Assembly: GCA_017852795.1 (NCBI GenBank)
Contig: JAFMKU010000009.1
Coordinates: forward strand, 1 to 54,375
Direction: 5' to 3'
Source: Candidatus Neomicrothrix sp.
GTDB lineage: Bacteria > Actinomycetota > Acidimicrobiia > Acidimicrobiales > Aldehydirespiratoraceae
Length of the DNA: 54,375 nt
The translations under genes were made by a program, and so were the position numbers. Under the pieces are notes generated by a model, which worked only from the letters and a program-made list of their open reading frames with translations, searched no databases and was not told where the DNA came from. Positions within the stretch are counted from its first letter, which is position 1; each line of letters begins with the position of its first letter. Positions 1 to 54,375 of this stretch are shown piece after piece.

Positions 1-1
1 G

Positions 2-352
2 CTGCGACTGCAGGAGTTTGACGTTTTTTGGTTCATGGGTTCGGCTATTGCGGTGTCGGCGCCGTTGCTGTGGTGGCTTGAACGGCGAGGGTTGGTCACG
101 CCGCTGGGCGGCGCCCTCACCCTTTCGCGGTCTCGACCTGAACGCCACCATGTGGTCGGCGGTGCACTGTTCGGAATTGGCTGGGCGGTGGCCGGGACTT
201 GTCCCGCCCCGGCGCTGGTCATGATCTCTTCGGGAGCAGCGCTCGGGCTGGTGGCGTTGGCCGGGATCTTCCTCGGACTCTGGGTCCATGGCCGGGCGAC
301 CAACAGCGACACCCACGTCGGCGACGGCGAACACCGAACCACCAGCGTCTAG
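2..352 (+). CDS. YeeE/YedE (DUF6691)-like membrane protein, C-terminal fragment cut by the window edge
   Basis: Frame is open from base 2; contains the GxxFGxGWAxxGTCPAPAL motif typical of YedE/DUF6691 transporters, plus hydrophobic segments. Confidence 0.7.
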   Translation: MRLQEFDVFWFMGSAIAVSAPLLWWLERRGLVTPLGGALTLSRSRPERHHVVGGALFGIGWAVAGTCPAPALVMISSGAALGLVALAGIFLGLWVHGRATNSDTHVGDGEHRTTSV

Positions 353-371
353 CGACTGGGTGCGCTGAGGG

Positions 372-1265
372 TTAGGTTTCGCAAACGAAGTTGGCCTGCG
401 CCGTCATGGCGAGGCCACCGGTCGAGTTCGCGGCCCACAGATCCATGCAGTGGCCATCTTGGCGTCCCGCCACCGTGAATGGCTGGTCGCTCAGCAGCGG
501 CGATACCCCACGGAACGAAAACGATCCCAGCCGGTGGCCGTCCGGGGTGTGGCGAGCGGCCAGATCGGCGAGCAGGGTCGCAGTAAGTGGACCGTGCACT
601 ACCAGCCCCCGATACCCCTCCACCTGTTGGGCATAGTCAAGGTCGTAGTGGATGCGATGCCCGTTGAACGTCAGCGCCGAATAGCGGAACAGCAGCACGC
701 TGTCCGGGTGGATCGTTTCGTGAAAATCAGCGGGTTCGGGGGCGATATCGGGTTCGCGAACCGGCTGCGACGGGTCAGGGTCGTTTCGGTAGACGAGATC
801 CTGCGTTTCGGTTAGGCAGGGGTGGCCATCTGCGGTGAGTTCGTGGCGGACCGTCACAAAACAGAGCAGACCGCTTGACCCTTCTTTCAGCGCGACCGTT
901 TCGATGGTGGAGGTTCGTTGCGCAACCGACCCAATTCGGATCGGGGCAAGGAACTCAACCCGACTCTGGGCCCACATCCGGCGGGGGAGTGCTACTGGAG
1001 GGAGAAACCCAACACGCGGCGGGTGGCCGTCGCGGCTCAAGTGTTGGGTCGGGGCCACATCTGCGAAGAATAAAAAGTGCCAGAGGGGAGGGAGCGGGTC
1101 ACCAACCTCCAGCGTTGGTTCACGGTCAAGGGTCAGCTCCAGCCGGCGAACCACCGGGTGGGCGATCACGTCGTCGCTTTGTTGCTGCCGGCCAACCCAT
1201 TGGGTCAGCACGTCGAGGTCGTTGGTTGGTTCGGGCAAGGCGGGTACTCCGGTCGAACCCCACAC
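372..1265 (-). CDS. FAS1-like / HTD2-family (MaoC hot-dog) dehydratase, mesaconyl-CoA hydratase-like
   Basis: Motifs GDPLPPLWHFLFF, GHPPRVGFLPPVALPRRMWA and NGHRIHYDLDYAQQVEGYRGLVVHGPLTATLLADL. Confidence 0.85.
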   Translation of the reverse strand: MWGSTGVPALPEPTNDLDVLTQWVGRQQQSDDVIAHPVVRRLELTLDREPTLEVGDPLPPLWHFLFFADVAPTQHLSRDGHPPRVGFLPPVALPRRMWAQSRVEFLAPIRIGSVAQRTSTIETVALKEGSSGLLCFVTVRHELTADGHPCLTETQDLVYRNDPDPSQPVREPDIAPEPADFHETIHPDSVLLFRYSALTFNGHRIHYDLDYAQQVEGYRGLVVHGPLTATLLADLAARHTPDGHRLGSFSFRGVSPLLSDQPFTVAGRQDGHCMDLWAANSTGGLAMTAQANFVCET

Positions 1266-1283
1266 GGGGCAGCAGCGAGTTGA

Positions 1284-4200
1284 TCAGTTCTCCGACGAGT
1301 CTGCCAGCCAAGCGGTGCGGGCGGTCTGAAGTTCCTCCCGATACTGGGCAAGGTTGGCCAACTTCACCGGACCAAAACCGCGGACCCGGTCAATCAGCGA
1401 GGCCAGCGCCACCGCGTCGTCGTAGCGTTCCGCTCGCAGCCCAGTCAGGATCTCATCAACCAGCGTCTCGTACTCGCCGATCAGTTCGCGCTCACGTCGC
1501 CGTTCTTCGGTGTGCCCGAACGGGTCGAGTCTGCGGCCGCGCAGCCACCGAAAACGTTCCAGCGTGGCAAACATCACCGCACCGGTCCGGCGACCAATCG
1601 CGATCTTGCGGTCGAGCCCAACCAAACCCAGCGTGGGTGGTTTGAGCTGGTAGGCGACTTTGCTTTCGGGACCGAACCGCTGGCGGATCCCTTGAAGCAC
1701 GGCCGGGTCACGGTGGAGGCGAGCGACCTCGTATTCGTCTTTGTAGAGCATCACCCGGCTCAGATGGTGGGCGACCACTAACCGCAGGTCCTGGCGGGAG
1801 GTGACCGCAGTTTCGGCTTCGCACACTCGCTCGATCGTGTCGAGGTACCGTTCGGCCCACGGCCGGCCGCCGAAGGCCAGCAGCTGAGGCAGGCGCCACC
1901 GCAGCGCCTCGTCAAGGACTTCGCCGCCGTCGACACGGTCCAACAACCGCGCGATTTCGGGGGTGGGAACCGGCGCCGACTCGGCGGATTCATCGGTAAT
2001 GAACGAGGCGAAACGCTCCGGGTCAACCGCCCATACCCGACCCGCCAGAAAGGCCCGACGGTTGGTGTCAACCGCGACACCGTTGAGTTCGATGGCCTGA
2101 TCGATTGCTTGGCTACTCACCGGCAGCAAACCTTGCTGGTAGGCGACACCTAGGAGCAGGAGGTTGGCCGCCGGCTGCGACCGAAACAATGCCCGGGCCA
2201 AACCTTCCGCGTCGACCCAGACGTTCGCTTCGGCGTGGGTCGCGGAATCGATCAGGCTCCGAATCTGGGTGTGCTCAGGGAACGCCTCGTGTTCCCGATT
2301 GGCCACCATCTGCCCGGTGGGGACCTGCGAGGTTGACACCACCGCCACGGTGTGGCCCGACCCGGCCCGACTCAGGTTGGCTTCGGCCACACCGGCCAGC
2401 ATGTCGAACACCAGATAGGTGTCTGCGGAGGCGTTGCTGATCCGGTTCGCTCCAGTGGGAAGTGACGGTCCGATCCGCAGGTGGCTCACCACCGCCCCGC
2501 CCTTCTGGGCTAGGCCGATCTGATCAAGGCTGTCGGCTTGGTTGCCATCAAGAAGCGCCGCGGTGGTGAGCAGTTGGTTGACCGTCACCACGCCGGTCCC
2601 ACCGATCCCAACCGTGAGAATCGACGCCTGCTCGGGCCGGTCCGGCTCGGGTGGTACGGGTAGGTCCACGTCAGGAAGCGGCGCATCCACCGACTCGCCG
2701 TCGGTAACCGTCACCGAAATGAACGCCGGGCATTCACCTTCAAGGCAGCTCAGGTCAATGTTGCAGGACTCCTGATGGATGCGGGTCTTGCGTCCCAACG
2801 GGGTGGCCACCGGATGCACGCTCATGCAGTTTGAGATTTCGCCGCAATGGCCACAACCGTCACAGACCGCTTCGTTGATCACCACCCGGGTAGTGGGCGT
2901 TGGGGACAAGCGACGTTTGCGGGCCCGGCGTAGCTCAGCGGCACAACCCTGGTCGTAGATCAGCACGCTCGTCCCTGGGGTGTCGCGCAGGCGACGCTGC
3001 ACCTCGTCGAGGTGACGCCGGTCGGTGAGTTCCACCCCGTCGGCGAACCGGTCGTGGGCCGGATACTGCTTGTCGTTGTCTCGAACCACCACGATGGTTG
3101 TCACGCCTTCGGCGTCTAACAGGCGAGTCATTGACGGCACGGTCAACGCGCCGGCCGCGTCCTGACCACCGGTCATCGCTACCGTGCCGTTGTAAAGCAC
3201 TTTGAAGGTGATGTTGGTGCCAGCGGCCACCGCCTGTCGGATGGCGAGACTCCCCGAATGGGTAAACGTTCCGTCTCCGATGTTTTGGAAGCGATGACCT
3301 TCGTGCACAAACGGAGCCATCCCGACCCACTGAGCACCTTCAGACCCCATCGAAGTAACCCCAACCCCGCGGGGATCCTCAAAGGTGAGGACCATGGTGT
3401 GGCAGCCGATCCCACCCCCGGCAACCGACCCTTCCGGCACGACCGTTGAGCGGTTATGCGGGCAGCCGCTACAGAAATACGGGGCCCGATTGAGCAGCGG
3501 TTCGGTGGCGGTAACGGTGAAACGTTCGCGCGGACGACCAAGACGTTCCTCGGGGAGATGGCGGCTCAACACTCGGCGCAGCGGCGCAACGAGGGTGTTG
3601 GCTTCCAACGCTCCGGCCGAAGGGATGAGCGGTAGGCCCTGTTCATCGGTCTTGCCCACAATGAGCGGTTGGTGGGGTTGCCCGTAGAGAATCCCGGTCG
3701 CCTGTTGCTCTAGGAAGGGTCGTTTGTCCTCAACCACTAGCAGGGTGGTGATCCCGGCGGTGAACGCCAGCAGTGGGTCTCGGGCCAGCGGCCAGACCAG
3801 ACCGGGTTTATGAATGCTGATCCCGGCATCTCGCAGGTCGTCGTCGCTAATGATGCCGAAACTTTGCAGCGCCTCTCGCACGTCGTAGTAGGCCTTGCCG
3901 GCGGCGAGAATGCCGAGTTCGGCTTGGCTGGCTCCCACAGTCAGGTGCAACTGGTTGACGGTGGCGAAATGTGCGGCGGCTAGCGGACGAAGTTGGTGCG
4001 ATTCGGCTTCGAGTTCCAAGGCACGGTGCAACAGCACGTTGTCGTCCGACTGGGGATGCCAGGGTTGGCCGTCGCGCATAAACGGTGTGTGGTTGATGGA
4101 AAGCCGGTCGGCATCGACATGCACCGTGGCGGTTCCATCGGCAATGTCGTTGTGCATCTTGATGCCGATCCAGGCCCCGCAGGCTCGGGACATCTCGTAA

Positions 4201-4769
4201 CCAAACCGTCCGAAGTCGAGCACGTCCTGAATGGACCCCGGGTAGAGAAACGGAACGGCCAGATCGGTGAGCGAACCTTCCGAAGCCGAAGGAATGCTGG
4301 ATGACTTGTTGGCCGGGTCGTCACCGACGGCCAGAAGCACCCCGCTGTGGGGGCTCACTCCCGCAAGGTTGGCGTGCCGGATCGCGTCACCAGCCCGATC
4401 CAGACCCGGGCCTTTGGCAAACCACAGTCCAACGACACCGGCGTGAGTGCTGGCCGGGTTTCGTTCGGCTTGTTGGCTTCCCCAGATCATGGTGGCCGCC
4501 AACTCCTCGTTGACCGCAGGGTTGAAGCGGATGTCGTGGTCGGTAAAGAGCTGGCGGTTGCGGTCATAGACCGCTTCGACCGAGGACAGCGGCGAACCTT
4601 GATAGCCGGAGATGAGACCGGCGGTCCGTTGGCCGCGTTTGGCGTCGCTGCGAACCTGATCGAGAGGGGCTCGCACCAGTGCCTGCACTCCGGACAGCAC
4701 CACACGGCCTCGTTCGGCGGCGAATTGGGCTTCAAGGCGGTAGTCAAGGCTGGTCATGATTAGGCCCAT
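1284..4769 (-). CDS. Indolepyruvate ferredoxin oxidoreductase, fused form
   Basis: 1161 aa; TPP-enzyme segments (GYQGSPLSSVEAVYDR, GIGCHTM, GDGTFTHSG), ferredoxin-like CDGCGHCGEISNC and a gamma-type domain (GIGGTGVVTVNQLL). Confidence 0.9.
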   Translation of the reverse strand: MGLIMTSLDYRLEAQFAAERGRVVLSGVQALVRAPLDQVRSDAKRGQRTAGLISGYQGSPLSSVEAVYDRNRQLFTDHDIRFNPAVNEELAATMIWGSQQAERNPASTHAGVVGLWFAKGPGLDRAGDAIRHANLAGVSPHSGVLLAVGDDPANKSSSIPSASEGSLTDLAVPFLYPGSIQDVLDFGRFGYEMSRACGAWIGIKMHNDIADGTATVHVDADRLSINHTPFMRDGQPWHPQSDDNVLLHRALELEAESHQLRPLAAAHFATVNQLHLTVGASQAELGILAAGKAYYDVREALQSFGIISDDDLRDAGISIHKPGLVWPLARDPLLAFTAGITTLLVVEDKRPFLEQQATGILYGQPHQPLIVGKTDEQGLPLIPSAGALEANTLVAPLRRVLSRHLPEERLGRPRERFTVTATEPLLNRAPYFCSGCPHNRSTVVPEGSVAGGGIGCHTMVLTFEDPRGVGVTSMGSEGAQWVGMAPFVHEGHRFQNIGDGTFTHSGSLAIRQAVAAGTNITFKVLYNGTVAMTGGQDAAGALTVPSMTRLLDAEGVTTIVVVRDNDKQYPAHDRFADGVELTDRRHLDEVQRRLRDTPGTSVLIYDQGCAAELRRARKRRLSPTPTTRVVINEAVCDGCGHCGEISNCMSVHPVATPLGRKTRIHQESCNIDLSCLEGECPAFISVTVTDGESVDAPLPDVDLPVPPEPDRPEQASILTVGIGGTGVVTVNQLLTTAALLDGNQADSLDQIGLAQKGGAVVSHLRIGPSLPTGANRISNASADTYLVFDMLAGVAEANLSRAGSGHTVAVVSTSQVPTGQMVANREHEAFPEHTQIRSLIDSATHAEANVWVDAEGLARALFRSQPAANLLLLGVAYQQGLLPVSSQAIDQAIELNGVAVDTNRRAFLAGRVWAVDPERFASFITDESAESAPVPTPEIARLLDRVDGGEVLDEALRWRLPQLLAFGGRPWAERYLDTIERVCEAETAVTSRQDLRLVVAHHLSRVMLYKDEYEVARLHRDPAVLQGIRQRFGPESKVAYQLKPPTLGLVGLDRKIAIGRRTGAVMFATLERFRWLRGRRLDPFGHTEERRRERELIGEYETLVDEILTGLRAERYDDAVALASLIDRVRGFGPVKLANLAQYREELQTARTAWLADSSEN

Positions 4770-4898
4770 GGTTCACCCGGAAGAGATGAATGTCAACGCC
4801 CCCCTAGGCGGGTGGGTAGAGGACTAGAGTGAGCGAGCAACGCAGCCAACCACCGGACTTCCGGCATTTCGGCGCTGGCCACGGCAAGGAGTGACATC

Positions 4899-5786
4899 AT
4901 GAACGAAGAAATGCTCAACAAAATGGGCTCGGCCAGTGGCTTCATTGCTGCCTTAGATCAGAGCGGTGGGAGCACTCCGAAAGCGCTGGCGCTGTACGGG
5001 ATCGGCGAGGATCAGTACGGCTCCGACCAGGAAATGTTCGACCACATTCACGCCATGCGCAGCCGTATCTGCATGAGCCCGGCCTTCGGGGGTGATCGAG
5101 TGTTGGGGGCGATCCTGTTCGAAATGACCATGGATCGTGACATCGGTGGCATTGCGGCCCCGAGTTACCTCTGGGATGTCAAAGGGGTCGTGCCGTTTCT
5201 CAAATGCGACAAGGGTCTAGCCGACGAAGCCGATGACGCTCAGATTCTCAAACCAATCCCGGACCTGTCTGAACTGTTGACCCGAGCAGTGGCCAAAGGC
5301 GTTTTCGGAACCAAGATGCGTTCGGTGATCAAAGCCGACAATCCGGTCGGGGTCGCGGCGGTCGTTGATCAGCAGTTCGCGATCGGACGGGAAATTCTCG
5401 ACCACGGGTTGATGCCGATTATCGAACCCGAAGTGGACATTCACAGCCCGACCAAAGCCGCGGCTGAAGTGCTGCTCAAGGCCGCCATCGTCGACAACTT
5501 GGCATCGTTGCCTGACGGGGCGCAGATCATGTTGAAATTGTCGTTGCCGAGCGTCGATGGTTTCTACCGGGAACTGATTGACCACCCGAAAGTGCTGCGG
5601 GTAGTGGCGCTTTCCGGCGGGTACAGCCGGGCCGAGTCGAACGAGATCTTGAGCCGGCAGCACGGCATGATCGCCAGTTTCTCCCGAGCGTTGACCGAAG
5701 GGCTCTCAGCCCAGCAGAGCGACGCCGAGTTCGATGCCACCCTTGACGCGACGATCGCGTCGATCGCGGCGGCCAGCGCCACCTGA
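4899..5786 (+). CDS. fda: Class I fructose-bisphosphate aldolase (staphylococcal Fda-like)
   Basis: GFIAALDQSGGSTPKALALYG, GTKMRS, PIIEPEVDI, LSGGYSR; AAGGAGTG upstream of ATG. Confidence 0.9.
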   Translation: MNEEMLNKMGSASGFIAALDQSGGSTPKALALYGIGEDQYGSDQEMFDHIHAMRSRICMSPAFGGDRVLGAILFEMTMDRDIGGIAAPSYLWDVKGVVPFLKCDKGLADEADDAQILKPIPDLSELLTRAVAKGVFGTKMRSVIKADNPVGVAAVVDQQFAIGREILDHGLMPIIEPEVDIHSPTKAAAEVLLKAAIVDNLASLPDGAQIMLKLSLPSVDGFYRELIDHPKVLRVVALSGGYSRAESNEILSRQHGMIASFSRALTEGLSAQQSDAEFDATLDATIASIAAASAT

Positions 5787-5797
5787 CCCACGGTCAT

Positions 5798-5812
5798 TTA
5801 CAGTTTGTAAAG
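5798..5812. promoter_or_regulatory. AT-rich palindrome TTTACA-GTT-TGTAAA upstream of the YgfK-like operon (candidate operator)
   Basis: Perfect 6-3-6 inverted repeat in the 46-bp gap between the aldolase stop and the GTG at 5833; AT-rich in a GC-rich background. Confidence 0.45.
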
Positions 5813-5832
5813 ACTTCCGGTAGCTTCGCGGG

Positions 5833-7584
5833 GTGGATGAGACCGCTCCGCTGACCCCGATGTCGCTCGGAACCCTGCTGGGACGAGTGGAGCATGAGTG
5901 GGAAACTCGTGGCCGAATCTTTGACCTGCCCACCGGGCGGGTCTGGCGTCGCGATCCTGCCGTTGATCTCGGGTTTTCGTTTCTCGGTCGGCCCTGCGCC
6001 ACACCGCTCGGTCCGGCAGCGGGCCCGCACTCCCAGTTGGCGCAAAACATCGTGCTGTCCTGGCTTGGCGGATCTCGGCTGTTTGAACTCAAGACGGTGC
6101 AGATCCTGGACCAGTTAGAGATCAACCGCCCCTGCATTGATATGCAGACTGTTGGATACAACATCGAGTGGAGTCAGGAACTAACGGTGGCGCAAAGCAC
6201 CACCGAATACGTCAAAGCCGCGATGTTGATCGAACTGCTGCGGCGCTGGGAGCCGGTAGCAGCGTTGGTCGGTCCTGACCCGGGACCGCACGTCTTTGAC
6301 ATGAGTGTCGGCTATGACCTCGCCGGAATCAGCAGCCCCAAAGTTGCGGGTTTCCTCCGTTCGATGCGAAACGCCAGCGCCGAGATCGAACGGCTCCGTC
6401 CCGAAATCGGTGGTGCGTTCGCTCCGTTCGCCGACCTCGACATTGATCCCTGCCTTGCCGACACCCTCACCCTCTCGACCTTTCACGGCTGCCCACCCGA
6501 AGAAATTGAATCCATCACCAAACACCTCATTGACGAGCACGAACTCGACGTGATCGTCAAGCTCAACCCCACCCTGCTCGGTTACGAAACGGTGGCCGGG
6601 ATCGTCAACGACCAACTGGGCTACACCGACATTTCGGTCAAGGAGCAGGCATTTGCCGAAGACCTCCACTTTGGGCGCGGCATCGAGTTGATCGCTGAGC
6701 TCAACCAGTACGCCAAAGACCGCGGTCGTCGGTTTGGGATCAAGCTCACCAACACCCTGGTCGTGGACAACACCAAAGGCTGGATGCCTGACGAGACCAT
6801 GTACCTGTCCGGACCACCGCTGCATGTGTTGGCCTGCACGCTGTTGGACCGACTCGCGGATGCCCTTCCCGGCACGTTCGCTCTCCCCGGTCACGACGGC
6901 GATGTCATGGTCAGTTTCTCGGCCGGCATCACCAAAGAAAATTTGGCCGCAACCTTGGCCACCGGAGTCAACCCGACCACGGTCTGCTCGGACCTGCTCA
7001 AACCTGGAGGGTACGGGCGGCTCGCCCCGATGCTCAAAGCGCTAACCAGCGAAATCGTCGCCGCGGAGTGCACCGACCTCGCCAGTTGGCGCGCCGATCG
7101 TCAGCGGCAAGCCGAAGCGGGTGGGTGGACGTCAACCGCGGCCCAGTATGCGGCCTCGTTACAGGCCGAAGGAGCCAACCCGTACCGGGCCGAGAACAAC
7201 AGCAAACTGCCGCGGGAAGTCGACCACGATCTCGACATGTTCGGATGCGTAGCCTGCAACTTCTGCGTGACCGTCTGCCCCAACGACGCCTTCACCAGCA
7301 TTAAGAGCCTCGACGGTATGGCCGACCGTCAGCAGTACCTGGTGTTTGCCGAATTGTGTAACGAATGCGGCAACTGCATGACGTTTTGTCCCGAGACCGG
7401 TGACCCGGCAATGATCAAACCGCGTTTGTTCCTCGACCCGGACCGGTATGCGGCTTCCCAAGGACCGGCATTCCTGCTCGCCAACGGCCAGATCACCGCC
7501 ACACGCAGCGACGAGGACACAACCACGCTGGTGCAACGCCTACTTGACCGAACCGACGGCAACCCACTTGGAGTGGACCAATGA
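5833..7584 (+). CDS. YgfK-like (putative selenate reductase-like) TIM-barrel oxidoreductase with C-terminal 2x[4Fe-4S] ferredoxin domain, short form
   Basis: LSTFHGCPPEEIESI, KLNPTLLGYE, GIKLTNTLVVD, CSDLLKPGGYGRL; CVACNFCVTVCP and CNECGNCMTFCP; GTG start. Confidence 0.8.
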   Translation: MDETAPLTPMSLGTLLGRVEHEWETRGRIFDLPTGRVWRRDPAVDLGFSFLGRPCATPLGPAAGPHSQLAQNIVLSWLGGSRLFELKTVQILDQLEINRPCIDMQTVGYNIEWSQELTVAQSTTEYVKAAMLIELLRRWEPVAALVGPDPGPHVFDMSVGYDLAGISSPKVAGFLRSMRNASAEIERLRPEIGGAFAPFADLDIDPCLADTLTLSTFHGCPPEEIESITKHLIDEHELDVIVKLNPTLLGYETVAGIVNDQLGYTDISVKEQAFAEDLHFGRGIELIAELNQYAKDRGRRFGIKLTNTLVVDNTKGWMPDETMYLSGPPLHVLACTLLDRLADALPGTFALPGHDGDVMVSFSAGITKENLAATLATGVNPTTVCSDLLKPGGYGRLAPMLKALTSEIVAAECTDLASWRADRQRQAEAGGWTSTAAQYAASLQAEGANPYRAENNSKLPREVDHDLDMFGCVACNFCVTVCPNDAFTSIKSLDGMADRQQYLVFAELCNECGNCMTFCPETGDPAMIKPRLFLDPDRYAASQGPAFLLANGQITATRSDEDTTTLVQRLLDRTDGNPLGVDQ

Positions 7585-8591
7585 CCGAAGGGTTCGCAGC
7601 GTCTCGCGAACGCGAACTCCTCGCCGAATCAGAAACGTGGGAATTGTCCCGGCAACGGGCCGCAACCGAGGAGGAACTCCCCACGGTTGACATCGGGAAC
7701 TGGTTGACCGACCGAGACCCCCAAGAGCTCGAACGACTCGCCGATAAGGTCCGCGTCATTGGTGAACAGGTCGGTTTTCATCTGTTGGTCGGTCATGGGA
7801 TTGCCTCGGACCTCATCGAAGAAGCCTTCGCGGTCGCCCGACAGTTTTTCGCGCTTCCCGATGAACACAAGCTGGGTCTGGCCACCGACACGGAACAGAC
7901 CAAAGTTCCGGGGGCCGGCTATCTGCCGGTTGGCACCCGCAAACTTCCTCGCCGAGCCAAAGGCAACCTGAACGAGGCGTTGATCTTCAAACGGGACGTT
8001 GGCCTTGGCCTCGACGACGCCGCCTGGCCCGACCCGGAACAGTTGCCCGAGTTCCGTCCGGTGATCGAACAGTACGCAACCGAAATCGAACGGGTGGCGC
8101 AGGAACTGGTGCCGATCTACGCCCGAGCCCTTGATCTGCCCGCCGACTTTTTCGCGGCGGCAATGGAGCAGCCGTTCTCCCGGCTTCGTTTCTCGAGGTA
8201 CGAACCCGTAGCTGAGGCCGACGCCGACGAGTTCGGGATCGCACCGCATGTTGACACCACGTTCTTTACCTTGCTGGCTCAAGATCGTCCCGGGTTGATG
8301 ATTCGCGGCGAACGAACCGGTGAATGGCTTGCCGTGCCCGCAGTGAGCGACGCGCTGGTCGTCAACACCGGTGAACTTCTCAAGCAGTGGTCCAACGACC
8401 GGTTCACCTCGGTGAAACACTTCGTTCCTCCCAACTTCGGACCCGACGATCGCTATTCGATCCCGTTCTTTTTCAACGCCAACGCGGACACCCCAATGAC
8501 CTGCCTGCCGACCTGCACCGGACCGGGGAACCCTCCCCGTTACCCACCGGTGAGCTATCGGGAAAGCCAGGCCGCAGCGCAGGGCGAGTAA
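7581..8591 (+). CDS. Isopenicillin N synthase-like 2-oxoglutarate/Fe(II) dioxygenase
   Basis: PTVDIGNW N-terminus, GFHLLVGHGI, HVD Fe ligands (APHVDTTFFTLL), distal H (SVKHFV), RxS 2OG motif (DRYSIPFFFN); ATGA overlap with the upstream gene. Confidence 0.88.
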   Translation: MTEGFAASRERELLAESETWELSRQRAATEEELPTVDIGNWLTDRDPQELERLADKVRVIGEQVGFHLLVGHGIASDLIEEAFAVARQFFALPDEHKLGLATDTEQTKVPGAGYLPVGTRKLPRRAKGNLNEALIFKRDVGLGLDDAAWPDPEQLPEFRPVIEQYATEIERVAQELVPIYARALDLPADFFAAAMEQPFSRLRFSRYEPVAEADADEFGIAPHVDTTFFTLLAQDRPGLMIRGERTGEWLAVPAVSDALVVNTGELLKQWSNDRFTSVKHFVPPNFGPDDRYSIPFFFNANADTPMTCLPTCTGPGNPPRYPPVSYRESQAAAQGE

Positions 8592-8610
8592 GGTTCGCCG
8601 GGGAGGGAAT

Positions 8611-9822
8611 ATGTCTGTTGACCATCGTTGCCGTCGCCATCAGGACGTGGTTGACCTCACGGTCGACGCGGCCTTCGACGAGTATCTTCCCCACGCCTGG
8701 CGTGAGCACGGTTCGTTGGCGGGACGTGGGGTAGCGGCTAAACAACTCCCCAATCTGGGTCTCCGAGTAGCGGGACGGGCCCTGACCCTGGCCGCCAACG
8801 GAACCAAGCTGGAGCTCCACGACGGGGTTAGTCAGGCCGACGTAATCGCCGAAATGGCCGAAGACGCCTTGTCCGATGTGCTTCAGGATCGGCAATCAAC
8901 CATGGGCCTCGCTATGACTTCCCGGGTGGTGATTAGCAAAGGGTCGCTCAACGACTGGATCTGCTGGGAACCGGCGTTGCGGGCGCTGCTGGACGGCCGA
9001 CCGGTGCACGAACCAGGCGACGTCACCATGGTTGACCCGGTTGGTCAACCCCTCGACCTCGACCGGCGCTTTCGGCTCGATGACGACCGGTCGGAGATGG
9101 CTCACTTCCTTCGCGAAGCCGGCTTTCTCCACCTCACCGGAGTGTTTGACCCAGCCGAGATGGCGCTGATCGAAACCGATATCGACGCCTCGATCGCCGG
9201 TGCCCGCAACGCCGATCCCGAGTTCTGGTGGTGCACCCTCGACAACGGCGACGAAGTCGCGGTCCGTTCCCTGAACTTCCACGAAAAATCGGCAGCCGCA
9301 CAGTCGGCCATCGGCGACCAACGTTTGGCCTGGCTGGCCGACTTGACCGGCGACAGCCATCAACGACCAGCAACCTGCGAAGGACTGGTCAAACCGTTGG
9401 GAGTGGTGAATGGGCTTTCGGATCTTCCCTGGCACAAAGACTGTGGGCAGGGGCTCCACAGCTACATGTGCAACAGCCTGACGGTCGGCATTTCGGTCAC
9501 TGGCGCCGACCGGATCAGCGGGGCCCTTGGGGTGATACCTGGGTCGCATCGGGCTAACACCACCGCGTCGTTTCGAGATCCCGAACTGGATCTTCCCAGC
9601 CGCCTGCTCGAAACCGTGACCGGTGACGTCACCGTTCACTGCAGCGACACCTTGCACCGTGCCTACCCGCCAACCGCGCATCCCCGCAAGGTCGTCTACA
9701 CCAGCATGCGGCTAGCCCCGCAGGCCGGCGATGAGGTCAAACCCAACCCGCGTTACAGCCGTGAAGCGCGCGGAGAACTGTCGTCGGTGCAAGGCCGGAT
9801 CGCTAGCGTCGCGCAAAGCTGA
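8611..9822 (+). CDS. Phytanoyl-CoA dioxygenase (PhyH)-family protein with an N-terminal SCP2-like region
   Basis: HKD Fe ligands (LPWHKDCGQG), GVIPGSHRANT, DTLHRAYPP, RKVVYTSMRL; RBS GGGAGGGA; N-terminal ~110 aa resemble SCP2 sterol-carrier domains. Confidence 0.85.
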   Translation: MSVDHRCRRHQDVVDLTVDAAFDEYLPHAWREHGSLAGRGVAAKQLPNLGLRVAGRALTLAANGTKLELHDGVSQADVIAEMAEDALSDVLQDRQSTMGLAMTSRVVISKGSLNDWICWEPALRALLDGRPVHEPGDVTMVDPVGQPLDLDRRFRLDDDRSEMAHFLREAGFLHLTGVFDPAEMALIETDIDASIAGARNADPEFWWCTLDNGDEVAVRSLNFHEKSAAAQSAIGDQRLAWLADLTGDSHQRPATCEGLVKPLGVVNGLSDLPWHKDCGQGLHSYMCNSLTVGISVTGADRISGALGVIPGSHRANTTASFRDPELDLPSRLLETVTGDVTVHCSDTLHRAYPPTAHPRKVVYTSMRLAPQAGDEVKPNPRYSREARGELSSVQGRIASVAQS

Positions 9823-9868
9823 CGCTCTCCAAGGGCAACGTCGCGTCGCTTGGCGACCCGTCGGTTGG

Positions 9869-10297
9869 CTAGTTCTCGTTGCGGGCGAACACCTGAGTGT
9901 CGTCGGTGAACGCCTTGAATTCGAGGGCGTTGCCTGCGGGATCAACGAAAAACATGGTGTGTTGTTCGCCGACACTGCCCGCGAAACGCACGTGGGGTTC
10001 GATCACAAACGGCATCTGCGCCGCGGTGAGCCGATCGGCAAAATCCTGGAAATCTTCCGGTGACAACAAGACCCCGAAATGGGGGACCGGCACCGCGTCG
10101 CCATCGACCGGGTTTCGACCCGCCACACCACCACCGTCCGGCACCTGATGAATGACCAACTGGTGGTCGAACATGTCAAAGTCAACCCAGTGGTCAGCCG
10201 AGCGACCTTCCGGGAACCCGAGCACATCCCGGTAGAAGGTACGGCACTGGTCGAGATCGTCGACCGGGATGGCAAGGTGAAAACGGGGTCGGGACAC
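9869..10297 (-). CDS. VOC/glyoxalase family protein
   Basis: RPRFHLAIPVDDLDQCRTFYRDVLGFPEGR ... MFFVDPAGNALEFKAF. Confidence 0.85.
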   Translation of the reverse strand: MSRPRFHLAIPVDDLDQCRTFYRDVLGFPEGRSADHWVDFDMFDHQLVIHQVPDGGGVAGRNPVDGDAVPVPHFGVLLSPEDFQDFADRLTAAQMPFVIEPHVRFAGSVGEQHTMFFVDPAGNALEFKAFTDDTQVFARNEN

Positions 10298-10467
10298 GCC
10301 CTATGTGTAGAGCGCGCTGGGCGTCGACGCAAGACCGAATCAGCACCGATCCTCTCCGGCCATTCGGCGAGGGTGTCGGTGTCAGAGTCAGGGCCAAAGG
10401 GCGGTCAGCGCCTAGGGTTTGAGCAGTAGCACGCAGCAACGCTCCCCGGTCGACAACGGAGGCCCCG

Positions 10468-12123
10468 GTGACCACCATCGTTTATCCAGCTCGACTGATC
10501 CGCACCATGGGACGAACCAACCCCACTGCGGAAGCGGTCGCGGTTCGCGACGGCAAGGTGGTGGGGGTGGGAACGGTCGCTGAACTCGAACACCTGCCCG
10601 GAGCGGTCGTTGATCGACAGTTCGCGAACCAGGTGCTGGTGCCGGGTTTTGTCGAAGCCCACAGTCACGTGTTCGGAGGTGGGGTATGGACCCACACCTA
10701 CGTCGGGTATTTCGGCCGAACTGATCCGTCCGGTGGCTACTGGCCCGGGTGTAGCACCATTGACGAGGTTCTGAGTCGACTCGCCCGCGCCGAAGAGGCG
10801 CTACCGGCCGGAGCGCCGTTGATGGCTTGGGGTCTCGACCCGATCTATCTGAGCGGTGAACGTCTGGTGGGACGGCACCTCGACACGGTGTCTGAGACAC
10901 GACCGATCTTTGTGATGCACGCCAGCAGCCATCTGGCCACCGTCAACGCTGCGTTGCGTCGCAGCGAGGGAATTACTGCGGCCAGCACCACCCCAGGGGT
11001 GGTACGCGATGAGCACGGCGAACCCAACGGCGAATTGCAGGAACCGGCGGCGATCAGTCTGGCCGGGGACGTTTGGAAACGTTTCGTGGGGGAGTTCGGA
11101 ACCGACGAAGCGAAATGGAGCTTCGCTCGAGACGGGTGCAACAACGGGCACACGCTGCTGGCTGATCTGGGAGCGAGTGGGTTTACCGAACGTCAACTGG
11201 ATTCTTGGCGCCGGGTCACTGAAGATCCGGCGTTTCCGGCCCGGATTTTGGTGGCCGCGTCACCGTTTGGATCTGCGGGGTCGGTCGAGGAGTTGGCGGC
11301 CCAGGTCGTTTCGCTTCGTGACCAGTCCACGGAACGGCTGCATTTTGGGGTGATCAAGTTGATCCTTGACGGATCCATCCAAGGTTTCACCGCTCGCCTG
11401 AACTGGCCGTTCTATTTCGATCCCCCGGCCGGAGCTGACCCCAACGGGCTCTGGCTGATCCCGCCGGAACAAATGCCCGAACTCGTTTCGGTGTTTCATC
11501 GCGCCGGACTCACCGTCCACTGCCATTGCAACGGTGATCAGGCCGTCGATGTCTTCCTTGACGCAGTGGAGGCGGCGTTAGCCACGCACCCCCGGGCCGA
11601 TCACCGTCACACCGTCCAACACTGTCAACTGACCACCGCAGCGCAGTACCGACGAATGGCGGCCCTTGGCATGTGCGCCAACATTTTCAGCAACCACATC
11701 TTTTACTGGGGTGATCAGCATCGGCAGTTCACGGTCGGACCAGAGCGGGCTGCGGCGATGGATGCCTGCGGGACCGCCGAGGCGCTCGGGATCTCGTATT
11801 CGTTCCATTCGGATTCGCCGGTGACCCCGCTTGGGCATCTTCAGGTGATGTGGTGCGCGGTCAACCGGCAGACGGCCAGCGGATTCGAGTTGGGAGCTGA
11901 GGAACGGATCAGTGCGGCGTCAGCGCTGTACGCGGCCACGCTGGGCGCGGCTCACCAACTCAAGTTGGATCATCTGGTCGGTTCGATCGAGGTCGGAAAG
12001 TACGCCGATTTCGCGGTGCTCGATGACGATCCGTTGACGGTTGACCCTAGCCAGCTTCGAGACATTGGGGTGTGGGGAACCGTGCTTTCAGGGGTTCCGC
12101 AGCCGGCTGGCGCCAATCAGTGA
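10468..12123 (+). CDS. YtcJ-like metal-dependent amidohydrolase
   Basis: FVEAHSHVFGG, HCHCNGDQAVDVFLDA, HTVQHCQL, SFHSDSPVTPLGHLQ, GSIEVGKYADFAVLDDDP; GTG start. Confidence 0.9.
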   Translation: MTTIVYPARLIRTMGRTNPTAEAVAVRDGKVVGVGTVAELEHLPGAVVDRQFANQVLVPGFVEAHSHVFGGGVWTHTYVGYFGRTDPSGGYWPGCSTIDEVLSRLARAEEALPAGAPLMAWGLDPIYLSGERLVGRHLDTVSETRPIFVMHASSHLATVNAALRRSEGITAASTTPGVVRDEHGEPNGELQEPAAISLAGDVWKRFVGEFGTDEAKWSFARDGCNNGHTLLADLGASGFTERQLDSWRRVTEDPAFPARILVAASPFGSAGSVEELAAQVVSLRDQSTERLHFGVIKLILDGSIQGFTARLNWPFYFDPPAGADPNGLWLIPPEQMPELVSVFHRAGLTVHCHCNGDQAVDVFLDAVEAALATHPRADHRHTVQHCQLTTAAQYRRMAALGMCANIFSNHIFYWGDQHRQFTVGPERAAAMDACGTAEALGISYSFHSDSPVTPLGHLQVMWCAVNRQTASGFELGAEERISAASALYAATLGAAHQLKLDHLVGSIEVGKYADFAVLDDDPLTVDPSQLRDIGVWGTVLSGVPQPAGANQ

Positions 12124-13079
12124 GTTTCGCAGTGTCGGCTGAACCAGAACCGGGTGCCGGGGCCGTTGTTCCCGGTGCAGGGATGCCGTTGATCGAGACG
12201 GTGGTGCTCGGCGGGTACCTCGGGGCGGGTAAGACCACGCTGCTAAACGACATCATTCGCGGCGCCGATCATCGCACGGCCGTGATCGTCAACGACTTCG
12301 GCGCACTCGGGATCGATCAGCACCTGATCGAACGCTTCGACGGCACCACCGTGACGTTGGCCAACGGATGCATCTGCTGCTCGGTAGCCGACGGGCTCGC
12401 GGCTGCGCTCGCCGACCTCAACGAGGTACGACCCCGCCCGAGCCGGTTGCTGATCGAGGCCAGCGGGGTTGCTGATCCTAGTTCGGTAGCGGCGTACGCT
12501 CATCGGCCCGGGTTTCATCTCGACCTGGTGGTGGTGCTGGTGGACGGTGAACGGTTCGCAGCTCAGGTCAACGATCCGCTGGTCGGTGACGCAGTCGTTG
12601 GTCAACTACGGGCCGCGGATGTGGTGGTGATCAACAAGATCGATCTCATCGGACCCGCTCAACGTGACGCGGTTGAGGCGCAGGTGCGAACGCTGGTCGC
12701 GGATCGTCCGGTGATCATGGCTGAGCACGGACGAGTTCCGGTCGAACTGTTCGATCTTCCCGACCGTTTCACCGCCACCCCCGCGCAACCGGAACCGGGG
12801 GAGGGAACGGCGCTGCTGGTTCATGGCCTCGAATCGTGGCATCAGCAATGGTCGGGACCGATCGGGCTTGAAGCGCTCACCCGCCACGTAAACCACCTTG
12901 ACTCGGGAGTGATCCGGCTCAAAGGGATTGTCGAAACCGACCAGGGATGGGTGGTGGTGCATCGGGTCGGGGAACGCACGACGCTCAGCGATGCCCGACC
13001 GGTTGAGGCGTCGTGTCTGGTAGCGATCGGCCATCCGGGGGCCATCACCGAAACAGCGCTGCTACCGGAGCGACGATGA
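12120..13079 (+). CDS. CobW/COG0523 GTP-binding metallochaperone-like protein
   Basis: GYLGAGKTTLLND Walker A, CICC motif (NGCICCSVADGL), NKIDL; GTGA start overlapping the upstream stop. Confidence 0.9.
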   Translation: MSFAVSAEPEPGAGAVVPGAGMPLIETVVLGGYLGAGKTTLLNDIIRGADHRTAVIVNDFGALGIDQHLIERFDGTTVTLANGCICCSVADGLAAALADLNEVRPRPSRLLIEASGVADPSSVAAYAHRPGFHLDLVVVLVDGERFAAQVNDPLVGDAVVGQLRAADVVVINKIDLIGPAQRDAVEAQVRTLVADRPVIMAEHGRVPVELFDLPDRFTATPAQPEPGEGTALLVHGLESWHQQWSGPIGLEALTRHVNHLDSGVIRLKGIVETDQGWVVVHRVGERTTLSDARPVEASCLVAIGHPGAITETALLPERR

Positions 13080-14221
13080 CCACCACCGTGGTTTCGCCGC
13101 GAACCCTGATCACCACCGCAGTGGTGGCGACGGTGGCCTGCGTCTATCCGGGGTTTTTGTTTGGTGCGGTCGCGGTGCAGGTGCGCGAAGAGTTCTCGGT
13201 TTCGGCCGGTCGGTATGGCTGGGGTACGGCGGCCTATTTCCTCGCAGCCAGCGCCAGTTCGGTGCTAACCGGGCGGGTTGTGCAACGGGTCGGGCCGCGG
13301 CGCCAGTTGGTGGCCTGCCTGATCGCCACCATCGTGCTGCAGTTGATGATCGCCGGGTTGTCAACCTCGTTTACGGTCATCGTCGCGCTGCTGGCGGCCT
13401 GTGGGGTTGTCAACGCCGCCAACCAGACCGCGGTGAACTTGGTGCTGGCCCGGGCCCGACTACCCCGGCTCGGTCTGGCCCTCGCGATCAAACAGTCGGG
13501 GATGCCGTCGGCGTCGATGGTCAGCGGAATCGCCGTCCCGTTGCTGGCGGTCACGTTTGGTTGGCGCTGGTCGCTTGCGCTTGGGGTGTCTCTGGCCGTG
13601 ATCGGGTTGGTGCTGGTGGTGCGGTTCGTAGATGGAACCGGGAGTGGGGAACTGCGTTCGGCTCGTCCGCGTTCGTCGATGCGGGCGCTGCTTTCGGCGC
13701 TGGTCGTTGGTTCGTTCCTGGCGTTCGCGGCCGGTGGGTTGACCTCGTGGACGGTGTCGTCGGGGGTCGATGCGGGGCTTTCGGAGTCAGTGGCTGGTTG
13801 GATGCTCAGCCTCGGCGCTGGTTGTGGGATCGCCATGCGTCTGCTGATTGGACTTCGGCTCGACCGCATGTCGGCCCGGCCGTACGCCGCGGTTGCGGCC
13901 GTTACCAGTATCGGGGCGGTGGCCATGGTTGGGCTGTCGTACCGCTCGGCCCCGAGCCACATGGTTGCCACGGTGTTGGCGTTCGGCGCGGGTTGGGTGT
14001 GGCCAGTGTTCAGCAACTTCGGGATCATGCGAGCCAACGGCGACGCTTCGGGGGCGGCGTCGGGAATTACGCAGATGGGGATCTATCTCGGGGTGTTCGC
14101 AGCACCGATCGTTACCGGCGCGGTGATCGACGCTCACGGGTATGGCCCAATGTGGCTGCTGGTAGCTGCAGTTGCCCTGGTCGGTTCGTTGCTGGCCTAT
14201 GCCATACGCGACGAGTTCTGA
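13076..14221 (+). CDS. MFS transporter
   Basis: ~12 hydrophobic segments; ATGA overlap with the CobW stop; MFS-like AIKQSGMPSASMVSGIAVP. Confidence 0.85.
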   Translation: MTTTVVSPRTLITTAVVATVACVYPGFLFGAVAVQVREEFSVSAGRYGWGTAAYFLAASASSVLTGRVVQRVGPRRQLVACLIATIVLQLMIAGLSTSFTVIVALLAACGVVNAANQTAVNLVLARARLPRLGLALAIKQSGMPSASMVSGIAVPLLAVTFGWRWSLALGVSLAVIGLVLVVRFVDGTGSGELRSARPRSSMRALLSALVVGSFLAFAAGGLTSWTVSSGVDAGLSESVAGWMLSLGAGCGIAMRLLIGLRLDRMSARPYAAVAAVTSIGAVAMVGLSYRSAPSHMVATVLAFGAGWVWPVFSNFGIMRANGDASGAASGITQMGIYLGVFAAPIVTGAVIDAHGYGPMWLLVAAVALVGSLLAYAIRDEF

Positions 14222-14233
14222 GCCTCGGCGGGT

Positions 14234-14252
14234 CCGACCCCAATCGGGTCGG
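14234..14252. terminator. Candidate hairpin between convergent MFS and 14267-15262 genes
   Basis: 7-bp stem CCGACCC-CAATC-GGGTCGG followed by TTGGG. Confidence 0.4.
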
Positions 14253-14266
14253 TTGGGTGGAATGGG

Positions 14267-15262
14267 TTAGGCAGGCCCAGGGTTGGTCCGGTACGCCGAG
14301 TAGCAGCGGCTCAACTGTTGTCGGAGTTCGTCGGAGGTAACACCGTCACCGGCGAGTTCTTCTGGTTCCGGCCGTTGGGCGAGATCGGCGGCGAAACGTT
14401 CGAGGGCTTCGGCGACGTCAACGCCGTTCTCTCCGGCGTCGGCTAGGGCCTTTTCGTGCTCGTCTCGGTACACCTTGGCTTTCCACGACACCGAAAGCCG
14501 AACCTCGCGATCGCTGAAACGACCCAAAACGGTGCCGTGGTCGGTGATCTGCCAGTCGGTTCCGTCACACTCAAGTTCAGAGTCAAGCGTCATCCCGGCT
14601 GGACCGGATGAACCGCGGGGTCCGATCCGGGTCACTTCGTGGGGCATGAAATCGTTGTCGCCGACGATGGCGGTGTTCCATACATCGTCGTGCAACAACG
14701 ACGGTCCGTCTGGTCCTTCGGGCCAGTAACGAAACCCTCCGGCCTCGCCCTGATAAAACCAGGCCACCGCGGTCACGATATGCATCCGTTCGGCTTCAAA
14801 CAGTCGACTGACCCCCATGGCGGTCAACAGCCAGGCGGGAGCGGTCAGCCGGTTCAAGCCTCGAAACTCGGGGATGTCGGTGTGACTAAACCCTTGCCGA
14901 CCACAGGGGGTGGAAAGGTTGACGTAGACCTGTTCGGGGACCACCACGTCGGTTTGGTACATCTCGCGGGCAGCTTGGGCGAACCCAGGATGGTTCAGTA
15001 ACGGTTCGGCTCCGGCAATGCTCGGTTCGCCGAACGCCCACTGGCCGCGAAATGTGGGGCCGATCATGGCGTCGGTAAACACTTTCTCGCTGCCGTCTTT
15101 ACGGTTTTCGGCGACCTGGCGAGCGCTTCCTGAAGTGGCAAGCATGCGCCCCGGTTGCCAGTAGGGGCCGTTGGCTCGAGCCATGGCCCGGATCGCTTCA
15201 GGATCATCAACCACGTGGGTCATCACGATCGGAGCTTTAGGCGGTCGCACAGGTGCCAGCAT
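14267..15262 (-). CDS. Uncharacterized protein, possibly 2OG-Fe(II)/PhyH-like (weak)
   Basis: Likely ATG at 15262; FSHTDIPEFRG (HxD-like) and DNDFMPHEVTRIG with a later RLSVSWKAKVY segment; family not confidently recognised. Confidence 0.55.
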   Translation of the reverse strand: MLAPVRPPKAPIVMTHVVDDPEAIRAMARANGPYWQPGRMLATSGSARQVAENRKDGSEKVFTDAMIGPTFRGQWAFGEPSIAGAEPLLNHPGFAQAAREMYQTDVVVPEQVYVNLSTPCGRQGFSHTDIPEFRGLNRLTAPAWLLTAMGVSRLFEAERMHIVTAVAWFYQGEAGGFRYWPEGPDGPSLLHDDVWNTAIVGDNDFMPHEVTRIGPRGSSGPAGMTLDSELECDGTDWQITDHGTVLGRFSDREVRLSVSWKAKVYRDEHEKALADAGENGVDVAEALERFAADLAQRPEPEELAGDGVTSDELRQQLSRCYSAYRTNPGPA

Positions 15263-15363
15263 GTCCGAAGCGTAGTGCGGGCTGAAGGAACGCAAAAAGT
15301 GGGGGGTTGTTGGGACCGCGGTGGATGATCGGTCGCTTCGGCTCAACGGCCTACCCTGTGGGT

Positions 15364-16872
15364 ATGCCCGGAGTGTTTTCGCTACCCAAGCCAACCGTGG
15401 GGGACCTGATCGCCGGGATCTCGGTTGGGTTGGTGGCGCTTCCGCAGGCCTTGGCCTACGCGGAGATCGCCGGGATGCCACCGCAGTACGGCCTTTTCGC
15501 CTCCGCGCTTCCGCCGATTATCGCTGCCTTGTTTGTGTCGTCGAAGTATCTCCAAACCGGTGCGGTAGCCCTGACCGCGATTCTCACCTACGGCGCGCTC
15601 GAACCGTTGGCCACACCGCGCACCACCGACTACATCGGGTTAGCGACCTTGCTGGCGCTGCTGGTCGGCGTGTTCCGCATCGGTCTGGGGCTTTTTCGCC
15701 TTGGTGGTGTGGCCTACCTCGTGTCCGAACCGGTGCTGGCCGGGTTTACGGCGGGTGCGGCGGTACTGATCACCGCCAGTCAGTTACCCAAACTCTTCGA
15801 TGTCACCACCGACGGAAACGGGGTGCTGGCCGACGCGGCTCAAGCACTTGGGTCTCCCGGGGAGTGGCAGTTGGCCGCCCTCGGGTTTTCGGCGCTGACC
15901 ATCTTTTGCATGTACGGCGGACCGCGTCTGCACCGGTTGTTTCCCGGCATTTTGTTGGCGGTGGTGCTTGGTGGGGTGATTTCGTCAACGACCGACTATT
16001 CAGGTTCGACGATCGGTCACCTCGAAGGTGGTTTTGTGGAGTTCACCATCGACTTTCCGTGGGACTCGCTTGGCGAACTCTGGTTGCCCGCGATGGTTAT
16101 TGCCCTGGTTGGGTTTGCTGAACCGTCGTCGATTGCTCGCACGTTCGCGGCTCAGGAACGGACCCGCTGGGATGCCAACCGTGAACTGATCAGCCAGGGT
16201 GTGGCCAACGTGGCGTCGGCGTTTTCGGGGGCGTTTCCGGTTGGTGGCTCGTTCAGCCGCAGCGCACTGAGTCGTCTCGCCGGGGCCCGAACGGCGTGGG
16301 CTGGGGCGATCAACGGTGCGTTCGTGTTGATCGCCGTACCGTTCATCCCCGTGCTTGAGCCACTTCCGATGGCCATCTTGGGTGCCACCGTGGTGGGTGC
16401 CGTGATCAAACTGATCCGCATCGACCGTCTTTGGGCGCTGATCAACCAGAGCCGACCGCAGGCGCTGGTAGGGATCGGCACGTTCGTAGCCACGCTGGTG
16501 TCAGCGCCGCGGGTGGAGCGGGGTGTCATCGTCGGGGTGGTGCTGGCCTTGGGCGTGCATCTGTACCGAGAGTTGACCATCACCACCCCAAGTACTCGCC
16601 AAGGCGACACGCTTATCGTGGCGCCCGAAGGGGTGCTCTGGTTTGCCACCGTCCCGGGAGTCGACCGGATGATTCGCAGCGAGTTGGCCGAACACCGAGA
16701 CCTGCGCCGGGTTGAACTAGACCTCGCCGGGGTTGGGCGGTTGGACCTCACCGCCGCCGCGGCGCTGCGGCGACTCCTCGACGAGTTGGCCTCGGTCGGG
16801 GTGGCTATCGAGATCGTCAACCTCCGGTCCGGGGTGTCTCACGGGGTTGCCAGCCTGCTTGAACTCGACTGA
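15364..16872 (+). CDS. SulP-family anion transporter with C-terminal STAS domain
   Basis: GISVGLVALPQALAYAEIAGMPPQYGLFAS; EPSSIARTFA; STAS-like C-terminus LDLAGVGRLDLTAAAALRRLLDEL. Confidence 0.92.
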   Translation: MPGVFSLPKPTVGDLIAGISVGLVALPQALAYAEIAGMPPQYGLFASALPPIIAALFVSSKYLQTGAVALTAILTYGALEPLATPRTTDYIGLATLLALLVGVFRIGLGLFRLGGVAYLVSEPVLAGFTAGAAVLITASQLPKLFDVTTDGNGVLADAAQALGSPGEWQLAALGFSALTIFCMYGGPRLHRLFPGILLAVVLGGVISSTTDYSGSTIGHLEGGFVEFTIDFPWDSLGELWLPAMVIALVGFAEPSSIARTFAAQERTRWDANRELISQGVANVASAFSGAFPVGGSFSRSALSRLAGARTAWAGAINGAFVLIAVPFIPVLEPLPMAILGATVVGAVIKLIRIDRLWALINQSRPQALVGIGTFVATLVSAPRVERGVIVGVVLALGVHLYRELTITTPSTRQGDTLIVAPEGVLWFATVPGVDRMIRSELAEHRDLRRVELDLAGVGRLDLTAAAALRRLLDELASVGVAIEIVNLRSGVSHGVASLLELD

Positions 16873-16879
16873 TCGGCGG

Positions 16880-17776
16880 CTATTCGAACCTCGGTTCGTC
16901 CCACCAAGGAAACGTGGCCGGAAGGTCACGGCTTGGACGGTTCGGAAACTCCGGTGGTCGCTTGGCCAGAAAGCTGGTGACCCCTTCGGCAACATCGGCA
17001 CCGGCTCCTAACTCGGCAATCAGCCGACTGTCGATCTTGTGGGCTTTCATTGGATGATCCGCCCCGAGCATCCTCCACAACAACTGTCGGCTGGTTGCCA
17101 CCGACACCGCCGAGGTCGATTCGGTAAACGACCGGGCCACCGCATGGGCGGCATCAAGGAGGTCTCCGGCGGGGTGCACGCTGCGGACCAGGCCGCCGTC
17201 GGCAGCCTCGTTGGCATCAAGTAGGCGCCCACTGAACACCCAATCGAGTGCGGTACTTATCCCGACGACCCGGGGGAGAAACCAGCTTGATGCCGCCTCA
17301 GGGACCAATCCTCGGCGGGAGAAAACAAACCCGATACGGGCGGTGTCTGATGCGAGACGGATGTCCATCGGCAGGGTCATGGTGGCTCCGATCCCGACCG
17401 CGGGGCCGTTGATGGCGGCGATGACCGGTTTGAGCGAAGCGAAGATCCGCAGGGTAAGGATCCCACCCCCGTCGCGGTGCACCGAGCTACCCACCGCAGG
17501 GTCGGCTGTTCGCGGTTTGGCTCCCGGGTCGTCGCCGGTGCCGTGGTAATCAAACGTGCCCGCGCCGGCCGAAAGGTCAGCGCCGGCGCAGAACGCCCGA
17601 CCCTCACCGGTCACGATCACCGCTCGTACGTCATCGTCGGCGTCGGTTTCGTCAAAGGCCGCGACCATTTCGGTCAGCATGGTGGCGGTGAAGGCGTTGA
17701 GCTTGTCGGGCCGGTTGAGGGTGATGGTGGCAACCCCCGCTTCTTTGGTCAGGCGGATCTCGGTAGGTGAGCTCAC
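16880..17776 (-). CDS. Enoyl-CoA hydratase/isomerase family protein
   Basis: NRPDKLNAF, AVIVTGEGRAFCAGADLS, AINGPAVGIGATMTLPMDIRLAS; GTG start preferred over the longer ORF start. Confidence 0.9.
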   Translation of the reverse strand: MSSPTEIRLTKEAGVATITLNRPDKLNAFTATMLTEMVAAFDETDADDDVRAVIVTGEGRAFCAGADLSAGAGTFDYHGTGDDPGAKPRTADPAVGSSVHRDGGGILTLRIFASLKPVIAAINGPAVGIGATMTLPMDIRLASDTARIGFVFSRRGLVPEAASSWFLPRVVGISTALDWVFSGRLLDANEAADGGLVRSVHPAGDLLDAAHAVARSFTESTSAVSVATSRQLLWRMLGADHPMKAHKIDSRLIAELGAGADVAEGVTSFLAKRPPEFPNRPSRDLPATFPWWDEPRFE

Positions 17777-17892
17777 GGGTGCTCCTTTCGGCTGCGTTGA
17801 GCGTAGGCCAGTCATCGCACCGAGTTTTCACTCGTTGGGCAAAGGCCAAGGAGAGTTGCTCGCAACGCCGCCAGATGCGGTAAAACTTGCAC

Positions 17893-18672
17893 ATGAGAAC
17901 TCTGCGTCAACGCTGGGCCGACGGTGAAAACACCACCGGTGGATGGCTTTCAATCCCCGCCACGCTTTCGGCTGAGGTGATGGCTCGGGCCGGGTTCGAT
18001 TATGTCTGCGTCGACACCCAACACGGTGCGATTGACTATCAGGCTGCGGTGGAGTTGATCCGGGCCATCGAGCATGGGGGCTCGATTCCGATCGTGCGGG
18101 TTCCTTGGAACGAGCCAGGGATCATCGGCAAGATGCTTGACGCCGGGGCGCAAGGGGTCATCATCCCGATGGTGAACTCGGTGGCCGAAGCCGAAGCAGC
18201 CGTGTCGGCTTGCCGCTACGCCCCCGACGGTTCACGTTCCTACGGTCCGACCGTGAGCCGGATCCGCCGCGACGACTATCTGGAATGGGCCAGCGACAAC
18301 GTGGCGGTGATCCCGATGATCGAAACCCGTCAGGCCGTGGACGCCATCGGTGACATTCTGAAGGTGCCCGGGATCGACGGTGTCTACGTCGGACCCGCTG
18401 ATTTGTCGTTGACGCTCGGCCTGCCCCCCGGGAACAACGATGGCGAACCGGCCTTTGACACGGCTTACGAAACGATCGTTGCGGCTTGTCGAGCCGCGGG
18501 GGTTGCCGCGGGCTGTCACGCCACCGCGTCGCTCGTTGCGAGACGCAACCAGCAAGGGTTCCAGATGGTCACCGCCACGGCTGACCAGTTGGCGTTGGCC
18601 GAAGGAGCAGCCCTGGCGTTGGCCGAAGCCCGGGGTGACATCGAACGCAGCTCAGGCGGGTCGTTGTACTGA
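17893..18672 (+). CDS. HpcH/HpaI aldolase family protein
   Basis: FDYVCVDTQHGAIDY, DAGAQGVIIPMVNS, PMIETRQAVDAI, VYVGPADLSLTLG. Confidence 0.9.
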   Translation: MRTLRQRWADGENTTGGWLSIPATLSAEVMARAGFDYVCVDTQHGAIDYQAAVELIRAIEHGGSIPIVRVPWNEPGIIGKMLDAGAQGVIIPMVNSVAEAEAAVSACRYAPDGSRSYGPTVSRIRRDDYLEWASDNVAVIPMIETRQAVDAIGDILKVPGIDGVYVGPADLSLTLGLPPGNNDGEPAFDTAYETIVAACRAAGVAAGCHATASLVARRNQQGFQMVTATADQLALAEGAALALAEARGDIERSSGGSLY

Positions 18673-18705
18673 CACCGGCCGGTCCTGGTTGCTACCCTCA
18701 ACCCC

Positions 18706-19482
18706 ATGGCCTACGAACGAATTCGGGTGGAACGCTCAGGTGCGGTAGTCACGGTGACGCTCGCCAACCCAGACCAGCGCAACGTTCTGGCCCGTGAGAC
18801 GTTGGCCGAACTCACCGATGCGTTGCGAACGATCGGTGACTCTGATGCGCTTGGTGTGGTCATCGCCGCCGACGGTCCGGTGTTCTCCGCTGGCCACAAC
18901 TTCGGTGACATGCTCGGGGCGAGCGAAGCAGAAGCTCGAGAACTGTTCGATCGCTGCGCCGAGATGATGTTGCTCATTCAGCAGCTGCCGCAGGTGGTGG
19001 TGGCCCGGGTTCACGCGCTCGCCACTGCCGCCGGCTGCCAACTGGTGTCGATGTGTGACCTTGCGGTTGCGGCCGAATCGGCGAGCTTTCAAGCCCCGGG
19101 CGGCAAAGGCGGTCTGTTCTGCCACACCCCGATGGTGGGCATCGCCCGTTCGGTCGGCCGGAAACGAGGGTTGGAACTGGCGCTCACGGGCGACCCGATT
19201 AGTGCCGAAACCGCAGCGGACTGGGGTCTGGTCAACCGGGTAGTTCCCGATGACGAACTCGTAGCCGCCACCGACGACCTTTTGGCTCGAGCCACGCGGG
19301 GGTCGGCAACCTCCAAAGCCATCGGCAAACAGGCCTACTACACGCAGGTTGATCTGCCCCAAGAAGAGGCCTACGCCTACACCTCGACGGTGATGGCAGC
19401 CGGGGTGGTAGCCCCCGACGGTCAAGAAGGAATCGACGCGTTCGTCAACAAGCGTCGAGCCGAGTTCGGCCCCCGTCAATAA
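18706..19482 (+). CDS. Enoyl-CoA hydratase (ECHDC3-like)
   Basis: NPDQRNVL, GPVFSAGHNFGDM, HALATAAGCQLVSMCDLAVA. Confidence 0.88.
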   Translation: MAYERIRVERSGAVVTVTLANPDQRNVLARETLAELTDALRTIGDSDALGVVIAADGPVFSAGHNFGDMLGASEAEARELFDRCAEMMLLIQQLPQVVVARVHALATAAGCQLVSMCDLAVAAESASFQAPGGKGGLFCHTPMVGIARSVGRKRGLELALTGDPISAETAADWGLVNRVVPDDELVAATDDLLARATRGSATSKAIGKQAYYTQVDLPQEEAYAYTSTVMAAGVVAPDGQEGIDAFVNKRRAEFGPRQ

Positions 19483-19521
19483 CCGAGAACCCCGGTCTGG
19501 ACCCGAGAAGCAGGCGCCGGT

Positions 19522-20658
19522 TTAGGACCGCTTGGCGACTTCTTCGAGCATGACTTCGGTTGCGCCCCCGCCAATCGGCAGGATGCGGGCGTCTCGTTCC
19601 ATCCGCTCGATCGCTGACTCGCGCATGTACCCCATGCCACCGTGGAACTGCATGCAGTCGTACATGATCTGGTTGACGACCTCACAGCCGAACGCTTTGA
19701 CCCCGGACATTTCCCGAACGTTGTCCTGACCGGCGTCGTGGAGCCAGGCCGCGTGATACATCGAGGCGCGAACCGCATCGATCCGGGCCTGGTTCATGGC
19801 CATGCGCTGCCGGATCGCTCCCAGGTCGTAGAGCGTGGCCCCGAACGCGTTGCGGTTCTTGCAGTAGTCGTTGGTCATGTCGATGGCTTTCTGGGCGGCA
19901 CCGATCCCCATGCCGACCAGAACCATGCGCTCGTTTTGGAAATTCTTCATGGTTTCGTAGAAGCCGCGGTGAAGCGTTCCGAGAATGTTCTCCGACGGGA
20001 CCCAGACGTCGTCGAGCAGCAACTCGGCGGTGTCGGAACACCGCCAACCGTGCTTGTCGAGCTTGTTCGCCACGCTGAACCCCTCGGTGCCTTTGGGAAC
20101 CAGAAACATGGTGATCCCGTATTTGTTGTCGGGGTCGGTGCGGGCGGCAACGATGGTCATGTCGCCGTACACGGCGTTGGTGATGTAGAGCTTGCGGCCG
20201 TTGATCCGCCAACCGTCCCCATCGGCAACGGCGGAGGTTCGGATACCTGCCACGTCAGAACCGGCGTCGGGTTCGCTCACCCCGATGGACAAGATGGCGT
20301 CGCCGCTGAGCATCCGGGGCACCCATTCGGCGAGCTGTTCGGGCGAACCCGAGTTGATGAGGTGAGGGCCAGCCATGTCGGTGTGGACCAGCACGGTCAC
20401 GTCGAAACCGGCAAACGTTGACGCCCCCAACCCTTCGGAGAACACCGCCGAAGCCAGCATCCCAAGTCCCAGACCTCCGTGTTCGACCGGAACCCGAAGT
20501 CCGAACATCCCGAGGTCGCCCATGCGGCGCAGCACGTCACGGGGGACTTTGCCCGCTTCCTCCCAAGCATCACCGTGGGGGGTGACTTCGTGGGTAACGA
20601 AACTCACGGTCTGGTCGTAGATCGCTTCGAGTTCGTCGTTCATGTAGGCGTTACGCAT
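19522..20658 (-). CDS. Acyl-CoA dehydrogenase
   Basis: GVSEPDAGSDVAGIRTSA, GRKLYITNAVYGD, MQFHGGMGYMRE, IGGGATEVMLEEVAKRS. Confidence 0.93.
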   Translation of the reverse strand: MRNAYMNDELEAIYDQTVSFVTHEVTPHGDAWEEAGKVPRDVLRRMGDLGMFGLRVPVEHGGLGLGMLASAVFSEGLGASTFAGFDVTVLVHTDMAGPHLINSGSPEQLAEWVPRMLSGDAILSIGVSEPDAGSDVAGIRTSAVADGDGWRINGRKLYITNAVYGDMTIVAARTDPDNKYGITMFLVPKGTEGFSVANKLDKHGWRCSDTAELLLDDVWVPSENILGTLHRGFYETMKNFQNERMVLVGMGIGAAQKAIDMTNDYCKNRNAFGATLYDLGAIRQRMAMNQARIDAVRASMYHAAWLHDAGQDNVREMSGVKAFGCEVVNQIMYDCMQFHGGMGYMRESAIERMERDARILPIGGGATEVMLEEVAKRS

Positions 20659-22507
20659 TGGTTTCCTTTCTGAAAGTCACGAGGGTTTGGCCGGATTCGA
20701 CTTGGTCACCGACCGTGACCCGCACCTCGTCAACGGTTCCGTTTCCACCCGCGGTGAGTGTGTGCAGCATCTTCATCGCTTCGATCACCACGATGGGTTC
20801 GTCCCCGCTGACGATCTGACCGGGCACGACCGGGACTTCGGCGATTACTGCCGGGAACGGCGCGGTGACCGCATTGGCCTCACCTCGGCCTGAGGTCACG
20901 TCGGGAGCCCACTGCTGCGAGCGACTCAACCGGGTGAAGGTGAACGACTGGCCCCGATAGTTGACCGTGATATCTGAACCGCGGACCGAGAAGTTCGCTG
21001 GCGGTTTGGGATGTGACGGGTCAGGGAGTTCGTGACCAACGCCGTGCTGGTCGACCAACATCACGGTTCGTGATGGACGGTGGGGGGTGAAGCGGCGATC
21101 GGTTCCGCCCCACGGGCCGGCGCCGATCGCGGTAGACACCTCGGCCGCCAAACCGGCCGCTTCAAAGGTGCCGTAGTCGTCAGGGAGCGAGGTTTCGTCG
21201 AGAAAGCGGGTGGTGATTTCGGCGGCAACAAAGTTGGGATGGTCGATCAGCCAGCGGTGGAACCCGGTGTTGGTGACAACTCCACCGATCAACAACTCGT
21301 CGAGCGCCGTTCGAAGCGCAGCGGTTGCCTCGGTCCGGGTCGGGCCATGCACGATGAGTTTGGCGATCATGGGGTCGTAGTGGGGGGTGATGGTTGAACC
21401 ATCGGTGATAGCCGCGTCCCAGCGAGCTGACGGAACCCGCAGGCCGGTCACCGTCCCGGTTTGCGGGGTGAAACCGGTGGCCGGGTCTTCCGCGTTGATT
21501 CGGGCTTCGATGGCGTGGCCTTGGAACGCGACGTCGGCTTGGGTGATGGTCAACGGTCGGCCTTCGGCAACCAGCAACTGAAGTTCGACGAGGTCGAATC
21601 CGGTGATCTCCTCGGTCACCGGGTGTTCAACCTGAAGCCGAGTGTTCATCTCGAGAAAGAAAAACGATTCGTCGTTGGCGTCGACCACAAACTCGACGGT
21701 TCCCGTCGAGTCGTATCCGATGGATTCGGCGAGTCGCACCGCCGCCGCTCGGAGTTCGCGGTCCACGTTGGGGCTCAGGTTTGGCGCCGGTGCCTCCTCC
21801 AAGAGTTTCTGGTAGCGGCGCTGAACCGAACATTCACGGGTTCCCAAATCGAGGACGTGGCCGTGTTTGTCGCCCACCACTTGCACCTCAATGTGGCGGG
21901 GTCGAGTGATGAAACGCTCGACAATGACCCGACCGTCAGCAAACGACCGTTCGGCTTCGCTGACGGCTTCGCTGAGCGCGGCAGAAAACGCCTGCGGTTC
22001 GGCGGCGATACGAATCCCTTTGCCTCCACCACCCGCCGCGGCTTTGATCAGCACCGGATATCCGAGCTGTTGCGCGGCGGCGGCGAGGTCGTCGGGTTGT
22101 TGGCTGTCGGAGTAGCCGGGGATGGTCGGGACGCCAGCCTGATCCGCAAGTTGCCGGGCTTCGATCTTTGACCCCATGACCCGAATGGCGTGAGGGGAAG
22201 GACCAACCCAGATCAGACCGGCTGCGGTGACCGCCTCGGCGAAACCCGGGTTTTCTGACAGGAAGCCGTAGCCGGGATGGATGGCATCGGCGTTGGTTTC
22301 GTTGGCCACGGCCAGAATTCGTTCGACCGAAAGGTACGACTCGGCGAGCGACGCCGGTCCGAGCAGCACCGCTTCGGTGGCTTCGCGGGTGAACGGGGCA
22401 TCACGGTCAGGCTCGGCGTAGACGGCGACGGTCTGATGACCAAGCCGTTGAGCCGTTGCGTTGATGCGGCGGGCGATCTCGCCCCGGTTAGCGATCAAGA
22501 TTTTCAT
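20651..22507 (-). CDS. Acyl-CoA carboxylase biotin carboxylase/BCCP subunit
   Basis: KILIANRGEIARRI, HPGYGFLSEN, MNTRLQVEHPVTE; biotinylation motif VIEAMKMLH. Confidence 0.93.
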   Translation of the reverse strand: MKILIANRGEIARRINATAQRLGHQTVAVYAEPDRDAPFTREATEAVLLGPASLAESYLSVERILAVANETNADAIHPGYGFLSENPGFAEAVTAAGLIWVGPSPHAIRVMGSKIEARQLADQAGVPTIPGYSDSQQPDDLAAAAQQLGYPVLIKAAAGGGGKGIRIAAEPQAFSAALSEAVSEAERSFADGRVIVERFITRPRHIEVQVVGDKHGHVLDLGTRECSVQRRYQKLLEEAPAPNLSPNVDRELRAAAVRLAESIGYDSTGTVEFVVDANDESFFFLEMNTRLQVEHPVTEEITGFDLVELQLLVAEGRPLTITQADVAFQGHAIEARINAEDPATGFTPQTGTVTGLRVPSARWDAAITDGSTITPHYDPMIAKLIVHGPTRTEATAALRTALDELLIGGVVTNTGFHRWLIDHPNFVAAEITTRFLDETSLPDDYGTFEAAGLAAEVSTAIGAGPWGGTDRRFTPHRPSRTVMLVDQHGVGHELPDPSHPKPPANFSVRGSDITVNYRGQSFTFTRLSRSQQWAPDVTSGRGEANAVTAPFPAVIAEVPVVPGQIVSGDEPIVVIEAMKMLHTLTAGGNGTVDEVRVTVGDQVESGQTLVTFRKETNA

Positions 22508-22514
22508 AGCCGGT

Positions 22515-24137
22515 TCACATCCGGTAGACGAGCCCGTTACCCCGAGCAGGTTCGTCTTGTCGAGCGGCGAGAGCTAGGCAGAGCCCGAGCGCGTCGCGGG
22601 TGTCGACCGGGTCGATGAGCCCATCGTCCCAGAGCCGAGCCGTGGCGTAGTACGGGTCGGATTGGGTTTCGTATTGGGAACGAACCTCGGCCCGGATCGC
22701 GTCGAGTTGTTCGTCGGTGGTTTCGTCGCCTTTCAGACCGGCTCGGCGGATGTCAACCAGCACCGTTTCGGCGGTGTCGGCGGCCATGGTGGCGATCCGC
22801 GAGTTGGGCCAGGCGAACAGCATTCGAGGGTTGAAACCGCGACCGCACATGCCGTAGTTGCCGGCCCCGTACGACCCGCCAATGAGCACCGTGTATTTGG
22901 CGACGGTGGCGTTGGCGACTGCAGCCACCATCTTGGCGCCGTGTTTGGCAATCCCGGCGATCTCGGAGTCTCGTCCCACCATGTACCCGGAGGTGTTTTG
23001 GAGGAACAACAGCGGAATTCGTCGTTGTTCGCAGAGTTCGATGAAGTGGGTGGCTTTGAGCGCAGCTTCGCTGAAAATGATGCCGTTGTTGGCGACGATC
23101 CCGACGAGGTGCCCCCAGATGCGGGCAAATCCGGTGATGATCGACGTTCCCCATTCGGGTTTGAATTCACCAAACTCGGAGCCGTCCACGATCCGGGCGA
23201 TGATCTCGGTGGCATCGAAAGGAACCCGGTCATCGGCGGAGACGATCCCGTAGATTTCGGCAGGGTCATAGGCCGGTTCGGCTGGCTCGGACCAGTCCGC
23301 CCAAGGTTGCCGGTCGGTGATCCGACGCTGGTTGGTGGTCTGGCAGATCTCACGAAGGCGACCGTAGGCTTCGGCTTCGGTGGCAGCGCGGTAGTCGCTG
23401 ACCCCGGAACGCTGCGTGTGAAGCGCCGCACCACCGAGGTCGTCGGGTTCGACAATCTCACCGAGCGCGGCTTTCACAATCGGCGGTCCGCCAAGGAAGA
23501 TACGGCCGATGCCTTCGACCATGATGACCTCGTCGGACAACGCGGGGACGTAGGCGCCCCCCGCGGTGCAGCCACCAAGGACGACCGACAGTTGCGGGAG
23601 TCCAGCGGCCGAGAGACGAGCCTGCCGGTAGAAGCTCCCGCCAAAGTGGTCTTTGTCGGGGAAGATCTCGTCCTGCAAGGGCAGAAACGCCCCACCGGAG
23701 TCGACGAGGTAGATCACTCCGAGGTCGTTTTCGGCGGCGATGTCCTGCGCTCGCACGTGCTTTTTGATCGCGGCGGGAACCAACGAGCCACCTTTGACCG
23801 TGGCGTCATTGGCGATGATCACCCAGGGCACTCCGTGAATGATTCCGATCCCGGTGACGATCCCGGCACCCGGCACCTCGTTGTCGTACAGGCCGTACGC
23901 GGCCAGCGTCGAAAACTCAAGGAACGCGGTGCGGCGATCGGTAATCATGTCGATCCGGTCCCGAACCAGCACCTTGTGGCGCCCGAGGTGGCGTTCGATT
24001 GACCGTTGGCGACCGGGGCCACCGTCGATGGCCCACGTCTGACGTTCCCGAAGGGTGTCGGTGAGATCCCGGTAGGCCTCGGTGTTGGTCTGGAAGGTGA
24101 CGCTGCCGGTGTCGATCCGTGAACTGATCGGTCTCAT
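22515..24137 (-). CDS. Acyl-CoA carboxylase carboxyltransferase subunit (methylcrotonyl-CoA carboxylase beta-like)
   Basis: GIGIIHGVPWVIIANDATVKGGS, YLVDSGGAFLPLQDEIFPDKDHFG, GGCTAGGAYVPALSDE, GNYGMCGRGFNPRMLFAWPN. Confidence 0.92.
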   Translation of the reverse strand: MRPISSRIDTGSVTFQTNTEAYRDLTDTLRERQTWAIDGGPGRQRSIERHLGRHKVLVRDRIDMITDRRTAFLEFSTLAAYGLYDNEVPGAGIVTGIGIIHGVPWVIIANDATVKGGSLVPAAIKKHVRAQDIAAENDLGVIYLVDSGGAFLPLQDEIFPDKDHFGGSFYRQARLSAAGLPQLSVVLGGCTAGGAYVPALSDEVIMVEGIGRIFLGGPPIVKAALGEIVEPDDLGGAALHTQRSGVSDYRAATEAEAYGRLREICQTTNQRRITDRQPWADWSEPAEPAYDPAEIYGIVSADDRVPFDATEIIARIVDGSEFGEFKPEWGTSIITGFARIWGHLVGIVANNGIIFSEAALKATHFIELCEQRRIPLLFLQNTSGYMVGRDSEIAGIAKHGAKMVAAVANATVAKYTVLIGGSYGAGNYGMCGRGFNPRMLFAWPNSRIATMAADTAETVLVDIRRAGLKGDETTDEQLDAIRAEVRSQYETQSDPYYATARLWDDGLIDPVDTRDALGLCLALAARQDEPARGNGLVYRM

Positions 24138-24718
24138 GATCCGAAACCATCCCAGAATCCGGTGGTGATGACTTCGGCTAGTTCGTCGAGGTTCCCGCGG
24201 TCGGCATCGAACCATTCGATCGTGGAGTTCATGGACCCGAAGAGCGCTAGTCGGCTCAGCCCCAACGGGGTGCCGGGGCGGAGGTGGCCGCCCGCCGCGA
24301 GTTCGGCCAGAAGCTCAGTCCAGCGAGCCTCGTAGGCGTCCCGGATCGGGATGATTTCGGCTCGGACGTCGGGTGGGGCGGTACGGAAAGCGGTGACATG
24401 GGCGGCGGTAAACGGTCCGTTTTCGAACAGGGCCGAAAGGTGGGCTCGGACGTGGATAGCGAGGCGAGCTCGGGGATGGTGCGGTGGTGTGTCCGCGGCG
24501 TCGTCCCACGCTCGTTCCATCACGTCGATGCCCTGCCGGAACACGGCGACGACGATTTCGTTCTTCGAGGCGAAGTGGTAGTAGAGCGAACTGGCTTTCA
24601 TGCCGACGATGTCGGCGATTTGACGAAGCGGCACCCCGTCAATCCCGCGATCAAGCACTAAGGCGGCGGCAACGTCAAGGATTCGCTGACGGCCCGTTGA
24701 GGTGGAGACGGAAGACAC
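24134..24718 (-). CDS. TetR family transcriptional regulator
   Basis: N-terminal HTH RQRILDVAAALVLDRGIDGVPLRQIADIVGMKASSLYYHFASKNEIV; ATGA overlap with the downstream carboxyltransferase. Confidence 0.92.
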   Translation of the reverse strand: MSSVSTSTGRQRILDVAAALVLDRGIDGVPLRQIADIVGMKASSLYYHFASKNEIVVAVFRQGIDVMERAWDDAADTPPHHPRARLAIHVRAHLSALFENGPFTAAHVTAFRTAPPDVRAEIIPIRDAYEARWTELLAELAAGGHLRPGTPLGLSRLALFGSMNSTIEWFDADRGNLDELAEVITTGFWDGFGS

Positions 24719-24726
24719 CGCGGCAC

Positions 24727-24750
24727 CCTACCTAACGAACGTTAGGTAGG
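24727..24750. promoter_or_regulatory. Probable TetR operator: CCTACCTAACG-AA-CGTTAGGTAGG
   Basis: Perfect 11-bp inverted repeat with a 2-nt spacer, ending 8 nt before the TetR start codon (GTG at 24718, minus strand). Confidence 0.85.
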
Positions 24751-24760
24751 CAACTGCCTG

Positions 24761-26491
24761 CTACCAGTATTCTTCGTAGTGGATGTTCCCTGGCGCTTTG
24801 CGGTGGTCAACGGTAAAGCCCTTTTCGCTCAGCAACTGGACCACCCCGACCGTTTCGGGGAACGAACCGTCTTTCTCCGGAACCCCGATCATGGCCGGGT
24901 TTCCGCAGAGGTAGACGTGGGTTCGGGCCGGGTCAAGGTCGGCACCGGCTTGTTCGAAATCGCCGTCGCGAATCAGGTCCTGGATGTAACGCTTGGGCAC
25001 ATCGGGCTCCCGAGTCGGCATCGGGAGGTAGTGGTAGTTGGCGTAACGCCGTTCCAACTCCCGGTGCGTTTCGATGTAGCCAAGATCAACCGAGTTGCGC
25101 ACCGAAACCGCGGAGACGATCGGTCCGTAATGACCCCGTCGAAGCAGCTCAGTCACCATGGCGTTGTGGGGGGCTTCACCGGTACCGGTCGACAAAAACA
25201 GCACGGCCGAACCCGGATCGGTGACCGCAGCCAGCGTGTACCGACCCGCCACCTTCGGTCCCAAGTAGATGCGGTCACCAGGGCGTTTCATGGCGAGCCG
25301 GGGGGTGAGTTCGGGAATGTTCTCCTCGGTGGGGGGCACCAGCACGATGTAGAACTCCAGCTCGTCAAGGTTGTTTTCATCAACCAGATAGCCGTGGTCG
25401 TCAAGGATCCGAGAACTGATCGAATACGAGCGGCGGATCAGCTTGTCCCAACGCTGCTCAAGGTTCGGGTCGGTGGCGTCGTCAATGCGAGGTTCCCAGA
25501 ACCCGAGTCCAAGCGTGGCGTACTGGCCCGGTATGTAGTTCGTTCCCCCATGGTCGGGCCTGACCCGCAGCACCCAAAGATCGGAATGGGTTGGTTCGAA
25601 ATGGGTGATGGTGGCGTTGTAATGCTCGGTACGGAGTTCGTCGACCGCCCCTTCGTGACGGTGACGCCGACTCTGCCCGGCCCAGGTCGCCGCGTCGATT
25701 CCGGGAAACAGCGCGGCCATGTCGGGGCCGATCCGATGACCGGGGGCGGTGGTCTCCACCGATTCCTGATCGGGTTCTCCGAGAAACCACACCAGACCGG
25801 TGTTGAGTGCCTCGGCCGAAACCCCAACTTCGTCAGGGGTGAGCGTCCGCCGATGCGAAGCGATCACGACGTCATCAAACTGGAGGTCGGGGGTGCGGCG
25901 GTCACTGAAATACGCCATGGGGTAGCCGCCCACGTCGCTGATCTGATCGGGAACCGACCGGTACAAGATGGTGATTCGCCGCTCTCGTTCAAGCCGACGC
26001 AGCACATGATCGGCGGCTGGCGACAGACGATCCGGGTCCATCCCACCGGCGGCCAACACCACTCGGGCACCGCTCGCCTCGGCCGCGGCAGCGAGTTCCA
26101 CCGCATGGTCGGTGTAGCCGACCACCAACACATCGTGTTCTTCGATGTGGTCGGCCATGGCATCAACCTGCACGCATCCCATGGTCGGGATCGGGATCGG
26201 CGGTTTCCAATCAGGAAGGCTGGGGCGATCGGCGATCAGAAGCGCTCGGGCCAGATACCGGTGCCGGCTGGAAACGATGGTCAAGCCGTCCTCGTGAGCG
26301 TCGACCGAAACCAGGCTTTCGCCGTAACCCACGTCAAGCTGGTTCATGCCGACCAGTTCGGGAAAGGTGACGGCGTTGTTCGCTTCAAGGACCCGCACGG
26401 TAGGGACACCGGAACGAAGCGAAGAGATCGCTACCGAAAGCCCCCCGGCGGTCCCTCCGACAACTACAAGGTCGTAATCGTGATCAGCCAT
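24761..26491 (-). CDS. Fusion of an N-terminal TrxR-like FAD/NAD-binding domain and a C-terminal ferredoxin-NADP reductase (Fpr-like) domain
   Basis: N-term LVVVGGTAGGLSVAI with no CxxC; C-term RRSYSISS, FLSTGTGEAPHNAM, HVYLCGNPAMIGV and terminal HYEEYW. Confidence 0.8.
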   Translation of the reverse strand: MADHDYDLVVVGGTAGGLSVAISSLRSGVPTVRVLEANNAVTFPELVGMNQLDVGYGESLVSVDAHEDGLTIVSSRHRYLARALLIADRPSLPDWKPPIPIPTMGCVQVDAMADHIEEHDVLVVGYTDHAVELAAAAEASGARVVLAAGGMDPDRLSPAADHVLRRLERERRITILYRSVPDQISDVGGYPMAYFSDRRTPDLQFDDVVIASHRRTLTPDEVGVSAEALNTGLVWFLGEPDQESVETTAPGHRIGPDMAALFPGIDAATWAGQSRRHRHEGAVDELRTEHYNATITHFEPTHSDLWVLRVRPDHGGTNYIPGQYATLGLGFWEPRIDDATDPNLEQRWDKLIRRSYSISSRILDDHGYLVDENNLDELEFYIVLVPPTEENIPELTPRLAMKRPGDRIYLGPKVAGRYTLAAVTDPGSAVLFLSTGTGEAPHNAMVTELLRRGHYGPIVSAVSVRNSVDLGYIETHRELERRYANYHYLPMPTREPDVPKRYIQDLIRDGDFEQAGADLDPARTHVYLCGNPAMIGVPEKDGSFPETVGVVQLLSEKGFTVDHRKAPGNIHYEEYW

Positions 26492-26514
26492 GCAGAAAGT
26501 GTGCCAGACGCGGC

Positions 26515-26539
26515 CGGGCCGCCCGTAAAGGGCGGCCCG
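26515..26539. terminator. Strong GC hairpin between two minus-strand genes (terminator or mRNA-stabilising stem-loop)
   Basis: Perfect 10-bp stem CGGGCCGCCC-GTAAA-GGGCGGCCCG, 35 bp downstream of the SBP stop; no clear U-tract. Confidence 0.65.
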
Positions 26540-26574
26540 ACAACATCATTGAGATTTTCCGAAGATCGGAAGTA

Positions 26575-27975
26575 TCAGCCTTCGAATGCGTCCAACAGTT
26601 CGGTCAGCGGCACGAGGCCACCGTCGCCGTAGGTGCTGTCGTATTCCGACAGACGCAGCAGGTCCTGAGCGCCACGCTTCTCCATTGACACCGACGAGGC
26701 TCCGAGACCCGGAACGTAGAAGTCATTGAAGGCCGGGCCGTAGGCGGCATCGCCAAACGACGTCGGGGTCAGGTCACCACCGGCTGCGGTTGCGATCTGA
26801 ACGAAGATCGACAGCGCATGGCAGTAGCGACGCAGCGAGTTGAACCAGTTCTCGTCCTGAGCCTCGTACGTCGAGGGGGTGCGCAAGTCGGCTTCGGCGA
26901 TGCGCTCAGTAACCGGGGCAACACACTCTTCCTGGAACGCAGGATCATCCCAGATCTCGTCGTCGGTCGCACCGGTAGCAGCCAGCACGCCGTCAGCGAT
27001 GGACTTGTCGGTGATGGTTGCACCCAAGTTGGCAAGGCCACCCGGGTTGTTCGACCAGATCGCGATCTCGCCGGCCAAGCCAGCCGCACCGGCACCACGG
27101 ATTTCCGAGGAAGGAGTACCGAAGATCATCAGGGTGTTTGCGCCTGAGCTCTTGAACCGTTCGAAAGCAACAGCCAACTCGTCGTCCTGGGCCAGCGTGT
27201 CGCCGTCGCCCGCTTCGATGATTGCCGAACCAACAACTTCAATACCGCGAGCTTCGAGCTGGGCCAGCACGGATGCTTCCTGTTCGGCCGCCGCAGCGCC
27301 ACCCATGGTGAACACGACCGCACCTTCGGTGCGACCCGTCTGTTCCAGAAGGTTCAGCAGGTTGATGGTCGAGTAGTCAGCGGTTGCGCTCGAGTGGAAC
27401 CACGGAACCTTGGCCCGTGAAAGCTCGTCACCAGCGATCTCGCCACCAACCATGATGGTTGAGTTGGTGTCGGTGACGCAGACGTCGGCAGGACTGGCCG
27501 GGCCAACAAAGCCGCCGAGCACGGCGAAGCTTTCGTTGTCCTGGGTCAGTACGGAGCAAACTCGCTCGGCGTCAGCCGGGTCGATCGGGCTGTAGAAGTC
27601 GTAGACCGCTTCGACCATGCGTCCGTTGATGCCACCACGGTCGTTCAGGTCAGCAATAAGCGCTTCCCAGACGGCCTGCTGGTCACCCCAGCCGGCGGGG
27701 CTGAGGCCGAGGTCAACCAGAAGCTTGAAGTTGAGCATCGACACACCGACGTGGATGGTGTCGGCGGTGACGCCACGCCACGAGTCGGTGAGGACGATTT
27801 CCTCTTCAACCGGCTCGGCTGGCTCGTCAGTTTCAGTTTCGGCGGCAGCCGAGGTGGTCGTTGCTGGTTCTTCGGTGGCTGCGTCGTCTTCGTTGCTCAC
27901 GCACGACGCGGCCAGCAAGGCCACCGCAAAGAGCGCGAGAAGACTACGAAGCGCTGATGAACGAAGCTTCTTCAT
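26575..27975 (-). CDS. ABC-type branched-chain amino acid/urea-like substrate-binding lipoprotein
   Basis: Lipoprotein signal MKKLRSSALRSLLALFAVALLAASC; periplasmic-binding-protein fold features; GGAGGGAAC RBS before ATG at 27975. Confidence 0.85.
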   Translation of the reverse strand: MKKLRSSALRSLLALFAVALLAASCVSNEDDAATEEPATTTSAAAETETDEPAEPVEEEIVLTDSWRGVTADTIHVGVSMLNFKLLVDLGLSPAGWGDQQAVWEALIADLNDRGGINGRMVEAVYDFYSPIDPADAERVCSVLTQDNESFAVLGGFVGPASPADVCVTDTNSTIMVGGEIAGDELSRAKVPWFHSSATADYSTINLLNLLEQTGRTEGAVVFTMGGAAAAEQEASVLAQLEARGIEVVGSAIIEAGDGDTLAQDDELAVAFERFKSSGANTLMIFGTPSSEIRGAGAAGLAGEIAIWSNNPGGLANLGATITDKSIADGVLAATGATDDEIWDDPAFQEECVAPVTERIAEADLRTPSTYEAQDENWFNSLRRYCHALSIFVQIATAAGGDLTPTSFGDAAYGPAFNDFYVPGLGASSVSMEKRGAQDLLRLSEYDSTYGDGGLVPLTELLDAFEG

Positions 27976-28093
27976 GTTCCCTCCAAGGATTGACAGTTGC
28001 GAAAGTGCAAATGCAAGTGCTGAGTAAAGCAGACTGAGCGCCAATTGTCACCATTTCGTACCGTAACAACGTTGGCTCTGCCATGCTTCCGGT

Positions 28094-28495
28094 ATGACCG
28101 AAACCTCCCAAGAACCCAGTGAGGGCATGGTTCAACTTCTCGGATGGACCGGTCCCTGGTCCGACGATGATCCTGACGCCAATTTCAAAGCCGAGGTCGC
28201 GGCGCACGCGCATCTTGATGCGTTGGCGACGGTGGAACGGCTCAGCGAAAACCTCGGAGTTCCGGTCGGAGCGCTCGTCCATTACGTGCTGGCCCGTTGG
28301 GCGAGCGAAGGGAGCAGCGCGCTGCTCGAAATCGGCCCCCGGATGACCCGTCGATTGCAGGAACCGTTCCTCAACGCGGAAGCCGAGGGGACCGACGCAG
28401 CCCGACTCGACGCCTACGAGCAGGTTCGCCAAATGGTGCACTGGCTCAACCTTCCCCTCGACCAGCCGGAGATCTACGATCAACCCGGTTCGTAG
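28094..28495 (+). CDS. DUF6027-like small protein (family assignment from memory)
   Basis: 133 aa; WSDDDPDANFKAEVAAHAHLDALATVERLSENLGVPVGALVHYVLARWASEGS pattern. Confidence 0.6.
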   Translation: MTETSQEPSEGMVQLLGWTGPWSDDDPDANFKAEVAAHAHLDALATVERLSENLGVPVGALVHYVLARWASEGSSALLEIGPRMTRRLQEPFLNAEAEGTDAARLDAYEQVRQMVHWLNLPLDQPEIYDQPGS

Positions 28496-28528
28496 GCACT
28501 CGTCTTGCTGGGCTGGCACGATAGAGGT

Positions 28529-29266
28529 GTGGAACACCCCGAACCGCTCTACCAACATCGGTACCCATCTCCGGAACTCGAAGCGCAACACCCGTTTCGA
28601 ACGTTGGAGTTCACGCCTCGCGACCCGGAGGAAATGGCCCAGCGAGCCGAAACCTTCGCGACGTTCATGGGGCAACGCCGCAGCCCTCGACTGTTCTCCG
28701 ACCGGCCGGTGCCTGAGGCGTTGATCGAAGCGGCGATCCGCACCGCAGGAACCGCACCGTCGGGGGCGCACAAACAGCCGTGGCATTTCGTGGCGGTCAG
28801 CGACCCGGGGCTCAAAGCAACCATTCGGGTGGCCGCCGAAGAAGAAGAACGGGTCAACTACCTCGAAAACCGGATGAACGCCGAATGGCAGGAGGCGCTC
28901 GCTCCGATCGGCACCGACCACCACAAGGAATTTCTCGAAGTTGCCCCCTGGCTCGTGGTGCTGTTCGAACAGCGCTACGAACTGCGCTCCGATGGCGAGT
29001 CACGCAAAAACTATTACGTGAAGGAAAGCGTCGGGATGGCTGCCGGCCTGTTCGTTGCTGCGGTGCACCACATGGGCTTGGCAACCCTGCCTCACACCCC
29101 GTCACCCATGGCTTTTCTCCGGCAGGTCCTTGACCGTGGCCCCAATGAGCGGCCGTTCGCAATGTTTCCGGTTGGGTACCCACTCCCGGGAGTGAAAGTT
29201 CCGGATTTCGCCCGCAAGCCATTAGCGGAGATAATGACGGCCGTGACCCGACCCACTCCCGGATAG
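28529..29266 (+). CDS. Nitroreductase-fold flavoprotein, iodotyrosine deiodinase (IYD)-like
   Basis: RRSPRLFSDRPVP, GTAPSGAHKQPWHF, EEEERVNYLENRM, HKEFLEVAPWLVVLFEQ, NYYVKESVGMAAGLFVAAVHHMGLATLPHTPSPMAFL, FPVGYP. Confidence 0.85.
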   Translation: MEHPEPLYQHRYPSPELEAQHPFRTLEFTPRDPEEMAQRAETFATFMGQRRSPRLFSDRPVPEALIEAAIRTAGTAPSGAHKQPWHFVAVSDPGLKATIRVAAEEEERVNYLENRMNAEWQEALAPIGTDHHKEFLEVAPWLVVLFEQRYELRSDGESRKNYYVKESVGMAAGLFVAAVHHMGLATLPHTPSPMAFLRQVLDRGPNERPFAMFPVGYPLPGVKVPDFARKPLAEIMTAVTRPTPG

Positions 29267-29292
29267 GTTCACCGAACAGACAGGACACCCCA

Positions 29293-31827
29293 ATGGGCAA
29301 ACGTTCACTGATTGCGCTTCTCACCAGCCTTGCGTTGATCGCCGCAGCTTGTTCGGGAGGTGGTGACACGGTCGAAAAGACCACCGATGACACCGCCGGG
29401 GTGGACGAGTCAACGGAAACCGGTACCGACGAATCAGCCGGATCGGTGGTGACCGAAGATCGGGCCTATTACATCCTGCCGCCCGGTAACTACGGCGGCC
29501 TCCCGACCAACGAGAACAGCCTCGACCAGATGGCGCTCTACGACGGGTTGACACCATTGCGTGGTTCGGTCAGCGATGCCGACATTGAGCAGTTCTACCT
29601 CGCACAGAACTTCGAACCGATCGGCGCCACCCGGGTCGAAGAGACCGGGCGCGACGGGGTCACCGTCACCTACGACGAATGGGGGATCGCGCATGTGGTT
29701 GGCGACACCCGCGAAGACGTGGCCTTTGGAGCCGGTTGGGTCACAGCCCGTGACCGCGGCCTGCTGATCAGCCTTGGTCGCTGGGCGGCGCGCGCCGCGG
29801 TGGCCGACATTCCCGGTATCGACGCCTTCTCTCTGGTGACCAGCCTCACCCCCTACGAGCCAAGCGAGCAGGTAGAAGCGCTCGTCGACGCCCAAGTTGA
29901 ACTTTTGCTTGAAACCTACGGTGACGAAGGTGCCGAGGTGATGGCCGACGCGCAGGCCTACGCCGACGGCATGAACGCCTACTGGGGCGCGAACAACACG
30001 GACACCGATTGGGTCCCGTTTGAAGCCAAAGAAGTGATCGCCACTACTGCGTTTATCGGCTCGATCTTTGGCGCGGGTGGCGGATCAGAAGCCGCCAATG
30101 CCAGCTTCTTGGCTTCGCTCGAAGCCGAATTGGGTCCCGAACTTGGACGTTCGGTGTGGGAAGACCTGATGCAGACCGACGACCCGGAAGCGCCGACGAC
30201 GATCGACACCCGCTTCGAGTACGGCACCTACACCGGTGGTGACGTGACCGGTTCGGTGATGATCGACGCCGGATCGGTGATCTCGCTCGACCCACGCAAC
30301 CCCGATCCCGATGCGGCCCCGAACCTTCTGACCTCGGCGTACACGGTTTCTGCAGCCGGAGATCCCCCCGACCGGAAAGCTTCGAACTGGTTGACGGTGG
30401 CGCCCGACGCTTCGACCAACGACACCACCCTGGCCGTCATGGGTCCCCAGTTGGGCTACTACTACCCCGAGATCGTGATGCAGATCGACCTTCAAGGTCC
30501 TGGGATCAAGGCGCAAGGCGCCGCGGTTCCCGGATTGGCGATGTATTTGCTGATCGGCCGAACCGAGGATTACGCCTGGAGTCTTACGTCGGCCAACCAA
30601 GACGTTCGGGACGTTTTCGCCGAAGTGCTCTGCGAGCCGGATGGATCAACCCCGACCCGCCAGAGCACCCATTACGAGTTCGAAGGTGAATGCGTGGCCT
30701 TCGAAGCCTTCGATGCCGGTGTGCTCGGTGGTCAGGCCATTAGCTACCCGGTCTCGGTGCATGGTCCGGTGATTGGCACTGCCACCTCCGATGGTGCCCC
30801 GGTGGCTTTGACCCGTCAACGCTCAACGTTTGGCCGCGACGGGTTTAACTTGGTGGCGCTCAAGCGCATGACCGAAGGACAAGCCGAAACTCCGGAAGAT
30901 TTCTTTGAGATCGCCAACCACTTCGGCTTCACCTTCAACTGGGGTTACGCCAACCGCGAAACCAACGCCTATTTCGCGTCGGGACTTCTGCCAGAACGCG
31001 CACCAGGGCTCGACCGTCGACTCCCGACGCTCGGCACCGGCGAGTACGAATGGCAAGGCTTCCTTGCTCAAGACGAACATCCCCACGCGATCAGCAGCGA
31101 CAACGGGCGCCTCCTGAACTGGAACAACCAGTCGGCCCCAGGCTTCATGCACGGCGACGGCAACCTGTACGGGTCGTGGCATCGGGTCGAAAACTTTGAC
31201 CAGTGGGATGAAGACGCGACGCTGGCCGAGGTGGTTTCGGTGATGAACCGGGCCGCGACCGAAGACACTGCGGCGCCGGTCTGGCCGGTGATCTCAGAGG
31301 TGTTGGCCGCGGCCGAGGCACCGTCGGCGTTGGCCGCCGAGGCGCTCGCCATGTTGGATGCCTGGGTCGCCGACGACGCCCCGCTGCTTGACGCGGACGA
31401 AGATGGTTTCTGGGATGACCCCAGCGCTCGGATCCATCAAGAAATCTTCGACCCGCTGCTGTTCGCAGCCGTGGAACCGGTTCTTGGTTCGGTGATCTCC
31501 GCCGGTGTCTCCCTGCGAGGAATTGGTCTGACCAGCCTCGTTGACAAAGACCTTCGGACCCTGCTTGGACACTCCGTGGAAGGGGAGTTCGCCAACGCCT
31601 ACTGTGGCGCGGGTGACCTGACCACCTGTGCCGAAGCGTTGTGGGCGTCGATCGATGGACAGTTGCAGGCTGCCGCGGCGGAATTGGGTGACGATCTCAC
31701 CACCTGGCGTCGAGCGGGTCTGATGACCAGTTTCGTGCCGGGACTCATTCCCGACACCTTCCGCTCCACCAACCGACCGACCTACCAGCAGGTGCTGGAG
31801 TTTGCCCCGCAACGCCCAGTGGGCTGA
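29293..31827 (+). CDS. Penicillin acylase-family (Ntn-hydrolase) exported lipoprotein
   Basis: Lipobox signal RSLIALLTSLALIAAACSG; DEWGIAHVVGDTREDVAFGAGWVTARDRG; candidate nucleophile Ser in RKASNWLTV; WGYANRETNAYF. Confidence 0.88.
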   Translation: MGKRSLIALLTSLALIAAACSGGGDTVEKTTDDTAGVDESTETGTDESAGSVVTEDRAYYILPPGNYGGLPTNENSLDQMALYDGLTPLRGSVSDADIEQFYLAQNFEPIGATRVEETGRDGVTVTYDEWGIAHVVGDTREDVAFGAGWVTARDRGLLISLGRWAARAAVADIPGIDAFSLVTSLTPYEPSEQVEALVDAQVELLLETYGDEGAEVMADAQAYADGMNAYWGANNTDTDWVPFEAKEVIATTAFIGSIFGAGGGSEAANASFLASLEAELGPELGRSVWEDLMQTDDPEAPTTIDTRFEYGTYTGGDVTGSVMIDAGSVISLDPRNPDPDAAPNLLTSAYTVSAAGDPPDRKASNWLTVAPDASTNDTTLAVMGPQLGYYYPEIVMQIDLQGPGIKAQGAAVPGLAMYLLIGRTEDYAWSLTSANQDVRDVFAEVLCEPDGSTPTRQSTHYEFEGECVAFEAFDAGVLGGQAISYPVSVHGPVIGTATSDGAPVALTRQRSTFGRDGFNLVALKRMTEGQAETPEDFFEIANHFGFTFNWGYANRETNAYFASGLLPERAPGLDRRLPTLGTGEYEWQGFLAQDEHPHAISSDNGRLLNWNNQSAPGFMHGDGNLYGSWHRVENFDQWDEDATLAEVVSVMNRAATEDTAAPVWPVISEVLAAAEAPSALAAEALAMLDAWVADDAPLLDADEDGFWDDPSARIHQEIFDPLLFAAVEPVLGSVISAGVSLRGIGLTSLVDKDLRTLLGHSVEGEFANAYCGAGDLTTCAEALWASIDGQLQAAAAELGDDLTTWRRAGLMTSFVPGLIPDTFRSTNRPTYQQVLEFAPQRPVG

Positions 31828-31849
31828 ACGTGAACCTCGGGTTGTTCTG

Positions 31850-33010
31850 ATGAGTGACCGCACGACGGGAGATGTCGAAATCGCGGTGATTGGGCGAGGG
31901 TTGATCGGCTCGGCCGCGGCACGGCATCTCGCCGAAACAAACCGGTCGGTTGCGCTGATCGGTCCCGGTGAACCCGCCGACAGAACCACCAGCAACGGCC
32001 CGTTTTGCTCGCATCCCGATGAGGGACGGATCACCCGGATCGCCGGACGCAGCGAGATGTGGACCACCGTGGCGGCGCAGTCGATCGAACGCTACGCCGA
32101 CATTGCCCGTCGGTCCGGCATCGAGTTCCACACCCCTCGTGGGGTGCTGATCGGCTATCCAAACGGCCCTGAATGGCAGGCTCGGGCCGAAGTTTGGGGC
32201 AGTGACGCTCGAATCGTGGAGCGAGATTGGGTTCGGGAACATACCGGCATCGCCATTTCGAACGGCCACCCGTTGCTCTACGAAGGGGCACCCGCGGGCT
32301 ACATCAACCCCCGGCGGTTGGTAGCTGCTCAAACCGAACTGGCCCGCCAAGCCAACGCCTTCGTGGTGGAGGCGGCGGTCAACCGGATCGAACGGAACTC
32401 GTCGGGGCTGTTTCGGCTGGAAACCTCAAACGGTGCAGTGGTGGCCCGCCAGTTGCTGGTTGCTACCGGGGCTTTTGGATCACCGCTGTTCGAATGGAAA
32501 CTCAAGGTGGAACGACGGGCTCGGACCACGGTGATGGCCCGACTCGACGATGACCAACGAATCCCCAGCCTCCTTTTGGACTCGCCACCCGACGACCGAA
32601 TCAACGAGGCGTACTGGGTTCCACCGGTGCGCTACCCCGACGGTTCGGTGCGTATCAAAATTGGGGGCGACCTCAAGGCGACGGTGCTGCTCGACGACGC
32701 CGATCTGGTGCCGTGGTTTCGCAGCGACGGAGATCCGGTCGAAATCGAATGCCTGACCAACAACCTGTATGCACTCCTCCCTGACGCCCCGCTGGGCGAT
32801 GTGGTCACGGCCCCTTGCGTGATCACCGGTACTCCCAGCGAGATGCCTTACATCGGCTGGGTTGACGATGGAGTGGCGGTGGCGTTGGGAGGAAACGGGT
32901 CGGCGGCGAAATCAAGTGACGAACTCGGCCGCATCGCGGCGTCGCTGTTCGGCGAGTCGGGCTGGGATTCGATACTTTCTCCCGGATTGTTCACCCCGCA
33001 GCTGCTCTGA
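31850..33010 (+). CDS. DAO-family FAD-dependent oxidase (monomeric sarcosine oxidase-like)
   Basis: EIAVIGRGLIGSAAARHLAE, SEMWTTVAAQSIERYADIA, APCVITGTPSEMPYIG, GGNGSAAKSSDELG. Confidence 0.85.
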   Translation: MSDRTTGDVEIAVIGRGLIGSAAARHLAETNRSVALIGPGEPADRTTSNGPFCSHPDEGRITRIAGRSEMWTTVAAQSIERYADIARRSGIEFHTPRGVLIGYPNGPEWQARAEVWGSDARIVERDWVREHTGIAISNGHPLLYEGAPAGYINPRRLVAAQTELARQANAFVVEAAVNRIERNSSGLFRLETSNGAVVARQLLVATGAFGSPLFEWKLKVERRARTTVMARLDDDQRIPSLLLDSPPDDRINEAYWVPPVRYPDGSVRIKIGGDLKATVLLDDADLVPWFRSDGDPVEIECLTNNLYALLPDAPLGDVVTAPCVITGTPSEMPYIGWVDDGVAVALGGNGSAAKSSDELGRIAASLFGESGWDSILSPGLFTPQLL

Positions 33011-33052
33011 GTCGAGCAACACCCGCCGCGATCACCGCGACTCGCACCGTCG

Positions 33053-33790
33053 TTACAGGAATGTTCTGAGCGCGAGAACGGTGACCGTGGAGGCGAGCAC
33101 CACCAGCACGAACCGGTCGAAACCGGCGGAGCTCAATCGAGACCGGAGCCGTTCGCCGACCGGGATGATGGCCAGCGCCGGAATGCAGGACAGCAACGTG
33201 GCGCCATAGCGACCACTGAGTTCACCGTTGAGCCAAAGCGTTGGGACTTGCGCGGCTCCGGCGAGTGAGAACAGCAGCGTGAGAGAGAAAATCGTGGCAT
33301 CCCGACTCAGTCGGAAGCTATGGATCCAGACCCCGAGAATCGGTCCGGAAATCCCGATCGCCCCCTGCATGGCGCCAACTACCAGACCAACCCCAGGGGC
33401 CCAACGAGCGCTGGTGGCTTCGTCAACTCTGAGGTCAGGCGAGAGCACAAACTTGATGACGTACCCGATGACCACCAGAACCAGAAGGCCCACCAGCGGT
33501 TCGTTCGGAAGGTAGATCAAGGCCATCGTTCCCCCCACGGCACCAACGAAACCGGTGACGCCGAGCATGGTGAGATCCCGAGCCTCATGGCGATGGGCCC
33601 GGGTACGCCAGGCCATCCCCACGTTGATCAACAGGTTCGGAAAGGCCAGCACGGCGACTGCGGTTTCGACATCGGCCACGAACGAGATGATCGGTACGGC
33701 CATCAAGGGCAACCCGAGACCCCCGATGCTTTTCAGAAACGACCCGGCCAACACGGCGAGCAGGATGACAATCAGCGTTGTGGTGCTCAC
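33053..33790 (-). CDS. TauE/SafE (sulfite exporter) family membrane protein
   Basis: Multiple TM segments; GSFLKSIGGLGLPLMAVP and GAMQGAIGISGPILGVW. Confidence 0.87.
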   Translation of the reverse strand: MSTTTLIVILLAVLAGSFLKSIGGLGLPLMAVPIISFVADVETAVAVLAFPNLLINVGMAWRTRAHRHEARDLTMLGVTGFVGAVGGTMALIYLPNEPLVGLLVLVVIGYVIKFVLSPDLRVDEATSARWAPGVGLVVGAMQGAIGISGPILGVWIHSFRLSRDATIFSLTLLFSLAGAAQVPTLWLNGELSGRYGATLLSCIPALAIIPVGERLRSRLSSAGFDRFVLVVLASTVTVLALRTFL

Positions 33791-33908
33791 CGGACCCCCG
33801 AGCGAAACCGAATCCGCTGGCTAGCGGTCGTGATCAGGCTAGCTGGCTTGCTTACCACCAACGGGCGAGGCAAGGTTGCGATCACGGTCGAAGAGAGGAG
33901 CACCGGTC

Positions 33909-34397
33909 ATGACACGCATGATGATGGACACACCGATTGGGGTTCTGGTTCTGGAGGCGACCGAACGGGGTCTGTGTCGAGTGGGCCTTCCCGGCCCTAA
34001 TCAAACCAGTGCTGGCCGCAACCGCCAAACGGACCATCCGGTCTTGGCTCAGGCGGCCGCCGAAATCGACGAGTATTTCAGCGGCCGTCGCCGCACGTTC
34101 TCGATCCCGTTAGATCTCGCCGGGACTCCCTTTCAGCGAGCGGCCTGGCAGGCACTGGCCGACGTTCCCTACGCAGAGACGATTAGTTACCGGGAACAGG
34201 CCGAACGCATTGGTCGCCCCAAAGCAGTGCGGGCAATCGGGTCGGCCAACGCCAAGAACCCGGTTCCCATCGTGCTGCCCTGCCATCGGGTGATCGGTTC
34301 GGATGGTCGCCTCACCGGATTCGCCGGTGGGCTTGCATGTAAACAGCAACTGCTTGATCACGAACGAGTGGTCGGGCCCAAACCGAAAGCTGGTTGA
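33909..34397 (+). CDS. ogt: Methylated-DNA--protein-cysteine S-methyltransferase
   Basis: FQRAAWQALADVPYAETISYREQAERIGRPKAVRAIGSANAKNPVPIVLPCHRVIGSDGRLTGFAGG. Confidence 0.95.
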   Translation: MTRMMMDTPIGVLVLEATERGLCRVGLPGPNQTSAGRNRQTDHPVLAQAAAEIDEYFSGRRRTFSIPLDLAGTPFQRAAWQALADVPYAETISYREQAERIGRPKAVRAIGSANAKNPVPIVLPCHRVIGSDGRLTGFAGGLACKQQLLDHERVVGPKPKAG

Positions 34398-34400
34398 CCG

Positions 34401-35180
34401 GTGACGCTTTCGTTGGAGCGCTATCCCGATATTGACTACCACGCCGAACGGGCCCGCAGCGACGACCTTGATGAGGTCAGGTTGTTGCGGAAATGGGAAG
34501 CGGCGATCGGCTACCGGATCTTTTCGGCGCTGCGCTGGGGGCAGCTTGGAGATGGCCACATTTCGGTGCGCGACCCTGAGTTCACCGATCACTTCTGGCT
34601 GTTGGGGTATGGAATCCCGTTCTGGGCCGCAACCGTGCACAACATGGCGCTGGTCGGGCCGGACGGCAGGATCGTTGACGGACCAGACGCCGGAGGGGTC
34701 AATACTGCCGGGTACAACATTCACGGTCCGGTGCTGGCCACCCACCCAAATCTGGTTTCGGCGGCTCACACCCACACGCAGTTCGGGACACCGTGGTCGG
34801 CCAATGTCGAACCGTTCTCGGCGATCAGCCAAGAGTCCTGTTCGTTTGTGGGGAACCAGGCGATCTATCACGGTGAAGATTTGGAAGTGGCAACCATCGA
34901 AGGTGGTCAACGGATCGCCGAGGCGATGGGGGGCAACAACCTGATCATCCTGCGTAACCATGGGCTGCTCACCGGGGGGCTGTCGCCGGCCGAAGCGGTC
35001 GGGTGGTTTGTTTTGGCCGAACGGGTTGCTGAGGTGCACGTCAAAGCCACCAACCCGAAACCGATTTCCGACGAGATGGCCAAGGTCGTCGCCGAGGAGT
35101 TCACGAAACCGGCGATGGCTTGGCGCACCTTCCAATGGCTGGCTCGGGATCTGGTTCCCGACCCGAGCGTGGTGCTCTAG
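34401..35180 (+). CDS. Class II aldolase/adducin family protein
   Basis: DGHISVRDPEF, AAHTHTQFGTPWSANVEPF, IILRNHGLLTGG; GTG start. Confidence 0.9.
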   Translation: MTLSLERYPDIDYHAERARSDDLDEVRLLRKWEAAIGYRIFSALRWGQLGDGHISVRDPEFTDHFWLLGYGIPFWAATVHNMALVGPDGRIVDGPDAGGVNTAGYNIHGPVLATHPNLVSAAHTHTQFGTPWSANVEPFSAISQESCSFVGNQAIYHGEDLEVATIEGGQRIAEAMGGNNLIILRNHGLLTGGLSPAEAVGWFVLAERVAEVHVKATNPKPISDEMAKVVAEEFTKPAMAWRTFQWLARDLVPDPSVVL

Positions 35181-37330
35181 TTGCCAGCTGCTTTCTGACG
35201 GCGTCGGTGGCTTCGGAGCACCGACTCGGTGTATCCGTTGGGTTGCGATCGACCGTCGAGAACCAGAGCCAGCGCAGCCTGGAACGGGATCGAATCGGTG
35301 TAGCTCGTTGCCATCGCCTGGTAGGCGTCGTCGCCAGCGTTCTGGTCGTCAACTGCGATCGCCATTCGTTCCATCGTCGCCTGCACCTGCTGGTGATCGA
35401 CGATGCCGTGGTGCAGCCAGTTGGCGACATGCTGGCTGGAGATCCGCAGGGTGGCGAGGTCTTCCATCAGACCGATGTTGTCGATGTCGGGAACCGTTGA
35501 GCAACCCACCCCCTGACCGACCCAACGGACCACGTAGCCGAGGATTGACTGGCAGTTGTTGTCGAGTTCGGTTTGGACCTCGTCGGGAGAGAGTTCCCTA
35601 GTGAGCACCGGCAGCGCGGTTAGTTCGGAGCGGCTGCGGTGGGAACGTCCGGACAGTTCTTCTTGGCGGGCGGCGACGTTGTGCGAGAAGTAGTGGGTGG
35701 CGTGCAGGGTGGCTGCGGTGGGTGACGGCACCCAGGCGCAGGTCGCACCGGCCTGTGGGTGAGCGCCTTTGGTGGCCAGCATTTCGGCCATCTCCGAAGG
35801 TTTGGCCCACATGCCTTTGCCGATCTGAGCGCGGTTTTGAAGCCCTGAAGCCAGCCCGGTATCGACGTTGTTGTCTTCGTAGGCCAGAAGCCAGGTGGCG
35901 CTTTTCATTTCGCCTTTGGGAACGACCGGACCGGCTTCCATGTCGGTGTGAATCTCGTCGCCGGTTCGGTCGAGGAAACCGGTGTTGATAAACACCAGAC
36001 GGTCTCGGGCTTGCTCGATGGCGGCGGCCAAGTTGAGAGAGGTTCGCCGTTCCTCGTCCATGATCCCCATCTTGAGGGTGTGGCGGTCGAGGCCCAACGC
36101 ATCCTCGACTCGTTCGAACAACCGGCAAGCCCAAGCCACCTCGTCAACGCCGTGCATTTTGGGTTTGACGATGTAGATCGACCCGGTGCGGCTGTTGCGG
36201 TACGGTCCCGAACCGGCCAGGTCGTGTTTCCCGGCTACGGCGGTTACGAACGCATCAAGAATGGTTTCGGCGATCGGTTCGCCGTCCAAGGTGACGGCCT
36301 CGGTGGTGAGGTGATGGCCGACGTTGCGGACCAGCATCAACGCCCGCCCGGGCATCACGAGTTCGCCCCCGTCGGCTGCTGTGTAGCGCCGGTCAGGATG
36401 AAGGCGACGTTCAACGTCAACCCCGTCTTTGCGGAAGCTGCTGGTGAGATTTCCGGTCATTAAGCCAAGCCAGTTGCCGTACACGACCGCTTTGTCGCTG
36501 GCATCTACGGCGCTAACCGAATCTTCGCAATCCATAATCGACGAGATCGCCGACTCCACGTCAATGTCAGCCAACCCCGCGGGGTCATCGGCGCCAATGG
36601 GATGCTCCCGGTCGATGCGAAGGTCGGCGTGGAGGCCATGCTTGACCAGCAGCACGTTGTGAGGGGCATCGGTGGGTCCGGCGAACCCCACGAACTGTTG
36701 GCGATCGGCGAGGCGGGCCGTGGTCGAACCCAACGCCACGTTCAACTGGCCGTCAACCACCGAATACCCGGTGGCGTCGTGATGGGAGCCGTCGTCAAGC
36801 GGAAAGTGCGCATCGAGAAAGTCGCGAGCCCAAGCAATGACTCGGGCTCCCCGGACCGGGTTGTAGCCCCGGCCGGCTTCGGCCCCGTCGGTGTCAGCGA
36901 TGACGTCGGTGCCGTACAGGGCGTCGTAGAGGCTTCCCCAACGGGCGTTGGCGGCGTTGAGGGCGTAGCGGGCGTTGTCGAGTGGGACCACCAGCTGGGC
37001 GCCAGCGATCGAAGCGATCTCCGGGTCAACCCCGGTGGTGGCAAGCTGCACCGAAGACGGTGTTGGTTCCAGATACCCGATCGTTTCGAGAAACGTCACA
37101 TAGGCGCTCTGGTCAAACGATGCCCGGTGCTCGATCAGATAGGCGTCGATCTGAGCTTGGAGGTCGTCGCGTCGGTTGAGCAGTTCACGATTTCGAGGGC
37201 CGAGTTCTCGCACGGTGGCTTCGAGCGCTGCCCAGAACGAGTCCGGGTCCACCCCAGAACCGGGGAGTAGATGGGAACCCACAAAGGTGTGGATTGGCTC
37301 GGCAACATTGAGAGATCCGACGGTAACCAT
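35177..37330 (-). CDS. glcB: Malate synthase G
   Basis: NAANARWGSLYDALYGTDVI, SIMDCEDSVSAVDASDKAVVYGNWLGLMTGNL, IYIVKPKMHGVDEVA, GIMDEERRTSLNLAA; the ORF extends to 37351, alternative start. Confidence 0.95.
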   Translation of the reverse strand: MVTVGSLNVAEPIHTFVGSHLLPGSGVDPDSFWAALEATVRELGPRNRELLNRRDDLQAQIDAYLIEHRASFDQSAYVTFLETIGYLEPTPSSVQLATTGVDPEIASIAGAQLVVPLDNARYALNAANARWGSLYDALYGTDVIADTDGAEAGRGYNPVRGARVIAWARDFLDAHFPLDDGSHHDATGYSVVDGQLNVALGSTTARLADRQQFVGFAGPTDAPHNVLLVKHGLHADLRIDREHPIGADDPAGLADIDVESAISSIMDCEDSVSAVDASDKAVVYGNWLGLMTGNLTSSFRKDGVDVERRLHPDRRYTAADGGELVMPGRALMLVRNVGHHLTTEAVTLDGEPIAETILDAFVTAVAGKHDLAGSGPYRNSRTGSIYIVKPKMHGVDEVAWACRLFERVEDALGLDRHTLKMGIMDEERRTSLNLAAAIEQARDRLVFINTGFLDRTGDEIHTDMEAGPVVPKGEMKSATWLLAYEDNNVDTGLASGLQNRAQIGKGMWAKPSEMAEMLATKGAHPQAGATCAWVPSPTAATLHATHYFSHNVAARQEELSGRSHRSRSELTALPVLTRELSPDEVQTELDNNCQSILGYVVRWVGQGVGCSTVPDIDNIGLMEDLATLRISSQHVANWLHHGIVDHQQVQATMERMAIAVDDQNAGDDAYQAMATSYTDSIPFQAALALVLDGRSQPNGYTESVLRSHRRRQKAAGN

Positions 37331-37360
37331 GGCTTCGAGGGTAACGGCCACGGGACCGGG

Positions 37361-37918
37361 TCAGTCGGCGAACTCGTCGGCGGCGTCAAGGAGCGACTGG
37401 AAGAAATAGTCGCCGTAGGAACGGTCGCAGAGCAGGAGATAACTCCGCACCCCGACCTGATCGTCACGGACCAGATCACAGGTCACTCGGGCAACGGTCG
37501 CCCCCCACGCGGCCCGATTGGGGGTGAACGCATCGTCGAAGTTGCTGCTGCACACCTTGGCCAGCACGTCGGCACTGCGAGGACCGCTGACCCGCAGCAT
37601 CATTCGTCCATGGGTGAGGTCAACGGTGGAGACAAAACCGTCACGGTCGAGATTGTGGATCGTCTCGTCTACCTGAGCAGCCGAACCCAACAGCAACCAT
37701 TCGTGCTGGCGGTGATGCACGACCAGCACACCGTTTCGCTGCGCTGCGGTACCCAAGGCCACTGCGAACCCTTTGGCGGTTTCGGTCCCTTCCCCGGCTT
37801 TGACCGAGCATTTGCTCCAGTCGGACACATCGCTGATGGTCACCGCAGCAGCACTGGTTGATTCAGCACTGGTTGTTTCAGCACTGGTTACCGAACTTCG
37901 GAACACGGGATCAGCCAC
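37361..37918 (-). CDS. soxG: Sarcosine oxidase gamma subunit
   Basis: Follows soxA with 8-bp overlap; DLTHGRMMLRVSGPRSADVLAKVCSSNFDDAFTPNRAAWGATVARV. Confidence 0.85.
   Translation of the reverse strand: MADPVFRSSVTSAETTSAESTSAAAVTISDVSDWSKCSVKAGEGTETAKGFAVALGTAAQRNGVLVVHHRQHEWLLLGSAAQVDETIHNLDRDGFVSTVDLTHGRMMLRVSGPRSADVLAKVCSSNFDDAFTPNRAAWGATVARVTCDLVRDDQVGVRSYLLLCDRSYGDYFFQSLLDAADEFAD
37849..37893. repeat. Three 15-bp tandem units (CAGCACTGGTTGATT / CAGCACTGGTTGTTT / CAGCACTGGTTACCG) in the 5' end of soxG
   Basis: Direct reading; encodes a low-complexity TSAETTSAESTSA N-terminus. Confidence 0.85.
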
Positions 37919-40760
37919 GAAGCCGGCTCCCTTCAGGATCGAAATGGGCGTGATGTTCCATTACCTGGGCAGTGGTTCGGGTGCCGTTGGCGAGAACGAT
38001 GGTGAGCGTCGTGCCTGGTGTGGCGACATCGGGATGTACCTGCGCAAGGCAGACGGAACGGTTGAGGGTGGGGGAGAAACGCGACGAAGTGATCCGGCCC
38101 AGAATCTGGTTCGTGCCAGCCGCCACGATCTGGGCTGCTTCCTCGGGCACCACGGTCGGATCGGTTGGCTGAACAGCGACGATCCGCGGACCGTCCCCGC
38201 GCGACAACGCCCAGACGACCTCGGGTTTGCCCACCCAGTCGTCCTTTTCGACTTTGAGCAGTGTCTCAAGACCGGTCACTGGTGCTTTGGATAGACCGTC
38301 GGTGTCTTGGCCAACAATGAAATGGCCTTTCTCTAGACGCATGATCCGCTGGGCTTCTAACCCGAACGGGGCTACCCCCAAGTCTTGACCGTGAACGAGC
38401 AACTGCTCCCACACGAACAATCCGAAACCGCTCGGCACGTGAACCTCATAGGACAGTTCGCCGGTGAAACCGATCCTCCAGACGATGCAGTTCGCAACCC
38501 CAGCGACCGTGCCGGTGCGGACCTGCATGTATTGGAAGGCATCGGGGCCGAGGTCGATGTCGTTGGTGAGCCGTTCCAGAAGCTGCCGGCTGTCCGGTCC
38601 GGCCACGTTGATCGAGGTCAACCCGGTAGTGACCGGGGTGATGTGAACCTGCCAGTCAGGGTGTTCGGTCTGAAGCCAGTTCTCAGCCCAGTTCCAGACC
38701 GTGGCCGCCCCCGACGAAGTAGTAGTCATCAGGTAATGCTCCGGTCCGAGCCGCCCGGTGACCCCGTCGTCGAGCACGACACCGTCTTCGGCGCACATCA
38801 GTCCGTACCGGACCGCGCCTTGCGGGAGTGCGTTCCAGGAATTGGTGTAGAGCAGGTTGAGCAGTTTGGGCACATCTGGGCCCTGAAGGTCCAGCTTCCC
38901 CAGCGGGGTGATGTCGATGATGCCGACCCGGTTTCGGGTGTTGCGCACTTCGGATTCGGGGTCGCCGTAATGGTTCGGACGAATCCACTGCCCGGCCAGA
39001 ATCGGCTGCGCGCCGTGAGCCTCATGCCAGGGTTGGATAGAGCTCATGCGTACCGGTTCGTGGATCCGACCCGCCAACGCGCCAAGGCTGATCGGCGCGT
39101 ACGGTGGCCGCCAGACGGTCGTGCCAACCTGCTCGATGGTTTCGCCTCGGGCTTCGGCGAGCACCGCCACCGTGTTGACCGTCTCGAGCTTGCCCTGTGA
39201 CGGACCCATGGTGGTGGTGGTGAACCGTTTGACCAGCTCGACCGAATCAAACCCTTCGTCGGCGGCTTGGACAAGATCCTTGGACGAGACATCCTCGGAG
39301 TAGTCGACGATTCCGTGCGTGGTTGACCGGAACAGTGCCGGATGCGAACCGTGCGGGAGTGGGGGGCGTTCGTCGGCGGGCCACGCCGGTTCCGGGGTCG
39401 TGACCGGTTCGGCACGGCGGGTCAGGTGTTGTAGCCGGTGACGAACAACCCCAGCCCGGGCCGCGGCGAGCAAACCAGTTGCTTCACCGTGCGCCACCAG
39501 TTGTTCAGTGGTGCCATCACCAGCCAGACCTCCGGTGGCCAGCACGTTGTCGGGTGGGCACCAGGGAAAGAACCGGGCCGCTTCCGGGTCGTACACCGGA
39601 CGATCGCCGGACATGTTCAGCAGCGACGTGGGGGTGGTCCAACCTACGGCGGTGATCAGCAGGTCACTGTCGATACGGCGGCCATCGGCCAACGTCACCC
39701 GGCGGACCCGGTTTCGCCCGTGGGCGGCGACCACGTTGCCACCGAGTCGACCATCAACCACCGCGGCGATCGTTACTCCGGCTGCCTCCAACGCAACCAC
39801 CGCGGCGTCGCCGGACGGGTTTGCGGTGAACACCACGGCCCGGTTCCCGGGTTTCACGCCGTACATCGTGATGAGGCGTCGTACCGCACCGGAGGTCATC
39901 ACGCCCGGGAGGTCGTTACCGGCAAAGACGTAGGGGCGTTCGATCGTTCCCGCCGCCACGATCAGTACCCCGGCCCGAGCTTTGATCAACCGTTCGTCAA
40001 TCCCGGGAAGGCCGCGTTGGGAGATCGCCAACCAGTTGTCCTCGTAGCGTCCTGTCACGGTGGCGTCGGTCAGCACTTCCACCCCGGCCGCTCGCACCGC
40101 GTGGGCTAAGCGTGCGGCTTCGGCCCGATCGGTGTCATCGCCCCAACACAGATGGCCTCCGAGTTGGTGCTCGTGTTCGACCAGCATCACCGACGCTCCG
40201 GCTTGGGCCGCGGCCAGCGCCGCGGCCATCCCGGCCGGTCCACCGCCAGCCACGACCACATCGGGGTGGGCGTAGCGTTTGTCGTTGCGGGGTGGCGGAG
40301 CATCGAGATCCACCACTCCGCCGGGAGCGAACGTGCCGAGCACACGGGCGTAAAGCGGCCAAAGCGCGGCCGGTTTCATAAACGTCTTGTAGTAGAAGCC
40401 GGCGGTCAGGAAGCGCCCCACCAGCCGGTTGGCCGATTTGAGATCGAACCGTAACGACGGCCAGACGTTCTGGGCCGAAACGTTCATTCCGTCGCGTAGT
40501 AGGCGATGGCTAGCGCGCACGTTTGGTTCATCGCCGACCTGCACGGTGGTGTTGGGATCCCAGTAGTCGGCAGTGAGCGGGCCGCGGGGCCGGTGGTATT
40601 TCATGGAGCGGCCAGTGATCGTGATGCCGTTGGCCAACAACGCCGAAACGATGGTGTCGCCTTCGTACCCGCGGAGCCGTCGACCGTTCCAGGTAAACGT
40701 CAGCGGTACGTCCCGATTGATGAGCTGGCCGGGAGCGTCAGGTATCCGGTGGTTGCTCAC
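37911..40760 (-). CDS. soxA: Sarcosine oxidase alpha subunit
   Basis: LTFTWNGRRLRGYEGDTIVSALLANGI, VVAGGGPAGMAAALAAAQAG, C-terminal aminomethyltransferase-like domain; GTGA overlap with soxD. Confidence 0.93.
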   Translation of the reverse strand: MSNHRIPDAPGQLINRDVPLTFTWNGRRLRGYEGDTIVSALLANGITITGRSMKYHRPRGPLTADYWDPNTTVQVGDEPNVRASHRLLRDGMNVSAQNVWPSLRFDLKSANRLVGRFLTAGFYYKTFMKPAALWPLYARVLGTFAPGGVVDLDAPPPRNDKRYAHPDVVVAGGGPAGMAAALAAAQAGASVMLVEHEHQLGGHLCWGDDTDRAEAARLAHAVRAAGVEVLTDATVTGRYEDNWLAISQRGLPGIDERLIKARAGVLIVAAGTIERPYVFAGNDLPGVMTSGAVRRLITMYGVKPGNRAVVFTANPSGDAAVVALEAAGVTIAAVVDGRLGGNVVAAHGRNRVRRVTLADGRRIDSDLLITAVGWTTPTSLLNMSGDRPVYDPEAARFFPWCPPDNVLATGGLAGDGTTEQLVAHGEATGLLAAARAGVVRHRLQHLTRRAEPVTTPEPAWPADERPPLPHGSHPALFRSTTHGIVDYSEDVSSKDLVQAADEGFDSVELVKRFTTTTMGPSQGKLETVNTVAVLAEARGETIEQVGTTVWRPPYAPISLGALAGRIHEPVRMSSIQPWHEAHGAQPILAGQWIRPNHYGDPESEVRNTRNRVGIIDITPLGKLDLQGPDVPKLLNLLYTNSWNALPQGAVRYGLMCAEDGVVLDDGVTGRLGPEHYLMTTTSSGAATVWNWAENWLQTEHPDWQVHITPVTTGLTSINVAGPDSRQLLERLTNDIDLGPDAFQYMQVRTGTVAGVANCIVWRIGFTGELSYEVHVPSGFGLFVWEQLLVHGQDLGVAPFGLEAQRIMRLEKGHFIVGQDTDGLSKAPVTGLETLLKVEKDDWVGKPEVVWALSRGDGPRIVAVQPTDPTVVPEEAAQIVAAGTNQILGRITSSRFSPTLNRSVCLAQVHPDVATPGTTLTIVLANGTRTTAQVMEHHAHFDPEGSRLRG

Positions 40761-41050
40761 GGTTCGGTTCCATCGGAGATAGGGCGGCCCGCCACTTTGT
40801 TGCCGGGCAGCAACGGTTCGCGGAGTTCACCGGTGGTGGTGTTGCGCTCCAGCGTGAAAAAGGTTCGGCATCCGGAAGAACAGAACCACCCTTCGCGTAA
40901 CCAACCCGCCGGGTTGTCCCGCAGGTACAGGTAGCTGCGCCACTCCTCGGGGGTGGCTTGGTTTGGATCGGGACGCGAATGGGTTTCGCCTCGGTAGGTG
41001 AGCTCAGCGGCGTTCTTCGGGCCGCACACCGGGCAGGGGACGAGCAGCAT
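40757..41050 (-). CDS. soxD: Sarcosine oxidase delta subunit
   Basis: VPCPVCGPKNAAELTYRGETHSRP ... EGWFCSSGCRTFFTLERNT. Confidence 0.93.
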   Translation of the reverse strand: MLLVPCPVCGPKNAAELTYRGETHSRPDPNQATPEEWRSYLYLRDNPAGWLREGWFCSSGCRTFFTLERNTTTGELREPLLPGNKVAGRPISDGTEP

Positions 41051-42363
41051 CAGTGACCCACCGCGGCCGCGCCCTTTTCGCCGACCAGGTCACCTCGGCT
41101 GAACCGTTCCAACCCGAACGGTGCGATCAGTTCAGGAACCCGACCGTTGGCTACGCAGGCAGCCATCTGTTCACCGGAGACCGGACCGGCTTTGAAACCG
41201 TACGTCCCCCAGCCGACATCGACATGGAACCCTTCGACCGGGGTGGGCCCCATCACCGGCGAATAGTCCGGAGTCATGTCGCAGAGGCCCGCCCACTGGC
41301 GCAGCAACCGCATTCGGCCAATGCCTGGCATCAATTCCAGAACGTGGCTGGCTAGCTCCTCGGTGAACTCCAAGGTGCCACCCATCTGATAGGTGGCCAT
41401 CGGGTCTACCGATGCGCCGAACACCAGCTCTCCTCGGTCGGTTTGACTGACGTAGACGTGCAACGAACCCGAGACGACGACGGTGGGGAGAAAGACCTTC
41501 ACCGGCTCGGTAACCGCAGCCTGCAACGGGTGAGTGGTGATCGGCAACCGCACACCCGCCATGCTGGCGATCGTGCTGGCCCAGCCGGCGGTGCAGTTCA
41601 CCACCAGCGGTGCCGAGATGTCTCCCCGGCTGGTCCGAACGCCCACCACACGTCCCCCCGGGCCTTTGCCTTCGGGTCCGTCACCGCCGGTGCACAACAC
41701 GTCAAGCACTTCGGTTTTCTGGTGGAGATCTACCCCGTAGGCGTCGGCAGCTCGGGCGTATCCCCATACCACCGCGTCGTGGCGGATCGTTCCACCAGGC
41801 GGGTGGTACAGCGCGCCAAGGATCGGGTAACGAACGTTTTCGCTGACATCGAGCGATGGGGTGAGCCGCTTCACTTCGGCCGGGTCGATCACCGAAGAGT
41901 TGATTCCCTGCAACTTGTTGACTTCGGCGCGCCAATGCATGGTCCGCAGCGCACTGTCGGTGTGGGCGAGGGTCAGGTGACCTCGTTCGCTAAACATCAC
42001 GTTCAGGTTCAGGTCTCGGGCCATCGAGTTGTACAGCGTGAGCGAACGGTCGTAGAAGGCAACGCCTTCAGGGGTGAGATAGTTCGAGCGAACGATGGCG
42101 GTGTTGCGGCCCGAACCTCCCGACCCGAGGTAGCCCTTTTCCAGCACGGCCACGTTGGTGATCCCATGGTTGGCGGCCAGATAGTAGGCAGTGGCTAGTC
42201 CGTGCACGCCACCACCGATGATGACGACGTCGTAGTGGGAACCAAACTCGGGTTCCCGCCAGACCCGCGGCCAAGACTCTTTGCTGAACCCCCGGCGGAT
42301 CAGCCCACCAAGGGAATACTTCGCCGCCCGACGTTGCTTGATCACCGGTGAAGTCTGCCTCAT
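41050..42363 (-). CDS. soxB: Sarcosine oxidase beta subunit
   Basis: KYSLGGLIRRGFSKESWPRVWREPEFGSHYDVVIIGGGVHGLATAYYLAANHGITNVAVLEKGYLGSGGSGRNTAIVRSNY; ORF extends to 42450 but the conserved start is near 42363. Confidence 0.93.
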   Translation of the reverse strand: MRQTSPVIKQRRAAKYSLGGLIRRGFSKESWPRVWREPEFGSHYDVVIIGGGVHGLATAYYLAANHGITNVAVLEKGYLGSGGSGRNTAIVRSNYLTPEGVAFYDRSLTLYNSMARDLNLNVMFSERGHLTLAHTDSALRTMHWRAEVNKLQGINSSVIDPAEVKRLTPSLDVSENVRYPILGALYHPPGGTIRHDAVVWGYARAADAYGVDLHQKTEVLDVLCTGGDGPEGKGPGGRVVGVRTSRGDISAPLVVNCTAGWASTIASMAGVRLPITTHPLQAAVTEPVKVFLPTVVVSGSLHVYVSQTDRGELVFGASVDPMATYQMGGTLEFTEELASHVLELMPGIGRMRLLRQWAGLCDMTPDYSPVMGPTPVEGFHVDVGWGTYGFKAGPVSGEQMAACVANGRVPELIAPFGLERFSRGDLVGEKGAAAVGH

Positions 42364-42443
42364 CGCCGGGACGGTGAAAAGTCGCCGGATGCCGGGTCGT
42401 TGCGAAAGCCGCAGCGTCTGAGCGAGGGGGCTACGGTCGGGGT

Positions 42444-43235
42444 ATGACAAGAGATGCAGAAGTGCTCGCCGGTCGCGTGGCGTTCATCACCGGGGCTGGA
42501 GACGGGATCGGAGCCGGGATCGCCCGGGTGTTCGCCGCTCACGGAGCCCGCGTGGTGGTGGCCGAGATCAACGCCGAAACGGGCCAACAGGTAGCGGATT
42601 CGCTCAATGGTCGCGGCGTGTTCATCCCGACCGATGTCGCTGATCGCAACAGCGTCGTTGCGGGGGTGACGTCAACCATCGACACCTTCGGGCGGTTGGA
42701 CATTCTGGTCAACAACGCTTGGGGTGGCGGAGGAATCGGACGGGTGGAACGCAAAACGCCGGAAGCGGTTCAGGCCGGTCTCAACGTGGGCTTTCTGGGT
42801 CCGTTGTGGGCCATGAACGCAGCCCATCCGGTGATGAAAGCCAACGGTTGGGGTCGGGTCATCAACCTGTGTTCACTCAACGGGGTCAACGCCCACATGG
42901 GCACGTTGGAATACAACTCAGCGAAGGAAGCATTGCGGGCGGCGAGCCGGACCGCGGCCCGGGAGTGGGCGGGTTCGGGTATCACGGTGAACGTGATCTG
43001 CCCGGCCGCCAAATCGGCAGCGTTTCGTCGGGTCATGGCCCAGAACCCTGAACTCGAAGCGGCGGCCGATGCGTCCAACCCGATGGGCCGCATGGGTGAC
43101 CCCGACGAGGACATCGCTCCCGTTGCGTTGTTTCTGGCCAGCGATGCCAGCCGCTACCTGACCGGAAACACGTTGTTTGTTGACGGTGGTTCCCACATCA
43201 ACGGCTCCGCTTGGGCACCAGACCTCGGCGAGTAA
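42444..43235 (+). CDS. SDR family oxidoreductase
   Basis: GRVAFITGAGDGIGAGIAR, NNAWGGGG, YNSAKEALRAA, DGGSHINGSAW. Confidence 0.9.
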   Translation: MTRDAEVLAGRVAFITGAGDGIGAGIARVFAAHGARVVVAEINAETGQQVADSLNGRGVFIPTDVADRNSVVAGVTSTIDTFGRLDILVNNAWGGGGIGRVERKTPEAVQAGLNVGFLGPLWAMNAAHPVMKANGWGRVINLCSLNGVNAHMGTLEYNSAKEALRAASRTAAREWAGSGITVNVICPAAKSAAFRRVMAQNPELEAAADASNPMGRMGDPDEDIAPVALFLASDASRYLTGNTLFVDGGSHINGSAWAPDLGE

Positions 43236-43317
43236 CGTCCAACTTCGAATTGCTGGCCGATCTTCGGCGTGTGCCACGCTGGCGGGGAAGCTGTTCGCGA
43301 AAGAAAGGAATGCGGTG

Positions 43318-44169
43318 ATGTCCGGCCTAGAAACCAGTCCGTTTGCGGGTCGCTTAGGGGCGGTCGTGCACGGCCTCGATGTAGCGCAAATCGACGATCA
43401 GGTGGCGACGGCGTTGCGGTCAGCGCTCAGCGACCATCTGGTGCTGGTGCTTCCGGGGTTGGCTCCATCGAGAGAGGAACTGCGGTCGATCGGCGCGTTG
43501 TTTGGTGAACTCGACACCCATCCGTACCTCAGCGCCGATGATCCGTCGGTCCCCGAAGTCATTCGTCTGGACAGCAGCGCCACCGTCAAAGCCGACGTCT
43601 GGCACACCGACGCCACGTTTTACGAAACTCCACCGTCGGTCGCACTGCTTCACATGGTGGAATGCCCCGACGCCGGAGGTGACACCAGTTGGATCAACTG
43701 CCACGACGGGTACGCGTCACTTTCGCCGGCGTTGCAGGACTTTCTGCTCACCTTGACCTGCGTGCATGACGACGCCGGCCAAGGTGGGAGGTCAGCGGAG
43801 CATCCGGTGGTGCGAGCCCATCCCGAAACGGGGCGCCCCGCGCTGTTTGTGCATCGGCAATTTTCGCGACGCATCCCACAACTCTCCCGTCCCGAATCAC
43901 AGATGCTGCTGAGTTTCTTGTTCCGCTGGCAGGAACAGCTTCAGTTCTCCTGCCGCTGGCGCTGGTCATCAGGTGATGTGGTGTTGTGGGACGAACGGGT
44001 GACCCTTCACGCCATGGTCAACGACACCGAAGGTCGCCGGGTTCTGCATCGGGCCACCGTGCTCGGGGACACCCCTGAGGCCTTTGCTCCGGATCGGATC
44101 GGCGAACGCTTCGACCTCCCGAAAACCGCGTCAAGCGGATACTTCGGGATTGGTTCCTACGAGTTCTGA
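43318..44169 (+). CDS. TauD/TfdA family 2OG-Fe(II) dioxygenase
   Basis: GAVVHGLDVAQ, WHTDATFYETPPSVALLH, GGDTSWINC, VTLHAMVNDTEGRRVLHRATVLGD. Confidence 0.92.
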   Translation: MSGLETSPFAGRLGAVVHGLDVAQIDDQVATALRSALSDHLVLVLPGLAPSREELRSIGALFGELDTHPYLSADDPSVPEVIRLDSSATVKADVWHTDATFYETPPSVALLHMVECPDAGGDTSWINCHDGYASLSPALQDFLLTLTCVHDDAGQGGRSAEHPVVRAHPETGRPALFVHRQFSRRIPQLSRPESQMLLSFLFRWQEQLQFSCRWRWSSGDVVLWDERVTLHAMVNDTEGRRVLHRATVLGDTPEAFAPDRIGERFDLPKTASSGYFGIGSYEF

Positions 44170-44193
44170 TACTGGCGCGTTGGTTGCCGGAAC

Positions 44194-45309
44194 TCACCCG
44201 GCCGGGATCAACCCGTCGGCCCGGTAGCGCTCCACCGCGACGGCCGGTCGACCAGCAATGATCCCGTCGGCCCCGGCTGCGATGACCTCGGCGTAAAAGT
44301 CGGCGTTTTCTTGCGCATCGGCATCGTTGGGCCAGATCCACATGGCCAGACCGGCCTCCTTGACCCGAGCGACGACCTCAGCGGAGAGCACGTCGATTAC
44401 TTCGAAGGTGGGGGGAACCTGCGCGACCCGATCGTTGGGATGTACGCCAGCCACGCCGAGGTACCAGGCCACCAGTTCGTCCTCGGCGGGGCTCGTGGCC
44501 ACGTCGGGTGCTAGTTCACGGAAGGCATTCAACACGGTGCCGTTGAACGAGACGACGATCACCGAGTCGGTGCGACCCAGCGCGGCGATCTCCTCGGCCA
44601 GTACCCGGGCGCCTTCGATGGCGAAATCCAGGTCGATTTCGCCATCGTCGCCTCGGGGAACTTTGATCTCAACGTCGAGCACGTGGTTGGGGAACGCCTC
44701 GGCAACTGCCCGGAACGTTTCCACCTTGAAATCGTCGGCCTGATAGCCCGCTGGCGGTGCAATCTTCCCGGTCCGAACCCCGCGCCAGACGTAGCTCGAT
44801 TCGTCTCGTTCACGGTTCTGCCAGTCGTCGTTCCACCAGTAGCCGTTGTCGAGCGCCTGCAGCTCAGCGAGGGTCAGATCCCGTACCCGGCCCGACGTTT
44901 CCGTGGTGGCATCGACAGTGTCGTCGTGTTGCACAACCAGCACCTTGTCACCGGTTAACTGCACGTCCATTTCCAAAACGTCGACCCCGGCCAGTGCCGC
45001 TTCGGTAAAGGCAAACATCGACGAATGCGGGTAGGCCTGGTCGCCGCCTGCATGCCCAGTGACGATGGGGCGGCCAAGGGCCAGAAGGTCTTCGAGTGTC
45101 GATGCCTCCGGTGTTTCAACCCCGTCCCGGGCGACCAGTTCGGCGACCGTGGTGGAAGGTGGCTCAGTCACTGGCGGTTCGGTCGTTTCGACCGTGGCTT
45201 CCGTCCCGAGGTCGTCACCGGCATCGGGTGTTGCCTCGGAGGTGGTCGTGTCACCACCGCAGGACGAAACAATCAGGGCAAGAGCGAGGATCATTAGGAG
45301 TCGGCGCAT
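44194..45309 (-). CDS. Glycerophosphodiester phosphodiesterase-family lipoprotein
   Basis: Lipobox MRRLLMILALALIVSSCGG; VTGHAGGDQAYPHSSMFAFTEAALAGVDVLEMDVQLTGDKVLVVQHDDTVD. Confidence 0.9.
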   Translation of the reverse strand: MRRLLMILALALIVSSCGGDTTTSEATPDAGDDLGTEATVETTEPPVTEPPSTTVAELVARDGVETPEASTLEDLLALGRPIVTGHAGGDQAYPHSSMFAFTEAALAGVDVLEMDVQLTGDKVLVVQHDDTVDATTETSGRVRDLTLAELQALDNGYWWNDDWQNRERDESSYVWRGVRTGKIAPPAGYQADDFKVETFRAVAEAFPNHVLDVEIKVPRGDDGEIDLDFAIEGARVLAEEIAALGRTDSVIVVSFNGTVLNAFRELAPDVATSPAEDELVAWYLGVAGVHPNDRVAQVPPTFEVIDVLSAEVVARVKEAGLAMWIWPNDADAQENADFYAEVIAAGADGIIAGRPAVAVERYRADGLIPAG

Positions 45310-45378
45310 GGGAACCAACGTAGACACTCACCGGGTGGCCGACGATGATGCCTAGGCTGCTTTGCGAAGGGAGCGGTG

Positions 45379-46047
45379 ATGCAACAGTTCAAGCAGGATT
45401 TCATCGAGTTCATGGTTCGGTCCGATGTGCTCACCTTCGGAGATTTCACAACGAAGAGCGGGCGCCGAACACCGTTCTTTATCAACACCGGTCGTTACCG
45501 CACCGGTGACCAACTGGCCCGTCTCGGGGAGTTCTACGCGGCGGCGATCGAGGAGTCATGGCCCGAAGGGATCGATGTCTTGTTCGGCCCGGCCTACAAA
45601 GGCATCCCGTTGGTTGCGTCGGCGTCGATCGCCCTCGCCGGGAAAGGTCGAACGGTCGGTTTTTGTTTCAACCGCAAAGAAGCCAAAGACCACGGTGAAG
45701 GCGGGGTGCTGGTCGGTTCAGCGCTCGCTGATGGGGATCGGGTGTTGATCGTGGAGGACGTAACCACCGCCGGCACGTCGATCCGTGAAACCGTCCCGAT
45801 CCTTCGAGCTGCGGCCACGGTGGAGTTGGCGGGGCTGATTGTTTCGGTTGACCGCCAAGAACGCGGTACCGGCACCCGAAGCGCGTTGGCTGAGGTGGCC
45901 GACGAATTCGCGATGCCGACCCGAGCGATCGTCACCCTCGACGAAGTTATCGAACACCTTCATGGCCGCCCGGTCGACGGACGAGTCGTCCTTGACGACG
46001 CCATGCTCGACGCGGTGCAGCAATATCGTCAGGAGTACGGCGCATGA
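45379..46047 (+). CDS. pyrE: Orotate phosphoribosyltransferase
   Basis: LTFGDFTTKSGRRTPFFINTGRY, PAYKGIPLV, FNRKEAKDHGEGGVLVG, VLIVEDVTTAGTSIRE. Confidence 0.95.
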   Translation: MQQFKQDFIEFMVRSDVLTFGDFTTKSGRRTPFFINTGRYRTGDQLARLGEFYAAAIEESWPEGIDVLFGPAYKGIPLVASASIALAGKGRTVGFCFNRKEAKDHGEGGVLVGSALADGDRVLIVEDVTTAGTSIRETVPILRAAATVELAGLIVSVDRQERGTGTRSALAEVADEFAMPTRAIVTLDEVIEHLHGRPVDGRVVLDDAMLDAVQQYRQEYGA

Positions 46048-47120
46048 CGGTGCTGGAGATCGCAGCCCCCGACGACTGGCATGTGCACCTTCGTGACGAC
46101 CACATGCTGGCGTCGGTAACGCCCTACACGGCTCGCTGTTTTCGCTACGCGCTGGTGATGCCCAACCTGGTGCCGGCGATTTGTTCCACGGCCGCCGCGG
46201 TCGCCTACCGGGATCGGATCCTTGCTGCTGCGGGACCTCACGCTCGACCCGATTTCCAGCCGTTGATGACGCTGTATCTCAACGACGCGCTCGACCGGGC
46301 CGACCTGTTAGCTGGGGCCGCCGACGGGCAGGTGATGGCGGCCAAGTACTACCCGGCCGGGGCCACCACCAACAGTGCCGCCGGCGGGTCGTCGCTGCTG
46401 GCCTATCGGCAAGTGTTAGAGGCCATGGCTGAAGCGGGTATTCCGCTGCTGGTCCACGCCGAATCCACCGATCCGGACGTGGACATCTTTGATCGGGAAG
46501 CGGTGTTCCTCGAACGAGAACTACTGCCGGTACTCGATCAGGTACCGGGCCTTCGGGTGACGGTGGAACACATCTCTACCCGAGCCGGGCTTGATCTGGT
46601 GCGGGCCAACGACGGCGTTGCCGGTTCGATCACCCCGCATCACCTGACCTGTGACCGTTCCGACGTGCTGGCCAACGGACTCCGACCCGACCTCTACTGC
46701 AAACCGGTCATCAACAGCCGAGAGGACCGAGACGCGTTGGTCGCGGCGGCCACCTCGGGCGACCCATCGTTCTTTCTCGGCACCGATTCGGCTCCGCATC
46801 CACTCAGTCACAAGTTGGCGTCACCGGCCCGACCCGGGGTGTTCAACGCCCCCTACGCGTTAGAGGTGGTGGCTGAGTTGATGTTTCAATGCGATGCACT
46901 GGACCGGTTGGAAGGCTTCGTGTCCTGGCACGGCGCCGACCATTACCGGCTTCCTCGCGCCGGATCGACCGTGCGGTTGACCCGACTCGCCGAGGATGAA
47001 ACGACACCGCTCGACGAGGTAACGACCGTTGACGGGCAGACAGTGACCATCTTTGGTGTGGAAGCGGCTCGCCGCTGGCGTTGGGAACCGCTCACCGAAC
47101 CGGAACAGGTTGGCGGTTGA
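46044..47120 (+). CDS. pyrC: Dihydroorotase (E. coli-type)
   Basis: PDDWHVHLRDDHML, VMPNLVPAICS, AKYYPAGATTNS, TVEHISTR, FLGTDSAPHPLSHK; ATGA overlap with pyrE. Confidence 0.95.
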   Translation: MTVLEIAAPDDWHVHLRDDHMLASVTPYTARCFRYALVMPNLVPAICSTAAAVAYRDRILAAAGPHARPDFQPLMTLYLNDALDRADLLAGAADGQVMAAKYYPAGATTNSAAGGSSLLAYRQVLEAMAEAGIPLLVHAESTDPDVDIFDREAVFLERELLPVLDQVPGLRVTVEHISTRAGLDLVRANDGVAGSITPHHLTCDRSDVLANGLRPDLYCKPVINSREDRDALVAAATSGDPSFFLGTDSAPHPLSHKLASPARPGVFNAPYALEVVAELMFQCDALDRLEGFVSWHGADHYRLPRAGSTVRLTRLAEDETTPLDEVTTVDGQTVTIFGVEAARRWRWEPLTEPEQVGG

Positions 47121-47144
47121 GTATTCACGGTAGACACTTGACGC

Positions 47145-47657
47145 ATGGCTGATTTCAAAGCGTTGACCGATCACGGCGACCAAGGTGACCGCACCGAGGA
47201 GTGGGACCGGCTTCGCTCGCAGCACCTGCATCCTGACCGACCCCAGAGCTCAGCTCGAGGGGTGCACCATCTGGCGTTGCTGTCATCGGACGTCGAACGA
47301 ACCATCGACTTCTATCAAGGCGTTCTGGAGTTCCCGCTTACGGAACTTTTCGAGAATCGTGACTACCGAGGCAGCACCCATTTCTTTTTCGATATCGGCA
47401 ACGGAAACCTGCTGGCCTTCTTCGATTTCCCCGGACTTGACCTCGGGCCTTACGCCGAGGTTCTGGGGTCGATGCACCATCTGGCCATCTCGGTGACCGA
47501 AGAGCAGCAACTCCGGCTTCGTGCTCGCCTCCTCGACGCTGGGGTAACCATCGATTTTGAGCACGAGACCTCGATCTATTTCCGGGGGCCGGACGGAGAA
47601 CGCCTCGAACTGCTGGCCGATCCGCTCGGGTCGATGTACGGCTTCGACGTCCGCTAA
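47145..47657 (+). CDS. VOC/glyoxalase family protein
   Basis: GVHHLALLSSDVERTIDFYQGVLEFPL ... IYFRGPDGERLELLADPLGSMYG. Confidence 0.88.
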   Translation: MADFKALTDHGDQGDRTEEWDRLRSQHLHPDRPQSSARGVHHLALLSSDVERTIDFYQGVLEFPLTELFENRDYRGSTHFFFDIGNGNLLAFFDFPGLDLGPYAEVLGSMHHLAISVTEEQQLRLRARLLDAGVTIDFEHETSIYFRGPDGERLELLADPLGSMYGFDVR

Positions 47658-47710
47658 CCGGTTCCGGGTGGCGTTGACGGCAGTTGCGTGGGCATGATGG
47701 CCCCGTAACG

Positions 47711-47728
47711 CGAGACGGAGTCGTCTCG
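47711..47728. promoter_or_regulatory. Inverted repeat CGAGACG-GAGT-CGTCTCG upstream of SDR gene (operator or 5' UTR hairpin)
   Basis: Perfect 7-4-7 palindrome 29 bp before the GTG start at 47758. Confidence 0.35.
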
Positions 47729-47757
47729 GCACCAGCCAACGATGAGGAGACACGATC

Positions 47758-48552
47758 GTGGACACCAACCGACTGAAGGCCTTGTTTGGTCTCGAAGGCA
47801 AGCGAGCTGTGGTCACCGGCGGAAGCCGGGGGATTGGTTACATGATCGCAGGCGGCCTGCTCGACGCCGGTTGCGAGGTCATCATCTCGGCTCGTAAAGA
47901 AAGCCAGGTTGCCGAGGCGGTGGCCTCGTTGTCGGAGCGGGGAACGGTGCATGGCGTACCAGCTGACCTGTCCACCGATGACGGCATCGCCCATCTGGCC
48001 GCGGAGGTTTCTGGTCGCTGGGATGGTTTGGAAATTCTCTGCAACAACGCAGGGGCGTCGTGGGGCGAACCGCTCGAAGGTTTCTCAACCGGGGGTTGGG
48101 ACAAGGTCATGAACGTCAACGTGCGCGGTGTGTTCTTTCTGTCCCAACAACTGCTGCCGCTGCTGCGGGCCGCGGCCTCGGCGCAGGACCCGTCGCGCAT
48201 CATCAACACCGGTTCGGTAAACGGGCTCACCCCACCAGCCATGGACACCTTTTCGTATTCGTCGTCGAAAGCCGCGGTCCACATGCTGACCCGTCACCTC
48301 GGCAAGCAACTGGCCCGCGACCACATCACCGTTAACGCCATTGCTCCCGGACCGTTCGACTCGCAGATGATGGCGTTCGCGCTCGACGACCCGGCGGGCC
48401 GCAACGCCATCGCCGCTGACGTCCCGTTGGGCCGCATCGGGGTTCCTGACGACATGGCCGGGGTGGCGATCTATCTGGCTTCGGCAGCCGGAGCGTACGT
48501 CACCGGTGCGGTGATCCCGGTTGGTGGCGGTCTCTCCACCGTCACCGAGTAA
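47758..48552 (+). CDS. SDR family oxidoreductase
   Basis: GKRAVVTGGSRGIGYMIA, NNAGASWGEP, YSSSKAAVHMLTRHLG, PVGGGLSTV; GAGGAGA RBS. Confidence 0.92.
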   Translation: MDTNRLKALFGLEGKRAVVTGGSRGIGYMIAGGLLDAGCEVIISARKESQVAEAVASLSERGTVHGVPADLSTDDGIAHLAAEVSGRWDGLEILCNNAGASWGEPLEGFSTGGWDKVMNVNVRGVFFLSQQLLPLLRAAASAQDPSRIINTGSVNGLTPPAMDTFSYSSSKAAVHMLTRHLGKQLARDHITVNAIAPGPFDSQMMAFALDDPAGRNAIAADVPLGRIGVPDDMAGVAIYLASAAGAYVTGAVIPVGGGLSTVTE

Positions 48553-48629
48553 CCCCACCTCGGGCGCGGCTCGCACACCGAGTCCACCTCGTCGGTGGAG
48601 TCCCGAGATCAGTCGCTAGCCTTCGGCGG

Positions 48630-50462
48630 GTGATTAGTCGCGACGATTTGCGGAACGTGGCGATGATCGCCCACGTCGACCATGGCAAGACCACTCTGGT
48701 GGATGCACTGCTCCGTCAAGGAGGGGCGTTCCGCGCTGGTGCGGAACTCACCGACCGGGTGATGGACTCGATGGACCTTGAGCGGGAGAAAGGCATCACG
48801 ATCCTCGCCAAGAACACCGCGGTTCGGTTTGGTGATCACAAGATCAACATCGTCGACACCCCCGGTCACGCCGACTTCGGTGGTGAAGTCGAACGTGCGC
48901 TGACCATGGTGGACGGTGTGTTGCTGCTGGTCGACGCCAGCGAAGGGCCGTTGCCTCAAACCCGGTTCGTGCTCCGCAAAGCGTTGTCGTTGTCGCTGCC
49001 GGTGGTGGTGGTCATCAACAAGATTGATCGTCCCGACGCTCGCATCAAAGAAGTGGTCGACGAGGTCTACGAGTTGTTTATGGATCTCGACGCCGACGAC
49101 TCGGCGATCGATTTCCCGATCGTCTACACGGTGGCCCGGGAAGGAACCGCAACGCTCGACCCTGACGTCCCTGGCACCGACCTTGCGCCGCTGGTTGATG
49201 TGCTGCTGAACACCGTGCCCGCTCCCCGTCACGACCCGGAACACCCGATGCGGGCTTGGGTGACCAACCTCGACGCCTCGCCCTATGTCGGACGGTTGGC
49301 TATCTGCCGGGTGCAGCACGGCACGATCCGTCGGGGCCAAAGTATCGCCTGGTGCCGTAGCGACGGGTCTGTCGTTTCCGCCCGGATCGGAACGTTGACG
49401 GTGACCGACGCGCTTGCTCAGGTTGACGTGGAAGAAGCTGGTCCGGGTGAACTCATTGGCGTTTCCGGAATTGAAGACGTCATGATCGGCGACACGCTGG
49501 CCGACCCGAACGATCCTCGCCCGTTCCCGATCATTTCGGTTGACGAACCCACGCTGGCGATGACCATCGGGGTCAACACGTCGCCGCTGGCCGGTCAAGA
49601 TGGCAACCATCTGACGGCCCGGGTGATCAAATCACGGCTCGATACTGAACTGGTCGGCAACGTGTCGATCCGGGTACTGCCGACCGATCGTCCCGACACC
49701 TGGGAGGTGCAGGGTCGTGGTGAACTGCAACTGGCGATCCTGGTCGAGACCATGCGCCGTGAAGGTTTCGAACTCACCGTCGGCAAACCAGAAGTATTGA
49801 CCCGCGAGATCGACGGAACGCTTCACGAGCCGACCGAACGGTTGACCATCGACGTTCCCGAAGAGTACGTCGGGGCGGTCACCCAGTTGCTGGGGGCACG
49901 CAAAGGCAGCATGGACGCGATGGGCAACCACGGCACCGGTTGGGTGCGCCTCGACTATGTGGTGCCGGCCCGTGCCCTTATTGGTTTCCGCACCGAGTTC
50001 TTGACCGAAACTCGGGGCACCGGCATGTTGCACCATGTGTTTCATGGGTGGACACCGTGGGTCGGCGATTTGCGGCTCCGCAACCACGGAAGCGTGGTGG
50101 CCGACCGTCTCGGCCAGTCAACGAGCTACTCGATCCTGGCCCTGCAGGAACGATCGGCGTTGTACGTCGCCCCCGGCGAACAGGTTTACGGCGGGATGGT
50201 GGTTGGGGAGAACGCCCGCAACGAGGACATGGATGTCAACATCTGCCGGGAAAAGAAGCAGACCAACATTCGAACGCATTCCTCGGACGACACCGTTCGG
50301 TTGACCCCGCCTCGGCTGCTGTCGCTCGAACAGGCCTTGGAGGTCATCGGCGACGACGAATGCGTGGAGGTAACGCCAACGACGGTGCGGATTCGTAAGG
50401 TCGTGTTGGATCAGACCGAGCGGGCCCGGATCACGAAACGGTTGAAGAACCCGCGCGACTAG
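48630..50462 (+). CDS. typA: Ribosome-associated GTPase TypA/BipA
   Basis: IAHVDHGKTTLVDALLRQGG, ERGITI-like EKGITILAKN, DTPGHADFGGEVERAL, NKIDR, GRGELQLAILVETMRREGFE. Confidence 0.96.
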   Translation: MISRDDLRNVAMIAHVDHGKTTLVDALLRQGGAFRAGAELTDRVMDSMDLEREKGITILAKNTAVRFGDHKINIVDTPGHADFGGEVERALTMVDGVLLLVDASEGPLPQTRFVLRKALSLSLPVVVVINKIDRPDARIKEVVDEVYELFMDLDADDSAIDFPIVYTVAREGTATLDPDVPGTDLAPLVDVLLNTVPAPRHDPEHPMRAWVTNLDASPYVGRLAICRVQHGTIRRGQSIAWCRSDGSVVSARIGTLTVTDALAQVDVEEAGPGELIGVSGIEDVMIGDTLADPNDPRPFPIISVDEPTLAMTIGVNTSPLAGQDGNHLTARVIKSRLDTELVGNVSIRVLPTDRPDTWEVQGRGELQLAILVETMRREGFELTVGKPEVLTREIDGTLHEPTERLTIDVPEEYVGAVTQLLGARKGSMDAMGNHGTGWVRLDYVVPARALIGFRTEFLTETRGTGMLHHVFHGWTPWVGDLRLRNHGSVVADRLGQSTSYSILALQERSALYVAPGEQVYGGMVVGENARNEDMDVNICREKKQTNIRTHSSDDTVRLTPPRLLSLEQALEVIGDDECVEVTPTTVRIRKVVLDQTERARITKRLKNPRD

Positions 50463-51661
50463 CGCCCGATTCGAACCGGAAGCGCCTTCAGCGAATTGTT
50501 GAGGTTCGACCGTTGACGCAGTGGTTCACCAGCCAGTTCGATGGTGGGCCAACGCCGGAACAGTTCCTCGAAAAACACCCGTCCTTCGAGCCGGGCCAGG
50601 TGCACCCCTAAACAGAAGTGGGTGGCGATCCCGAACGACAGATGCGGGTTGGGGTCACGGCGAGTATCGAACGCTTGGGCGTCGGTGAACACGGTCTCGT
50701 CCCGGTTCGCGGAGGTGTAGATCATCGCCACTTTGTCACCAGCCGAGATCGGGGTGCCTGCGATCTCGGTGTCACAGGTCGCGGTTCGGCGGAAGTAGTG
50801 AAGCGGGTTCGCCCACCGCAGGATTTCCTCGATCGCCGTTGGCAGCCCGGCCGGGTCAGCCCGCAGCCGCGCCAGTTGGTCAGGGTGTTTGAGCAGGGCC
50901 AGCAGACCACTCGAAAGCATGGTGCGGGTGGTGTCGTTCCCGGCGGTGACGAGTTGGACGAAAAACCGGGCGAAGTCGATGTCGCTCATCAGGTGCCCGT
51001 CGAACTCTCGCCCCAGCAACACATCGGTCAGGTCGCCTTGCGGTCCGAGTGCTCTTCGCTGCCCGGCAAATCCGTAGGCGTAGGCGGCCATCTCGACGCT
51101 GGCTGAACCGCGGGCTTCGCCAGTGTTGATGTCGGGGTCTTGGCCGCCGCTGTTGCGTTCGGCCATGCGGTGCAGTTCCGGCCAATCCTCGGCGGGAAGG
51201 CCAAGCAACTCGCCGAGCACCTGGCTGGGCAGTGGCGCGCAGACTTCGTGCACGAACTCAAGATCGGGGCCGCTCTGGTCGGCCCGGTCAAAGATGCTGC
51301 GGGTAACGGTACGGATCCGTGCCTCGAGGCCGGCCATGACCCGGGCCGTGAACTCGGGAGATAGCGGCCGCCGATAGGCGGTATGGCGGGGTGGGTCCAT
51401 AGCCAGCAACATGTCGCGCATCTGTTCCAGCGAGGCGGCGTCGAGGTCCTCGATCACCACCCCACCGGTCGAGGCGCTGAACAGGTCGCTGTTGCGGGCA
51501 ACGTGAACCACGTCGGCGTGGCGCAGAACCGCCCAATACCCGGGGTGATTGTCCATGTTGACCCAGGCCACCGGTTGTTCGTGCCGGAGCTGAGTAAAAA
51601 GCTCGTGAGGAGGGCCGTCCCGATAGGTGTCCGGTCGGGCGATGGCGTCGGCGTCGAGCAC
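50459..51661 (-). CDS. Cytochrome P450
   Basis: VTAGNDTTRTMLSSGLLAL (I helix), EEILRWANP (ExxR), heme loop HLSFGIATHFCLGVHLARLEGR; GTG start just after the FKBP stop. Confidence 0.95.
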   Translation of the reverse strand: MLDADAIARPDTYRDGPPHELFTQLRHEQPVAWVNMDNHPGYWAVLRHADVVHVARNSDLFSASTGGVVIEDLDAASLEQMRDMLLAMDPPRHTAYRRPLSPEFTARVMAGLEARIRTVTRSIFDRADQSGPDLEFVHEVCAPLPSQVLGELLGLPAEDWPELHRMAERNSGGQDPDINTGEARGSASVEMAAYAYGFAGQRRALGPQGDLTDVLLGREFDGHLMSDIDFARFFVQLVTAGNDTTRTMLSSGLLALLKHPDQLARLRADPAGLPTAIEEILRWANPLHYFRRTATCDTEIAGTPISAGDKVAMIYTSANRDETVFTDAQAFDTRRDPNPHLSFGIATHFCLGVHLARLEGRVFFEELFRRWPTIELAGEPLRQRSNLNNSLKALPVRIGR

Positions 51662-51666
51662 GTCGC

Positions 51667-52044
51667 TCAGCCGACCCGCCGAAGGTCCACGACAAAGACC
51701 AGTGTCTCGTTCGGGCCGATCACCCCACCGGCACCCGATGCGCCGTAGCCAAGGTGGGGCGGGATGGTGAGTCGCCGTCGGCCCCCGACCTTCATGCCTT
51801 GCACGCCTTGGTCCCAACCGGCGATGACCTGACCCGCTCCGAGCCCGAACGCGAACGTATCGTTGCGGTTCCAGGAGGCATCAAATTCTGCTCCGTTCGA
51901 CCAGGAAGCGCCGACGTAATCGACGGTGGCGAGCATCCCGGCCACCGCCTCGGGCCCATCGCCCACCACAAGGTCCTCGATGGTGAGTTCGGTCGGGGGA
52001 GCGTCGTCGGGAATGCTGATGGTCGGTTTGGTGTGGATGTCCAT
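51667..52044 (-). CDS. FKBP-type peptidyl-prolyl cis-trans isomerase
   Basis: ATVDYVGASWSNGAEFDASWNRNDTFAFGLGAGQVIAGWDQGVQGMKVGGRRRLTIPPHLGYGASG. Confidence 0.95.
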   Translation of the reverse strand: MDIHTKPTISIPDDAPPTELTIEDLVVGDGPEAVAGMLATVDYVGASWSNGAEFDASWNRNDTFAFGLGAGQVIAGWDQGVQGMKVGGRRRLTIPPHLGYGASGAGGVIGPNETLVFVVDLRRVG

Positions 52045-52202
52045 GGCCGGAACCTAGCTCCGGTTGGGCAGCGACGCAGAGTTCCCGAGAGCTGGTTGGT
52101 GTGACTTCTGTTCGAAGTACGCGGAAAACGGTAGGTGAGCAGGTACGGTCCTTTGGGGCCATTTTCCATGGCCAGAACGTTCGAGAAGGGGAGACGGGGG
52201 CT

Positions 52203-52484
52203 ATGGCGACCGGTAGATCCAGCTTCGCGAAGCGGCAGCGAGACATGGCGAAAAAGGCCAAGGCCGCAGCGAAGCGTGAGCGCAAGCTTGATAAAGACGA
52301 CCTTGACGAGGTCGACGTTGACGACGAATTCGAAGCTGAAGACGAGTTGAGCCCGTCGCTTTCCAACGAAGAAATCATGGACCGGATGGCGTCACTGCAA
52401 TCCCGTTACGACGATGGCCAAATGGATCTCGACACCTTCGATGAAGAACGGGCCAACCTCATGGCTCAGATGGTGATCGACTGA
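52203..52484 (+). CDS. Small charged protein (basic N-terminus, acidic middle), function unknown
   Basis: MATGRSSFAKRQRDMAKKAKAAAKRERKLDKDDLDEVDVDDEFEAEDEL; RBS GAGAAGGGGAGA upstream. Confidence 0.7.
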   Translation: MATGRSSFAKRQRDMAKKAKAAAKRERKLDKDDLDEVDVDDEFEAEDELSPSLSNEEIMDRMASLQSRYDDGQMDLDTFDEERANLMAQMVID

Positions 52485-52500
52485 GCCACCCCCGAATGGG

Positions 52501-53103
52501 CTAGGCGGGGCCGTCAGTGAGCAGGTGGGTTATCGCCGCTCGAAGTTCAGGTATTCCCGTGCCTTTGTCGGCGCTGACCCAGAGGATCTCGCGTTTTTCG
52601 AGCCCGAGTTTTCCGGCCAGTTCGTTGCGCCGCCGTGGCGATTGTGACGGCTTGACCTTGTCCATTTTGGTGGCGACGTAGGTGATGGGCCGGCCCAGCG
52701 AATGCAGCCAGCCCACCGTCTGAAGATCTAGTGCGGTGGGGCCGATGGCCCCGTCGATCAACAGGAGCACCGAACGGAGGTTCTCGCGTTCCTCGATGTA
52801 GCGGCCCAGCATCGTGGTCCATTTCTGTTGTTCCTGCTTCGAAACTCGGGCGTAGCCGTACCCCGGAAGGTCCATGAGCCAGCGCCCAGAGTTTTCCGGG
52901 GCCAGCTCGAAGGCATTGAGCAGACGGGTCGCGCCTGGAGTTTTTGAGGTTTTGGCGAGGTGGCGGCGTTGCGCCACTGCGTTGAGCAGCGACGACTTGC
53001 CGACGTTGCTGCGACCGAGCAACGCGACCTCGGCATGGACGAACGGAAGGTCGTCGACACGGGCGTAGGAACGCAGGAAAGTCAGAGCAAGGGGGCCGGC
53101 CAC
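52501..53103 (-). CDS. engB: Ribosome biogenesis GTP-binding protein YihA/YsxC (EngB)
   Basis: VALLGRSNVGKSSLLNAV, KTSKTPGATRLLNAF, DLPGYGYARVSK; ORF extends upstream, GTG at 53103 favoured. Confidence 0.93.
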   Translation of the reverse strand: MAGPLALTFLRSYARVDDLPFVHAEVALLGRSNVGKSSLLNAVAQRRHLAKTSKTPGATRLLNAFELAPENSGRWLMDLPGYGYARVSKQEQQKWTTMLGRYIEERENLRSVLLLIDGAIGPTALDLQTVGWLHSLGRPITYVATKMDKVKPSQSPRRRNELAGKLGLEKREILWVSADKGTGIPELRAAITHLLTDGPA

Positions 53104-53167
53104 AGGCTGACGGTATCGCTCTGTGGGTCGTTGGCGATTGATCGGTGCCGTTGTTCTACGATCAGGC

Positions 53168-53929
53168 ATGGCTGATCTGCACGAACGCACTGTCCTTATC
53201 ACCGGCGGTAACGGGGGGATCGGGTTGGGTATCGGCCGGGCGTGTGCCCGGGCGGGTGCCAACGTTGTGATCTGGGGTCGCAACGAAACAAAGAACCAGG
53301 CGGCCCAAGCTGAGCTTCAGTCGTTTGGGGTTGAAGCGTTGGCGTTGACCGTTGATGCCTCCGATGAGGCACAGATCGAAGACGCGTTCGCAGCCTCGAT
53401 CGCCTGGTCGCCGGGTGGGATCGATTCGGTGTTTGCCAACGCAGGGGTGTCTGGAAACGGTGAGCGGTTCCCTGATGTTTCGCTCGACGAGTGGCGCCGG
53501 GTCATGGCGGTCAACCTCGACGGCGTGTTCTTGTTGTTTCGAGCCGCGGCTCGGCACATGATCGAGCGAGGGGAGGGAGGTTCGTTGGTGGCGATCTCGT
53601 CGACTTCGTCAATTCACGGCGCAGCCGGCAACGAGGCGTACGGCACCAGCAAGACCGCGTTGTTGGGGTTGGTGCGGGCGTTAGCGGTCAACCTGGCTCG
53701 CCATCGGGTGCGGGTCAACGCGCTGCTTCCCGGTTGGACGATCACCGACCTGGCCCAATTCGCGTACGGCAACGACAAGTTTCGCGACGCGACGCTGGCC
53801 CGAACGCCGGTACGACGCTGGGCCGAACCGGACGAGATGGGCGCGGCCGGGGTGTTTCTGGCGGACCCGACCGCGACCTATCACACGGGTGACAGCATCG
53901 TGGTCGACGGCGGTTACACCATCTTCTGA
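53168..53929 (+). CDS. SDR family oxidoreductase
   Basis: ERTVLITGGNGGIGLGIGRACARAG, NAGVSGNGE, YGTSKTALLGLVRALA, VDGGYTIF. Confidence 0.92.
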   Translation: MADLHERTVLITGGNGGIGLGIGRACARAGANVVIWGRNETKNQAAQAELQSFGVEALALTVDASDEAQIEDAFAASIAWSPGGIDSVFANAGVSGNGERFPDVSLDEWRRVMAVNLDGVFLLFRAAARHMIERGEGGSLVAISSTSSIHGAAGNEAYGTSKTALLGLVRALAVNLARHRVRVNALLPGWTITDLAQFAYGNDKFRDATLARTPVRRWAEPDEMGAAGVFLADPTATYHTGDSIVVDGGYTIF

Positions 53930-53945
53930 AATTTCGGTTTCAGAA
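53924..53945. terminator. Candidate bidirectional hairpin between convergent SDR and PLP-enzyme genes
   Basis: 8-bp perfect stem TTCTGAAA-TTTCGG-TTTCAGAA overlapping the SDR stop codon. Confidence 0.45.
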
Positions 53946-53964
53946 CACCCCGGCCGGGCCGAGC

Positions 53965-54375
53965 TCAGCGCAGTGCGGCGAACCCGAGTTCGAGGTCGGC
54001 GAGGATGTCGTCGATGTGTTCGATCCCGACGCTGAGTCGCACTAGGCCCGGTTCGACCCCGGCTGCGAGCTGTTCCTCGGGGGAAAGCTGCGCGTGGGTG
54101 GTCGAGGCCGGATGGATCACCAGGCTGCGAACGTCACCAAGGTTGGCGACGTGGCTGTGGAGCTGCAAGCCCTCAACGAAACGCTTCCCGGCGTCGATCC
54201 CGTCGCGGAGTACAAACGAAGGGATCGCGCCGAATCCTCGTCCTCCGGTGAGTTCGATCCCACGCTGGTGCCAGCGACTTTCGGCCAGACCGGCATAGTT
54301 GACTGCCGACACTTCGTCGCGACTGGCGAGGAACTCGGCCACCTTCTGGGCGTTCTCGGTGTGGCGTTCCATCCG
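53965..54375 (-). CDS. metY: Cys/Met metabolism PLP-dependent enzyme (O-acetylhomoserine sulfhydrylase-like), C-terminal fragment cut by the window edge
   Basis: RMERHTENAQKVAEFL, HSHVANLGDVRSLVIHPASTTHAQLSPEEQLAAGVEPGLVRLSVGIEHIDDILADL. Confidence 0.88.
   Translation of the reverse strand, partial: RMERHTENAQKVAEFLASRDEVSAVNYAGLAESRWHQRGIELTGGRGFGAIPSFVLRDGIDAGKRFVEGLQLHSHVANLGDVRSLVIHPASTTHAQLSPEEQLAAGVEPGLVRLSVGIEHIDDILADLELGFAALR

Follow-up and report, generated by a model that had tools for sequence, protein, structure and literature searches.

Four plus-strand genes encoding a DUF6027 protein, an iodotyrosine deiodinase (IYD)-like flavoprotein, an exported acylase and an MSOX-like oxidase lie almost end to end at positions 28094-33010 of a 54,375-nucleotide stretch of Candidatus Neomicrothrix sp. 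DNA (the window), and the question raised by this run is whether its enzymes form one pathway or have become neighbors in some other way. The first-pass annotation read the run as a joint halotyrosine pathway, with gaps of about 33, 26 and 22 bp between the genes. Those gaps are exact, and all of its single-gene identities hold (including the DAO/MSOX-like FAD oxidase and the lipoprotein signal and penicillin-acylase motifs of the third gene), but the joint pathway is not supported.

All four open reading frames are complete and free of internal stops, and orthologs of each occur in other genomes of the family at approximately 57-77% identity, so they are real genes. The run is flanked by minus-strand genes, encoding a periplasmic-binding-type lipoprotein on one side and a TauE/SafE permease on the other (by Pfam). 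Judging from the spacing, it is plausible that the four genes are now co-transcribed; a promoter and terminator scan of the run gave nothing above chance, and an Rfam search led nowhere. The compact arrangement is known from one contig of a metagenome-assembled genome (MAG) estimated to be 92% complete.

Proteins encoded by the run

The second gene (28529-29266, plus strand, GTG start preceded by an in-frame TTG at 28505; 245 amino acids, nitroreductase family PF00881 3.8e-22) can be assigned firmly by sequence to the IYD family of FMN proteins, because its FMN contacts and lid triad are conserved and it falls in one clade with human and Haliscomenobacter IYD (hhIYD; support 95/94), apart from 12 ordinary nitroreductases of related genomes. 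Its best match among solved structures is Haliscomenobacter hydrossis IYD (5ko7, 1.5e-71 by phmmer), and human IYD (4ttb) is matched at 2.4e-47. The halotyrosine-binding lid triad is conserved as Glu107/Tyr111/Lys133, and the full Glu-Tyr-Lys set occurs in every IYD compared but in no nitroreductase among the 12; the human residues that bind the halotyrosine zwitterion are E157, Y161 and K182. Mouse IYD contacts FMN through eight listed residues (R96, R97, S98, R100, P123, S124, T235 and R275; PMC3930498), and each has its counterpart here (R50, R51, S52, R54, P77, S78, T190 and R229). On the tree and the residues we rejected both an ordinary nitroreductase and BluB, whose profile also scores too low (45.9 bits, cut-off 150). 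The protein thus shares with hhIYD and human IYD their subgroup of the nitroreductase superfamily, and differs from them in coming from Acidimicrobiia rather than Bacteroidota or animals. It would most likely work alone, reductively dehalogenating halotyrosines or similar halophenols in an FMN-dependent reaction; a literature search on marine IYD or bromotyrosine debromination led nowhere.

The third gene (29293-31827, plus strand, ATG start, 844 amino acids) matches PF01804 at 248 bits (3.7e-73; gathering score 21.3) and the beta chain of penicillin G acylase 6nvy at 6.1e-34. Ser364 aligns with residue 1 of that beta chain and, like the GPQ and NWNN active-site motifs, is conserved in orthologs; Cys20 is a probable lipoprotein cysteine. 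By these features the protein is an exported Ntn hydrolase of the penicillin-amidase family, with Ser364 as the predicted autoprocessing residue that begins the beta chain. Its relation to 6nvy is distant, and the lipoprotein-type signal sets it apart, although the autoprocessing serine and both motifs are common to the two. Penicillin G acylases are closer to it than PvdQ is, and its low score for the PvdQ-type AHL acylase family (NCBIfam NF051460, 10.5 bits; cut-off 950) led us to reject that identity.

The fourth gene (31850-33010, plus strand, ATG start, 386 amino acids; PF01266, 114 bits, 1.2e-32) is nearest to MSOX both by sequence and by fold (MSOX is the best fold match, E 1.8e-20, of a moderate structure model with pLDDT 64.5). 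It carries a GxGxxG motif at position 15 and an SHxxxxRIxR motif, and K270 and C323 are invariant among orthologs; these are probably the O2-activating lysine and the covalent FAD cysteine, which from motif likeness would be equivalent to K265 and C315 of MSOX. The DAO fold, FAD motif and candidate catalytic lysine and covalent cysteine are shared with monomeric sarcosine oxidase, N-methyltryptophan oxidase and NikD, whereas identity to these enzymes is only about 20% and NCBIfam scores fall below the cut-offs (for the curated monomeric sarcosine oxidase family TIGR01377, 47.7 bits against 479.65). The enzyme is of the MSOX type, and its probable substrates are secondary or N-methylated amino acids. 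At loci L190 and L191 (family f59) a gene of the Rid family (imine/enamine deaminases) lies immediately before the oxidase gene, as would suit an amine oxidase that produces an imine.

The first gene (28094-28495, plus strand, ATG start, 133 amino acids) is covered over its full length by PF19492 (4.7e-50). Its low-confidence, all-helical model (pLDDT 65.7) gave no significant fold match, and our literature search found no paper mentioning DUF6027. Because the two genes are separated in relatives by a divergent SDR-TetR pair, DUF6027 was not an ancestral member of an operon with IYD, and we rejected a functional partnership between them.

The locus in related genomes and across the order

The comparison covered the locus in seven further members of the genus and in four genomes from a sister genus. 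The general order, from which individual genomes miss some genes, is binding protein (minus strand), DUF6027 (plus), SDR (minus), BetI-like TetR (minus), IYD (plus), an optional acylase (plus), a thioesterase (plus, this genus), a DddP-like M24 protein (plus), EamA (plus), variable genes, a second SDR (minus, this genus) and the oxidase (plus), followed by TauE (minus) and then by OGT, aldolase, malate synthase and sarcosine oxidase genes. One genome (G041), for example, carries a sulfatase but neither M24 nor EamA, and contig ends divide the locus in three others (G042, G043 and G019). The divergent TetR gene adjoins IYD at all 11 sister loci in both genera, and the SDR gene is present at each of the 10 loci whose contig extends that far. 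Genes intervene before the oxidase in every relative whose stretch is readable: in the two with an intact acylase, about 3 kb is occupied by a thioesterase, an M24 protein or sulfatase and an SDR, and other relatives also have EamA. The conserved neighborhood of IYD, acylase and DAO that the first-pass annotation had proposed as a check on its pathway is therefore not there; the tight four-gene arrangement appears in no other genome examined, and the searches found no adjacent set in independent lineages.

The M24 proteins (L034:13103-14341, L031:5136-6326 and orthologs) are closest to the DMSP lyase DddP (257 bits, cut-off 600). The sister-genus copies keep the residues predicted to bind metal or act in catalysis, whereas changes are seen at these positions in the copies of G039 (Glu to Lys, Asp to Tyr), G044 (Asp to Asn, Glu to Gly) and G043.

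The window genome has none of the genes that lie between DUF6027 and IYD or between acylase and oxidase elsewhere. A whole-genome search found no ortholog of the thioesterase or EamA in it; for M24 the sole match was at 26% identity (E 4.6e-5) and for the BetI-like regulator there were only general TetR matches, neither an ortholog. It is likely that these genes are truly missing from the rest of the genome, at 92% completeness. The flanking order is kept, with the binding protein on one side and TauE, OGT, aldolase, malate synthase, SoxG and SoxA on the other. Downstream of the run, on the minus strand at 35177-42450 of the window, lie the malate synthase and heterotetrameric sarcosine oxidase genes in conserved synteny, including SoxG (37361-37918), SoxA (37911-40760) and a SoxB-like DAO gene (41050-42450).

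Apart from the three loci split over contig ends, IYD and the oxidase remain in one locus across the genus and its sister. The acylase is less constant: within the genus, G039 and G041 carry it, G044 retains only a C-terminal remnant and no copy was found in G037, G040, G042 or G043; these last five of the seven relatives all keep IYD and the oxidase. The remnant (L032:9965-10339, corresponding to residues 713-839) is a decaying gene between IYD and the thioesterase. The three acylases of the genus form one clade (support 100/99), which fits a gene that came to lie behind IYD once, in the ancestor of the genus, and was later lost from some descendants. Acylase orthologs of similar identity occur in other genera far from IYD (in G029, for example, the two lie at 274 kb and 2.69 Mb of a single contig).

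Of 248 genomes of the order, 31 have IYD, 10 the acylase, 14 the oxidase and 23 DUF6027 (thresholds differ between these searches), and IYD, acylase and oxidase are linked only within this genus. IYD and acylase co-occur in the window genome (G000), G050, G056 and G161, adjacent only in the first; IYD and oxidase co-occur in G000, G040, G044, G126, G154 and G192, and share a contig only in the first three. The oxidase is found without IYD in G032 and in family f59. The 80 IYD loci that we examined, nearly all from Acidimicrobiia, have many differing, lineage-specific neighbors, and this variety, together with the unlinked occurrence across the order, indicates that IYD behaves as a stand-alone gene. 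At ten loci of another lineage (L062, L069, L070, L088, L089, L092, L095, L109, L115 and L122), an Amidohydro_3 family protein of 580 amino acids directly follows IYD and a divergent class III CoA transferase precedes it.

Origin of the compact arrangement

The reading that we favor, with a probability of about three in four, is that the run is what compaction has left of an older chromosomal neighborhood, in which IYD would be a stand-alone gene among unrelated neighbors, and not a purpose-built operon. Given the genes that intervene in relatives and their absence from the window genome, gene loss is the simplest reading of the adjacency. Deletions would have joined DUF6027 to IYD at 28496-28528 (33 bp, where relatives have the divergent SDR and BetI-like TetR genes, ~1.4 kb) and the acylase to the oxidase at 31828-31849 (22 bp, against ~3 kb of other genes in the two relatives with an intact acylase). 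The acylase would be a secreted Ntn amidase that settled behind IYD once, and the oxidase a separate MSOX-type enzyme with heterotetrameric sarcosine oxidase genes further downstream; nothing indicates a shared substrate for the enzymes of the run.

An alternative, which we consider unlikely, takes the window run as the trimmed part of an ancestral regulon (BetI-like TetR, IYD, thioesterase, DddP-like M24, EamA and oxidase) that dealt with an N-methylated compound or with an osmolyte of the methylated or sulfonium type. The locus is common to two genera, the resemblances of M24 to DddP, of the regulator to BetI and of the sulfatase to choline sulfatases point in this direction, and the MSOX-like oxidase has sarcosine oxidase genes nearby; but the profile scores of M24, regulator and sulfatase are all under curated cut-offs, the M24 residues are altered in several relatives of the genus, IYD would have no obvious role and G032 has the oxidase without IYD. 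Because the same block also keeps plainly unrelated genes (OGT and malate synthase), its synteny may be inertia, and the linkage of IYD and oxidase is weak evidence of shared function.

We regard as very improbable the single pathway in which the exported acylase frees halotyrosine from an N-acyl conjugate, cytoplasmic IYD dehalogenates it and the oxidase deaminates the product. The genes are co-directional and tightly spaced, and the IYD active site, the catalytic serine of the acylase and the FAD motifs of the oxidase are intact, yet the acylase has been lost or has decayed in five relatives that keep the other two, the three genes are unlinked or alone in other genomes, MSOX (which the oxidase resembles) favors secondary amines and the run has no dedicated importer or aromatic catabolic genes. 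Counting against the reading that we favor, besides the single MAG contig and the shared locus of IYD and oxidase in both genera, is that IYD, acylase and oxidase all survived the loss of their neighbors, perhaps through joint selection on them; that they were retained through genome reduction for joint salvage of N-acylated halotyrosine-type compounds in seawater seems to us a slim chance. An assembly artifact joining unrelated pieces is the least credible explanation, for although the arrangement occurs in this MAG only, both flanks and the IYD-acylase junction follow the order in relatives, and clean losses within a conserved backbone suffice.

Implications for IYD-family genes

With its compaction most likely due mainly to gene loss, the run in this marine actinobacterium is, as far as can be seen, no dedicated halotyrosine pathway. 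Intact IYD-family genes occur in many lineages of Acidimicrobiia, and no partner genes accompany them consistently. More generally, loss of intervening genes can bring co-directional genes close together in a small genome, and spacing alone is therefore no basis for reading a pathway.
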